64,000 nucleotides of DNA. Source: Acheta domesticus. Taxonomy: Eukaryota; Arthropoda; Insecta; Orthoptera; Gryllidae. The stretch spans positions 2,417,217-2,481,216 of the forward strand of contig JAHLJT010009355.1 in the NCBI GenBank assembly GCA_031308135.1. The letters run 5' to 3'. Numbering within the stretch: position 1 is the stretch's first letter; each line of letters begins with the position of its first letter. This document shows positions 1 to 64,000 of this stretch, piece after piece. The notes under the pieces were generated by a model. The model had not been told where the DNA came from and did not search any database. It saw only the letters and a list, made by a program, of their open reading frames with translations. The position numbers and the translations under genes are program-made.

Positions 1-1259
1 TCGACCAAACAAAACCAGAAAATGCAATATAATACGCAGATGAAGAGATCTGGGTTCAATGGCCCCCGCTTGCCCGGTTGCGGCTGAAATTTGTTTTTTA
101 AACTTATTCAGTAACACTTTCGTGAAATGGTTGCACGAACTATTAAAAAACACCGTAGCAAACAGTCACAAAAACGTTCCTAATAACTTGGATAGTTTTG
201 AGGAAAATGTTGAAAATGTTTGCTTGTGGGTCCAATGGATCCCGGTTGCCAAGATAAGGGTTAATGTTTGTGAAAATGAATACTACAGTACAATAAGGTT
301 ATTTACATTTATCAAGAGGGACAGAGAAGTGTTCATTAACAGCTTGAGAATTGCACTCTAAATTTCAATTCAATTCAATTTTATTAGTAATTTGTTTACA
401 GGGTTAACCTATTACAAATTGCTGTGTATATTCACAGCTCAATCATAAACTATTTCATTAAAATAACTTTCAGTAGAATAGGTAGTTATCACAAGATACA
501 ATACAAGTAACACAACAAATGTAAATAATATATCACAATAGCAAACTAAAATAATAACGTAAGAACTACATTTTACTTTTGCTCTTTCCATTCGATCAAT
601 AAACTTTTCCACGGTTTTCAGTTGTTGAACCAACAAACGGTGTCACTGACCACACATCTTAAGGGATGAAATAAGTTGTAATAATACATTCCACCATTTG
701 AGTAACCTATTAAGAGTGGCAGATAATCGAATCTCCTATAAAAGCTGGAAAGGTGAAAACACTACCTCATTTCCATGCAAGAATTACTTGTTTAGAAAAT
801 TAGATTGATTGGCTATTACCAAATTTAGCTTTCAGGATATGTTAAGCATGTTGAACAGTGAGAAAAGAAACGTTGAATGTAAATATTGGCAATAATTTAT
901 TTTCATCATACTTAATTCTTTAATTATGTCTTTACCTTCATTTTCTTTACATTTAAAAATAAATACCAAGGAAATCATAATCATGCAGAATAAATAACGC
1001 ACAATTTCTATTCAATAAGAGCAAATATCAATAACAAAGCATACTTATTACTAACCACAGTGGCGTATCGAATTTGATGTCATATTTTCAGACTCGGTGC
1101 ATTATTTCAGTACAATAAATAACACACAACTTTCCGGCGAGATGTAAACTGGATGAAAACCAGTCATTGTTATATTTTTCCGACCAAAACATTTTTTTTT
1201 TTTGAGTAATCACATCGCGTTTTATGCAAGTGCGTATTTATTTTTGGAAGCGCTGACAC
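1..1259. other. AT-rich unassigned DNA
   Basis: No recognisable gene. An ATG at 59 opens a 100-codon frame to 361, but its translation matches no family I know and the frame is not flanked by splice or promoter signals. A short (TTCAA)-type repeat sits at about 363-382. The rest is low-complexity AT-rich sequence. Confidence 0.5.
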
Positions 1260-1700
1260 AAGATCTGCAAATGCTCTGTGTATAATTAATGAAGCATTTC
1301 CTCTCGCCCCGTGGCTATCCTCTCGCCCGATGTCGGTGGCAGACTGCAAAAAAGCGACGAAAACTGTTGTGTCAACATATTACGGTTCTTCAGTAATTCG
1401 TTATTAATGGCGACGCCGAGCAGAACTGAAATTATAATATTAAAATTCGTCGCTAGCGCTCCGCGCGACGGCACGAAGCGTTAGTTAATGAGAATTTTGT
1501 GAAACAATAATTGAAATCCGGAAGCCGCCCTTGTCAATCACATTTATTAATGGCTCTCGCCCGCAATTATTTCCGCGCGGTCGCTTTGATGCTGCTGTTC
1601 CATGATGAAAATACCCTTTTGCGGTCACGTGGAATGTGCTCCATAATCTGCGGCAGATTGTGGAGGCAACACTCAATGAAACGGTCTCAAGTACTTGCGT
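1260..1700. promoter_or_regulatory. Candidate non-coding regulatory island
   Basis: Against AT-rich flanks this stretch has balanced composition, no internal repeats, no copy elsewhere in the window and several homeodomain-type cores (TAAT/ATTA, including ATTAAT near 1402 and 1548). Its open frames are short and overlap on both strands, which argues against coding. Conserved regulatory DNA is my inference from complexity only. Confidence 0.25.
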
Positions 1701-1723
1701 GGTTTGTTTGAATTTCAGTAAGG

Positions 1724-2654
1724 GAGAGTTAGGTTAACTGGTCCACTTTTTTTAACTACATAGTTCTAAAATGTTATTTGACCTATACACGTAAAATTTT
1801 GCATGATGTTTGAGAGAGGCTTTCTCCTTACATTGTGAGAACAAACAACATTGTGCTTACAGGTATTGTCAAATAAGGGAAGTTTTGTATATTTGCAATA
1901 CGACCAGTTAACCTAACCGGTAAATTTAAGTGGACCGTAAATTGAAATAAGCTGTGAAATTAACTTTGACGTTTAATGGACCTTTAATGAAAAAAATCAT
2001 TCTTTAACATATTGCCATAACCTTCTTCCCACATAAATGAAAGAACGGGTCACGGACCGCGCGCTGTTTTTCAAAACGTGGCACTAAAATCAAAACTAGG
2101 ATTATCCCTTACCTCCAATTACCATGAAAACTAAGAAATAAGTGGTAATGTATTAAATTAATAAAGTAGTGAAAGGCAAACAAATGATGCAACATTCCAG
2201 ATTTAATAATTCCAAATCTACAAATACTATTTCCGAAAAAAATAAAGGGGGTAACTGGACCGGTTGATGTAACCTAACCTCCTGGCGGTCCAGTTAACCC
2301 AACAGCACACATTTTTATATGCTCGAAAACACACAAACCACGACGTATTATTAATAATAAAACGCACTATTATAGAGCAGAAAAACTAACAATTTATTTG
2401 GTGTGAATATTCTTCTTGTAGTTGTTGCTCAATCGCAATGAAATTGAAGAGCTGATGAGTGGTAGAAAAAAGCTTCAGAATAAAAATTCCTTACTGTACT
2501 GAACAAATCAAGGCCTGCAACTTATGACTGTGGCTTAGATTATCAGCCCTCTCATCCTGCGAATGCCATTCAGTGGTAAAGGTAGGAAACACTTCCCACC
2601 AACATTTAAAAGCATGGACCACTTAACTTAACCGGTCCAGTTAACCTAACTCTC
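1724..2654. mobile_element. 0.93 kb inverted-repeat element (MITE-like)
   Basis: The left end reads GAGAGTTAGGTTAACTGG and the right end carries its exact reverse complement, so the two termini form an 18-bp perfect inverted repeat about 930 bp apart. Versions of the motif AGTTAACCTAACC/GGTTAACTGGWCC recur inside, near 1905-1935, 2255-2300 and 2612-2650, giving subterminal clusters typical of transposase-binding ends. There is no open frame of transposase size and no convincing target duplication, so the superfamily is unassigned. Confidence 0.6.
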
Positions 2655-3334
2655 ACCTACACCATATTGCAACCCAACTCACCTTTTTAGAAAAATGTCA
2701 AATAAATCTACTAGAAGTATGTGTGAGAATAAATTAACTAATTTTTGCGGCACACTTAAATATTTGGGGCAGTATATGAGAAAACACTGGAAATTCTGGA
2801 ATCTATTTTTTTTCCTTCAAATTTTTAATATTTTAAAATTCTTCGTGCGATGCCTCATTAAACTATGTTTCCACTAAACTTTTCTTAAAATTATTATAAG
2901 AGATACTTGGAATTCATTCTTAGCTATAATTCCTTTTACATCGAATGATTTATGAGTATGATTGTTACTTTTTGGTAAATGCTTCCTTTCGATTGGTCTT
3001 TTATTGGCACTTAGTTTCTTTAGACAAAAATGGAACAATCTTTAATACGCTATATATTAAATGAAGTGGCAGTATTCAGTTTCTCGATAAAGTTAAGGTA
3101 ATTTCAACAATTTTATATTCAAAATACATTCATAATAATCACTGTATAAATCTCTCCATTATGGGTCCAAAAAAGTAGAAATCTACTTTTATAAACACTG
3201 AAAATGTACTTCATGATATCAGCCTAAAAAATTAATATTGCCAAGGTAATATTTCTTACATATAGATTCTGGGTAATTGCAGTGAAATCAACAGATTGTC
3301 GTTATACCGCCTATTACGTTCCCGTGTACGTAGT
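2655..3334. other. AT-rich unassigned DNA
   Basis: No gene, RNA or terminal-repeat structure was recognised. The only open frame (from 2695) is a low-complexity AT-rich one. Confidence 0.5.
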
Positions 3335-3570
3335 TTGGGAAAAGTTGTGTAATGCTGCGCGAAAAAACGACGGACTTTTGGCAGAAAAAATTCATTGCTT
3401 GGCTCTGATAACGAAACATTGGATAAATCCAGTTGCTAAATTAAGAAAAAAAATCCCTTAACACGTGTTGTAGCCAAATTTCCTGGGTTTTGGGTCCTTC
3501 ATACAGAAAAACCAATTGAAAGCAAAACGTCCGTGTGTCCGTCATTATGTAGCACCACTAGTTTAGAACT
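3335..3570 (+). repeat. Dispersed repeat family A, partial copy
   Basis: Shares an ordered set of phrases with 4150-4420 and 62300-62490: TAATGCTGCGCGAAAAAACG, then AAATCCAGTTGCTAAATT, an ACACGTGTTGTAGCC-type block, and GCAAAACGTCCGTGTGTCCG. It ends in the GTAGCACCACTAGTT motif found at many other places in the window. No coding capacity is seen. It looks like one non-autonomous mobile family present in about ten fragments. Confidence 0.6.
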
Positions 3571-4149
3571 GTATACGTGGAGTGCCCACTTTTTTCTTAT
3601 TGTATTTCATGGAAAACTGAACGAGGAATACGCATATATTTTTTCAAACGTTTATCTCATGAAGTTTACATAGAAATATTTATTTAAAAATGCTCCATTT
3701 TTTAAATGCAAACATTTTTTTGAAACATTTATTTACAAAGGAATTAAATAAAAATTTTAAAGTATTAAATGAAACAAACCAAGAATTTTTATAATAAATA
3801 TATTCGGAACAACAATTGATCATACTTTGTGAATTACTCATAAATTGCAAAATTTAATCTAGGCATAATTGCACAAATAATCAATTTTCAAATAATAAAA
3901 CACTCTTTTTTTGATGTACAGATTTAAGAAAAATATATCGTAACTTTCCCTATACAACGTATATTACTCCGTCTATAGTACGTACGTATACGAAAAAGTA
4001 AAAATCAGTTGTAAGTATCAGGGTGCGCTCTGCCTACCCATGCACTAACGATTTGTGCTCGGTCAGTCTTCGATGCAAGTGCTGAAGAACGAAAAAAAGC
4101 ATGACTGTTTGCCTAATTAGGGTTTCAAGAGTTATTACGGAAACTTAGT
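3571..4149. other. AT-rich unassigned DNA
   Basis: Nothing recognisable except a short imperfect palindrome around TACGTACGTATA near 3978-3995. A similar palindrome occurs next to the family A fragment at 15490-15530, so this may be the decayed start of the copy that follows. Confidence 0.45.
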
Positions 4150-5220
4150 AAAAAGAGAAAGTTATGTTATCGTGCACCGAAAAACGGCAAATTTTTGACA
4201 AACGAACTTGTATAGCTGGAGTCTGGTAACAAAAAAGTGAATAAATTATATTGCTAAATTTAGTAAAAAAAAATCATCTAACTCATGGTATAGCCAAAAT
4301 TCATATTTTGTTACTTCTTTATACCGATAAATCAATTGACGGCAAAACGTCCGTCTGTCTTTCTGTCCGTCTGTCTTTCTGTCCGTCTGTCCGTCGGGTT
4401 GTGGTCAATGCTAGCGTCTAAACCGTTCAACTGTTTTTTGTTTGTTTGTTTTTTTTCAAATTTGATATTCCGCACCGTTTCGGCTGACGGCGAGGCTCCT
4501 GGAATTTGGAACCAACGCTTTAATTTTGGGGGTTAATTTACTTGAAGCCCCTCGGACATTTTCAAAGTTTTCAAAAAAATTCGCTTCAAATTTCTTGATT
4601 AAATTTTGTCGTTGAATAGCGCGAAGAGTGTTTAAGAGAATGCTATAGGTATCATTTTCGTGGATATCCCCAATTTTCCCAAAATTGCGAAAAAAAAACA
4701 ATTTCAAAACTGCAAAATTTTGCAAGGCAGATTTTTGCCTTAGACAAAGTCGATTGTAAAACATTAGCACTTTAAATAAGGTCAGGAACAATTTTTTGAA
4801 AAACAACTAGTTTTTGCTGAAATTGCGCTTGAAGTTTACCAAAATTTTGTTTCTCAAAAACCGCTCCAAATTTTTTCTTCAATTTTTTTCACTTACGTAA
4901 TGAGAGACGGTAAAAATATGGCTCTAGTCCTATTTCCGGGTATTGCGTGGCTTTTTGAAAATTGCAAAAGAATATTTTTAAAACTACAAAATTGTAGATA
5001 GAGATGTTTGCTTTAAAGTCTGTTCGGCAAAATTAGTTATTTAAAAAGGCTATGTGGACTTTTCTGATAAAACGAGCACGTTTTGCGAAATTTACGCTTG
5101 AAATGTACGAAAAACATTTTTCTCAAAAACCCGCTCCTAATTTTTTCTTTAAATTTTCTACACATGTGTATTAACGGACGGTAAATAATCTAATGGTGCT
5201 ATAGAGTACCACAGACATTC
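4150..5220 (+). repeat. Dispersed repeat family A, long copy
   Basis: About 1 kb, colinear with 62280-63250. Shared landmarks in order are the GCACCGAAAAACGGC-type start, the TTGCTAAATTTAG block, the GGCAAAACGTCCGTCTGTC microsatellite-like stretch (4340-4400), TTTTAATTTTGGGGG, GAAGCCCC(T)GGGACATT, and GAAGAGTGTTTAAGAGAAT. No frame of useful length survives and terminal repeats are not obvious. It is a non-coding mobile or satellite-like family, inferred from repetition only. Confidence 0.65.
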
Positions 5221-5407
5221 TCGCAGTAGTTAGTTCTGAAACTTCATTAGTCTGGTCCGGCGTTTGGAGTAGGCCTAACACTTTCACGGTGTCCTTTCTT
5301 CGTCGCCCAAAAGACATTTGGTTTTGTAGTTTTTCAATTACTGGCTTCCTAATGTTAGAGCTGACACAATTACGTTTTGACTAATGCATAAGTATTTAAT
5401 CCGCAAC

Positions 5408-5495
5408 TCACTCGAATGGCCGAGGTGGTTAGAGCGTGCTAAACTGAGCCCTTCGCTTCGGAAAGAGCCGTGTTCGAATCCCAGTCAGCGATTTT
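5408..5495 (+). repeat. tRNA-derived SINE head
   Basis: Carries an A-box-like TGGCCGAGGTGG (5417) and a B-box GTTCGAATCCC (5472) at tRNA spacing. The acceptor and T-arm strands do not pair as in a functional tRNA, so I call a SINE promoter head, not a tRNA gene. The sequence after 5495 was not matched to another SINE in the window. Confidence 0.5.
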
Positions 5496-6078
5496 AATTT
5501 GATGAATGTGTCGTTGCAGAAAAAACAATTGAGGATTGTAGAAACTTTATTGAAAACCATTTAAAGTGTTTCTACTTACATATAGAACCAGTGCAAATAA
5601 ATATACAGGACTTGTCTATTTGCGTTTTCCAATTAGCGTCTTTTAAACATTTTTTCAATTTTGTTATTCGATTTCTGAAACGTATGTCATGTCATGTGAA
5701 ATCAATCGTCTTGTTGCATCTGTATGAACCAATTTAAGTACAATTATGAATATATCAGCATTTAATTGAAATTTAATCAGAACTAATGCGATCAACTCAC
5801 ATGTCCCTAATGGTTCCGAAATTATTATTACTTTCTAACCTTACGAATTCTTCGTAACAAGAGAACGTTATGTAATGGTGCACCGGAAAACGGACTTTGA
5901 AGCGCACTGTTCCTGCGTGGATTAATGGTGTCAGCGCAGCATAAATGTCTCCATACAATTCGAGAGTATACCGAGCATCAAAAGGGAAGTAACATTAATT
6001 TTAACAATGATAGTTAATGTAATTATTTATCATTTGGACTGTATAATTCTAAAGAACCTGTAACAAGTATTGTACCAC
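5496..6078. other. Unassigned DNA with a family A scrap
   Basis: Only a short piece of family A is recognisable (about 5862-5900, GTAATGGTGCACCGGAAAAC). Otherwise nothing is seen. Confidence 0.4.
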
Positions 6079-6205
6079 AGTTTCTGGGTTGATGGCCCCC
6101 ATCTCGATCAGGTTTTTCGTCCAGTTTCCCTGATCCTTTGAGCAAATGCTGAGATGGTCCCTTGTTTTGCTTCTGGACATAAATGTAACTGCATTCTTTG
6201 TGCTC
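6079..6205. repeat. Dispersed repeat family E, copy 1
   Basis: A 125-bp block nearly identical to 35355-35465, with shared CCCCCATCTCGATCAGGTTT and GAGCAAATGCTGAGATGG. On the minus strand both copies keep short open stretches, so this may be a fragment of a retroelement coding region, but I cannot name the protein. Confidence 0.6.
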
Positions 6206-6289
6206 GTCTTCTGAATTTCAGTGGGAAATATAGTTATTCAAATTATCGTTTTCCATATTGTCGCGGCAAAAAGTATTATTCTTTCATGA

Positions 6290-6560
6290 AGAATATGATG
6301 AGGGTCAAGGGCACAAATTTATAGCTAATTTACCTTTGAAAATAGATTTTATTATATAGGAGCGAATATTTTGTGAACAAAACTTCTGAAAAACGCTCTT
6401 TTTTCTGTATTCAAAATTCCACTAGAATATGGTTTAGGATAGAGATCACAGAATTATGAAAACGTGCACAAATTTCACTTTTCCCCATAGCTCGTCACAC
6501 ACTTTTAAACTGTTTTTGTCGTAAATATATCAAATATATAAATAAATAAGCGCCACGTTT
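6290..6560 (+). repeat. Dispersed repeat family B, copy 1
   Basis: Direct repeat of 14455-14690 with few differences over about 240 bp. Shared phrases include ATTATATAGGAGCGAATATT and GAATATGGTTTAGGATAGAG. Both copies end in a TAAATAAATAA-type run, which suggests a retroposed 3' end with an A-rich tail. Confidence 0.65.
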
Positions 6561-7619
6561 ACCCTGAGGAACTGGGTTCACGTGTCAGAATAGAAAAAAA
6601 ATCTTGCTGGTTGTAAACACTTTTGCTGGCTTATGTAGTGTACGTTATTGCGGAGCATTTTAAAAAATTCAAAAATGTATGTGCTTTGGTAGCACTGCGT
6701 GTTGAATTTGACGTTTTGAATATGAATGAGAGAGAAAAAAATATATCTACGGTGGAATTTTTATATTCTGTCCTGAATTAGTTGTTTTCTTACATGGATC
6801 GGACATTTACGTTATTATGCCTTTGCCCGAGTTCAATCCATGCGCACTTATGTGGATTAGTGGTATGAATACCGGCATGTTAAATCTGAGGATTTGGGAT
6901 CGCGTCTCGGAGCGGAAAAAAATTTGCTTGGTTGTATAGTAGTATAATATTCCGGAGCATTTAGGAACAATGCGAGAAAGTATGTACTTTGGTAGCACCA
7001 CTAGATAGTTATGTATGCATTTGTTTTCCATCTTTTTAACAGGTGTTGAATGCATTTCATTTATTTGTTAGAAGAAGGTTTTCTCGTACAAATGTGTTCC
7101 TATTAAGGAAATTCACTTTTATTTTTTGAATATATTCATGTTTATCAATAGCCCCATACACACCCCCTTTATCAACTCGAATGATTTGTATCTCTGAACT
7201 ATTCTTTAGAAAAGTTCTAGTAAATTGTAAATCTCTAATTAGACAAGATCCTGTTTACTCATCTTAATATTCGAACTCACATAATTAAGAAACTTTATTG
7301 GAAAAAAAGAGAGCGTTTACTATTGCGATCAATTTTAGGTATTTTATATATATTATTTTCAAAATCTTTAAGAAAGTGAAAGGTTAGAGACTTGTTTTAT
7401 CATGATTAGCAAAAGGAAAACTAAAATTAGCTCCTAATTTTATTATTGAAACTACACATTGAGTTATCACATTGAGTTAAGTTTATCAGTAAAATTATAA
7501 AATAATTGAAAATTGTTAGTACAGGTATAAGAAAAAACATCTTCTTAATTTTATTACGTCTCTCGGTAGCATAAAGTACACTTAAACGTAACCTTTCTGT
7601 ATTATATTTAATTTGTTAG
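6561..7619. other. Unassigned AT-rich DNA
   Basis: Contains two degenerate copies of the dispersed GTAGCACCACTAG-type motif (about 6676-6700 and 6978-7010), each preceded by a GGAGCATTT block. No gene is recognised. Confidence 0.45.
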
Positions 7620-7985
7620 TTAATACTTTTGTTTCTTGAAGGGATATTTTGAGACCTGCTTTTGCTGCTTGCTTTTGTAATTCTTCGATTTGTCTTTCTG
7701 CTTCAGGCCAGTCTTTGGCTCTTATATGGCCTGCAAAGGCTAAGTAGTTACATTTTAGATCTTTAGTTCCAATTTCAATCCCGTTGTTTTTTATTTAGGT
7801 TTTTATTCCAATCTCAGACTGCTTTTTCTAGTGCGCAATTAAAAAGTAATGGAGACAAACTGTCACCTTGTGTGACTCCAGTTTTTATTGGAAATGGTTC
7901 CGATAACTCTCCCATAAATTTGACTTTTGAATATGTTTCTGTAAGAGTGGTTTGGATTAGATTTGTAGTTTAATTGTCCGGGACG
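7620..7985 (-). pseudogene. RTE-type LINE reverse transcriptase fragment
   Basis: The minus-strand translation contains GVTQGDSLSPLLFNCALEKA, the reverse-transcriptase block just ahead of the catalytic YxDD motif in RTE-clade non-LTR retrotransposons. It is preceded by KFMGELSEPFPIKT, which also fits that family. Several in-frame stops follow (first after the ALEKAV stretch), and the fragment covers roughly 120 codons, so it is a dead 5'- and 3'-truncated copy. It would have acted in target-primed reverse transcription of LINE RNA. Assignment to RTE rather than another LINE clade comes from memory of family motifs. Confidence 0.8.
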
Positions 7986-8939
7986 AACTCTTTTAGTCTT
8001 AGTGATATTAGTGGTATTCTGTGAATGGAATAATACGCTTATTGAAAATCTGAATTAAAGATAGATTTTGAACTAAAGTTATGTACAATTTGTCTAAAAG
8101 TTTGACTACTTTTTGGGTAACTTTGCGTACAAATACGGGCGAGAAAGTAAGTGCTGCTTTAGCATCACTAGTTCCTTCACCACTAGAAACAAACAAATCT
8201 CTATTTTCAGTTTCTGCGTTCTTAACTATTTGTAATTTCGGAAATGTTAATTATTTGTACTTTTTGAAAATAGACATAGATCACCAGAAATGAGGAAAGT
8301 ATCAATTTTTTACCGTCTATTAATAGTTACACGGAAAAAATTTAAAGAAAAATTTGTAACGGTTTTTGAGAACTACTCATATTTTCAACAACTTTATTTC
8401 AAGGTGTCTTTAGAGAACAGACTTGTTTAAGGAAAATAACTTCTGTCTTCAACATTATAATTGTAGGAAGTTGCCGAAAAAACTTTGAACTTTTGCAAGT
8501 TTTAAAAAATCAGAGATCTCAACGAAAATGAGATATGAACTGCTGTAGGAAGCAGAGTTATCTACTTTTCCGTTCCCAGAGTTCGGCAATAAGTATTTTT
8601 CAATCGAGAATTCATCACTATCCCGTGCTCGATTATAATACTTTCTTTTCTTACGAAGAGCCAGAAAATAAAAAACACTTTTTCAGTTTAAGGGGACCCC
8701 AAAACGCGTATTTCCGTTCAAATCTCGAAATCAATTTTCCGCAGCATTACATAACTTTATTTTTCTACTCCCATTGTATAACGCTGTCTTTGGATGGCTG
8801 CAACCAGTTGCATAATGATGGTCATTTCGATACAGATTTCATTATGATACAGGTTCTTGGCCAATCACAGAGACGCTTACAGATCAAGTATTGTTACTTC
8901 ATTAATCGTTGAGAATTGTTGCAGTAAATGTTTCGTTCG
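7986..8939. other. Unassigned DNA with repeat scraps
   Basis: Holds a copy of the dispersed GAGAAAGTAAGTGCTG motif (8141-8175) and, at about 8330-8530, an inverted fragment resembling the interior of family A. The 125-codon frame at 8535-8912 lies in this repeat-like sequence and has no recognisable domain. Confidence 0.4.
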
Positions 8940-9580
8940 AGTGTGTATATTAAAATTGCTTTTAATATTATAGTAAGCTTCTCAGTTTTAATTTTATTTT
9001 ATTAGTAGTATTGTTACGTGAAATATTATTAAAAATAAATTGGATCGTCATTTCACTTTAATCCTATTTGACTAGGGCAGCGGTAGTCATTGAAGAGAAC
9101 TTTCAGTGAGGTTAAGATCTGAACGCAAGTCATTTTGTGTTATTTGCTGCTTCTGTGTGGTTGTCCTTAAAAAACGGCCAATTCTTTAGTTTAAAATATT
9201 TAGTGAATGGTGGTTCTTTCTGATGACGTTCACGTTCCCAGAAATGAGAGCAAATGCGAAAATACGGAAGTCGGAATATTATTCCCGCAACTTTTGTAGT
9301 CCCTCGCCGGCGCTCTGGTAAAGCACTGCGGGTGTAGGGTATTGAGGTGTCCGCTAGGTGGCCTTGGCTGAATCTTGCATGTCGACTGCCAGGAAACGAT
9401 TCAGTGGAGAAGTTTAACTTATAAAAGTTACCATAAGTCGTAGAAAAAGTACCGTATGAAACTCTATGTAATGGGTATTAATACACTCGTGTTAAGTTTA
9501 CGATACTCGCTCGTACCTCGCTCGTATCGTAATATCACACTCGTGTATTAATACCCATCATTACATCATCGTTTCATAAT
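8940..9580. repeat. Dispersed repeat family C, copy 1
   Basis: Colinear with 18340-18710. Shared parts are a TATTTGACTAG(A/G)GCAG block, a GAAACGATTCA block and a strongly palindromic core (about 9465-9565), where GATGTAATGGGTATTAATAC-type sequence is followed by its inverted complement around a CTCGCTCG...CGAGCGAG-like centre. Non-coding. The palindromic core suggests a fold-back mobile element. Confidence 0.6.
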
Positions 9581-9917
9581 GTACTATTTGGGTACATATT
9601 TTTTTCTGTATATACGTACGTATACAAGATAATAAAATTCACCGTCTTCCGCCGCATGATTACATGATATTATTTTCTTATGAAGAACTTCGTAAGGTAT
9701 GAATGTAAAAATGGACAATATAATGGCATTCCGGTGCTTGATTACAACACTTTCTCTGCTTACGAAGGGCGAGAAAGTAAAAGAAAACACTGATTCAGTT
9801 TAAGGGAACCCCAGAACGTATTTCTGTTGAAATTTGAAATCCATTTTCCGCAGCATAAAATAACTTCGTCTTTGCTACACATATTACTCCATATACCTAT
9901 AGAACTAACTTAATAAA
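9581..9917. other. Unassigned DNA
   Basis: Contains scraps resembling family A (CCGCAGCATAAAATAACTT near 9845, compare 8738-8757). No gene is seen. Confidence 0.4.
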
Positions 9918-10200
9918 AAAGTTATGGGAACCTCCAGAAACGAGAAGAACAAGGGCGAGGCTTTGTGCACTTTATAAATCGTACGTAGGTCAGCCAGCGT
10001 GGAAGGAAATTCAGATTATACTGGAAAAAACAAATTATTTAGGCCGAAGCGATTATATCCACAAAATTCGAACAAGGAAACAAAATTAAGAACTTGAGAA
10101 ATTCTCATTTTCTAACAGAGCAATTAGAGGTTGGAACAGTTTAGGCTCAGCGACTTTCGAGCCCTTTCCTCTAAGTGAGTTTTAGAAATAAGTTAGAACA
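9918..10200 (+). pseudogene. LINE ORF2 C-terminal fragment
   Basis: One reading frame encodes an Arg-rich segment (LWEPPETRRTRARLCALYK), then YIHKIRTRKQ, an in-frame stop, and FSFSNRAIRGWNSLG. This order, a short basic region followed by a F(V/S)NRxIxxWN(S/Q)L motif, is the usual C-terminus downstream of reverse transcriptase in arthropod non-LTR elements. The single stop and absent 5' part show a dead, 5'-truncated insertion. A degenerate GTGAAGTGTRGT-type simple repeat (about 10225-10325) follows, consistent with a 3' untranslated tail. Confidence 0.65.
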
Positions 10201-10224
10201 AGCTGAAAGTAATAGATGTTAAAT

Positions 10225-10325
10225 GAGTAACTAAGTGCTGTGAAGTGTGGTGAAGTGCTGGTTAGTGTAATTCAATGCAAAACAGTGTATGTAGAGAAGT
10301 GTAGAGCAGTGAAGTGTAGTGAACC
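10225..10325 (+). repeat. Degenerate GTGAAGTGTAG minisatellite
   Basis: Repeated variants of GTGAAGTG(T/C)(A/G)G and AGTGTA run through this stretch directly after the LINE C-terminal fragment. Confidence 0.55.
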
Positions 10326-10503
10326 TGATAAATGCCTTTTTTCAACCTAATGTAGCCAATATCTATGTATCTCGTACTGATTTTTATTATCACCCACACA
10401 TATTTTTTGCCTATCATAGTACAGTTGAAATAATTGTTATAACACTTAATATTAAAGACAGTATTATTATTGCATGGTTTTGTATTGTATTCTTTTTATT
10501 ATC

Positions 10504-10538
<35 letters not shown>

Positions 10539-10539
10539 G
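10504..10539. repeat. (ATT)n microsatellite
   Basis: About twelve uninterrupted ATT units. Confidence 0.9.
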
Positions 10540-10600
10540 TTAATCAACTGCCACCGGGTCATATCCAATTGCAGTTCAAATAAATGTAATTTTTAATACA

Positions 10601-11299
10601 CAGGGTAACTTATTTAACTTGATAAATCCAAATCACTCGAAAAATATGCAACGTACAAAAAATGTAAAAGATAAACAATTAATATCTCCAAGGGGGACTG
10701 CTGTCAGACCTCAAATCAAAATTCCTCGCTCGCCCCTTGAGGTTGAGGCGGAAGCCAACTTTGAAAACTTAAATGGAAACTCTCACTTTTTATTGCAGAT
10801 TCAAATTCTACACTAAAAAAAAACATAGGTTTGGTCGAAAACATTTTTTGATCGAGAGAGACGTTCCAATTATTGGTACGTCCGGCGGCTTCAAATCGCC
10901 GGCACTTATTTAACCACGTTAAATGAAATTATTTAATGAAAAAAAATGAACTGCTAGGGGGACGGGAGAGGGAGATTTGATTCTAGGTCAGGCAGATTTT
11001 CCCATTGGAGATATTACTTTTTTTTGTCTGGAACATGCGTGGATCGTCTTTCTTGATCAAAAAATGTTTTAGACCAAACTTCCGTATTTTTTAGTGTAAA
11101 ATCCGCCATAAAAAGTCCGGCTTTTCATTTAAGATTTCAAAGTTGGCTTACCCTCACCCTCAAGGGGCGAGCGGAAAGTTTGATTTTAGGTCTGACAGAT
11201 GTGCCCCTTGGAGATGTTAATTTCTTGCCTTTGAAATTTTTTTGTACGTTGCATGTTTTTCGAGTTATTTTGATTTGTCAAGTTAAACGGGACACTCTG
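10601..11299. mobile_element. Fold-back MITE, CAGGGTAAC ends
   Basis: The left arm (10601 to about 10870) and right arm (about 11040 to 11299) are inverted complements. Shared landmarks are TTTAACTTGA(T/C)AAATC, GCAACGTACAAAAAA, GTCAGACCT(C/A)AAATCAAA and CTCGCCCCTTGAGG. The ends read CAGGGTAAC and, inverted, CAGAGTGTC, with TA on both flanks. The TCTCCAAGGGG...GTCAGACCT segment also appears a third time, inverted, in the centre (about 10950-11015). No transposase is present. TA flanks and long inverted arms fit a mariner/Tc1-mobilised MITE. Confidence 0.75.
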
Positions 11300-12198
11300 T
11301 ATACGTTCGTAAAAATATAATTTTTTTTGTATTCCAGCATTGTTGCAAGAAATCGTTCATAATCAGGCGTTTTATGGCACCAACAATGACGTATTAGATT
11401 TCACGGCACGAATGATTGCGGCATCACACATTCAGCCAATCGCAGCGAGATACTTACGGGGAGGTAGATGTAAACGGAACAGCCGGCCACAGTTTTCTCG
11501 CACAGATTTCAAATACCCGAGACATCACAGGAAAGTTGTTCGCAAAATTAAGTTTCATTCTCTTATAAATTTATAATGCTGTTATACAAAAAAATAGCAT
11601 ATGCAATTCGTTCATAAAATTGCTTTATTGCATTCGTACAAATTTGAATCCTTGCTCCGAACGTCGCTCGTTTTCAAAACATGTACTGATGGAATAAAGC
11701 TTAACATTATAAACTAATTGCATAAACTACTATTAAGAAATGCAGTTTTCCGTCGCCTGCTGTCTCTTCTCACGAAGTAAGGGCAAGAGAAGGCAACCGG
11801 CGAGTGGGGTGGCCGTGCGGGGCGGGGTGGGGGTGGGGGTGGTGGTGGTGGGTCTGCCCGGCCCGGCGCCCGAGTGAGTTCCCGTGTCCGGCGAGCGCCC
11901 GTATCACGTGGCGCCGTCGCGCGGCCTTTCCCGAAGGCTCCGCCGCCCGCGCGGGGGTGGGGGTGGGGGTGGGGGCAGCACGGCCTCATGAGCGGCGCGC
12001 TCTTCGCCCTGCCAGGGGGCGCTGACAGGCGCTGCGGCCACCCGATACCCCGCGCCAGCGGAGGTGGCTAAGGGACATCTCTTTTGATATTAGGAACGCT
12101 GCACATCAAAACATCTTCTTGTTTAAATACACAGGTAGGATCTAGTACATTTACCAAATCATATAATGCATTATTGAGCATCTTTTCTCAAAAATTAC
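11300..12198. other. Unassigned DNA with GC-rich island
   Basis: The part from about 11770 to 12070 is strongly GC-rich with GGGGTGGGGGT runs (11822-11850, 11952-11975). Frames on both strands there are composition artefacts (Pro/Arg or Gly/Trp runs). No gene is supported. A CpG-island-like regulatory role is possible but unproven. Confidence 0.4.
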
Positions 12199-12515
12199 CG
12201 GGAGAGGCGGATCAGGGCATCAACTGATCATCTCAGAGCATCCCTGCAGTCCCTCTGATCGGCACGTCCTGGGTTCGGGTCTCGACGACCACACAGTCCG
12301 GAGCTTAGAACTTGTCCCGGCTGGGGCGGTGCCCAGCTGGTGGGAGATACTTGGTTGACGGAAAACCCCGCTAGTCGACGGTAGGTCGGTGCCGGATCTT
12401 GCCATTCAGCGGGGAAAAGATCACCGCCACCTCCCGAGAAAAAACACGCACTACACTTACGGGACTAACGAACTCTCTAGTTAACGCGCCTGGAATCACG
12501 AATCAATCAATAAAT
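12199..12515 (+). repeat. tRNA-derived SINE family S1, copy 1
   Basis: Begins GGGAGAGGCGGATCAGGGCA (A-box-like), followed by a B-box GGTTCGGGTCTC at about 12273. A body follows that is shared with 19545-19778, 22300-22690 and 47258-47800 (CCCGGCTGGGGCGGTGCC, GGTGGGAGATAC, GCGGGGAAAAGA-type blocks). It ends in an AATCAATCAAT tail. Pol III promoter boxes, multiple copies and a simple tail identify a SINE. Confidence 0.8.
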
Positions 12516-12737
12516 TTTCTCAAAATTAAGTTTCTCTTACTGTTATTTTTATCTTCGTCTGATTTTGGAATGTCCCTTTCTCTATCTACTTCCTTTCATA
12601 CCGCTAGATGATACCATAATAAGATTTTCTAAAGTTTTTAACAAGGTGCGTTCCGTTGTGACTTGTGCACATTAATAGTATGTAATTCTTCTGTTTCTAT
12701 CTAGCCATTGTTTAAAATATTATATTTATTTGTTTCG

Positions 12738-12774
12738 ACGCCTGATGGAAATAAGTAATTTCCGAAACGTTCCG
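12738..12774 (+). ncRNA. CTGATG-stem-GAAACG motif, copy 1
   Basis: GCCTGATGG, an inverted pair GGAAAT/ATTTCC, then CCGAAACGTT. Related copies lie at 36731-36767 and 53066-53104. The CUGAUGA-helix-GAAA order resembles a hammerhead ribozyme core, as reported in Penelope-like retroelements, but this copy has CTGATGG. I could not place helices I and III or a cleavage site. Confidence 0.3.
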
Positions 12775-13218
12775 AATAATATATTTTACATTTAATATTG
12801 TTGTAAAAGTGTTATCTAAAGAACTTTTTCTGTCTTTAAATAAATGACCAATATATCCTGATAAAATTGAAAATAATTTCCAGACAGAAAATAAATATTG
12901 ATTACAAATGCTCTGCCTCTACAGCGTCTCCCCAGAGGTTGCGTTGCGGCTCTAGCTAGCTCGAATTCAGCTGCCGACTGGGAGAGAATTCCGGCATTTA
13001 CTAATCTAAATAAACCTTTAGATACTTTATTGTATTCTACCAAACATCAGATCAAGTTTTGTGAAAATTGTAACATCTTTAATGACTTATGATGATATTG
13101 TATAATTAAGTGATGTATTACATATAATATATGATGCCATACAATGTTAATTATATATATGTGTTACAACATTTTTGTTAATATAATTATGGATAAAATT
13201 ATAATTGTATAAACAATG

Positions 13219-13252
13219 TAGTCGCTAATAACCTTAGTCGTTGATGCGACTA
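13219..13252 (+). ncRNA. LINE 3'-terminal hairpin, copy 1
   Basis: TAGTCGC and GCGACTA pair around an 18-20 nt loop, followed by an A-rich tail. Copies at 33108-33138 and 63928-63957 keep the helix. Position and tail suggest the 3' recognition hairpin of a non-LTR retrotransposon. Confidence 0.5.
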
Positions 13253-13284
13253 AAAATTAAGAATTTTTTTTAAAAAATAAAAAA

Positions 13285-13430
13285 ATTCTACCGGCGGGTT
13301 GCTCTGATCGGTGATTTTACGTGGTTTCTCAGATCAGCACCAGGCGAATGCCCGAGCGCTACTCAACTCTTTCACTATATCAATGGGACATACATGTTCC
13401 GCAGGGTTCTGCAGCTACTGATGAGTTTAA
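13285..13430 (+). repeat. SINE S1 internal fragment
   Basis: GGTTGCTCTGATCGG, TGGTTTCTCAGATCA and CACCAGGCGAATGC match the internal part of the long S1 copy (47405-47485). Head and tail are absent. Confidence 0.65.
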
Positions 13431-14454
13431 CAAGTATTAAAAAACGCTGTACCCTATGTTCTAAGTCTTGTTACATTTTAAGCGATCTAAGTCTTGTTAC
13501 GTTTTAAGTTCGTTTGCACTTGAAATAATACACTAATATTCTTCTTTGAATTGTGCGACGTATTTCCAACACAAAGCAAATAAAAATTAAAATTGGTAGA
13601 GAAAGGGTTAAAGTATATGTCTACTCAAAGCAAAGATTTCCTGAAAATCTAACTTAAGATCTTAATTTTATGTATTTAATGTACATATACATGCAGGAAA
13701 CAAAATAACATCCCATTTTTAAATAAAAATTACATTTTGAATTATAGGAGTGTTTACACTGTTTCACCTGTGACACAATATCTCAATTAATATGTAATAT
13801 ATTGTCATAATTCTTTTTGCAGAATATAACAAAATAACTCCTGTATTATGTCAACCTCAATTTGGGGATCAGAATAGAAAACTAACATTAATAAAATACA
13901 ATTTTTTCAGAGTACTATTTTTAAAGCCCCTTGGTTTATTCCAAACCTACCAATTCATTCTGAGTTAGATATACTTCCAATTTAAAACTTTTTTTGCACA
14001 ACTGTCAGCCAAATTCTACTGCAAAATTAATAAGATTCCATCTGCACTTCATTTTAAACATAATAAACATAATCCCCATCGTAATCGACTAAAACGTAAG
14101 TTTCCCAAACAATTCTTCGACCCCCATAACCTCCTTTCGAATTTGACTTAAACACATGAAATAGATTGTTTTTGATGCCTGAGCTGCATTTTTATAGGTA
14201 CACATTTCTATATGTAATATTCGATTAGTTCATCTTCTGTTGCCAAGGGCCTAACTGACCAAAGGCATGTAATTATTCAATAAAAAATAACTTCAATGTT
14301 TTGTCAGAACAAAAATTTTAAAGGGTTAAACAAATTCTTAATTTAAAAAAATTTTGGGATTATTTTTTTTACTTTCTTTTGAATGCATCTCTTTCGAGTA
14401 TTGCATAGTGGAATATTACATGAGATTCATATAATAACTGAAAAAATAATCTGT
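13431..14454. other. AT-rich unassigned DNA
   Basis: No open frame of note, no inverted ends and no copy elsewhere in the window were noticed. Confidence 0.5.
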
Positions 14455-14690
14455 AAAATTTATAGCTAATTTACCTTTGAAAATATATTTTATTATATAG
14501 GAGCGAATATTTTGTCAACAAAACTCGAAAAAAACCTCTTTTCTGTATTCAAAATTCGACTAGAATATGGTTTAGGATAGAGACCACAGAATTATGAAAA
14601 CGTGCACAAAATTCACTTCTCCCCATAGCTCGTAACACGCAGTTTTTAACTGTTTTTGACGTAAATAAATAAAAATGTAAATAAAATAAA
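14455..14690 (+). repeat. Dispersed repeat family B, copy 2
   Basis: Direct copy of 6295-6560, ending in a TAAATAAATAAAAATG run. It has about 10-15% mismatches by eye and small gaps. Confidence 0.65.
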
Positions 14691-15439
14691 ATAAAAAACA
14701 GAAGTAATTAAAGTTTGCATATCATTAGTGCCCCTACACCATAAGTTACACCTTCTCCTTCCACTTCGTCTTCAATCTTTCTTTTCCTCCGTAAATTAAT
14801 TGCCAATGTCGCTCAAATTAAACATCGACGTTAATAATGAATCGATCAAACACCATCTATTTTTCTAAACAACGACGCGATGTTTTAAAACTGGTTTAGG
14901 AATCTCTAAAATAAAATTCGTGGGCAACAAAATTTAATTTTACAGTGAGTGTGTTGATTAAGTTGTAATGAAGATTAAAAGTGTAAACAAACTAAAAAGA
15001 ATAAGAAGAAATAAAATACTCAGCCTGAAAGCTTGAGCGCCCACAGTAATCTCAAGAGGTCACAGCGTTCAGAATTCGTTGAAGAAGAGTACGTGAAGAA
15101 TAGGAGAAGCTTTACGCTCACAGAGAACGTCGCCTCTCCATATGCGAAGCACACGAAAACTAGTGGTGCTACAACAGCACATACTTTCCTGCATTATTGG
15201 AAACCGCTACATAGTATTGAAGCATTGCACTTTCTGCGCTACTAACATCTTGTCTATCATTTAAAAACATCCAATTCAACCAAGAAGCGAACAACTCACT
15301 GTTTCCATTGCACTGTTGTCAAAACTATATGAATTCTATAACTGCATAAAAATATAATACAAACGTTTTGCAAACTTGTATTGGAAAAAGAAGTCTGATA
15401 TCCTGGACAATGTAGAAATGCATACTGTAATAAGAGTTC
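14691..15439. other. Unassigned DNA
   Basis: Contains an inverted copy of the dispersed GTGCTGTTGTAGCACCACTAG-type motif at about 15158-15195. The 70-codon frame at 15033 crosses it and is not a recognised protein. Confidence 0.4.
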
Positions 15440-15545
15440 TTTCTGCCGAAAATCCGCCGTTTTTTCGCGCAGCATTACATAACTTTCCCTATACTATACT
15501 TACGTACGTATAGTATACGGAAAGTAGAACGAGGCATCGGGGTCA
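15440..15545 (-). repeat. Family A fragment with palindrome
   Basis: Inverted copy of the family A start (GGCAGAAA, GCGCGAAAAAACGGCGGA read on the minus strand). It is joined to the palindrome CTATACTATACTTACGTACG...TATAGTATACGG. Confidence 0.6.
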
Positions 15546-15889
15546 TCCTGAGTGATAGAGCCTGCTCGATGAAAACAGTAACATTAGTGCACTCTATCGA
15601 ACAGAACGGGAACTACTGTGCCAGTTCGATTTTGGCACAGTCTCGTCCATAAGAGACGCGTACAAACGACAAAAACATACAAACCAACACTGCGTTCTTT
15701 ATACAGAGTTACAGGGCAGTAGCCATCAGAAGGTGGCGCAGAGGTTTAGGAGGAGGCCGACAGATGGCACCATGTGCTTTTGAAGAGTTAATTGATAGAA
15801 ACTTTGATGTGTTTACATATTCAGAGAGTGCACTTATTGCTCTAAAAATGTTTACAGCGATTATTTTTCTTATATAATAAATTTAATTA

Positions 15890-16590
15890 GACACAAGTTG
15901 GCATATGCTTATCACAAAAGAATTAAAATACAATTAATATGGATTCCTCCCCATAAAGGGATTATGGGCAATGAAATGGCTGATAGAGAGGCGAAATTGG
16001 CCGGGAAATTTTTTTGTTTCTCCGATGACCCTGTTCTGTTCTCGTATTTCTTCATGGAATTTAATCTTAAAATTCGGAAGAAAAATGAAGAATTACTTAT
16101 TGAAGAGGGAAAAAATATGGTGTGTTTTTATTTTCAAAATTATTTTGACAATTTTTGCAGTAAACCTTGGTTTTTTAATTTTAAATTACCTAGGAAGGCC
16201 ATTGTAACCATCAACAGAATTAGAAGTAATCATACAACACTAAATTGTAGTTTATAAAGGAAAAGTATTATAAATGATAAAAACTGTGTTTGTGGTGAAG
16301 GTAAAGATACAACTGAACACATGTTTTGGAACTGCAAATTGCATGATTCTGAAAGAAAGTTTTTATTAGGTAAAATTAATAAAATAGTTGACTATGGTCC
16401 TCATTCAATTGTACCTATATTGTCTTTCAAGGATAAAAATAATGTACGTACATTTCAAAGTGTTGTTAATTTTATTTTAAGTAAAAACCGCGAAATTTAA
16501 TAATAATAGTAATGTAAAAGTTTTATGTGTATTACATAGCAATGTAAACTAAATGTTTAAAGCCAATAAAATCTACATTCATTCATTATT
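15890..16590 (+). pseudogene. LINE ORF2 3' end: RNase H and CCHC
   Basis: The frame from 15898 encodes KIQLIWIPPHKGIMGNEMAD, the last conserved block of ribonuclease H (W-P-H-x-G-x-x-GNE-x-AD) carried by I-clade non-LTR retrotransposons. A basic linker follows, then an in-frame TAA at 16255. Beyond that stop the same frame continues with NCVCGEGKDTTEHMFWNC, a C-x-C...H...C knuckle typical of the ORF2 C-terminus, and ends at the TAA at 16498. The 3' region finishes with ATAAAATCTACATTCATTCATT, a short simple tail. The enzyme would remove RNA from the cDNA hybrid. This is a 5'-truncated dead copy. Confidence 0.8.
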
Positions 16591-17420
16591 GATAAAACAT
16601 CGAATGACAGAGCGCTCGTTCAAATGAATTACTATAAAGAAAAATATTTTGAACTGTATTTTATACACACATTTGTGGTGAAAAAATTTTCCCTCCTTCT
16701 TGTTGGTGGTGCCATGGCACATTGTCACTACCCTACACGCCGGCACTGCTTACGAGTATAAAACACTGCGACAGAAAAATATTGAGCACTGTTTGTCTGT
16801 CCTTCGAATTCCGATATCAACAACCTTTGATGTGTACGTTTAATTCTCTTCCAACAATACAATGAAGTCAATGGAAGGTCTCATTTGCCAATTGAGTCCG
16901 TGTACAGAATAATCGACTTTTCCTCTCGGAAATTCGCACACAACGCACGGCTATTTACGGGCCAAGAACAAACTCGTTGGATCTCCTGTCTGCAGCACGC
17001 GCAACCAATCTAATAACGCAGGCTTTTCCATCGCCAATGTGCGTCCAATGCGAAGCTATCGCCCAGCGAATCCGAAGACAGTATTGTGCTCGACGCCGCT
17101 ATAACTTCCTCCCCTCAATGGGGAATTAATGCAGCGTTTTTGCACGTTCGCTCCCGCGCGATCCATTACTTACGACCTCGCTTTGATCACATTAATTAGC
17201 GAGTTCCAGAGGCGTCCGATTGGCTGGCGGGGGCGAGTCTCCCCTGCGCCGGGGGAGGGGTGGAGGGTTGGAGGGAGATCTGAGGCGAGGGAACAATCAA
17301 ACGGAACACGTCCGCAGGCCCGGTTAGGGGATGCGACTGTTTCTGTGGCAGTTAGCAAGCTTATGAAAGCTTCGCTTCCAAGCACTCGCTTGCAAATTCC
17401 ATCATTAAACTGCATTAAGC
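16591..17420. promoter_or_regulatory. Candidate non-coding regulatory island
   Basis: From about 16740 to 17420 the sequence is complex, single-copy in this window and GC-balanced, with clustered homeodomain-like cores (CACATTAATTAGCGAG near 17187, GAATTAATGC near 17123) and CCAAT/ATTGG-type sites (17215). A 170-codon frame at 17129-17641 runs through it, but its codons and composition look accidental and the opposite strand is open too. Regulatory function is an inference. Confidence 0.25.
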
Positions 17421-18339
17421 AACGCTTTTTGGCCGTTCCAGTTAATTTATCTTTTGATTCGGAATCAAAAGCTTCCCTTAATGGACATATGTATCACATT
17501 TTTCGATTTATAAATATTTTCATTGCAGCCTCAGCCATCCATTGCTGGCAAATTGTAACTGTCAGTGTTCACTTAACTTTACATTATGGTACAATTACAC
17601 GAAAAATGTTGTTTGAAAGTGTGAGTATTTTCTGGAATTAGTTTGAAATGACTGTTGGTGTAAAATGTTCGTCATTCTAGAGAGAAGAAGGAAATCTATA
17701 CAAAGCTGGTCATACAATTATAATGTTTCGTGCATACACATCAAGCTTCGTGGGAAATGGAACAATGTCATTTTATTCCTCTTCGCAATGTCTGGTATAT
17801 ACTTCTCATGTAATGAGAAGTAATATATACCTTGGAAGAAGATTATACATATTGCAAAATATTTACATTTATTGATACACTCATATCGTTTACTGCAGAT
17901 AACTTGATACATTATTTACTTTTTAATGATTTAGAAAATATCCCTTTTATCTTTCATTAAACCAGAGAAGAGAAAATAAATCACGATAGTACCAAAATTA
18001 CCTTGAAAATAAAGTAAAATAATTGAAGTAAAAATAATATTAAAATTAAATGCATCAATTTCTGAAAACTATGCTAATAACCTAGACTCGTTTTTTATGA
18101 ATTTAAAATAATATAATTGAACATTTAAGGGATATTAACACTATAGTGATGCTTTTGAGCTTTTTTTTTACAATTTTTTCCATCTACCAAGTTTTGAAAA
18201 GACAGAACAGCATTTTTTGGAATATTTCGTAGATTTTTTTAAAAAATTTCGACGTATATGTGTAAATTCGAACAAACCACAAAACATGTTAAAAATCAAA
18301 GCAAAAATAATGTGTCGATTGGGTGCATTAAAATTACAT
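17421..18339. other. AT-rich unassigned DNA
   Basis: Only a short perfect hairpin stands out: GGTATATACTTCTCAT and ATGAGAAGTAATATATACC at about 17792-17831. No gene is recognised. Confidence 0.45.
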
Positions 18340-18710
18340 TCGATATTATATTATACTTGCCAATTTTAATTTATTTCATTAGTAGTAATTTTTCATGGAA
18401 TATAATTTAACTATTTATTTTAACTAACTATGATACTATTTGACTAGAGCAGTACTCCCTCGCAGGCGGACTAGTGGTCAGAGCCACCTGCGGCAGCATG
18501 CGAGGGTACTGAGCTAAATGGCTTCCTGCATGCCAACGGCCACGAAACGATTCAATGTAAACGTTTAACTTATAAAAATCGTAGAAAAAGTACCGTATGA
18601 AACTCGATGTAATGGGTATTAATACACTCGTGTGAATTTTACGATACTCGCTTGTTCCTCGCTCGCATCGTAATATCAGACTCGTGTATTAATACCCATC
18701 ATTACATCAT
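18340..18710. repeat. Dispersed repeat family C, copy 2
   Basis: Colinear with 8940-9580, including TATTTGACTAGAGCAG, GAAACGATTCAATG and the palindromic core TGGGTATTAATACACTCGTG...CTCGTGTATTAATACCCA (about 18605-18705). It abuts family D directly. Confidence 0.6.
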
Positions 18711-19350
18711 CGTCTCCTATATTATTTCAGTAGTATACCTTCGCTTTCCAGCTCTCACATGCAACTAATCGTTATAAATGAGGTCTCTAAAGAAAGAGAA
18801 TTTCACGGAGACGTGACGAATTGCACTTTGACTTGAAAAATATGCAGAATTTGTTTAAAAAACACGTTTAAATACTCATGTAAAATTCAACCCGCAAAGT
18901 ACGTCAGAATATGTGAATCTATATCGTTAAATAACTCCTTAACAAAGCGTTCTAGGCACTTAAAAACTAAATTTTTGATGCCAAAGGCCTCAAAAACGCG
19001 TTCCTCACACCGTGATATAGAGGATGATACCATCTTGACCATTTTATTAGATTGTTGCTCTTTCGACGCTTCTCGATTCTACCCCACCTGTTCAGAGCCT
19101 GTACAATCTGCAACTGTATGTGAAATTACTAATTACTTGATATTCTATGCTGTTAAATTACACGGGTGAACTCTTTGCTCGAAAATAAAGTTAAATAAGA
19201 ATAGTTTGTATTGACAAGGGTGAATTACATTGTGAACAATTACAAGGTGTCATATAAATCAAGTGTCGGAGGATAAGAGGGTCTTAAAGAAAAATATATA
19301 TTACAGGCTTAACATGGAAATGGAAAAATAAGGAAGAGGTTGGGGTACAG
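18708..19350 (+). repeat. Dispersed repeat family D, copy 1
   Basis: Inverted copy of 26085-26545. Shared blocks include CTCCTATATTATTTCAGTAG, TTCACGGAGACGTGACGAA, TTCTAGG(C/G)(A/C)CTTAAAAACTAA, GTTAAATAAGAATAGTTTG, AATATATATTAC and GGAAAAATAAGGAA. No coding capacity is seen. Confidence 0.65.
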
Positions 19351-19379
19351 CATGTGAGAGTTCTCGCACAGGTACGCTG

Positions 19380-20210
19380 GTCGGTTCATAATTTATTTCT
19401 TCTTTACTTCTTTTTCTCCGTTTATATCACTGTAGGTTGTTTCCGTCCCCCCCCCCTTCCATCGCGGTCTTGGGCCGTGCATCTCTCTAGCGACATCAGC
19501 CCACGGTCCGCCCACCGGCGGAGGAGGAGGGGGTGGGGAATAGGGGAGAAGGGTCGGGAGCTTAGAGTTTGTCCCAGCTGGGGCGGTGGCACGCTGGTGG
19601 GAGATACCTGGTTGGGGAAAACCCCGCTAGTCGACGATAGGTCGGCGTCGGATCTCACCACCCAGCGGGGGAAGACCACCGCCACCTCGTGAGAGAAATC
19701 ACACACTACACTAACGGGACTAATGACCCTAGTAGCTGACGCATCAGTAGTTGAAATCACAATCAATCAACCAATCTAAACGTCTCTGCACTGCATTTGA
19801 CGAATAATAAATTTGTTTGAGGAAGATTACTTATTTTTCTCTCTTTATATTACTAAGAGGTTGTTTCAGTTTCTCCCATTTACGTCGCAGTCTTGGGTTT
19901 CGCTTCTCACTACCGCCATCACTGAAAGTAATCTTCCATCAACAAGTTTATTAACGAACTATCAGTCAGTTTCACTGCAGACATTTTTCGAGATATTGCC
20001 AATATGGCTCACGATGTGCTTATTACACGGTGCCATTTTGCCAAGTCTGCAGTGTAACTGACGAATAGTTGATAAATAAATTTGTTGGTTGAAGATTATT
20101 TCGTTGTCTCCCTTCATAGTGGTCACACCCTTATTAGTTTGGTTGGAAGGTTATTTCCGTTTCACCCCTTCCCTCGCGGTCCCGGGTCGTGCTTCTCGCT
20201 AGCGCCGCCG
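19380..20210. repeat. Triplicated block with palindrome
   Basis: A block of about 100 bp (GGTTGTTTCCGT/CAGT, then CGCGGTCTTGGG..CGTGC-type, then TCTCGCTAGCG-like) occurs at about 19380-19495, 19825-19915 and 20095-20215. Between the last two, GTCAGTTTCACTGCAGAC (19967) and GTCTGCAGTGTAACTGAC (20044) form a near-perfect inverted repeat. The pairing extends outward to about 65 bp per arm through GAAGATTA and TAATCTTC. A third, direct copy of one arm lies at about 19797-19835. SINE S1 copy 2 is inserted among them. Confidence 0.55.
19545..19778 (+). repeat. SINE S1, copy 2 (no head)
   Basis: Shares TCGGGAGCTTAGAGTTTGTC, CAGCTGGGGCGGTGGCACGC, GGTGGGAGATACCTGGTTGG and ACTACACTAACGGGACTAAT with other S1 copies and ends in AATCACAATCAATCAACC. 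The tRNA-like head is absent. Confidence 0.75.
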
Positions 20211-20450
20211 TCGGGCGCTGGAGGGGGAGGGGGGAGGGGGTGACGTCTCGCGCGGACAGCCCGCGCGTCGCGCCGCAAACTTCTCCTCGACAACTTCATT
20301 TCAAGTTGGCAGCAGTTGACGCTTCGCCGCAAGCTGCCGCGCGCGGACTGATGAAGGAAATAAAACGCGCGGCGCCGCGCGACGATACCGCCCTCGCAGC
20401 GCTGCCAACCCTCGCAGCTGAATAATTGGCAGTCCGCGGACCGGAGGAAT
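20170..20450. other. GC-rich CpG-dense block
   Basis: A GC-rich stretch (GCGCGGACAGCCCGCGCGTC, GCGGCGCCGCGCGACG) in AT-rich surroundings. The 78-codon frame inside is not recognised. It could be a CpG-dense regulatory island. Confidence 0.3.
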
Positions 20451-20499
20451 TATACTTGGGCTTTTATTTCTTGGCGCGTGGGGGCGTGTCTTCGCGATG

Positions 20500-20620
20500 C
20501 TATATCTCGGCCTGAAAATTTTAGTTTTTAATGCCCTAGAACGCCTCGTTTAGGAGTTATTTAACGATATAGATTCAAAATGCTGCCGAGTGTGTTGCAG
20601 GTTGCATTTGGCGTGAATAT
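20500..20620 (-). repeat. Family D, short third copy
   Basis: TTTTAGTTTTTAATGCCCTA and GAACGCCTCGTTTAGGAGTT match 26278-26340 and, inverted, 18915-18975. Confidence 0.6.
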
Positions 20621-20783
20621 GTAGTGAATACGTAGCGTTATGTAGTGGAGTTACAACAGAATTAACAACATATAAACCTTCTCGGTTAAAAAAAAAACAC
20701 GTAGAAGTGCCAACTTTCAAGGAGATCGCTCCAACGGCCTTGGGGTTTTGCTCTAATACATATACCAACATCCTGTTTTATGT

Positions 20784-20794
<11 letters not shown>

Positions 20795-20848
<54 letters not shown>
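20795..20848. repeat. (TA)n microsatellite, left part
   Basis: About 26 TA units, running directly into the CAGGGTG end of the fold-back element. The tract resumes on its far side. Confidence 0.9.
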
Positions 20849-20851
<3 letters not shown>

Positions 20852-22092
20852 GGTGAGTCACGTAACTTTAGCACCTCCTGTAACTTTTGAACGGTTAAAG
20901 TTATTGCAATGCAGTTTTCACGGAAGTGCATGACGCAAAGGGGCTAATAGATACGTGCATTAATTTCTCTTTTATCACTTGTATTTTACGAGATATACGA
21001 GGTAACTTTGTTTTTTCAAATGGAACTATACATATTTTTCAGTTCATCATGACGAGCGTAAAAAGACGAATCCAATGATGTACATATTGTCTTATGTTAG
21101 ATAAGCATTTTTTTGATTAATTTTGATTTTTGCGACTGGGGTTTAACGGACATTTTAAATAGTCTACCACACAAGGTCACGCGGCGCTCCACCAGCACAC
21201 GTGCGCCCGAGCAAGGGAAGGGAGATTTGAAGAAACGAAACATGTTCCAAATATTCACAAAACCATTGCAGGTTTTTCCTAAACTGTGCTTTCCATCCTT
21301 CCGCATTTTCAGATTTTCGACTTTCTTTGATTGAAGGAATTAAAGGATGGAAAATAAGGATTTGTCATTAGTTTGTATCGTATTAAAATTGTTTATAACT
21401 TCAACTCCATTTAATGGGGTTTCATAAGATACGTATTAATGGGATCTTGAAACAAAGCACAATAAGAATAAATAATTAAAACTGTACAAAAAATATTGCG
21501 TATTTTGAGCAAACAATTTCAATGTTAATAAGAATATAATAATAACTTAGGGATAGAAATAATCTTATTTCAATAAATACTACTTAAGACAAATCCGTAT
21601 TTTCAATCCCTAAGAAACACAAAATATCTGAAAATGGATCAGGATGGAAAGGAGAGTTCAGGAAAAAATGCAACAGTTTTGTGAATATTTTTCGTATCCT
21701 CAAGTACTAAAATCCCTTCCCTTTTCCGACCCCGCGTTTGCTGGGCGAGCGCTGCATGACCTTGTGGGGCTGACAGTTACAATGAAAATATCCGTTAAAC
21801 ACTAGTCGCAAAAAAATCACAATTACTCAAAAAAATGCTTATCTAACATACGACAATATTTATATCTTTGGATTCGTCTTTTTACGCTTGTCGTGATAGA
21901 CTGAAAAAATATGTATAGTCCCATTTGAAAAAACAAAGTTACCTCAAATATCTCGTAAAATACAAGTGATAAAAGAGAAATCAATACACATATCAATTAG
22001 CCCCATTCCCTCATTCACTTCCGTGAAAACTGCATTGCAATACCTTCAACCGTTCAAAAGTTACAGGAGGTGCTAAAGTTACGTGACTCACC

Positions 22093-22095
<3 letters not shown>
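20849..22095. mobile_element. 1.25 kb fold-back MITE in (TA)n
   Basis: The ends are CAGGGTGAGTCACGTAACTT and its exact inverted complement (22076-22095). The arms extend inward about 500 bp (to roughly 21380 and 21580) with good identity, including ATCTCGTAAAATACAAGTGATAAAAGAGAAAT-type blocks and ATATTCACAAAAC. The loop is about 200 bp. Both sides are (TA)n, fitting insertion at TA. No transposase frame is present. The CAGGGTG terminus is shared with elements at 10601 and 39142, although their inner sequences differ. Confidence 0.85.

Positions 22096-22142
<47 letters not shown>
22096..22142. repeat. (TA)n microsatellite, right part
   Basis: Continuation of the (TA)n tract interrupted by the fold-back element. 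Confidence 0.9.
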
Positions 22143-22146
<4 letters not shown>

Positions 22147-22295
22147 TTTCTCGTATATTAATCATTATTTAATATTTGTTTCAGTATAATCTCAGTAGTT
22201 AACGTAAAAACATCTTAAATGACGGTGCGGCCCGCGGCTTAATTAGAATTTGATATGTGGCCCATAAGCCCTTCTAAGTTTGACAGCCCTGGTCT
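22143..22295. mobile_element. hAT-type MITE, right half
   Basis: About 150 bp matching the right half of the intact element at 52495-52802: TATAATCTCAG(T/C)AGT, CATCTTAAAT, CGGCCCGCG, AACTAGAATTTGATATGTG-like and AAGCCCTTCT, ending in GACAGCCCTG. The left half is absent and the (TA)n tract lies there instead. Confidence 0.7.
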
Positions 22296-22690
22296 AGGGC
22301 ATTCTCAGTCGCTGTCTGGAGAAGAATTCTCGCGGTATTCCGCTCTGCTTGGGAGCTTTCGTGCATTCACCCAACACAAGATGAGCAGCACCCTAACAAA
22401 TGGGCTATGTACCGCGCGCAATCTTTCCTTCCTCATCCTATCCTCATCCCTTACATACTTACATACACTACACTATCACATATGCCGTGATACCAGACGG
22501 GAGCTGAGAGCTCGTCCTGGCTGCGGCGGTACCACCATGGTGGGAGATACCTGGATGGGGAGACCCCCGCAAGCCGACGTGTAGGACTGCTCCTAATCTC
22601 ACTTCCAGCTTGGGAGGACCACACTACCCCGCCGAATAAGGGCAATGACCATAGCAAGAAAACATCGATTATTACAATATCATACTGTGT
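22296..22690 (+). repeat. SINE S1, copy 3
   Basis: Shares TCAGTCGCTGTCTGGAGAA, the CTAACAAATGGGC block, GGGAGCTGAGAGCTCGTCCT, GTGGGAGATACCTGGATGGG and CAATGACC near the end with the 47258 copy. More diverged than the others. Confidence 0.7.
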
Positions 22691-24714
22691 GTTCCGTGTT
22701 TAAATCAAAGAAAACAAAAACGTTCGAGGGCCCCAACTTTTGAGGAAATGAAAAAACTAACTTACTTCAAAATGTATTATGTTTTATTCACACCAAAAAA
22801 TATGATTTATTGATACATTCTTTAATTAATCCTTATAGTACTTTTGGTTTAGAGTTTATGAACACATCGTCATGTAAATTAAAGTGTTGCGGACTTCGAA
22901 TCTTGTAGTATACCATTATGTGGTGTCAATATTGAAGTACGAATGTTTTAAGAATTACTTATGCTCGTTGACAAAATCAATAAAATTAATCAAATGGAAA
23001 AAAATATAATTTTTCTTAAAAATGTCAACTTTTTTGTTACATGAAAATTAATTAATAATTTACAAAGAAAAGTTATCTTCCTCTCTGCTTCACAGCTATT
23101 CCACGTTCACAGCACTTTTCCTTATAACCACAGTCTGTGCCTACAACTAGCGCAGGAACAAACTGACCTTTATAGTTTAGACACTCTGTTCCCTTAATTC
23201 TAGCTGTCTTGATTTTATTTCTTTTCCACTCATTTTCATTTTTTCTCTTATCTGAAACCTGTTCATATTCCATATTATTACTGTTGAAATATTACACAAA
23301 ATGGATAAACCTCAACTTGATTGCGAACTGAAATTTCGAAAATACGCACTTTAACCTCAACCTGCTTTTCAACGAAAGAAGACAATGAAAATGACACAGC
23401 AATTAAGTAAACACAATGATGAAATGAAGGCAGATATATAAAAAGAAAATGAACGCCAAAGATAATATCAGAACGTTATCTGCGAAAACTTCACCAACAG
23501 AGCAAACAAAAAGATTCTAAGTCCAGGACATCGAACGTTCTTGCTTGCCTCTAAGAGTGGAAGGTCTCGTTACAGACATCACAGGGGCGCGGACAACGAA
23601 TATTTATGCATGAAATGATGTAGTTATAACTCGACCAAGCGAAGAATGAAAGCTGCGATTGCGGCGCGTCGTGGAACTAACAGTGAAAACACGGGTCTGT
23701 ACAGTCAGTTTCACTAACAAAAGTCGCCAGGAGCATGAAGCGAGATCAGAGACTGCTTCTATGGAATCACCATGGCCCCCCCTTGAGGTTGTGAATTAGC
23801 TGATAAAATATAACTTCAGAGACACATCATGCAAGATTTGCACTGACAATTTTATTTTTGTCCTTTTAAGTTACTTTTTTCACTTTTCACCGTTCTAGTA
23901 CAAGACTATAATAAAAAGTTCTATTTATATTGATTTTTTAATACTTATTCATTGAATTTAAACTTTTTTTTCTCCTTCATTCATCTTTTTTACCATAGGC
24001 TTTAGGCGGTGTGTTAGGTATGCAATAAAGTACCAAAGCATTAACTTTACTGTCATAAGTATCTATAATATTCTTCATTATGGTGGTAGTTACTTCTTAC
24101 ATCAAAATTATTTTATTTGGTAAATATTCTGAGAAACTACTTAAATTAAAATAAACGATTTATATGAATGTTACTGCTCATCGAAAGAATAAGTTTCAAA
24201 AGTTTGAATCGTTTTGCAGAGAAAAGTATACTTTCATTTCTTCCAATATGAAGTGCAGACATGTCAAAATATAGTTAAAATATTAATTGGGAATATACTA
24301 AATTTGCAACGAAAAAAATCGCCCTTTCTTTCGGAATAGTTTGGCACGGTGCCATTTTAATTTTGAATTGAGTATCCTTTTATCTCCGTCTCCGTCGTTC
24401 GGTTGTAAACACAGACAGTGGCGCGCTCCTGTAAACATCATTCTCAAGTTGGTCGAGCTATACATATTAAGAATCGTTTCCCGCCATCAACACAAAACCC
24501 TCAAAAATGTTACAACGAACCTTTTTGTTTGCTCCGATTCATTTGTATCGAGGACGCGGAGTCACCCACGAGCAAGCGTGGTTGCCATTGAGGTGGTAGT
24601 AGGGGTTGCGGCAACGGAGGTGGGAGGTGGAGCGGGACTTTGCTCGGGCATATCGTACACCTCCTGCGGCCTTACCTTATCAGCTTGTGGCGAGACGTTT
24701 AAAGTTTCATTTAC
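22691..24714. other. Unassigned DNA
   Basis: No recognised gene or repeat. The 140-codon frame at 24341-24763 runs into the tandem repeat and has no domain that I can identify. Confidence 0.45.
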
Positions 24715-24973
24715 ATCGTGTCATTCATTACGGCGTCAGTGTAAAAATACTTCCAAGTTGTAATTTGAGATTTCGAAAATTATTGGTTTATAATTGGAAA
24801 ATTATATCGTGTCATTCATTACGATGTCGGTGTAAAAAGAATTTCTGGTTGTAATTTGAGATTTCGAAAATTATTGGTTTATTATTGGAACATTTTATTG
24901 TGCCATTCATTACGACGACAGTGTAAAAATAATTCCTGGTTGTAATTTGAGATGTCGAAAATTATAGGTTTGG
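24715..24973. repeat. 91-bp tandem repeat, about 3 copies
   Basis: Units start at 24715, 24806 and 24897 (ATCGTGTCATTCATTACG and variants), giving an exact 91-bp period. Each unit contains GTGTAAAAA, TTGTAATTTGAGATTTCGAA and TTATTGGTTTA. The third unit is incomplete. Confidence 0.85.
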
Positions 24974-26084
24974 AGAACATTGGATTTCACTATGAGACTT
25001 GCCGTTTGAAGAAATTGTGCAGACATCTCTGGCAGCAACAGTAGGAGTAGCAACCTTATTTGATAAGATAGAGAACAATAGGCCGTACATTTTGTAATAG
25101 TCGTTGGTTGATCCCTCCACCCACTGGTGTTCAAGCACTGAGATGAGCAACCTCGGGTGAACTTGATGAAAAATTTCAGATGAAAGAAAACACGTCACCG
25201 TTTTCTCCTCAATTCGATGGACAAATATTTATAATGGCTATTGCGCTCGTGTAATTAAAATTAATAGTGTTTAACTATGCGTACAAAAAAACCCTAATCA
25301 AGGCAGTGTATCTCTAAAGTTTATCGCTTTTTCTATCCGATTTTTCTTTTCGCTTCTCCTTACTGGCCAATCATAAACTGTGACTCATCTATCTTGGGAG
25401 GCGGTGTATATCGATCGCTATGTCGATGTCCAAATAAACCGCGTATGTACGACAACATAACCTCTTTTATTTTAAGGTTTCGGTTACTTTTAATATTTGG
25501 CGCAATTTGAAACTGTTGGACAAAATTTCATTCGTCAAATATCCCTATTAAATACCACTCGTGCTTAAGAAATTCTCAGATATATCCCCTCCTCGCTTCG
25601 TGAGTGGGGGGATTATCGACAATTTCAAAGCTAGACGTGGTATTACCTATGACAATTTGCTGAGAAACACTTCGTTACTTTGTAGTGACTTCTGAATATT
25701 TCCACTAGTATAAAGTCCCGAAGATTGTGCTTATAGTCGATGCGCTGGGGATGTTTGTAAATATTGACTAAGTCTTCCTCATTCGACAATCAAAGAAAAA
25801 CGCAAATTTATAAATTGAAGGAATTCGGGTGTACATTACGATAGTCTTGGGTTACTTGCAGCCCTGCAATTTTTCCCAACCTCGCCAACCGGCCGTCAGA
25901 TTTGCAGTGCAGTCGCAGTTCACAAATGGCTTCAAAGTCTACTCTAAATCGTCAACCGTAAAATCTTATCAATAAGTACAGTTTCATTGAGAGACAGGTT
26001 GCAACAAAATTCGAAAATTAAAAGAAAATTTCGTACGGAAATTCTGCATTAGACTAGCGTACCCGTGCGTGAAGCCTCGCAGGC
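24974..26084. other. Unassigned DNA
   Basis: Nothing recognisable. No long frame, no inverted ends and no copies elsewhere were noticed. Confidence 0.45.
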
Positions 26085-26545
26085 TATTCCCCACCCTTTT
26101 CCTTATTTTTCCATTTTCATATGAAGTAATATATATTTTTCTTCAAGACTCTCTTATTCTCTACACGTCACCTTGTAATTGATAACAATACATCCTTGTC
26201 TATTCAAACTATTCTTATTTAACTTTATTATTGAGCGAAGAGGTACACCGTGTAATTCAGTCGCATAGAATATGAAGTATTTTAGTTTTTAAGGCCCTAG
26301 AACGCTTCGTTTAGGAGTTGTCTAACGGTATAGACTCAAAAATCCAGACTTGCATATCTGGTTGCATTTTACAGGAATATATAGAAGCGTTTTTTAAACA
26401 AATTCTTCATATTTTTAAAGTCAAAGTGCAGTTCGTTACGTCTCCGTGAAATTTTCTTACTTTAGAGAGCTCATTTATAAAGATTGGTTGCGTGTGAGAG
26501 CCGCAAAGAGAAGGTATACTACTGAAATAATATAGGAGACGATTC
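26085..26545 (-). repeat. Dispersed repeat family D, copy 2
   Basis: Inverted complement of 18708-19350 over most of its length, with indels. The short copy at 20500-20620 matches its 26275-26380 part. Confidence 0.65.
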
Positions 26546-26744
26546 CGAGTCCAAAACAATCAAGGAATAATTTATTTCTAATATTATGTGGAGCCCGTTG
26601 GTGTGTTTCTCCTGAAATGACTCGCGAAACGGTGCAGACCAAAATGGGCGTGGGGGCTACTCGGACGTCCAGTGCGCACAGAAAGACCCTTCACTGGGAG
26701 GAGGGCAGCAGTTGTGACTGCGGAGGCCCTGCTCTCTCAGTCTG

Positions 26745-27118
26745 AATCAGCGAAAAACTACTGATTGACAGTGACTATTCACTGATGGTGTCAGTTACAA
26801 CCCAGCCACTGACAATCAATGAATTGTACTGAACAAATCAGTGAAAATCGGGTCCACTTTTTGAATCAGTGAAACGTCACTGTGAATCAGTGAAACAGTG
26901 ACAACAGCAGGACGTGAACAACAGAACGATCAATGAGCGATGGTGGCGCGGTACTTTTACCACCAACGACCAGTGAAATGCTGGCGGTCATTATGAAAAG
27001 GTTCGCATATTCCCTGATTGTCAGCGAAACAACCCATTTCGACTGAAGATATCAGTGACTTCGGCTCTTACTCATTGAATCAGTGACAATTTCACTGATT
27101 CAGATTCAGAGAGTGGTA
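26745..27118. repeat. Cluster of TCAGTGA/TCACTGA motifs
   Basis: More than a dozen close variants of AATCAGTGAA or its complement lie in 370 bp, for example near 26778, 26793, 26850, 26875, 26891, 27046, 27077 and 27091, in both orientations and at uneven spacing. This is not a regular tandem repeat. It could be a fold-back element or a dense protein-binding array. No terminal repeats were found. Confidence 0.5.
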
Positions 27119-27130
27119 TACCCCTAAGGC

Positions 27131-27715
27131 TACGGTCAGAGTGGATCCCCATTAGGCCGAATTTGCGTTCGGCCGAACACGGCCGTTGACGGCCGAATAT
27201 TACAAACCCTCACTAAAACGCAGGCACGGCCACATTGCATTCAACAAGTCCTGGCGAAGACGGCCGAACTTCGAAGTCGGCAGATCGATATCGAATGAAT
27301 TTGATTTATTCGACCAATCTGAGTTGTCGGAGGTGGATGTTGAAGAGTTGGTTTCACTTGTACATGAACGAGATGCTCTGTGCAACACATCGGATTCCAC
27401 ATATCACAACAGGGACAAAAGCAGGAAATTATGGAATGAAATCGCAGAAGAAATGGGCAAAAATAGTACAAAACTTATTGTAAACAAGGGACGTAAACTC
27501 ACATAACATAGGGTAATGAACAGTCGTTCATCTGTTGTTTCAGTAATTGATAATATAAGATTTGAAATTCAGTATTTTCGCGATCGGCGAAAAAAAGCAA
27601 TTCACATATATGTCTATTGTAATCGGATGCAGTGTGACCATTCAGGTTGGCAGAATCAGTCGGCGGTTTGCACGCGAACTTTTTTTCGGCCGAAAATGGA
27701 TCCACTCTGACCGTA
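27131..27715 (+). mobile_element. DNA transposon: 9-bp TSD, MADF remnant
   Basis: The ends are TACGGTCAGAGTGGATCC and its exact inverted complement, an 18-bp perfect inverted repeat. CCCTAAGGC lies immediately outside on both sides (27122-27130 and 27716-27724), a perfect 9-bp target duplication. CGGCCGAA motifs recur just inside both ends. Total length is 585 bp. A MADF-domain frame lies inside. Nine-base duplications occur in Mutator- and Merlin-type elements, whereas MADF/Myb-like partners are known from PIF/Harbinger (3-bp TSD), so the superfamily is uncertain. Confidence 0.85.
27186..27506 (+). pseudogene. MADF-domain coding remnant in transposon
   Basis: The frame encodes EELVSLVHERDALCNTSDST, then YHNRDKSRKLWNEIAEEM. 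This is the first two-thirds of a MADF domain, a Myb-related DNA-binding fold (L-V-x-x-V-x-x-R-P/D-x-L-Y/C ... N-R-x-x-x-x-x-L-W-x-E-I-A). It stops at a TAA soon after, before the C-terminal helix, and has no in-frame ATG upstream of the domain, so it is either one exon of a spliced gene or a broken copy. Because it lies wholly between the inverted ends, it most likely derives from the autonomous parent's DNA-binding accessory protein or transposase N-terminus. No catalytic domain is present. Confidence 0.65.
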
Positions 27716-27724
27716 CCCTAAGGC

Positions 27725-28125
27725 GTTGCTGGATGGCAGTGCTTCAGGCGAAGTCAAAAGGACGCCTCGATGGAATTTAAAAAAAGTTGATTAAGAAAAT
27801 CTCCTTCTACCCCATATTTTTCTTCTTTGATTTTTTTTATTCTACTGGTTCTTGGTTATTTTGTGTATTTCTACTCATTGGCGTCACATTTCTTTCTGAA
27901 TCACCTATGTTTTATCTCCTTCTGAATTCATAACGTAAACAATAAAAGGTATTTAGAAATTCAACCAACATTCTCGTGACTTTCTCCCTACTATTAATAG
28001 TATTATCTGCATTATATTGAAATGAACCGACAATGTCTCGTCATAGACTATTACGAGATCGTTGATATCATTTACCTTAGGACGGTTATAATCGTGACCC
28101 GTTCCGAATTTATAGTAAAATTTTG
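27725..28125. other. Unassigned AT-rich DNA
   Basis: No gene recognised between the MADF element and the possible LTR. Confidence 0.45.
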
Positions 28126-29060
28126 GGCGCCAGGAACAGGTTACGTTAATTAAAACCAATGCTTCCACAGCTAATTTTAACAAATGGATAAATGTCCGGC
28201 TAGCTGGGTCAATGGGTCCCGTTATGGATAATCGCTATTGCCTAGAGAGCCGATTACTTGATCTGCCAACTATACGGTATGGCGAGGAATCTGAAAGTAA
28301 ATAATTCTATATCTCTAACTACTGAACAATTGTGATTGACTAAATGAAAATCTTTTCATTTCCAAAAGAAAAATTCAATAATTTATTTAACCATTTTGAC
28401 AATTGTTCTAGGTCATGACCTTTTTAAATAAAACTTTTGTACTGCAGTACTTATCTAACGTCTTGATCGACGACGGTCCGTAGTATCTTCCCACTTGAAT
28501 GGAGATGATCCCAAGTCCTGCTTCTCTCTTCTGATCTTGCGACTCTGTCGACGCATCCAGCCCTCACTGCCTAGAATATCTACAGGTTCTTACTTGATAT
28601 TCAGAGTTCCTAGTCTTCCCCAACTAGTGGTAAAATGTTAAAGTCCAACACCGCAATATAAAAGAAACTTTCCAAGTCCTACGCGAATTCACTTCTGCAC
28701 ATTAACTTTCAGAGTCCGAAAAAACTATTAAGTCTCACTCAAAACTTACAAGTCCCGCTTCACTAATATTATACTCGCGAGCGATCTGTACTACTCGACG
28801 ACCTCCATCAGAATGTCCTGTTCTCCGCCGTTTTTCCGGCCTCCACGCTTCGGTATTCGTCCTTCGTTCCTCTTTTTTAAAACAAAACTACAAAATTTGA
28901 CAGTCTATTCTCCCTTAGCCAATCCATCCCCCTCTTATCAAACCAAATAGCCACGCCCTCGACAGTCATTCCTTTTCAGACCAATACCACATTATTTTAT
29001 TTGTCTATCTAGCCAGCACCCCCACCTATTCAACGCCTGAGTGCAGTTTATTTACCTTGC
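28126..29060 (-). mobile_element. Possible LTR with primer-binding-like site
   Basis: On the minus strand a region of about 900 bp with LTR-leader-like composition contains repeated GGACTTG/GGACTT phrases, a TATAATATT near 28772 and AATAAA near 28432. It runs into TGGCGCCC at about 28126-28133 (seen as GGGCGCCA on the plus strand). TGGCGCCC is a common start of insect Gypsy-type primer-binding regions. No second LTR or gag-pol frame is present in the window, so a solo or truncated LTR is only a suggestion. Confidence 0.35.
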
Positions 29061-30229
29061 CAACCACTATGCCGGCGTTGCTAAGGCTGTATATCGCCAT
29101 TTGCAGACCCTTTTATCCAGCCCATTTACAGCAAATGTTATTGAAAAAATATATAGTATTTTGGTATATCACAATATACAATGCATTACAGGAAGATACA
29201 ACTGATGTGAAAAGTGTTTCCAGAAATATTATTGTTGGTGTAAAACTATACCAGAACATTTTCCTCAACTAATGTTTTACACTTTCATATATTATACAAA
29301 TCAGTGATATTCCTTTCGAATTTTCTGATTTTAGCTTCCCCCCTCCCGTCGACTCTCTGCAGCAGTTCGTCGTCAATTGTTTCATAATAAATGTGTATTT
29401 GCGATTTATTTTGTTAAAATCAATGTATTACTTGCCACAATCGACGCGATTTACATTTCATAAAAAGTTTACATTTATATTTTTTGTTTCAGGTAAGTGA
29501 ACCAAGTATCCAGATAAAAATCTTCCCTGTCTTAAACGTAAGTCAATGGAGAATTTATTCTGATTGCCAAATATCTGTAAAATAATTTAAGTACTGATTA
29601 GAATCAATTAACAAATTGCAAAAGATCAATTGAAAAATATTTTTAGTATATACAATAAACTGATTGAATGCAATAGTGTTAAACTATTTCAGTAGTGACA
29701 AAGTCTTTAATCTGTGGATAGGATTATAGCTGAAAAAGAATTCAATAATACTGTTCAATCGATTGGATTATTAATCTATGTAGACAAGATTTAATATTAA
29801 AAACATTTTGATGGAAATATCCAAGCTGTTTGAGCACTCTCGCTGTCGTCTTCAACAAGAATTTATCTCATATCGGGTTTTGTGGTTGCGCATTTAAGTC
29901 CTTAATAACAGATAATGGTAGTTTACACTAAGAAATCGTCTATTTTTTGCTTCTGGGAATTTGTTTTGTTGCTCTTCGATGACCACGGAAATGTTATCTT
30001 GGAGCTCATGAAACATTAACTCCCTGCATTTTAAAGCAACGAGGTAAAATGTTCCGAGGACAATAGCAAGCCCTCGGGTTGCTCTAGTGTGTCTTCATTC
30101 AAAGCTACTCTTCGGCTTTTTGGAATGAAAATCTATATTTTTCCTTTGATTTCATATTAATATGATTTTATTTCAAATAATTTAATTGTAAAATGAAATT
30201 TTATGTTTGTATTTTGTTGTATCCTACTT
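29061..30229. other. Unassigned AT-rich DNA
   Basis: No gene, tandem repeat or inverted ends recognised. Confidence 0.45.
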
Positions 30230-30450
30230 ACATAGAATGGAGAAATGTACGTAATACTGCAACGAAAAACAGCGATTTTGTTTTAGGAAGATTCGTATTG
30301 TACATCCCTAATATCAAAAAGGTGCACAATTCTTGTTCCTATGTGTAGTAAATTACTTACTTTAACATGTTGTATAATCAGAAGGTTATTTGTGTTATTT
30401 GTTGGGCGGCTAAAAGTCTCCGTCTCTGTGTGCGTCTCTGCGTCCGTCTA
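30230..30450 (+). repeat. Family A fragment
   Basis: Shares the GTAATACTGCAACGAAAAAC start, the CATGTTGTATAATCAGA-type middle and the GTCCGTCTATCTG-type end with other family A copies, but is more diverged. Confidence 0.5.
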
Positions 30451-30454
30451 TCTG

Positions 30455-30750
30455 AATTGAATTGAATTGCATTGCCTTATTTTACTTGGCGAGACTAAGG
30501 CCATGAGGCCTGCCCTTCCGTCTGACAACGCAAATTTCGCTACGCTCCTTTCACTAACTAGCGGAGAAAGAAGGTATTATCTCGGGCGACGAAACAGGCG
30601 ATTTGAATTTAGCTCAGAGGTTTCATTTAAGCTTTAGGATCTTTTACACAGTAAATCTACTGATATGGGACAGCCGGCTTTACTTCCCCGCCAAAGGAAG
30701 GGGTACGAAGGATTTTTTCACCCTTAAAAATCCACGCCTTCGATCGTATT
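30455..30750 (-). repeat. SINE family S2, headless copy
   Basis: Near-identical to 45291-45560: TTGCCTTATTTTAC, GGCCATGAGGCC, CTTCCGTCTGAC, AAAGAAGGTATTATCTCGGG, TATGGGACAGCC and AAAATCC(A/T)CG(C/G)CTTCGATCG. The tRNA-like head seen in the 45 kb copy is missing, and the GAATTGAATTG run is the tail on the minus strand. Confidence 0.75.
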
Positions 30751-31899
30751 GAAACATTTGAAAAAAATTGAAACATTTTGACCATATTTTGAAAATGTTA
30801 ATACTTTATGTAAACTCCCCTCGAATATCGAAATGACGGTTTTTGAATTCAAGCGACTCCTACGTCAATCAGATGGAAGAGGAAATATATTTTGGTTAAA
30901 TTGTAAGTAAAATGATACTCCTTGTAAAGTACTCTCAAAATTCAAAATAATTTTTAAACCTGTAGGACCATGTATTCGTTCACATTGATCATGGAATATC
31001 ATTTTTACAAAAAAATGTCTGAAAGTTTTAGGTGCTGGTGGGTATTGACAACACAGGAACGGACTTTCAGATATTGTCGTCAGGGGTTTTCAGTGTCGTT
31101 TACCCATTAAACATGGATTGTGTCTAACAGGGTGTAAGAGGAAGTAATTTACTGCATACAAGAGTCAAGATTTATTCATCTTTCCGATACTAGGTCCCGT
31201 CAATAAGGTGTTTTTTTTCTGTCGAGAGTCCCGCAACGTTACAATACTTTCTCTATACTGCGCAAGAGAAAGTAAAATATGGGTTATAATTTGTAACTTC
31301 AGCTGTCTGAGATGATTAATGTTCATTTTAATTTCAAAATATTCATGTTCTTTTTAAAAGTGTAATGAACATAGTTCGTACAAAAGTTTTAAAATGTCAT
31401 TGTAGATTGAAATATTGATAGTATACTATTTTAATGAACAGAATATTATAAAATTTTCCTAATCGACTTCGATAACGCTATAATTTTGTTCTATTAATAA
31501 TCATTTAATTCTGGCATATTGATGGTATTAATAAATGTATTTCTTGCCAAGTATGTAAAAACTTTAAGTATGATATTGTTGTAATTTTTATCTTGTTTTA
31601 TGTTTTGAAAATATGCTTCTCTTCTTTTGTGTTCAAATACATTTTATGTTAATGGTGATTAACTGACCGAAAAGTACATTTGCAAGATCTCCCTGTATGG
31701 TACATAAAAATAGATCCAAAAGTACTAATATTATATTATAAAATAGTCACAGTACAAGTTGTGGAAAAAACCTGGAGGTTTAAAGTGTTGAGTTTATGAA
31801 CAATTTATTCAAGCTTTATCCATTAAGTTGGCAATACATATGTGAACGGAAGAAGAATTCCAGAATACAACTTTATCTGGTACACATTGCGCTAGTGCA
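30751..31899. other. Unassigned AT-rich DNA
   Basis: No gene or repeat structure recognised. Confidence 0.45.
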
Positions 31900-32640
31900 T
31901 GATGCCCTGCTCTTCTTTATTACAGCAAACCGATTACTGTTTTTTTGTTGAACGGTTTAATTGTTCCAAACGGAAGGCAAGGACACACACGCAGGTGAAT
32001 GCTTGTCTCAAATAGCAAAAAACAAAGGAGCGCAGCCTTTCTCCCTATTCCATTCTCTAGCGGTTCTCTATTGTGCGGCTGTGAATGCCGTTTCGGCGAT
32101 ATGGCACGCCACTCCCGTCTCCCCGAGGCAAACAAAGCTTTTGAAACGTCGATAATAACGCGCACTAGATTAATTGCGAAATCTCTTGTTATTTAATTCA
32201 TGTTGTACCGAATTTTACGCCCAGGTTCATACATTCGCAATAAAGAACGATAATTCTAATGTTTGTTTTGTGTGTTCGCGGCGTTGCAAACTCTTTTGCT
32301 TTGGTCCGTAATTTTTCAGTATGCGGTCGCTTAGCTGGCGATTCTTTCATATGTAACAGCGTGTTTTGTACAATTTTCCGCCATTGTATTTGATAATATT
32401 AATCAAGGCCTTTTGTTTTGGGAATAAAATGCGATACTCGCTTAATTAAATCACATTTGTGGTCTGTGAGCTGCGGCAATGAATCACAACAGGACACTGG
32501 ACGGTACTCGTTTTTCATTTGTCTTACAAAAAGTACTCCGATTGATGCGAGAGAAGAGCCAAGTGCATCAGAGAGAACGAAAGAAAAGGAGAAGAAAAAG
32601 TGTAAAGATCTTAATGGAAAAATTGCATTTATTATGTAAT
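31900..32640. promoter_or_regulatory. Candidate non-coding regulatory island
   Basis: A complex, single-copy stretch of balanced composition with several homeodomain-like and CAAT-type cores, such as AGATTAATTGCG (32167), TTAATTAAATCAC (32441) and TGATAATATTAATCAA. The short frames overlap on both strands (31961-32196, 32399-32724) and share no protein motif, which argues for non-coding DNA. Function is inferred from complexity only. Confidence 0.25.
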
Positions 32641-32982
32641 TGTAAGATGAATTCGTCTTGTAACTTAAGTCCATCAGCTAAATTTCATATTATTGATTTT
32701 ATTAGTTGTAAGTTACTTGCTTAACTAGTACAAAGGAGTTAACTCATACGGCGTTTACAAATACTCGCGTTTTTATATTATAAATTATGACAGGAACAAT
32801 ACATTCCGGCTTTACAATATCTTCAGTATAATATATTGTATTCATGTAATATCTTTTCGAGTAAATGCATATTGTAAATATGTACTAAAATAGTACAACA
32901 TAAAAGAAACAATAACACTAACAAGGAACTTGACAGGTAAGAAATAAAAAATTCATAAGTATAAAAATACATTAGTAGACAT

Positions 32983-33022
32983 ACATTAGTCAGACGTAGT
33001 TTTTACGTCTGACTCTCAATGT
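32983..33022. repeat. Short perfect hairpin
   Basis: AGTCAGACGTA and TACGTCTGACT, 11 bp perfect, are separated by about 5 nt. Weaker pairing of ACATT with AATGT lies outside. Confidence 0.7.
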
Positions 33023-33107
33023 AAATTACTGTTTAATACTTTTTAAATTATTTGTTCACTATGTAATTTAAATCCTGTATTGTTTACAGTATATCATGTA
33101 TAGTTGT

Positions 33108-33138
33108 AGTTGCTAACAACGTTGTCATTAATGCGACT
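33108..33138 (+). ncRNA. LINE 3'-terminal hairpin, copy 2
   Basis: AGTTGC pairs with GCGACT with one G-U in place of the C-G seen in the other two copies, so the helix is kept although the sequence changed. An AT-rich tail follows. Confidence 0.45.
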
Positions 33139-33300
33139 TAAATTTAAAAATTACTTTAATTTCGGTTTCGTTATATAAACTTGAAAAGAAATAGAGCACA
33201 CTGCCAACAATTAGCGATTCAATGTGTGTACTTTCATTTTATGATATTTCGTGGAAAAAGAAATGGTAATGTATTTCATAAATTTGCTTTAAGATTACGT

Positions 33301-33571
33301 AAACCAGTCTCCCTGAACACGATCTCCGAGATGTAACAAAAACAACTTAGTAGGATTTCTTTGTCCAGTTCTATTTTACACAATCTAATACTATTGTTTG
33401 AAAACCAAAAGGTTAATAAAACGCCATATTTATACAAATTGAAAATACGGTGTTTTATTAACCTTTTGGTTTTCAAACGAAAGTATTAGACTGTCTAAAA
33501 TAGAACTGGACAAAGAAATCTTTCTAAGTTGTTTTTGTTACATCTCGGAGATCGTGTTCAGGGAGACTGGT
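33301..33571. repeat. Near-perfect hairpin, 130-bp arms
   Basis: The arms 33301-33430 and about 33443-33571 are inverted complements with only about eight to ten mismatches and a spacer of 15-25 nt. The outer ends (AACCAGTCTCCCTGAACACG and its complement) match perfectly for about 50 bp. There is no TA or other duplication outside and no relation to the CAGGGT fold-back elements. A transcript through it would form one long double-stranded stem. It may be a hairpin RNA locus or a very recent inverted duplication. Confidence 0.8.
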
Positions 33572-34869
33572 TCAGGGAAAAGCAACTTAGACTATGAGGT
33601 ATTTTAATACGCATGTATCGAATGTATCGAAGTGTGATAGTCGAAACAATTAAGCACAAACCGTCGTGCTTGCTTCCAGCAGTAGGAGTTTGTAACTGCT
33701 GAACACTCATCGAACGTTCATGTTCAGTGTGCGTAATTGATTTTCGGGGCTTTTGATTTTGCATTATCTCAACATCCGGGGAGTTGAATGCACAAGATTG
33801 GGAAAATATTTTAATTTCAACTATGGAAAGTTTGTACATGAAAGATAAGGAACGTGATAAAAACCATCCATATAACATCATACAAATTCAACTGAGCAAA
33901 ACCGAATAATTTAAAAAAATTATTTTCCGGTACTCATTTTCATGAGAATTTTTGCTTGCTTTTCGAGTAATCTCGCACATTCAATCAGAAGAACGATCAT
34001 ATTTTGAAATAACAATCCTGTAATAAGAGCCCCAGTCGTGTCGGGGCAGGGATCAACTATGGACCCCAAACTCGTTTTGCTTTATTCTCATACTGTTTAC
34101 GCGATATACAGAAAGTATTTTAATGCTGCTGCGAAAAAACGACGAATTTATCGGTACAAAAACTCTTATTGTTAGACCTTACTAAAGAACTAGTAGTGCT
34201 CCTATACCACGTACTTTCTCGCATCATTTGTAACTGCTTGCGTGATTTGCTTTACAACATAGACAAGCAAGGACCATTTCAAACATAAATTGTCTTTAAA
34301 AAACAGATGCTCAGAAATAAATGATGGACAGTAATTGTGGCATTATAATTTTACGTAACCGTTTCTGATGCTAGAAAGTATGTGCTGTTGTTGCATCACT
34401 TGTTTCCTCCCTCCTTGTTTAGGTAAAGAGTTACTGATTCATCGTTTAGGACTTATATAATTCTAACCTTATTGACATCTTAGTGATAACTTTAAATGCG
34501 TATCTGAAGTTTAAAAACTCGATATCATCGCTCTGCGTAATCCTTTAGTGGAAACTGAATCATTCGTTTACAGCCACACCTGCCCGTAATCAGGTTGAAA
34601 TATTATCGATGTTGGGAAAAGGTGTATAACTGAAGCAATATAATGAATGTTGAAGTAGTGTTTCAGAAAAATGACATGACCACCTTTGTCTCAGGGGAAA
34701 AAGGACCGGATGTAGAGAAAATATTGAAAATAAATATGCCGTTAGAAGAACTCAAAAACGGACTATATTTTAGCATAAAATGTCATAAAACGATTGTAAT
34801 GTAATGTTGAATGCATGTAAAATTAGTTCTTATACAAAAATGTCCCTTCCATTATTCTGCAATTTACTC
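33572..34869. other. Unassigned DNA with repeat scraps
   Basis: Contains a family A fragment at about 34090-34215 (GCTGCGAAAAAACGACGAAT). It also holds two copies of the dispersed GAAAGTA(C/T)GTG...GCACCACTAG motif, inverted at about 34193-34225 and direct at about 34374-34402. No gene recognised. Confidence 0.4.
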
Positions 34870-35200
34870 GGACGGCTGCCGTTGCCCCCCCCCCCCTCGC
34901 ACTTGGTGGTCTCCGGGCACCAAGACGGCGTTGGTGGCGATTGTTAACTTGCCCGCCCCGTTCTTCCGTCCAATCAAGCTTCTCACTCCAGTTCGCTTGC
35001 TGGCCCCTGGGGCTATTCAGCAGACAATCTGCTCAGCCAGACGGTGCCACCGCGCGCCATTGGCCCTTCGCCCTGCGCTCCTCGGAAGGGCTAGTCCTCC
35101 GCGTGGCCCTCGGCGCGGAAGCCCTGCGCTGGCGCTTCGTGGCTCCTTCCCGCAGGGCTGGTCCGGGCTCTCCTCCCGCCTTCCTTAGGCCTCGTTCTCA
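34870..35200. other. GC-rich block
   Basis: GC-rich with several 10-15 bp internal echoes (CCTGCGCT...GCCCTGCGCTGGCGCTTCG). The 125- and 97-codon overlapping frames are Pro/Arg/Ala-rich and match nothing I know, so coding is not claimed. Confidence 0.35.
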
Positions 35201-35354
35201 ATGCAAACTTAAACGTAACGTAAACTTAGCCTAAAATCGTCAAAAAGAAAAATATTTATTTTAACAAAACAATGATTTATAATGAATTAGTTTACATTTG
35301 TATTGTTTACATTTTAAGAAAAGAGTTAATACGCCTCTAACAAGTAACGTACTT

Positions 35355-35465
35355 CAGTTTTCGGGTCAATAACCCCCATCTCGATCAGGTTTTTGTCCAA
35401 TTTCCCTGATCCATTGAGCAAATGCTGAGATGGCCCCTTGTTTTGCTCCTGGACGTAAATGTAGC
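35355..35465. repeat. Dispersed repeat family E, copy 2
   Basis: Close direct copy of 6080-6200, with the same orientation and the same CCCCCATCTCGATCAGGTTT block. Confidence 0.6.
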
Positions 35466-35985
35466 TTCACTGTGCGCACGTTTTGTTGAGCACTCCTTTT
35501 GCTTGTAGTGGTAGGTGTAGAACTGATGTTCGTTACTATTTTGTTAGCAATGCAGAAAAGTTAAATCAGCAGTTCATTTACCGTTTTTGTTTTTTTAAAT
35601 TTTGGGCCTCGAGAAAATGTGCGCATATAATCTCTTCCCCCACAGGCCATACTCAGTTTTTACTGTTTTTTAACCAAATAAATAAATAAAAATTTACACG
35701 TAAAACCAAGCGTTCACAATGACAAACGTAAGCTGGAACGTACGTTTGTCCTGAACCAATCAGAATTTAACGTAGTGAAACTTAATCGACTCGTCTCTAA
35801 CACGGTGAAAAGATCTTTCCACCATGGTTTTTAACTTTTTATTCGAGAATTCCTATCGATTCGTCTTTCATGGACATGCGAGTAGATGTTGTAATAGTAC
35901 TCACATTTTCTTTATCTTATAAACAAGGTTTCTCTTGAACAAAATTCACGAGTAATTCGTCGAATATAATTAGTTTATTCGCCGA
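35466..35985. other. Unassigned DNA
   Basis: Ends of AT-rich repeats with an AATAAATAAATAAAAA run at about 35679-35693. No gene recognised. Confidence 0.4.
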
Positions 35986-36310
35986 TGCTAGCGCCGCCCC
36001 CTCTCTCTGGTCCCGTGGCGAACGCTACACCTCGCAAGCCGTGGTTTGCGATTACCCCCTCGCGGATGACAGTGTGCATCTGCACAGCGATTCGCCTCAG
36101 ACTCGATCGCCGGCAGTTTCCTCCGCTAGGAATCACGTGATTGGCCTCACACGCTGCAGGCCCGCGGACTGGCATCTCGTGACCGAGTTTCAGGGCCGGG
36201 TGCAAAACAGGCTCGCCGGCCAGCTGGAGTTCGAGGCTGTCGTCACCACGGGAATGTGCAACTCTATCGGCAATGCTTCCCCCTGCAAGTGAAGCTAAGC
36301 GGGAGAAGGT
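35986..36310. promoter_or_regulatory. GC-rich candidate regulatory island
   Basis: Single-copy, GC-rich and CpG-dense, with a palindromic E-box AATCACGTGATTGG near 36131 that also includes an ATTGG (inverted CCAAT) box. Overlapping frames on both strands (76 and 83 codons) have no recognisable domain. A promoter or enhancer is possible. No adjacent gene was identified. Confidence 0.3.
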
Positions 36311-37270
36311 CAGATGGCGGCGCGCGCAACTCTTGACTTCATTTCTACGGGTAGCAATGCTAATATAGTCTTAGAGAACTTCAAGTATATCTTTTGCTTG
36401 ATCTTAATTTATTTGCCATCCGCCCATTCTACCCATTCGCCCATTCACTGGTTCGTAGTCCCCGTGAATGGGTCAAGCCATCTCTTGTGGCGCTGCGTAT
36501 TGGAAAAATTATGATTATGGTTGTGCAATTTTCTACACACAAGCAAGGAATATTTTACATGCATTTTAATTTAATTAAAAAATTAAAATGAAATAGTATT
36601 TATATACATAAAACAAGCAATTTGTGATTGGTAATGTGTGCTTCAAGCACACTTGCATGTAAATAGTTTTTATACTTTGTGTATTGTGTAATTACTGTTT
36701 ATACATCTAACCGTGTTGTAAATGTATTCAGCCCTGAGGATTGAGAAATAAAACTCCGAAACGTTGGCTAACTGACATAAATTTCATTTATTGGACCAAT
36801 ACTCATGAACTACTCAATGGTTTCCACTATAGTACTGCAATATGCTCTACAATTGCAGTAGATTGAGAGAATGGCTGACCGCCCTGTCAAAGGTCCCTGC
36901 AGGTATAAACCTCCATGACAACGTTTAGTGCTGATAATTGTAATTGACAGTTATAAACATCTATCAGAGCGAATGGAAGGGGTACGCCACATCGGAGGAT
37001 TGATACCTTGCACTACAGAGAACTGATTCTGCAATGACCACTCTCACAAAAAGTACACTTGTGTTCTTCAATTTCCATTATAAAAGCTACATTATTAGTG
37101 TGAGACCGTATTAAACAAATCTGATGTCAAAACGTTCGTGTCGAGAGCCTCTTGCGAGTTAAACGTAATTTGGTAACCAAAGCATTTTGAAACCAAAAGG
37201 TTCGCGACATATCACACTTTGCATCTCTGGATCCAACGTGCTATCCTCACAAAATTCCTGCGTTTTTCTC
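36311..37270. other. Unassigned DNA
   Basis: Apart from the motif at 36731-36767, no gene or repeat was recognised. Confidence 0.4.
36731..36767 (+). ncRNA. CTGAGGA-stem-GAAACG motif, copy 2
   Basis: AGCCCTGAGGA, a GAG/CTC helix closed by an A-rich loop, then TCCGAAACGTTGGCT. Here the flanking AGCC and GGCT can also pair with each other, giving a simple two-helix hairpin as an alternative to a hammerhead-type fold. Confidence 0.3.
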
Positions 37271-37274
37271 CCTC

Positions 37275-37815
37275 CTTCCCTCTCTCTCTCTCTGTTTCTA
37301 TCCCTCTGTCGCTCTCTCCCTCTCTCTGTCGCTCTCTCCCTCTGTCGCTCTCTCCCTCTCTCTGTCGCTCTCTCCCTCTCTCTGTCGCTCTCTCCCTCTC
37401 TCTGTCGCTCTCTCCCTCTCTCTGTCGCTCTCTCCCTCTCTCTGTCGCTCTCTCCCTCTCTCTGTCGCTCTCTCCCTCTGTCGCTCTCTCCCTCTCTCTG
37501 TCGCTCTCTCCCTCTCTCTGTCGCTCTCTCCCTCTCTCTGTCGCTCTCTCCCTCTCTCTGTCGCTCTCTCCCTCTCTCTGTCGCTCTCTCCCTCTCTCTG
37601 TCGCTCTCTCCCTCTCTCTGTCGCTCTCTCCCTCTCTCTGTCGCTCTCTCCCTCTCTCCGTCGCTCTCTCCCTCTCTCCGTCGCTCTCTCCCTCTCTGTC
37701 TTTCTCTCCCTCTCTCTGTCTCTCCCTCTCTCTCCCTCCCTCTCTCTCCCTCTCTGTCTTTCTCTCCTTCTCTGTCTCTCTCTCACTCTCTGTCTCCCTC
37801 TCCGTCTCTGTCTCT
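37275..37815. repeat. 20-bp pyrimidine minisatellite
   Basis: About 20 units of GTCGCTCTCTCCCTCTCTCT, nearly perfect in the centre and degenerating to CTCTGTC and CTCCCT runs at about 37690-37815. A few units lack 6 bp. The unit contains no stop codon in some frames on either strand, so 160- to 230-codon open frames appear. They are artefacts of the repeat. Confidence 0.95.
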
Positions 37816-39141
37816 GAAAATGTGGTTTCCCCCAATTCTCTCGCCTCAGCGCTTACGCGGTTTTTTTAAACATTCCTCATTGTAAGGGAATTTATTTTAA
37901 AGGGAATAATTTTGTATCCGGAACAACACTTTCAGCTTATTACTACTACTTTTACCAAAACGAAACTGCAAAGAGGGAGAAAGTAAAAGAAGTTAAATTT
38001 TAATTTCCACGCATTTAGGTTTAGACACAAAGTGGTATCTATACTAAACTAAATAAATAAATAAAATTATTGTTCTATCCTTTCTCTGCTGGAGTTTCAT
38101 ATACTCGTACCATACGAGTATATTTCAATACATTTTCCGCGTTGAGAAGTCCAATCACATTTTCACAATTTTTTCCTGTAACTATATACATGAATGTATC
38201 TACGTGGATATGCATATTATTTTCAGTGTCCTTGAAATATGAAGAGCGTGTTACAGTGATTTGACAATAGCCTTCGTATTTCAGACAATACATTATTTCA
38301 AATCTAAATTATTCTTTTTTTTCAACAATCTTGAAAAAGTGTGTTTAGGCTCACGTTTTTCCTACAAACATCCATTTCTCACTCACTCTTGAAATGTATT
38401 GAACTTTATTCTGTAAAACTTATTTCTATCAATTTTAACAATTTCGTGTTCACAACCGAAAGGTGCACACCTTCACACCAAGCAAACTTTCCGACAAAAC
38501 GTCTCTAATCTGCTACAATTTTGGCATCCACACATCATTCATAATGTTCCACTTTTGCTCCTGCAACTCATAAATGTGTCGCCGCAAGAATTTGATTGAA
38601 GCCTAAATTACTCCCACTAAAATAAGCACATTTTTACAGAAGCCGAAGAAACACGTGCATTTATACTTTTCCAAGAAAGCAAACATATCCTTCTGCAAAT
38701 TTTGTCTAATTTCGTTTTTCTCATCCGCTTATTCATTCACAAGAAGTTGCAATTGTTCCAACATTCATACATCATTTAATAATTTCTGATCTTCTTTCCA
38801 TCTGCCACTGTCAAAAAAAATACTTTCCAAAATTTATATCATGTTGTAATGCAATGAAAATCTCAAGACATTTAATTAAGATCAATTTCTGTCTTATATT
38901 TTATACATAAACTCTCATGCTCCTTTTTATGTATAGATAATTACCTTCTCTAACAAGTGATATTAGAACATAGAATGCGTTTGTTCTTGGTAATCGAAAA
39001 ATTGTTTTCCTGCAAAACGTCTGTCCGTCCGTGCAGCTGGGAAACAATAGGCCATAACTGAAAAGTTAATTCACACTAAAGAGATGAGAAACAATAACGA
39101 GAAAGTCTGTAACATTCTATAGCACTATTAGTTTTTCTACA
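37816..39141. other. Unassigned AT-rich DNA
   Basis: A family A scrap (GCAAAACGTCTGTCCGTCCG, about 39013) is the only repeat recognised. No gene. Confidence 0.4.
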
Positions 39142-39543
39142 CAGGGTGTCCAGAAGCTCCCGTTACAAAAAAATACCACACAGTTTGTCATTCTGAACAA
39201 AACTCGATATTCTGTACGTACATTTAAAATATTTATTGAATAGAACCTGCAAATACTTGATACTATTAAGCATTCTAGTGTAAGCAACGCGATGCTTTTC
39301 AGAATATTACTCGACTGTTTCAGTGTTTACGCGGAGAAACAAGGAAATGCTCCGCGCAGAAGGTGACGCCGCTGTCTGCAGTGTCGTTACGGCCGGTTTG
39401 AATTTCGCGCCCCGGAAGTGATTTTGAAACTCAATTTCCTCAAAGACAATTTTTTTTTCGGAAAAACTGGACCTGCCATTCTTCATGTCTGGCAACACAG
39501 AATGTGTGGTATTTTTTTGTAACGGGAGCTTCTGGACATCCTG
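39142..39543. mobile_element. 402-bp MITE, CAGGGTGTCC ends
   Basis: CAGGGTGTCCAGAAGCTCCC at the left and its inverted complement (one mismatch, CAGGATGTCC) at the right. Pairing continues through GTTACAAAAAAATACCACA, giving terminal repeats of about 38 bp. TA lies just outside or within two bases of each end. The interior is unique and GC-richer. No transposase is present. Confidence 0.85.
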
Positions 39544-39589
39544 TATGTATTAGCAATTGGATTTACCGATTTTTTCGTTACCAGGGCCC

Positions 39590-39680
39590 GGCAATAAGTC
39601 TTCTTCTACCAAAATTTCGCCGTTTTCAGGCGCACGATTACTTCACTTTCTTTTCTTACAACGTACCTTCGTAAAATCGG
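39590..39680 (-). repeat. Family A fragment
   Basis: On the minus strand it reads the family A order: GAAAGTGAAGTAATCGTGCG, CCTGAAAACGGCGAAATTTT, then TTATTGCCGGGCCC(T)GGTAACG. Confidence 0.5.
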
Positions 39681-39951
39681 CTGAATGATTTAGGCGTGAG
39701 GATCGTCCACAAACAAACGGACGAATACGGATTTTTACGTGAGATTTCATTTTTTCGGAATTTGTTCAAAATACTAAGAAATTGTACTAATTTTAGGTAT
39801 AAATAAAAACAGGGTCAAGGGTTAAACATACGCACTATATACGATCCTTCTATATTTTTTACATCACATTGAACGAGTAGTCCAAACAATTTTAGACAAA
39901 TCAAAATGAGTCCTCCCTTTTTGCGGTAGATTTCACATGCAATTACACGAA

Positions 39952-39959
39952 GGACCAAG
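39952..39959 (+). other. Target duplication, left (GGACCAAG)
   Basis: GGACCAAG abuts the left inverted repeat and recurs at 45016-45023 beside the right one. P elements make 8-bp duplications. If the terminal G at 45016 belongs to the inverted repeat, the duplication is 7 bp (GACCAAG). Confidence 0.75.
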
Positions 39960-40500
39960 CAACGCCTCCTAGACACAAGGCCTGTCGACTAAATCCAAGA
40001 TGGCGTCGAGGGTAGTCAATAGCCAGTTACTCAGCTACACTTGTGGTGACACCCTTATTTGACAAAGTTTTGTCACTCTGTCACGTCGCCCTGCCTATTT
40101 AAAACCATGTTAAATTTATGAAAGTTTTTGACCCATTTGTGAAGAAACTATTACATGCTGGAACTTGAAATTTTTACAGTATGTTACACAAATCTAGTAG
40201 ATTCTACTGTACTATTATATACTTTATTTGTTGACTAGTTTTTAAGAAATTATTTTTTTTAAATTATTAACAAAAAAATTAATTTTTTTCTGAAGAAAAC
40301 TTTTTTGTGAACATACTAATTAATGCACAATAAAACTTGTAGTACCAGAGATGTATTTTTATGTCATGCAGATTCACTGAAAGTTTCATTCAATTATCTC
40401 TGATAGTTTCTGAAATAATGGGGCATATGCACTGAAAATTGTAGTTTTCGGGAAATTGCCTTTAAAGTTAATCTTATCAATTTTTATCACTTACAGTTAA

Positions 40501-42222
40501 TTAGAATTGTCCTGCTGCATATGATGACCCTTCTTTGGCTTCTAGGATGTCTTCTAGCTTCCTTTTCACTTTTCTGGACGTCTCTCTTGCTTTTTTAGAC
40601 ATATTGGATGCAGATCTGTCTGCATTGGCAATCCTTAGCTGATCACAATATTGCAGCCCAGTGATCATATTTTTGCCAGGATTAATGCCCAGCTTTTTCA
40701 TGACCCAACACTTTCCAATATTCCCACAATTAAATGTTATAACAGCATCATGAACCCCTATTTTCATTGTATGCATGCCTACAAATACAGTTTTAGGAAG
40801 GCGGTTCCAAATGATGCTGTTAAAACATTCGTTTGGGTTCTGCGTCTGTCCATGCAGACATTTTTTTAGAAGATCAGGATTAGCTAGGTCTCTAAAAATA
40901 GGTTTAATTACATTAATAACAGCAGCAGGAAGTGAATGTTTATGAGAATACAATTCTCCAGTTGCCTGAGCTCTATTAAATTTGCACCATGAATTTTCCC
41001 CTGTTGGACACAATCCATGGCATGGCTTTTCATCAGTGGAGGACTTGTGAAAAAATATGGCCCATGCATCTCTCTTCATTGCCTCCATATTTTCTTTATT
41101 TCTTCTAATGGCCTGTCCATAGTAAATTTGTAAATTTTCTATTTCAGATTTTGTTAATCTACCCTGCCCAGTCAACAACTTTCCATCTTCCAACTTCTGA
41201 CCTCTCATGTCAATAGTTAATTTTCTTAGCCTTGTTCCCAAACGTTTTTGTACATGGCCTACACATTCCATTTTTGTCACATTTATATCCCCATAGGGCT
41301 TAGAGTTCACCACACTGTTGTAGGCCTTACTGTCACCATCTCCCAAATATTTGATGTATCGTACACCTCTTGTTTCCAGGGAGCGATGAAATATTTTTTG
41401 TACTCCTTCCACTTCCATACCACCACTGGTCCCACTAAAATTAGCCACACAGTTGTGTTCTTTGCCATTTTTTAGTTTACAACCCTGGCAATATTTTGTC
41501 ATAATTGCCACATCTAACACTTTCCCCGTATCAATACTTGTAGCAGTCACTACTCCATTCAATGAAGTATGCCCTCTTTTTTGCCAACTGCCATCTAGTG
41601 CAACTCCAATATCTGTGCATCCATCATTTTCTTCTACTGCTTCCCTGGCAGCCAATTTCATACTCTCCTCACTAACCTCTGACACAGCATTCTCTAACAT
41701 TGCAGTCAGCTTATGAAATTTATTCGGTGGTTGATGTAAGTTCATCACCGAACAAAATGTTTTCCCTGCAGCCATGCCCTTGCCAATAGAACGTAAGGCA
41801 TAAACTAATCTTGTATTGATTTCATAAGGGCCATTTGCTTCTGGTTTTGAAGAGCTCATAAATGAAATCGTAGTCAAACACTTTGCACAAATTATATCTA
41901 AAGATATTGCTAGGCCTTTTCTCCCACTGACACTTTCACAAATCTTTACACACTCAGATTCACCACACTGTTTACACTGTACAAATTTACAAATTGCATC
42001 AGATAAAATAGTTAAATTTATAATGATATTACTGCACTCCTTGTCAGTTGGAGTAAATTCATTATAACTGTCTTCAAATGGTGAGAGCTTCTTAGACGAA
42101 GCACTTCTTGATGAACAAGAAACACGAGCATTGTCACCAAACGACATAACCTCTTGCAGAGGCTTTTTAAATCTGTTTCCTCTAAAGTTACGTTTCTTGA
42201 AAACACCTTTAGGTTTCGTCAT
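40501..42222 (-). CDS. Mutator-like transposase, intact 573 codons
   Basis: The frame from the ATG at 42222 to TAA at 40501 is uninterrupted. A TTG-initiated extension upstream is ignored because insects start at ATG. The protein resembles the arthropod and cnidarian Mutator-like transposase domain family. A zinc ribbon is formed by C83-x2-C86 and C112-x2-C115. Next come VALDGSWQKRGH (D210, first catalytic Asp by analogy), C245-x2-C248 with H256 and C258, and GDGDSK (D295/D297, second Asp). CHGLC...WC (401-413) and QNPNECFNSI (E465, plausible Glu) follow, then a basic tail KVKRKLED. It would cut and join element DNA in the nucleus. Intactness beside the decayed P gene suggests later arrival. 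Catalytic assignments are by pattern only. Confidence 0.9.
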   Translation of the reverse strand: MTKPKGVFKKRNFRGNRFKKPLQEVMSFGDNARVSCSSRSASSKKLSPFEDSYNEFTPTDKECSNIIINLTILSDAICKFVQCKQCGESECVKICESVSGRKGLAISLDIICAKCLTTISFMSSSKPEANGPYEINTRLVYALRSIGKGMAAGKTFCSVMNLHQPPNKFHKLTAMLENAVSEVSEESMKLAAREAVEENDGCTDIGVALDGSWQKRGHTSLNGVVTATSIDTGKVLDVAIMTKYCQGCKLKNGKEHNCVANFSGTSGGMEVEGVQKIFHRSLETRGVRYIKYLGDGDSKAYNSVVNSKPYGDINVTKMECVGHVQKRLGTRLRKLTIDMRGQKLEDGKLLTGQGRLTKSEIENLQIYYGQAIRRNKENMEAMKRDAWAIFFHKSSTDEKPCHGLCPTGENSWCKFNRAQATGELYSHKHSLPAAVINVIKPIFRDLANPDLLKKCLHGQTQNPNECFNSIIWNRLPKTVFVGMHTMKIGVHDAVITFNCGNIGKCWVMKKLGINPGKNMITGLQYCDQLRIANADRSASNMSKKARETSRKVKRKLEDILEAKEGSSYAAGQF

Positions 42223-42664
42223 CTTCAAGAAACACAACAAAACGCGTAAAAAACGCCGCAAACGTAAGGATACAACACGTACTCACAAGCTACCCGCACT
42301 CAAAACACAAACAAAACTCACAACAATTTCAAACGTGTTTACCAAGAGCAGAAACAAGCGAACAACGACCGCGCTCTCCTCCAAGTATGGCCAACCCACT
42401 CAGGAGTCGGAAAAAAACTCCCTAAAGTGCATCAGCTAATGAAAATTAAGATAAAAAGTCCAAAATATGTAAGTGACAGAAAAGTGGGCGTGGCACCAAA
42501 ACGCACGTGTTAGAAAAAATGCTATTTAAATGACCCCAAAATTTTTTTCAGCCAAATCCTTTTAAGGACACTTAGAAAACACCATAACCTATCGAAATTT
42601 GACAAAAACCTAAAATCGATTTTTTTCGACCTGAACCAGGGTGTGGTCCCCTCAGAGGAGCGGT
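42223..42664 (-). mobile_element. Mutator 5' flank, possible terminal repeat
   Basis: Non-coding sequence upstream of the Mutator start. At about 42636-42656, read inward on the minus strand, GGGGACCACACCCTGGTTCA resembles GGTGACACCCTTATTTGACA at about 40046-40065 on the plus strand. The match is weak and needs a gap, so it is only a tentative pair of Mutator ends. Confidence 0.3.
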
Positions 42665-44822
42665 TTAATTTTTGTTGGAAAGAATATTGTGAAGTGAATA
42701 ATGCAGGGGTTCTGTTGATAACCCTGCATTATTGCTACCCCAATTTTCTAACCAACGCAAAAACTGCTGCAAAAAAGTTAGCTGCTTACAATTTTGAGTA
42801 ATAGGTTGTTGATATTCATTCATCAGCCTAATACCTTTGAAAGGAGTTTTCACATTCACTACATCCCACCATGTACATATTATTTCAATATACAGAGCAG
42901 TGTCTTGCCAATGAGAAAAATTTTTCTTTGGACCAAATTCTCTTAAGGCTGAAACAGTCATCCTATTGAAACTTTTTGTAACCAACTTGACATTTTGTCG
43001 CTCAATGGATGACGGATAGAGAGCCTTTATACTAAGACCATAGCCATATTTCAGCAAATTATCCTTTTCTACAGCATGGATCTCTTTTAAAGCATGAAAT
43101 GATGCTTGATGGACATTATCTGTTGAATCAAAATCTGAAAACATTACAGTCAGATCATTCTTATTGATCCAGTTATAGCGAATGCACTTCAACAAATGAA
43201 CTGTATCAACAAGATAGAAAAATGTTTTATTTTCTGTTTCTGGGTACTTGTATGTTGTTCGCATTTCTGGAGGTTGTGCAAACATGGACATGGCCTTCCG
43301 ATTAACAGGGTGGTTGTCAGTCACAACTGGAAGCACTTCAAAGCCAACGTTCGCAAGTCCAACAAGAACAACCTTGATAAGGGAATTTAAAACTTCGCCT
43401 GTCATCTTGCTAGCTCGCAAAATGTGCACAACATCCTTGTATGATGATAATAAACTGCTAATCATAAACACAAATGCACTTGATGCTCCCTCATTGCTAT
43501 TAAAGGCACTTCCTACAATATTACCACCTTTATAGTCAAATTGAGTCTGTAAATGAATTTCATCTAGGAGTAGAATTACCGACAAATCCTTCTTTCTCAA
43601 ATACTGAAATTTATTAGATATATATCTGAAAATACTTTTAGCTTGTTGCTCCAACTGAGGGTTTATTATTTTTTTACCACACATCCATTTCACCGTTGAC
43701 TGATTTGGTAGAATAAACAACTGAGAACTACTTAAAAAATTAAAACAATGAGGTGAAATTGAAAACAACAAAGAACAAAACACGAAAAATTCTGGGGAAT
43801 ACCTAAACCTAGTTTTGCTTACATTTAACAAGGACACCTGCTCTTTCAAAAATCAAATTATCGGACCTTTCTCAGCCAGACAGGTTTCTAAATGGTTTAG
43901 ATGTTCTGTAATGTTTTCAATTAATTCCTTTCACATCACTTCTTTCAAGTTTCTTTCTTCACAACTATTCATTATTTCCTCATTTTGATTTAGGTTATCT
44001 ACCTTAGACGGCAACAATTTTCCCCCGATCTTCTGCATTAAAATGTTGCCATAATACACAATCACTGTGAGATCACAGTTAATTTTAATAAGAACATTTT
44101 ACACTTGGGTGTGGAATGTCCTTTAGGAGGAGAAAGCACACAACTTTGTCTTTCTTCATCACTATCCATTCACTATTGAAGTTATAATTTTTAAGCAACA
44201 ACAATAGTTCTTCAAATGTTGAAAAAACATGTTTTTGGTTGTAACATTCTAAGCTTTCCATGCTTTCAGTCACAGCTTTCTGTAATGTATTGCTTCCTAT
44301 CCGCAGTCTCCTTTCTGCAGGACTTTCTCGCACTTTGGTTACAGTTTTGGATAGATATGCTGGGCATCCTATCATCTGTGATGGTACAGCACCCGGAAAG
44401 AAAGTGATTAGACTTGTAGGATATATTATTTTGTAGATTCAACATGAGTAGGTTAAGTGATAAAATTGCTTTTAATTACCTGTGATAAGCTTTGGATAAA
44501 GCAATGGAGCAGATACTAATTCTCCAGTTTTTTCCATCATAAGATGATGAAGACCGTAATATCTCACTACTCCGGAAATGCAGTTCTAACCTGAAATAAG
44601 ACATTTTTAAAACATTTAACACAACTTAATATTTATAATAAGAGACACAATGTGTTACACAATACTTACTCTAGAAGTTTTAGATGGCTGAAAATCTTTT
44701 CGGTGAATTCCATTCGACCACTTTAGTCTCCATTGCTCCTCATGTGGAAACTTAAAAACGCTTACCATTGGTCCATTAGGGTAATTCCCTCTACACTGTG
44801 GTACGCAACAACGAAACGGCAT
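42665..44822 (-). pseudogene. P-element/THAP9-like transposase, decayed
   Basis: Exon 1 (44822-44671) encodes the start of a THAP zinc finger, MPFRCCVPQCRGNYPNGP, followed by FKFPHEEQWRLKW, and ends at a good donor AGA|GTAAGT. Exon 2 starts near 44590 with ELHF, but the expected Cys codon is lost with a frameshift, and a second shift follows before the ELVSAPLLYPKLIT stretch (donor at 44480). Exon 3 begins AVPSQM at 44392, where the acceptor reads GG instead of AG. A frameshift near 44095 and two in-frame stops (about 43925 and 43855) follow. The 42665-43849 frame then carries the RYSPE...FILPNQSTVKWM block and the RNase H-like core (LLLDEIH, then VVTDNHPVNRKAM). The C-terminus is missing. 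The intact family excises and inserts P elements. Confidence 0.9.
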
Positions 44823-45015
44823 ATTGTACCAGTCAGAAATACTACAAATAATGACTTATATACGTCGCACACTATTTATCACCGCTGAGAATATCTTGTT
44901 TACACCAGCTAACGCACGCGTATACTACCGGCAGTAGCTCACGATATGACTACTTTCGTCGCCATCTTGACTCCCCGAATGCCAGCCAGCAGGCCTTACA
45001 AATCTAGGTGGCGTT

Positions 45016-45023
45016 GGACCAAG
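45016..45023 (+). other. Target duplication, right (GGACCAAG)
   Basis: Matches 39952-39959 exactly. See the left copy for the one-base ambiguity. Confidence 0.75.
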
Positions 45024-45061
45024 TGACGATTTCAAAATTTCATTTAATTTTTCCAGATCAT

Positions 45062-45290
45062 GCATCTGCCTTGTGGCTTAGCTCATTGGCAGCGTGCTTG
45101 CTTTCCATGACGCGTTCCTGGGTTCTATTCCCGGTCGGGCAAGATTATAGTGTGCGTTTTCCTTGCAATGTGCCAGTGTTTGTTGCTGTGTGGCGATGAG
45201 AAAATCTACTGTCAGGTTGAGAAGACCAACATACGGCGTGGGGATGTTTTCGTGCTAACCTCACGTACCCCCTTAATCTCCAGTGGTGCA
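45062..45290 (+). repeat. tRNA-derived SINE
   Basis: The head has an A-box TGGCTTAGCTCATTGGCAGC and a B-box GGGTTCTATTCCC, with a T-arm that pairs (CTGGG/CCCGG). The acceptor arms pair poorly, so this is a SINE head, not a gene. The body ends where the oppositely oriented S2 SINE begins. Confidence 0.6.
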
Positions 45291-45625
45291 GAAGAATTGA
45301 ATTGCCTTATTTTACGTGGCGAGACTCGGGCCATGAGGCCCACTCTTCCGTCTGACCACGCAAATTTTGCTACGCGCCTTTCACCTAGCGGAGAAAGAAG
45401 GTATTATCTCGGGTGACGAAACAGACGATTTGAATTTAGCTCAGAGGCTTCATTTAGGCTTGAGGATCCTTTACATGTAGTACATCTACATGGGACAGCC
45501 AGCTTTACTTCGCCTCCGAAGGAAGGTATACGAAGGATTTTGTCGCCGTTAAAAATCCTCGGCTTCGATCGGGTTTGAATCCTGGAACCTGGATTTAACA
45601 GTCCAATACACTAACCGCTACACCG
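45291..45625 (-). repeat. SINE family S2, complete copy
   Basis: On the minus strand it starts with a tRNA-like head: CGGTGTAGCGGTTAGTGTAT for the A-box region and CCAGGATTCAAACCC for the B-box (about 45570-45585). The body is shared with 30455-30750, and a CAATTCAATTC-type tail ends at about 45291. It abuts the plus-strand SINE at 45062, a tail-to-tail pair. Confidence 0.8.
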
Positions 45626-47257
45626 CCGACGCCGCAAAAGACATCAGAGGCGAGCGGCGGCCATGGGTGACGGCTCGCGTTTCGGAGCACGCGGCCAATT
45701 CGTCACGCGCCCACTCGCACACGCCGACGCGACCGCTCACGCGCACTGGCGCGGCCGAGCGGCTGCAGGAGCACGGGGCGGGGGCCTTGGCGGGAGCGAT
45801 GGCGGGGCGGGGCGGGGGGCGGGAGCGGTGTGGAGGCGTGGATAGGACAGGGCGAAGAAGGGAGAACGGGGAGGTGCAGAATGACCAAGGACGGAGATGG
45901 ATTGGGAAGGGAGGACACGCAGGCGGAAATTGAAAAACGAGGAAGGACAACGGGATAGGGAACGGAGTGCGGGTGGCAGTTCAAATCGGGCATCGCTTCA
46001 GCCAGGGGAAAATCTAAGCACAAGGGTGTGTAAGGTGAGAGGGAATAGAAAGGAAAGAGGTGCGTGGCCTGTTTGTCAGCGGGAATGCTGACTCTCAGCT
46101 AATCTTAGTTGGTGTCGCGGTAGAGTGCGTAGGTGGGAGAGTTACGGGAAAGAGTAGCGAGCAGAGGAGAGAGAGAGAGAGATTGAGAGAAAGAAAGGGC
46201 GGTGGGGAGACTGGAGGGCTATGGGTGGCAGTGGCAAGGGTAGTTGGCGATGGTTCGCGTAGGGTCGCACAGGAATATTCGTATATTGGGGCAAGAGCCA
46301 GTTCGGACTCGTGTGGGCTGAGATTGCACCGAGACGAGGGCGTAGCGAGGGTCCTGAGGGCGATACGTATGAAGACAGGGAAGGATGGGTGGGAGGAAGG
46401 GGCGGGGCGGGAACGCGTGTGGCTAGAGGGTTAGCAGGAGGGGTGAGGCTGGGTTTACTGCCACACGGCGACAGGGGACATAAGGCGAGGGGAAGTGTCA
46501 GGGCGGGAATGGCGATGGCGAAGGTGAGGACGAAGGCGAAGGTGAGTGCGCAGGTGAGGACGACCGGGGCGAGGGCGAAAGGGAAGGCGACGGTGAGGAC
46601 GAGAGCGAAGACGAGGATGAGGGAGTGGATGAAGGCGGAGGCGAGGGTGAAGGCGAGGGCGAAGGTGAAGGCGAGGGCGAGGGTGAAGGCGAGGGCGATG
46701 GTGAAGGCGAGGGCGAGGGTGAGGGTGAAGGCGAGGGCGAGGGTGAAGGCGAGGGTGAGGGTGAAGGCGAGAGCGAGGATGAACGAGAGGACGAGAGTGA
46801 AGCCGATGGCGATGGCGAGGGTGAGGGCGGGGCCGAGGGTGACAGTGTGGGCGTGGGCGGGGTGAGGCGAGGGCGAGGGTGAAGCGAGGGCGAGGGTGAA
46901 GCCGAGGGCGATGGCGATGGCGAGGGTGACAGTGTGGGCGTGGGCGAGGTGAGGCGAGGATGAGGGGTGGGCGTGGGCGGGAGGCTGCGGCTAACAAGGG
47001 CGCGCGGGGCGCTGCGGCGCTATGCGTCTCGCCCTCATTTGTTTCTTCTGGCCGTTAGAGCGCGGCGCGGGCGGTTGTGGAGGGGGAAACAATTGCCGAG
47101 CGTCCGGCGCTGTCCGCCGTCGCGGCCGTTTGAATAAAAACGAGCCCCCGGGAGGCCGGGGCGCATGCATCACCCGGCGAGGACCCCTCCCCCTCCCCCC
47201 CCCGCCACGACCACTGCGCCCGCCCAGCCAGCCATCGCATTGGCCGCGCCTCCACAC
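45626..47257. other. GC-rich region with CpG-dense ends
   Basis: 45640-46000 and 46985-47257 are CpG-dense, and the middle is the purine-rich minisatellite. Many overlapping frames exist on both strands, but all are Arg/Pro/Gly/Glu-rich and match no domain, so no gene is called. A (GAGA)n run lies at 46168-46184. A CpG-island promoter is possible but no exon could be supported. Confidence 0.4.
46490..46960 (+). repeat. Degenerate GGCGAG/GGTGAA hexamer minisatellite
   Basis: Runs of GGCGAGGGTGAAGGCGAGGG and variants. The six-base periodicity keeps several frames open (Glu-Gly, Ala-Arg-Val-Lys and, inverted, Arg-Pro-His-Pro). The blocks at about 46845-46880 and 46925-46980 (GTGGGCGTGGGCG) are an internal duplication. 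Confidence 0.9.
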
Positions 47258-47800
47258 TGGCCGGGAGAGGTGGCTCAGGGCATCAACTGATGTCACTGCA
47301 CTCCCCTCACCGGGAGGTCCTACGCTTCCACTCCCAACGACGGCAGGATTTTCCACACTGGCTTGTCAGCTAGGTCGAATTCAGTCGCTGTCTACAGGAG
47401 AATTTTAGCGGCCGGCTGCTCTGATCGGGAGTTTTCCGTGGTTTCTCCGATCAACACCAGGCGTATGCTGGGGCAGTGTCCTAACAAACGGGCCACGGAC
47501 TGCGCGCGATCTTTACTTCCTCTTTCTTGTCTTATCCTCACCCCCTTACACATACACACACGCTAACATGTACTATACTACCACACATGCCTGGAGACTG
47601 TTCTGGAGCTTAGAGCTTGTCCCGGCTGGGGCGGTGCCCCGCTGGTGGGAGAGACCTGGTTGGGACGGAAAGCTCACTAGTCGATGCTAGGTCGGCGCCG
47701 GATTTCGCCATCTGCCGATGCACCACACACACCACACATACGGGACTAATGGCCTCTGTAGTTGACGCTCCCGGAATCACCAACAATCAATCAGTGGCCG
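47258..47800 (+). repeat. SINE S1, long copy 4
   Basis: The longest S1 member. It starts GGCCGGGAGAGGTGGCTCAG (A-box-like), with a decayed B-box region. Next come the AATTCAGTCGCTGTCTACAG block, the CTCTGATCGGGAGTTTTCCG block, AACAAACGGGCCACGGACTG, the TTGTCCCGGCTGGGGCGGTG block and ACGGGACTAATGGCC. It ends AATCACCAACAATCAATCAG. Parts recur at 12199, 13285, 19545, 22296 and 60190. Confidence 0.8.
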
Positions 47801-48317
47801 GTCGCGCGAAGAGCCGCACCCTGTAGGCGATCGTTCTGTGCGAGCGACGCGCCGAGACGGTCGTTACGGCGCTGCCGCTATCACGAACAAACGGTGCCGA
47901 TGCGACAGACCTCCACATTGGCCCAGACTCCTGTACGGGGAGAAGGAATCGAAACGAAACACCAATCACCAACCCAAAGGAGCCACCCGGTTCGAAGCGA
48001 CCCCGCGAGGGGGCAGCGAACAGGATTAAAAACTCGAGAATCGCTTCAGTGGCCGCGCACCCGCGATTCGCCCAAGAGAAGCCTGACACGGTGTCACACA
48101 CTCCCGATCATTCTCGCTGCCCACACCAGTGCAGCACTGCGAGTATCGAAAACGAACTGCACCTGTAATCTGATTGCACCGTCCTTTTCTGCGGACGAAA
48201 AGGCGATGGATAGAAAGTAATGTAGACGTGACCAGACCTCTCCGTTTACCGCTTAATCGTTTCTATTAAACATGAAAAACATTATTTATTACACACTCAA
48301 TGAAGGCAGAAAAGAAC
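47801..48317. other. Unassigned, moderately GC-rich DNA
   Basis: Complex sequence without a recognised protein. The 152-codon frame from 47762 begins inside the SINE and looks accidental. Confidence 0.4.
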
Positions 48318-48319
48318 TA

Positions 48320-48895
48320 CACTAAGTGATCAAACGTATCCGGACACGTTGCTTAAAATGACTTAACAGTTCATGGCGCCGTCCATCGATAATGCTGGAA
48401 TTCAATAGGGTATTGGCCCACCCTTAGCCTTGATGACGCTTCCACTCTCGCAGGCATACTTTCAATCAGGTTCTGGAAGGTTTCTTGGGAATGGCAGCCC
48501 ATTCTTCACGGAGTGCTGCACTGAGGAGAGGTATCGATATAGGTCGGGGAGGCCTGGCACGAAATCGACATTCCAAAACATCACAAAGGTGTTCGATGGG
48601 ATTCAAGTCAGGACGCTGAGCAGGCCAGTCCATGACAGGGATGTTACTGTCGTGTACCTACTCTACCACATGCCGTGCAGTATGAACAGGTGCTCGATCG
48701 TGTTGAGAGATGCAATCGCTATCCCCGAATTGCTCTTCAACAGTGGGAAGCAAGAAGGTGTTTAAAACATAAACGTAGACCTATGCCGTGATAGGCCCAC
48801 GCAAAACAACAAAGGGTGTAAGCCCACTCCATGAAAAACATGATCACACCATAACACCACCGCCTCCTTGTCCGGATACTTTTGATCACATAGTG
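48320..48895 (-). mobile_element. Tc1-type element, 576 bp, decayed
   Basis: The ends CACTAAGTGATCAAACGTAT and, inverted, CACTATGTGATCAAAAGTAT continue into CCGGACA, giving inverted repeats of about 27 bp flanked by TA. On the minus strand the frame reads QHDRAPVHTARHVVE, a stop, then VHDSNIPVMDWPAQRPDLNP followed by IEHL. This is the last two catalytic residues of Tc1 transposase. The Asp codon is at 48697-48699 and the Glu codon at 48592-48594, exactly 34 residues apart (DD34E). A second stop follows. The N-terminal DNA-binding part is deleted, so the copy is dead. Confidence 0.9.
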
Positions 48896-49019
48896 TATGA
48901 GTACAAGTTAGAATGCCAAGCTCTACGACGATAAATTAGAGATTTCACTTAGAGATCGCAGCTCTGCAGGTTTGTGCAATTGAAACTGCACGAGAACGGA
49001 AGTGACGTGACGTGAAGTG
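48896..49019. other. Unassigned DNA
   Basis: A short gap between the Tc1 remnant and the LINE. Nothing recognised. Confidence 0.4.
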
Positions 49020-51250
49020 AAATTAGTTTTAAATTATTTTTTATTATTGAAAATCATTAAAATTCTGTAATTTATATTTTTCTTTCTAACAGAGCTCATT
49101 TCACTACTCACAAGTCGAAACAACTAGCAAACTGCGTCGGTTTAAGTCTTTTAAAGTAGTTATGTGATATTTCTCTTTTGTTATAATTATATAGCAGACC
49201 ATAGTGATAAAGAATACGGCTGAAGTTGAGAAAAATAATTATTAAAGTTAGAATATTGAAGATCTAACTGTTTTCAAACAGTATGCGCTAACAAATTTAA
49301 TGACTTCTTTTATTGGGATTACAAGTTAGTTGCCATTTTCTACGGGTAATGCGTTTAAGAGTTATTAAATTAAATAATTCTTTAGGTAAAATATTAAAAG
49401 ACAACTTTTTGGAAGGATGAGAATGAATTGTTGATAATTCTACTGTTTTTTAACATTCTTTATGTCAGAAAAGGTAAGTAAAGAGGAAGGATAGTTTGTA
49501 AAGCATTGCGTATAAGAATTAAAAATATTCCAATTAATCCTTCCCTTAATGAGAGAATTATTATATTGACATGAAGTTGGAATTTTATTAAATTGGATTA
49601 CCTGGATTGTAGTCTGAATTTAAAGCATGTATGCAATATTGCATTATCGGAAATCTTATATTTTGATGAATTACAATATCAAGAATATCAGGAATAATCT
49701 TAGTATTCTTTGAATAATATGTTAGCTGCGAAAGTGAAGTAGTGCGGATGTACTATTATACCCCAAGCTTGGTGTTTCGCATTTAAATCACCGAGTAAAA
49801 CTCTTTTTGGATTGTTATTTAATAATAATTCTAAATTTACTTTAGATAATATTTTGTTAGGTGGTCTATTCGCCGCTATTATATTTATGGAACCTGTAGA
49901 AAAGAAAAAATATAAGAGCTTTATATATTCCAATTCGGAAGAATTAGGAACATATATTTTTAAAAGTTTGATTTTTCTGCGAATGAAAATTGTTACATCT
50001 CCTCCAGTAGTGACAGACGTCTTTGTCAAGTAGTCAGAGTACGTCTTTGCTATATATTAAATAATATGGTATGCCACATTTTTGGAATGAGTTAAATGTG
50101 TTTCTGTAACAAAAGGAATGTCTTTTTTATATTCTATATTATTTTTTGACTATGTAAAAAATCTTTGAATTCTGTCAGCTGGCGCAGAAGACCAATAGCA
50201 TTCCAATTTAAAACTTTTACTTTAGTGTGATCCATTATTGAATATTCGTGGAATATCACCTTGAATTACACAATGTATTTGGGGAAGTAAAGAATTTGGT
50301 ATTTGTTTTGGTATAATAGGAATGTAAGATTTGAATATTGATGTATTAAAATGCGAACTATTAAAAGTAATATGAAGATATTGTTGGAATTTTGTAGATA
50401 TAGAAGGAAGAGTAGGAGAATTATTGAAGTTTATAGAAGGAGAAATATAGAATAAGAAATCATAGGTGATAAGGGGCTTAAGTTTTGAATATTTTTGGTT
50501 TTGTAATAATAAAGATAAATGTAAATTTTGATTAGAATTTAGAACTGACTTTGCATTAGAATTTAAAGAATGTTTCTTAAATAAAATATATTCTCCACAG
50601 TTATATGTATGCTTCTCAAAACAGATTACACATTGAGGAGTAGAATTACTTGTTTTTTTTTACATTTTGAATAGTGGTGATTCTCAGTACTTCGCACACA
50701 ATGAGATTCTAATGAAAAGTTGTCCTCTTTATGATTAAAATGTTTGCAATTTTTACATTGTACAGGAGAACGTGATTTAGAACGAAATTTAATTTTGACA
50801 ATAATTTAAATAGATTATCCAATTTTATGATATCCCTATTAAGATAATTGTCTAAAAGTTAAAGGAACAGATTTCTAAAAGTTGACGATTTTATATTAAA
50901 TAATTCTATATACAGATGTAATAGTACATGTTTGGGATAATTCAGTTTTAATTTCCTCATTAGTGTAGGAAATATGACTATCCTATAACATTGCTAATAA
51001 GCTTTGTTGAATCGGATCACTATGGGGAAAAATTTCGAATTTAATGTGTTTTACTTTCGAAAATCATCAATAGAATCAACGAAAATGGAAGTATGGTCAC
51101 TTTTACTTTGGTAGTGAAAGATGTGCAAGTTGTTTTATTTCTGAAATAACTGCACCAAAGTTGTTTAATTGGAGGAATGGAAGTTTTATTTGTTTAGAGT
51201 GATTCCTATCTTGAAGTGTCGGAATAGAATCCTCTGCTGTCTCTAGATCT
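49020..51250 (-). pseudogene. I/Jockey-type LINE, decayed ORF1 and ORF2 start
   Basis: Minus strand, 5' to 3': a gag-like ORF1 remnant with NEEIKTELSQTCTITSVYRI (about 50960-50900), then the zinc-knuckle region QCKNCKHFNHKEDN...HCV and CVICFEKHTYNC (about 50770-50590). After about 550 bp the ORF2 endonuclease follows (50030-49560): GGDVTIFIRRKIK, NRPPNKILSKVNLELLL, GDLNAKHQAWG and, after a frameshift, PDILDIVIHQ and LNSDYNPGNP. The GDxNAKHxxWG and SDxNP motifs hold APE-type catalytic residues. Weak traces continue to about 49020. Reverse transcriptase is absent. Multiple stops and shifts make it dead. Confidence 0.8.
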
Positions 51251-51398
51251 TGACTTTAAGAAATAACCTTGGGCCTCATAAACTAAAATGACTTAGAAAG
51301 AAACCAATGATCGTTATATTTCTGTTTTGTAGCAAATCGTACTATACAATCCAAGCAAATTACGAAGTTAATTTGAAAGGAATATTTTTTATCAGGTA

Positions 51399-51556
51399 CA
51401 GAGGCGGATCCAAGGCATGGGGGACAGGTCCCCCCCAAGGCCTAGAGTTTTCTTTTGTTACCTTCTTTTATTTGGCAAAATTGATTTAAATATTTATGTT
51501 AAAATTAACAAATCTATATTGGCCCCCTGCAAAATTTTCGACTGGGTCCGCCCCTG
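51399..51556. mobile_element. 158-bp hAT-type MITE
   Basis: CAGAGGCGGATCCAAGG at the left and, inverted, CAGGGGCGGACCCAGTCG at the right are typical hAT termini. The 8-bp flanks ATCAGGTA and ATCAAATT match at five positions, so the duplication is decayed. No coding sequence. Confidence 0.7.
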
Positions 51557-51947
51557 ATCAAATTAAGTATCGTTTGTTAAATGAAAGTTAATAAGAATAA
51601 CATTTTATTTTCACTTGCTTTGACATACAATTTAATGTACATTAAAACTCCAGTACTCACATGTTTAGTGGAGTTGTTTGCCTTTAAAATAGATGTCAAA
51701 TATCATAGTGATTATCTAAGAAAAGAAAAGTAACTTTTACACTTTATACCTGTTATACTATATAATTATTTCTCATTAAGGAAAATAAGTATTAGATTTA
51801 TCAGAATTTGTATTATATAATGCAATGACAAAATAAAATTCATGTGATCTTATAAATAAATGCGTTGATGAAATCACACCTAATTATAAATAGATATATA
51901 ATATATACAGTAATTTTATATTACAATGGATCAGTGTTTAAAATTGA

Positions 51948-51953
51948 TTTATT
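51948..51953 (-). promoter_or_regulatory. Poly(A) signal AATAAA
   Basis: AATAAA on the minus strand about 97 bp downstream of the stop codon of the large gene, the closest canonical signal. Confidence 0.55.
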
Positions 51954-52049
51954 TAATTTGTTTACCTTACAAAATTCTAGTTGCAAAGAAACAAATGGAA
52001 TGAATTTCAAAATCTGCTCTCAATATTCTGTGGTTTGCGAACCCTTGTC

Positions 52050-52421
52050 TCATACACTGTTTTCTGCCTTAACGGTTAATGGTTCCGCTCCAGGCCCTTG
52101 ATCCAGTACATAATTCGTTAGAAAACTCATATCATCCCTTATTTGCGGACGTAAGAATTTTAATTTACACATATGTTCAAAGGCAGCCTTCAGAAATTCA
52201 CCTTTCGTAGGGTACGCTTCAAACTTGAATCCATTTAAATACTTGTTGGGGTTGAAGTTGTAGGAAAGAAAATAAATAACTTTCTTGACCCGTTGTCGAT
52301 CTTCATCACTGAGACGATCGTGGTCGATTGCTCGAAATAGATCCAGAACGGAAATCTCCGTCTTTTTGGGGACGAGGTAGTCCACTGCCTGGGCGCCGTA
52401 GCCCTCGTGGATCACGCGGCT
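52050..52421 (-). CDS. Last exon of large unrecognised gene
   Basis: On the minus strand TTTCTTTGCAG precedes AGCCGCGTGATC at 52421, a good acceptor. The frame (phase 0) runs 123 codons to a TGA at 52050-52052. It contains FEAYPTKGEFLKAAFEHMCK followed by LKFLRPQI, which matches the repeats of the preceding exon (YxTKGxLLxAxLxxALxLxxV). This shared repeat, the compatible phase and the donor at 53203 tie the two exons together. Ser/Val-rich C-terminus, with no membrane anchor seen. Function unknown. Confidence 0.8.
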   Translation of the reverse strand, partial: SRVIHEGYGAQAVDYLVPKKTEISVLDLFRAIDHDRLSDEDRQRVKKVIYFLSYNFNPNKYLNGFKFEAYPTKGEFLKAAFEHMCKLKFLRPQIRDDMSFLTNYVLDQGPGAEPLTVKAENSV

Positions 52422-52494
52422 CTGCAAAGAAATGGCGACACGTCACATATTTGATTGTAAAATGGGGATCTACAAGAGTTGATACTTCCTAGAA

Positions 52495-52802
52495 CAGGGC
52501 TTTCCAACTGGCGGCCCATCGAATCTTTTTGTGCAGCTCACGGCTGCTTCGAAAAATTTTATTATACCAGCCAAATACAATACAATTGCATAATTCATCT
52601 TATTTTTATTTAATGAAGTATTCATTGTGTCGTTGAATATACATTAATCATTAAGTATGTTGAATAAAAGTCGTATCTAAAATGTATATTTGAGTATAAT
52701 CTCAGCAGTAAGGGTAAAAATCATCTTAAATTACCGTACGGCCCGCGACCTAACTAGAATTTGATATGTGAAACATAAGCCCTTCTCAGTTGGACAGCCC
52801 TG
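52495..52802. mobile_element. 308-bp hAT-type MITE in intron
   Basis: CAGGGCTTTCCAACT at the left and, inverted, CAGGGCTGTCCAACT at the right form a 15-bp inverted repeat with one mismatch. The flanks TCCTAGAA (52487-52494) and TGCTAGAA (52803-52810) are an 8-bp duplication with one mismatch. The right half recurs at 22143-22295. Confidence 0.85.
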
Positions 52803-53065
52803 TGCTAGAACTTGCTCAACTTTTGCGGAAGCAATTTTTTCTCTGCTAATGATAATGAGAATCATTTACATGTATATTCGTGTACATGTATAAATGTAAA
52901 GTCTGCCCCCCTTTTTTCTTGTAATTTGTCCTCAATTGAGGCTTTTGGGTGTAAGTAATAATTTCTGACATTTTGCGAAAGTAAAATTATTGACTTTTCT
53001 CATCCTTCTTGTAAATAAGAAACATGACAGACGTGAGGAACACTCTTTATATCAATGTTGTTTGT

Positions 53066-53104
53066 AGCCCTGATGAAGGCTTAATAAAAGCCGAAACGTT
53101 GGGA
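53066..53104 (+). ncRNA. CTGATGA-stem-GAAACG motif, copy 3
   Basis: GCCCTGATGA, a GGCTT/AAGCC helix with an AATA-type loop, then CGAAACGTTGGG. This copy has the exact hammerhead core words CUGAUGA and GAAA around a closed helix II. No partner for helix III or a cleavage site was found nearby, so activity is unproven. Confidence 0.35.
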
Positions 53105-53203
53105 GCTTAAAATGGTGTTGTTTAATGACCTACACTCAATAATCGGGCCATAATATGAAAGTCGAAGGGGATGTAAGGATGACAGAAAGGTACTACTACG
53201 TAC

Positions 53204-56200
53204 CTTAAAGTACTGCAGCGCCTGCAGCGTGGGCGGCGGCGCCTGGTACTGCGCCTGCATCTCCAGCGCCTTCTGCAGCAGCAGCTGCAAGGCCGCGCCT
53301 CGCGTGCGCACCTTCTCCTGCGCCACCAGGGGGCTGACGAGCGAGGCGAACTGCTGGTTCTCGAACAGCTCCTGGATGTGCCGCAGGTGCTGCTCCTCCT
53401 GGGTGCTCTCGGGGTAGGGCAGCGCCTTCACCAGCGTCTGCAGGTTGACGGAGAGCGGCGTCGGCCCGCTGGCCGGAGTCACGTGCGACTTCTTCAAGAA
53501 CGACAGGTAGTCGCTGAGACGCGCGAACAGGCGGGAGTTGTCCTTGACGGGCTGGAGGGTGAGCGCGTGGGTGACGATGGCGACCAGCAGCTCCCCCTTG
53601 GTGCAGTAGTTCTGCGGTTGGAAGTCGGCGCCCATGATTCCCCAGAAGTCCGGTCGCGCGAAAAAGTTCCGGATCGGTCGCATCTTGATGTGTTCTGCCG
53701 TGCCCGGAACGGTGCGCGGTAAGAGGGTGAGCGGTCGCTTCCAGTTGGGAGGTTCCCACTCTTGCACCACGTCGGGTTTCGGGAACGGCGTGCTCTTCAC
53801 GTCCACGGGTCGTATGTGTATTTCGTTAAGGTGATTCAGAAATTGTTTGGTCACCCTGTAGAGCACCACGTTCTGATGCACGAACTTCAAACGGAGCGAT
53901 TTTTGTAAAACGGCCTTGAGGAACTTTCCTTTCGTGCGATACAGGCTGGGCTGAAAGTAAGGACCGAGTTTGTAGTAGATGTTTTCGTCTGCCAGGAAGT
54001 AGTGAATGGGGCGCAGTTTGTCGCAGGGAGGGGTGCCGGGTGAGCACGGAGGAAGGTTCTTGAAGGGCTCTTCGTAATTAGCCGCTTGAAGCGCGTATTC
54101 TTCCGTTATGTTTGGGAAAGACGTGTATTGAATTGCCTGCGGACTGCGGGGAAGGGTGTAGAGATAAGTGAGATACTGCTTCATCGAATTGTAGAGAATG
54201 GCGTTAAATCTCACGACGCTTGACAGGACGGCTCGTTTCAATATACCAATCAATAAATTCAATTTCGATTCGTATGTCTCCGGTCGGAAAGAATTTCCCA
54301 GCCACGAATACAATTTTGGAACTTTAATAAACTCTCTGATCGGTCGAATTAGGGTGTCTTCAGTTGTACCAACTTCGGTTGGAGGCAGAAGTTGTTCAGG
54401 ACAGGAATAATTAGGTTTCTGGTTTAATTCCGTTTCGTTGAGTATAGGAAACTTCACCAGAGGTTCTGGGGCTCCAGGGTAAATCGTTTCTTCGTCTACA
54501 GAATCATCGTAGTGACTCAAAGCGTATCCAAGCGCTGTTTCAATCGGTGTAGTCGCCTGGTACGCGGATGTTGTAGAACTCGACGTCGGGCGGAATGCAA
54601 CAATCTCTTTTAACGTTGTGGTAATGACGGACGTTGTCGTAAGCGCAGATGTTGTTTTTGGTGTTGTGGTGGGTTTTAAAGTTGTAGTAGTTGTAGTAGT
54701 TGTGGTTGTAGTTGTGGATGTTGACGGTGAAACAAGTTTTGCTTTCGGTTTTTCGGCACCGATCTGAGGCCACAGCTTGTTGCGACACCGCTTTCTCTTC
54801 TGCACTTTGACTTTGTACTCTGGTTGCACGGGCGGGGCGATCGGGTCGCCGTTGACATCCAAACTAGTGATCAGAGAAGTCATGAGGTTCTTCGCCGGCC
54901 CGCTTATCAAACCGCCTTTGACCACTCTCCGATAGAAGTTGAGGATGCACTGCCGTGGTCGGCTGCACTCCTCCACTGGAATCGCGTCGATCAACTCCGC
55001 CACTGGAAGGCGCTCCTTGCGAAGCAGGGCTTCCAGCCGCACCACCAAGGAGTGGATTTTCTTTGGCATCGTGGGGCCTTCGAAGGCGTCCAAGAGGAAG
55101 GGCGCCTCGAGGAAGTCGGGAGGTATCTGGGGAGACATGCTGCAGAGGAATTTCTTGAAAATGAGGTACACTTTGAGGTATTTAACGGAAGATTTGATTT
55201 CGTGAAGAAGCTGCGGTAGTCGAAGTTCGATCCGCGTGAGAACAGCGATAAGCAAATTGATGGTTTCCGTGTGGTCGAATCTGTTGAAGCCTTTCACGAT
55301 GAACTCCATATCCAAGTGCCCGTTCTCGATATAAAACTTGAGCCTGTTTTTGGCGTCCACCACGTCGTCGGGGTACTCCGCAGGCGTGATGGCCTTGAGA
55401 ATGTGCAAGATGTCGAGGGTGGGGCGACTCATGATGGCGGACGTGTACTTGAAGTTGGGGTTGCTGTACGAGGCGACGAGCGGTTTAACGTACGAGTGCA
55501 CCAGTCGGGCGGCGTCGCGCACCGTCGGGTCCACCTCCGCGGATTCGGCGAGCGCCCACAAGATGGCGCGCATGTAGTCGTCGATGCCGCGGCCGCGCGC
55601 GCTCTCCGCCCGCTTGAGGACGGCCCGCCAGCCGCTGACGCGGCGCTGGCGCAGGCGGTCCGCCACGAAGCGCTCGGCCTCGGCCCGCTGCGGCACCGCC
55701 GCGTCGGCCGGCCGCGCCTGCAGCAGCAGCGCGAACAGCGTCTGCGACAGCGGCAGGGTGCCGTCCGTGATGGCCACGAAGGCGTTGGCCACCACGCTGC
55801 CCGCCACCCGCGCCGTGGCGGCGTCCGCCTGCGCCGCCGTCTCCGCCGGGAACTCGGGCTCCTTGGCGAGCTGCTTGAGCGCGGACGGGTCGATGCCCTC
55901 GAGGAAGTCCACGACGAGCGGGCCGCCCTCGGGGCGGAGCACCTCGTCCAGGTCGATCTCGTCGTTCTCCAGCGCCTGCAGCCAGAAGCGGATCGCGTCC
56001 TTGAGGTACGCCGGCGCCACCTCCTCCATGGCGCGGAACAGGCCTCGGAACTGGCTGGTGGGCGACGAGCGGCAGATGTCTCGCAGCTTCCTCACCAGCG
56101 GCACCACCTGGAAGCGGCGGTACCGCACCTGCTCGTAGACGTAGTACAGCGAGGTGTAGAGCTCTGCGTCGAGGTGGTCGCCCGGGACGTGGAGCACGTA

Positions 56201-56599
56201 GCCGAAGACGGTGAGCATGTTGTCGCGGAGGGTGGCGGCGGCCCACAGCGCCGTCTCCACGTCGTTGAGCAGCGCGTGGCGCGCGCGCAGCGACTGCGCG
56301 TCGTCCAGGGCGGGCGACCGCCGCGCCTCCACCGGCGGCGCCGCGAAGCCCGGCACCAGCGAGTTGAAGCGCGGCGCGAGCACGCCGCCCGCCGCGCTGA
56401 GCAGGCGCGCGGAGCCGCCCGCGCCGAAGAACTGCGCCGTGCCGCCCAGCCACGCGTCGCCCGCCGCGGACGCGGACGCGGACGCGTTGGCGCCCGCGGC
56501 GGCGGAGGCCGAGGCGGACGGCGCCACCAGCACGGGCCACTGCCCCGAGCGCCGCCCGTCGCCGTACTCGTCCAGCATGCGCTCCAGGCTCCAGCCCTC
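53204..56599 (-). CDS. Large exon, unrecognised helical-repeat protein
   Basis: A 3396-bp exon (1132 codons) between an acceptor CCGGCAG|GAG and a donor AAG|GTACGT, phase 0 at both ends, so earlier exons must exist. In order (exon residues, approximate): an Ala/Ser-rich stretch (25-55); a long helical N-terminal region (100-600); a Thr-rich, mucin-like linker (625-690); then four repeats of about 70 residues starting near 750, 862, 972 and 1072. The repeat consensus is LRPIRxFF...LGxxFxPxxYxTKGxLLxAxLxxALxL, and a fifth repeat lies in the next exon. N-x-S/T sites and a few Cys hint at an extracellular protein, but no signal peptide is in this exon. The 5' half is extremely GC-rich. I do not recognise the family. 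Confidence 0.85.
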
Positions 56600-57064
56600 C
56601 TGCCGGCACACACAAGCACAGAATTACTCCTGTAGCCCTCCCACGCTCACAACACAAAAGCACACAGTTACTCTCCAGCCCTCCTGCCAGCACACACAAG
56701 CACACGGTTACTCGACAGACTTCCTGCCAGCACACACAAGCACACAGGTACTCCTCCGGCCTCCAGCCCTTTTGTCAGCACTCACAAGCACACGGTTACT
56801 CTCCAGCCCTCCTGCCAGCACACACAAGCACAGATTCACTCCTCCAGCTCTCCTGCGCTCACAACACAAGCACTCCGGCCTCCAGCGCTCCTGTACCCAC
56901 CATACATGCACTGATTTACTCCTCCAGCATGCGTTCCAGCCCTCCTGCGCACCCACAGATTCATCTCTCCTGTGCTCACAACGTAAGCACAGTTACTCCT
57001 CCAGCCTCCAGCCCTCCTGCAGTCACAACACACAAGCACAAAGTTACTCCTCCAGCTTCCGCTT
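56600..57064 (-). repeat. Tandem copies of exon 5' boundary
   Basis: About ten degenerate units of 38-55 bp. On the minus strand each reads GAGTAACTGTGTGCTTGTGT, GTGCTGGCAG, then GAGGGCTGGAG. The last unit contains the real acceptor and first codons of the large exon. One unit near 56925 also copies the exon's CTGGAGCGCATGCTGGA segment. Several units keep a usable pyrimidine/GT tract and CAG. The array is the upstream intron end. Confidence 0.8.
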
Positions 57065-59212
57065 CGGGCTCTAAAATTAATTAATCAGGACTCGTGACCA
57101 TAACTAGTGATGCTACAAAATGGCACAGACTTTTCTGTATTAGTTTTCTATTTCCTTGAATCTGGGATAACTATTCGGAATTGTCCCATACTCTTGCCAT
57201 CTGCCATCTATCGCCGCCCAAAGCACGTTTTTTGTCATTTTCTTAAATGTTCCGTTTCCTAATGGTAGAACTGAAATACTATGTTAAGAATATTAAAGAA
57301 CAGTAAAACCTCGTCAAGAATGGCAATTTTCTTTCAAAAATATTTAGCCGTTTTTAAGAAAATGGCGTTTAAGCGCTACTAAAAATGAGAAATTTGAAGC
57401 TCTTTTTCACAAAAAATTTTTGAGTTTTAAAAAACTTCATTTGAAGTAATTTAATGCAATTACACTCACAAATATAATACTGTTTACAAATTGCTGGTAA
57501 TGTGCATGTTAAAGATGTGAGAGATTTAAAAACAATAATTACATTTGTGTAATTTTTTAAAAAAACAAAAACTGTCAAAATGAATTTTACCTAATCGCAC
57601 ATTGTATATATTTCACAGATAGCCGCGTGTCGTTTACGCTAGTTGCTTACAGGTTTATTACAAGATGGTGGTCGCCAACAATGTGCGTTATTGCAAATTC
57701 TACTAAAGACATGAAGTAGATACCAGACCGGTCAAATCAATTGAGCAACTTCGGGCATTGCGAAGAGAATTGCAGCGACCCACGTAAGTGACGCGCTGAG
57801 TCGGCGTGGGCGTGAGTGTACGTGGGTCACTACATGTTAGCTGCGCCCTGCCTGTGGCGCGAGAAAGGCTTTGATATTTCTGTAGTGCACGACTCGTCTA
57901 TTCGTTGCGTTCTATGTTATTTTTTGTCCTTGCAATACCACGGCAGTGAATAAACCATCCAATCAATCCAAACAATTTCTGTTATGTGTGGTTAGGTACC
58001 TTTGAAGAGCCAAAGGCGGAATATTACTCCCTTAAGAATAAAGGCATATAAATTGTGTGTCGGGTTTGAAATCGGTGATCAGAACAAATCATACTTGGTT
58101 GTCGCCTTTTGTAACATTAATTAGTGGTTGGTGTAACGAAACTTCGCGATATACGCCATTTGCAGGTTCCATTGCAGTTTTCTACATGAGTGGGATAGCG
58201 GAGATCGCAAACATTATTTTGTGAAGAAGCACAGGCCTCAATGACATCTGATTCCTAGGCAGAAAACGTAATTTCGCAAATCCCTGTAATGCTGCACACG
58301 CATATCTTCCTTGCACATCAAACTAGGATTGATAAAAAAATGTGAAGGTGATGAATAAAAGTGGGCGAGGTTTCGCGTACTTCAAGAACAAATTCCCGAG
58401 GATCATTGGGGTGAAAATAAAGAAGGGTATATTTGTAGGATCGCAAATGAAGTAGTTTGTGAGGGATCATGGACTTTGAGGCAAGTTTGAGTAGGGTTGA
58501 AAAGGTTCCATGGATGTTGTTTCAAAAGATCGTAACGGAATTCCTTGTTATCAAAAACGCTGAAACCTATGTGTCGAAATTCGAAAATAGTGTCGAAATT
58601 CCTTCACAATTATAAAGCTTTGGTGTGTTACATGTTCTTTAATAAACATTTTCTGTATTCACACAGACTTCTTTCCTCAAAATTTCGGTTCTGTGAGCGA
58701 CAAATACAGTGAGGGATTTCACCGAGTAAATTGCAACTACAAAAATATTTACAAGGGAAAATGGAATCAAAATATGCTTGCAGACTATTGCTGGGCACTA
58801 AAAAAGGATATACTCAAAATACAGTAAACAATCCTTCAAAATTACATTATGATTGATAATTTATATAAGCAAAGTAAAGAAATCCAATAACTTCACAACA
58901 GTGTGAACATTTTAATTACCTATTACAAAAAAAGCCTTATGCGTTGCAAATATATTCTCCATAAATTTGAGATCAGAACATCATTTTCCTTAAACTGTCA
59001 TTACACTCTATTTAACAAACAAAAAGTTACATTTTGTCGACCAGTGCAATCATAGAACCAAATCTTTGTAAGGACATTGCATCAATCCTGAATAAGAGCC
59101 TGTAAAAATTGCCTATCTATTCATACATAAATTTTTTGGTATCGATGCCGTTTACATATCGTTAAATTCTCTTTTATTAGTGTAGATACCTAGTATAGTT
59201 CCTGCCAATTCC
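57065..59212. other. Unassigned DNA upstream of large gene
   Basis: Must hold intron and possibly earlier exons of the minus-strand gene, but no exon could be supported. 57640-57880 is more complex (CAAGATGGTGGTCGCC near 57662, CACGTGGGTCAC-type sites near 57780 and 57820) and could be promoter-like. Confidence 0.35.
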
Positions 59213-59485
59213 GGGTGGTCGAGATCGCTGAGCCAGTAGTGCCGTGGCGATCTTCGACCGAATGGTCGTGGGTTCGAATCCCGCCTCGGGCATGGTTGTG
59301 TATGTTTCGTGATTGTGTGTGTTGTCTATGTGTATTGTGCTTGGTGTCAGGAAGGATATCCGGCCGCAGAAACATTGCCAAAACTATATAACATGCAGTA
59401 GCGAAAAATTAATAAAAATTGAGCCCACGCCCATTAGCGCCGACCCCGTAGTAACGGGAAAAGGCAAAAGAAGAAGGAGAGATAC
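59213..59485 (+). repeat. tRNA-derived SINE with LINE-like tail
   Basis: The head contains GGTCGAGATCGCTGAGCCAG and a B-box GGTTCGAATCCCGC (59270). The body has GGAAGGATATCCGGCCGC, and the 3' part GCGCCGACCCCGTAGTAACG is followed by GGGAAAAGGCAAAAGAAGAA. The acceptor arms do not pair, so it is not a tRNA gene. Confidence 0.7.
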
Positions 59486-60189
59486 TTAGTATAGTACCTA
59501 GTTACTATTAATGTAGTACCTAATTTTACACGAGAAAGGGATTAATGGATTGAACATGTATGATTTGGAGTTACCAAATACATTTTAAAGGTTTTTTTAT
59601 ACACCTAAACGACCTGACTCGCTGCATACATTTGCTTGGTGCTGTCCACACGTGGCTTTTGAGAAATGCCCGCAGATGTATCTCGTCACGTGACCTTTGT
59701 TATGATCGCCATCGTTCCATTATGATTGCTAAATATGCAAAACAAAATTTAAATGCTACAAGACAGGGATTTTGAATTCATTACTAGCTGGCACCCGGCG
59801 CGTTGCTGCCGCAGAAGAAATAATTGTGGAAATATTCCTCTCCCTCTCTCTCTTTTCCCCCTTTATCTTTCCCCTCTCTTTTCCCCCTCTCCCTTTCCCC
59901 TTCTCATTTTTCTCACTATCGGTATCTCTTTCTCTGCTCTCTCCGTCTCTCTTTTGCCCATTCTCCATCTTAGAAAATTAAAAGTTTTATAAGTCTGAAA
60001 ACAATTCAACTGTTTACTAGAGAAAAGAATTTAATGTATTATTAATGACAGCTACTTTATTAAATAGCCCGGCGCGAAATTTACATTGTAATTATGTTCG
60101 TGTTCTTGTCGTTGAAAGCCGTTTAATAGCAGTGAATGTTTTGTGTCGTTGCAACCGACCGCGGTGCACGTGTGTTCGCTGATGGATTG
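59486..60189. other. Unassigned DNA with pyrimidine tract
   Basis: 59836-59970 is a CT-rich simple stretch that opens accidental frames on both strands. Otherwise no gene recognised. Confidence 0.45.
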
Positions 60190-60266
60190 GTGTTTCCGGG
60201 CGCGTCAACTACTTGGGCCATTAGTCCAGTAAGTGTAGTGCGTGTTTTTCTCGGGAGAAATATTTA
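60190..60266 (-). repeat. SINE S1 3' fragment
   Basis: CCGGGCGCGTCAACTACTTG, GGCCATTAGTCC and GTAGTGCGTGTTTTTCTCGG are the inverted complement of the S1 3' part (12430-12500). Confidence 0.75.
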
Positions 60267-60317
60267 GAAAAGACTTTTAAATAAAGTGGTGTTCGCTTTT
60301 TCCCAATATCTCTTTGT

Positions 60318-60720
60318 ACTAGTATGGCATGTGTGACATGCCACCCATGAAAGCACTCGGCGGTCGGAAGTTTTTGAGCACTGCGAGGTCCTACATCTCG
60401 TAAGGCATGTCTAAGATGACTATGGAAAATGGCTGCACAGCTCGAAGCCGATACTCGGCATTCCGCCTTTCCAGCTCGTTTTCACATTATTTCGTCAACA
60501 TTGTTTAAAAATAGAAGAGTAGCCAGTATTCAACCACGAAAATCCTATTTTGCTTACCAGGAAAATACGAGCGCATCGGTGACATGCCCTACGAATTAAT
60601 TAGAGATTTCGGTGTGGCACCTGAGACATGCCATACGAGTTGCTGGACGTGTCACATTACATACTGCTACGAGCTAGTAGCCATTATTCTCGTGACATCC
60701 GTGACATGTACGAGCCGTAG
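60318..60720. repeat. Cluster of GACATGCCNTACGAG motifs
   Basis: Five related sites in both orientations: inverted at about 60318-60340 and 60391-60412, direct at about 60579-60598, 60628-60648 and 60698-60715. The outer pair (TATGGCATGTGTGACATGCC and GACATGCCATACGAG) can form an inverted repeat about 300 bp apart. No open frame. It may be a small fold-back element or a binding-site array. Confidence 0.5.
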
Positions 60721-62279
60721 GAGGTGTATTATGCTCGTTGCTTAAGAGCGCAAAGGGATATTACTTGGGTCGTTTGATTGTGACAAATAGTAAGCATTTA
60801 ATGTAATATCTACACCATATATTTACAAAACAATACGAATCAAATGAACACTGCCATTAATTGTGGGTCAGCTAAGGAAGGTTGTTAAACTGAAACCTCG
60901 ATTTCTCTTTTTCAGTAAGTTGCAGATACCACCTTATTGCTTAGCCCGGCAAAATGGCATTGCTTGTAGAGTTTATGAACGTGTCTAATGGGCATTAACT
61001 AAACTATTTTCTGCCATCAAATTGGATGATTTAAAAGTGAAAATTAAAAGTCATCCCCACAACGTATATTCTTTCTCTTTTACGATCAAGTTCTCTTTCA
61101 ATATACTTTTATTGCATTGATAATAAATCACCCAGTGTCATTGTCTATCAATTTGCTGTCAAAGAAAACTTTACTTCTCCATCATTAACCACATTATGTT
61201 ATGGGTCTTAATGGCAAACGCTAATTATGAACGTATGTTGCTTTCCATAATGATCCCATTTGAGCAAATTTTTCGGTCAAATAATACATTAAATCAGGCA
61301 TTTTTATTAAGCTAGTACACTGTTCTCCAAGTCAAAAAAACTAGGCAAAAATTTGACTATAAGTATTTTGAAAGAATATTCTACATTTCTAATTTCCAAA
61401 GTACCCATAAATTGAAAGAAAACTATGTAGCCTTCGGCCAAGAAAATAATATTGGGATTCATTATAAATCCAGGAACTCGAAAAGAAATCACAAAACAAT
61501 GAAAATTTCGATTTTGACTCAAAAACGCAAATACGCGTCGCTTAAAGGCTTCAAGGAATACGACGGCTATTAAATATTTGCAAGTCACATGTTGCCGTAC
61601 TGTACAAAAACTATTTTGATTCTCTTGGTAAGGAACTATTTGAGTTTATGTAAATATATAAGGTCTCTCACTTTAATATTCGTTCACACTAATGTACTTG
61701 ATGGAGAATAGTTTACCAACAACAAGATATTGAAACGCAAAAAGTAAGTACATGCACTCTATAACGCTCCAAGTGGAATATTTTATGTCGTTGAATATTC
61801 AGAGCGCGAAAGAAAATTTGTATCTTTGCAAGTTCGTTCAAATGCCCCTAAACCCTGCTACTTTAATATTCGGTCAGCTAGGGAAATTATTTATTGTTAG
61901 GTTTATCTGTTCCGAAAGAATTAAGAAATTCTGCTGCTACATACCAGTTACCATTACACAAAACGATCAGTATGAAAGCGTAGCATAATGAACTTAATTT
62001 CGTGTTCACTTCATTTAAGTGTACTGCCATTTGACGTTTGAGTGAATTGAAAGATATAAAAAAATTGTTTCCTTCACATTAATCAATGACAATTTCATTT
62101 GCAATGGAATATAAAATTGATTTAATTAACTCTTTCACACATTAGAGCCATACTAAATTTTCTCATAGCCATATACTAAAGAGAAAACCTAAACTACTTC
62201 GTATCTTTTGCAACTTCCCCCTGAACATTAATGACATTCTTCGGGAATTTTCCCAATACAATTCCGTCAGGCCCGATTT
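60721..62279. other. Unassigned AT-rich DNA
   Basis: No gene or strong repeat. CTTTAATATTCG(T/G)TCA occurs twice (61672, 61861). Confidence 0.4.
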
Positions 62280-63250
62280 TTACTTTCTGACTTTCGCTAT
62301 TGCGGTAGAGAGAATGTTGGGTAATGCCGCTCAAAAAAACTGTGAAGTTTCGGCAGAAAACTCTTATTACAGGGCCCTGGCAATGAAGAAGTGGATAAAT
62401 CCAGTTGCTAAATTTAGAAAAAGATCCTCTAACACGTGTTGCCAGAATCCGTTTTGTGGGTTCAGCTTCAGTTGTCAAATCAGTTTTGTGGGTTCAGTTC
62501 CAAAATTGTGATTTCCCAATCCATCTAGCTGATGTCGCGGCCCATTGAATTCAAAACCGATATTTTAATTTTGGGGGTGCTTTACATGAAGCCCCTGGGA
62601 CATTATCAAAATTTTCAAAAAAATGGCTCTATCGTTTAACATCAAACTTTGTTATTGAATAGTGTGAAGAGTGTTTAAGAGAATAGCGCGTATTTCATGT
62701 TCGTGGAAGTTTCTAATGTTTGAAAATTTCAAGAAATTCAAAAATTTTTCGGCAACTTCCTATAACTACAATTATGAAGATAAATATTTATTTTCTTAAT
62801 GAAATGTGTTTAACAAAACTAGATCTAAAAATAATGTCATGTTCAATTTAAAAAAAACATGAGCATTTTTTGCGAAATATTGGTCAAATATGCACTTTTT
62901 TATGTTCTTTAAACCTTTTAGTTCTTAAAAAACGCACATTTTTGTATTATATTTAAACCTTACATATATCCTCTTAACTCAGTAGTATCCCTTTTTTTCA
63001 ATAGCGTAAAGGACACTTAAGAGTACGGTGCAGGTCTTATGTTCGTTGAAATGCAAGAGTTTACGAAAATTTAAAACGGTTAATATGTTTTTATCGTCTA
63101 CCTACAACTACACATAGAAAGATACAATTTTTTATTAATTAAATGTGTTGATAAAAAACAGATCTTCGAATAACGTCAGGTCGAATGTTTTGCAAATATG
63201 GGTTTTTTTAGGCAGTTGTATGCTACGTAAGTTATAATGTGTATATTATT
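62280..63250 (+). repeat. Dispersed repeat family A, second long copy
   Basis: Colinear with 4150-5220: TAATGCCGCTC, TTCGGCAGAAAACTC, AAATCCAGTTGCTAAATTTAG-type, ACACGTGTTGCC, TTTTAATTTTGGGGG, GAAGCCCCTGGGACATT and GAAGAGTGTTTAAGAGAATA. No coding capacity. Confidence 0.65.
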
Positions 63251-63927
63251 TCATATTTCTTTGTTAGTTTCTTATATTGGAGCGGTTGTTATAGGTTACA
63301 AATTAATCTTTTATAAATTCCTTAAAACCTATTTGAAATATCAATAAATGTATTTGAAATAAAAATTTAGCTTTCAGGGAATATCCAATTGGTATGCAAC
63401 AATGGAATTCCGCGTCGCGCTCGCGAATTTTTGTGAATTACGCTTCATTGTTGTGACACGATTTAGCTGCATGAAAAGGAGTTACAATTGTCACATTTGT
63501 GTTGATATTTGCTTGAAAATGCTTAGTTTTCGCAACAAATATTCTACCATTTGTAATGAGTTTCCAAAAAATGACGAGATGTATTAATTCGGAGAGAAAT
63601 TGTGGTATAAATATTATTACATAACCATTACTGCAAGCGAGAAAGTAGTTGCTGTTTTAGCACCACTAGTTGTTTATACATAAAGTTTTAAATCGATTCT
63701 AACTGACGATCAAAACCAAATTAATGTAATAAAATTGTGTATCGTTATAGGTTTTTTGACTATGTTTAACCATATTGCAATAATGTAATCTCATTTCTTT
63801 CAGCAACAATTTTCATTGATGTATTTTTAATGTTGAATTGTTAGTTTTTGTATCCACAACAATATAATCATAATAATGTAAAAACTTTAATGTTATTAAT
63901 GTAAAATGTAAAATACTGTATTCATTT
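63251..63927. other. Unassigned DNA
   Basis: Contains a GCGAGAAAGTAGTTGCTG...TAGCACCACTAGTTG copy of the dispersed motif (63639-63674). No gene. Confidence 0.4.
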
Positions 63928-63957
63928 AGTCGCTGATAACCTAGTTGTCATGCGACT
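63928..63957 (+). ncRNA. LINE 3'-terminal hairpin, copy 3
   Basis: AGTCGC and GCGACT pair around the loop TGATAACCTAGTTGTCAT. An A-rich tail follows, as in the copy at 13219. Confidence 0.45.
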
Positions 63958-64000
63958 CAAAACAAATATTTAAAAAAACATTGTTTATTTCAAATGAAGA

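Follow-up and report, generated by a model that had tools for sequence, protein, structure and literature searches.

A Kolobok-like transposon inside a defective P element of Acheta domesticus: a probable case of simple nesting

The stretch of Acheta domesticus DNA analysed here (64,000 nucleotides, hereafter the window) is part of contig C6096 in a 2.33-Gb assembly and contains a unit in which two transposase genes lie between a single pair of inverted ends. A first-pass annotation, made from the letters alone, offered two histories for this arrangement: a Mutator transposon inserted into a P element with loss of P 3' sequence, or a mobilisable composite in which P-type ends carry an intact Mutator-type gene as cargo. 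The locus therefore raises the question of how the two elements came together, and how a perfect flanking duplication came to surround a strongly decayed P gene. The assembly was searched for siblings of both elements.

The outer unit is a P-type element of 5,057 bp (39960-45016), starting with CAACGCC at 39960 and finishing with GGCGTTG at 45016. Its terminal inverted repeats are imperfect and align only with gaps, but they score 173 against a maximum of 137 in 200 shuffles, and GACCAAG is found on both sides, which confirms the proposed unit of about 5.06 kb with inverted ends and a flanking duplication. The 8-bp duplication originally suggested consists of the 7-bp GACCAAG plus one base belonging to the right P end. 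The outer features are as follows.

39953..39959, no strand: left copy of the target site duplication GACCAAG, read from the sequence; 7-bp duplications are also present at four sibling P copies
39960..40079, minus strand: 3' end of the P element (terminal inverted repeat and subterminal sequence), 93-99% identical to six other places over 120 bp
42653..45016, minus strand: 5' part of the P element, from comparison with P siblings
45017..45023, no strand: right copy of the target site duplication GACCAAG, read from the sequence

The genome search yielded at least 13 places for the P left end and at least 44 matches for the P body. Nine P places besides the window were fetched (L042-L050), three of them partial: a run of N interrupts L047, while L048 covers just the 5' part and L049 just the 3' part. 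Both ends could be seen in seven P copies, the window included, and a duplication lies directly outside the same ends in six of these, being 7 bp in five (window, L042, L043, L044 and L046) and 8 bp in L045, while the diverged copy L050 has none. The outer boundaries of the unit are thus P-type element ends, as first called. P elements make target duplications of about 8 bp, and the CA...TG ends and 7-8-bp duplications of the window P family are shared with the P element/THAP9 family. The idea that the outer ends might be a property of the inner element was rejected, since P siblings carry the same ends without the inner gene. Separately, L046 and L050 contain extra stretches of approximately 0.8-0.9 kb in the P 5' part, possibly further nested insertions.

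Beyond the right end of the unit, 45072-45140 and 45294-45571 contain by eye a tRNA-like A/B-box stretch and appear SINE-like, the latter being 87% identical to 30464-30746; ARAGORN called no tRNA in the 64,000-nt window. Tandem arrays of a CT-rich repeat, a GGCGAG-like repeat and a 40/88-bp repeat occupy 37277-37815, 46511-46979 and 56582-56873, respectively.

The P-type gene lies on the minus strand and has the features of the P element/THAP9 family, namely a THAP domain, an RNase H part (Pfam, E=4.9e-15) and a GTP-binding insertion; the Drosophila P transposase chain 6p5a also matches it (E=4.8e-9). The GTP-binding insertion scores 18.9 bits in the window frame, under the Pfam cut-off of 24.8, and 25.4 bits in L044, above it. 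The window P itself is non-autonomous, with its C-terminal part deleted and its frame shifted.

44670..44822, minus strand: first exon of the P gene, THAP domain (PF05485, E=1.6e-6)
44085..44438, minus strand: middle exon of the P gene, with a frame break at its downstream end that is common to L042
42668..43852, minus strand: RNase H/GTP-binding-insertion frame of the P transposase, C-terminus missing (Pfam; 6p5a)
42701..42710, no strand: breakpoint of an older internal P deletion; the approximately 0.89 kb missing here is retained in L044-L047, and inverted filler CCCCTGCATTATT adjoins the breakpoint

The first-pass annotation had tied the loss of P 3' sequence to the inner insertion, and this proved wrong. 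The approximately 0.89 kb of L044-L047 is missing from the window, L042 and L043 alike, with an identical inverted filler at the breakpoint, which lies about 50 bp from the inner insertion; as L042 and L043 sit on other contigs, the deletion is the older event and the insertion was rejected as its cause. In P orientation, the old deletion with its filler (42697-42733) reads AATAATGCAGGG ... CCCCTGCATTATT in the three P copies.

The nearest P relative, L042, is 99% identical to the window P (24 differences in 2,484 bp). It carries the same internal deletion and the same frameshifting indels, yet holds an empty inner site, and it sits in its own duplication at another site; L043 has fewer of the frameshifting indels than L042. 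Just one indel is unique to the window P, a loss of 9 bp at the site of the inner element. Because the frameshifting indels are common to a copy at another site with its own duplication, the window P was already defective when it transposed, which explains the perfect duplication around decayed coding sequence. Since a deleted and frameshifted P moved, and siblings with the same lesions sit at other sites, the P transposase would have been supplied from elsewhere.

The second gene lies on the minus strand as well, so that both genes do share a strand as first described, and its frame is indeed intact. It matches PF20700 of Pfam, 'Mutator-like transposase', with E=1.1e-67. The extent of the inner element was set by its siblings: identity stops at 40089 and 42652 in the 11 other copies compared (one base shorter in L008), and the element proper ends at 42651, base 42652 being an A before GGGG in gene orientation.

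40089..42652, minus strand: putative Kolobok element, 3' end short by 10 bp, delimited where sibling identity stops
40504..42222, minus strand: intact transposase gene of this element, 573 aa (PF20700), an uninterrupted frame with residues D210, D295/D297, C320xxH323 and E465

Within the window, the inner terminal repeats are undetectable without siblings, because the best local alignment of the window alone (210) falls under the shuffle median of 231. Searching the genome with the inner gene gave 41 matches from a scan that scored 40 of its 164 candidates. At 95% identity or more, the 5' end belonging to this family was found in 12 places, with three further weak matches that are more distant, and all 12 copies (window, L002-L008 and L051-L054) were checked at both ends. 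TTAA stands on both sides in eight of them (L002, L004-L007 and L051-L053), including L052, whose 5' terminal repeat is altered. TTCA takes the place of TTAA at both ends of L054; the 5' TTAA of L008 lacks its AA, the 3' end of L003 is broken, and the window copy is altered at both ends. Seven of the 12 retain the full 573-aa frame. A further partial copy, L055 (87% identity, no 5' end), falls outside this count, and no P sequence was seen there. Some copies share a flank on one side: L006 and L007 a 914-bp 3' flank at 97.3%, L051 and L053 a 3' flank at 98.6%, and L051 and L052 a 5' flank at 94.4%. Such sharing might reflect insertion into repeated sequences, chimeras among the short contigs or aberrant transposition.

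The siblings bear on the class of the inner element, which had been taken as Mutator-type. Mutator (MuDR) elements make target duplications of 8-10 bp. A passage in PMC2774946 gives 9 bp for maize Mu, while Kolobok elements duplicate TTAA (PMC9587614, section 3). No 8-10-bp duplication was found at the inner copies or in a second, related family; a 9-10-bp Mutator duplication and inner ends drawn by eye were both rejected once sibling copies were compared. The true inner ends, which the first-pass annotation had proposed to locate, were set by the siblings, and the duplication at these ends was TTAA rather than one of 8-10 bp. The termini of the siblings read GGGG...CCCC, in agreement with the 5'-RR and YY-3' ends of Kolobok, the window copy lacking its 3' end. 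The second family, 73% identical to the first, has the same pattern of GG...CC termini and TTAA, the latter at 11 of 11 5' ends and nine of ten readable 3' ends. It comprises 11 copies (e.g. L056 and L057), two of which match each other at 99.4% identity across 2,610 bp.

The protein was compared in an alignment of the window transposase with 18 relatives picked from 120 listed of 1294; those named in the list are from Trichonephila, Periplaneta and Homalodisca. D210, D295/D297 and E465 are invariant in all 19, as are C320 and H323, corresponding to the C/DxxH motif between the second D and E, and together these are the predicted catalytic residues. H402, C405 and C413, which would bind zinc, are likewise invariant between CxxH and E, where all Kolobok lineages but Kolobok1 have a zinc finger (PMC9587614, section 10); C245, C248, H256 and C258 are nearly invariant. 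A passage in PMC6004289 states that Kolobok transposases usually carry a THAP domain, whereas the Pfam scan of the inner transposase returned PF20700 only and no THAP domain; sections 3, 9 and 10 of PMC9587614 do not demand one. The inner family thus shares TTAA, RR...YY termini and the D, D, CxxH, E residues with the Kolobok superfamily, the window copy differing by its missing TTAA and one missing end, while its likeness to Mutator (MuDR) lies in the Pfam name of PF20700. Because TTAA flanks eight of the 12 copies on both sides and the termini are GGGG...CCCC, the element fits Kolobok and not Mutator, despite that name. In the literature searched, no mention was found of PF20700 or of the phrase 'Mutator-like transposase domain-containing'.

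The empty site of L042 allows the insertion to be reconstructed. In P orientation it reads CTCCTCTGCTCCTTTAAAGAGTGAC, and the window has CTCCTCTGA followed by GGGGACC at one junction, and CAGGG followed by CGACGTGAC and AGAGTGAC at the other. The P sequence lost at the site is CTCCTTTAA only, which contains the TTAA target.

40080..40088, no strand: 9-bp filler (GTCACGTCG on the plus strand), defined against the empty site of L042 and the ends of L004

Compared with the expected insertion, one junction has lost 8 bp of flanking sequence, most of the TTAA among them, and at the other the 9-bp filler stands where 10 bp of Kolobok terminal repeat and TTAA are expected, leaving the window copy with TTAA on neither side. 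No source of the filler CGACGTGAC was traced. Because the window copy has no TTAA of its own, it is the empty site in L042, together with the sibling Kolobok copies, from which insertion at TTAA is inferred. The missing TTAA and the truncated end with filler resemble end-joining, and DNA repair might instead have copied a Kolobok piece into a broken P element, or ligated one there. This is rather unlikely, since nearly the whole element is present and the break would have coincided with the one piece of P sequence lost, the piece containing the TTAA target.

The relative ages of the two elements could be compared from private substitutions. The window P has accumulated 13 in 2,484 bp since its split from L042, a count which dates that split and not the arrival of P at the window site, against four in 2,564 bp of Kolobok (Fisher p=0.028). 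Given the lower number, the Kolobok insertion is probably younger than the split. Overall, the window Kolobok differs from the family majority by six substitutions, two of them also in L002 and L008. All three private coding changes (L379M, V386A and Q547E) alter the protein, which gives no indication that selection preserves this copy.

These data also weigh on the mobilisable composite. The 7-bp duplication does surround the whole unit, and with the Kolobok ends damaged only the P ends could move the inner gene now. However, of the 12 Kolobok copies that retain a 5' end, just the one in the window lies within P, none of the nine other fetched P places matches Kolobok, and no second copy of the unit was found. 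Moreover, private changes are fewer in the window Kolobok than in the P around it, and none of the five other translated P copies (L042, L044, L045, L046 and L047) has an uninterrupted P frame. A composite is accordingly a highly improbable reading. Examining P copies with the same ends for the inner gene, as the first-pass annotation had advised, thus favoured its other option: P copies without the inner gene exist beside clean, independent inner copies elsewhere, and a nested, non-composite history in two steps is very likely. In the first step, an internally deleted and frameshifted P moved into the site with a 7-bp duplication, as its siblings show, the enzyme presumably coming from elsewhere. 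In the second, a young TTAA-targeting Kolobok would have entered TTTAAA near the P 3' end.

Both Kolobok junctions would then have been damaged after insertion, and the other young copies suggest how. Among the eight youngest (window and L002-L008), end lesions occur in three, and four of 16 junctions are damaged against seven indels in approximately 20.5 kb of body (p=1.7e-5, in a test devised after the lesions were noticed). In six of the seven body indels, a homopolymer run has changed by one or two bases. L003 (G000:C5460:289323505-289328226) matches the majority without a substitution, yet the last bases of its 3' end are missing; behind this broken end follows a direct duplicate, at 99.9% identity, of approximately 1 kb from the 5' flank of L003, ending in the empty TTAA site. 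A passage in PMC3744419 describes tandem duplications formed by alternative transposition of maize Ac, which L003 resembles in its direct duplication of about 1 kb from a broken transposon end. It differs in involving a single element with a truncated end, and the likeness is one of sequence.

The lesions suggest transposase cuts that were repaired badly. For the window copy, the weakest step of the proposed history is that transposase cut at the element's own ends and that the breaks were then closed by end-joining rather than leading to escape, a step with an about equal chance of being right or wrong. Alternatively, the insertion was clean and unrelated random small deletions later struck both ends. 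Random indels do happen, L008 also having an 18-bp body deletion. In the second Kolobok family, 21 junctions could be read and one of them carries a lesion, of 1 bp; a 1-bp deletion also lies slightly inside a terminal repeat. Because the junctions of this family are nearly clean, end damage is not general across Kolobok families. Chance deletions nevertheless appear unlikely, given one non-homopolymer body indel in the eight copies against four lesions in 16 junctions, and the broken end of L003 despite its lack of substitutions. Less probable still is an error of assembly, whether at the junctions or in L003. The junctions are known from the assembly rather than from reads, haplotype joins can make false duplications and an assembly join could also produce L003, and C521 and C4567, home of two copies, are short contigs; the window contig, however, spans 147 Mb, and the outer duplication of the unit is coherent.

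The outcome in the window is a Kolobok gene with a full-length transposase frame, probably locked in place. That the family's transposase often cuts its own element without release, leaving young copies locked by end-joining scars while they still make transposase, is a tentative and somewhat doubtful extension. If true, locked copies would serve the other members of the Kolobok family as stationary helpers, and for the one in the window, travel as cargo of P would be the only way left to move. The history as a whole is mostly ordinary, the damaged ends being its only mildly unusual feature. The locus offers a clean case of the relative order of events, with a TTAA transposon in a P element and the empty site kept in a sibling, and an element that Pfam names 'Mutator' while it behaves as Kolobok in this genome matters for the annotation of animal transposons. 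If the scars were made by transposase, this young family would allow the study of failed Kolobok excision.
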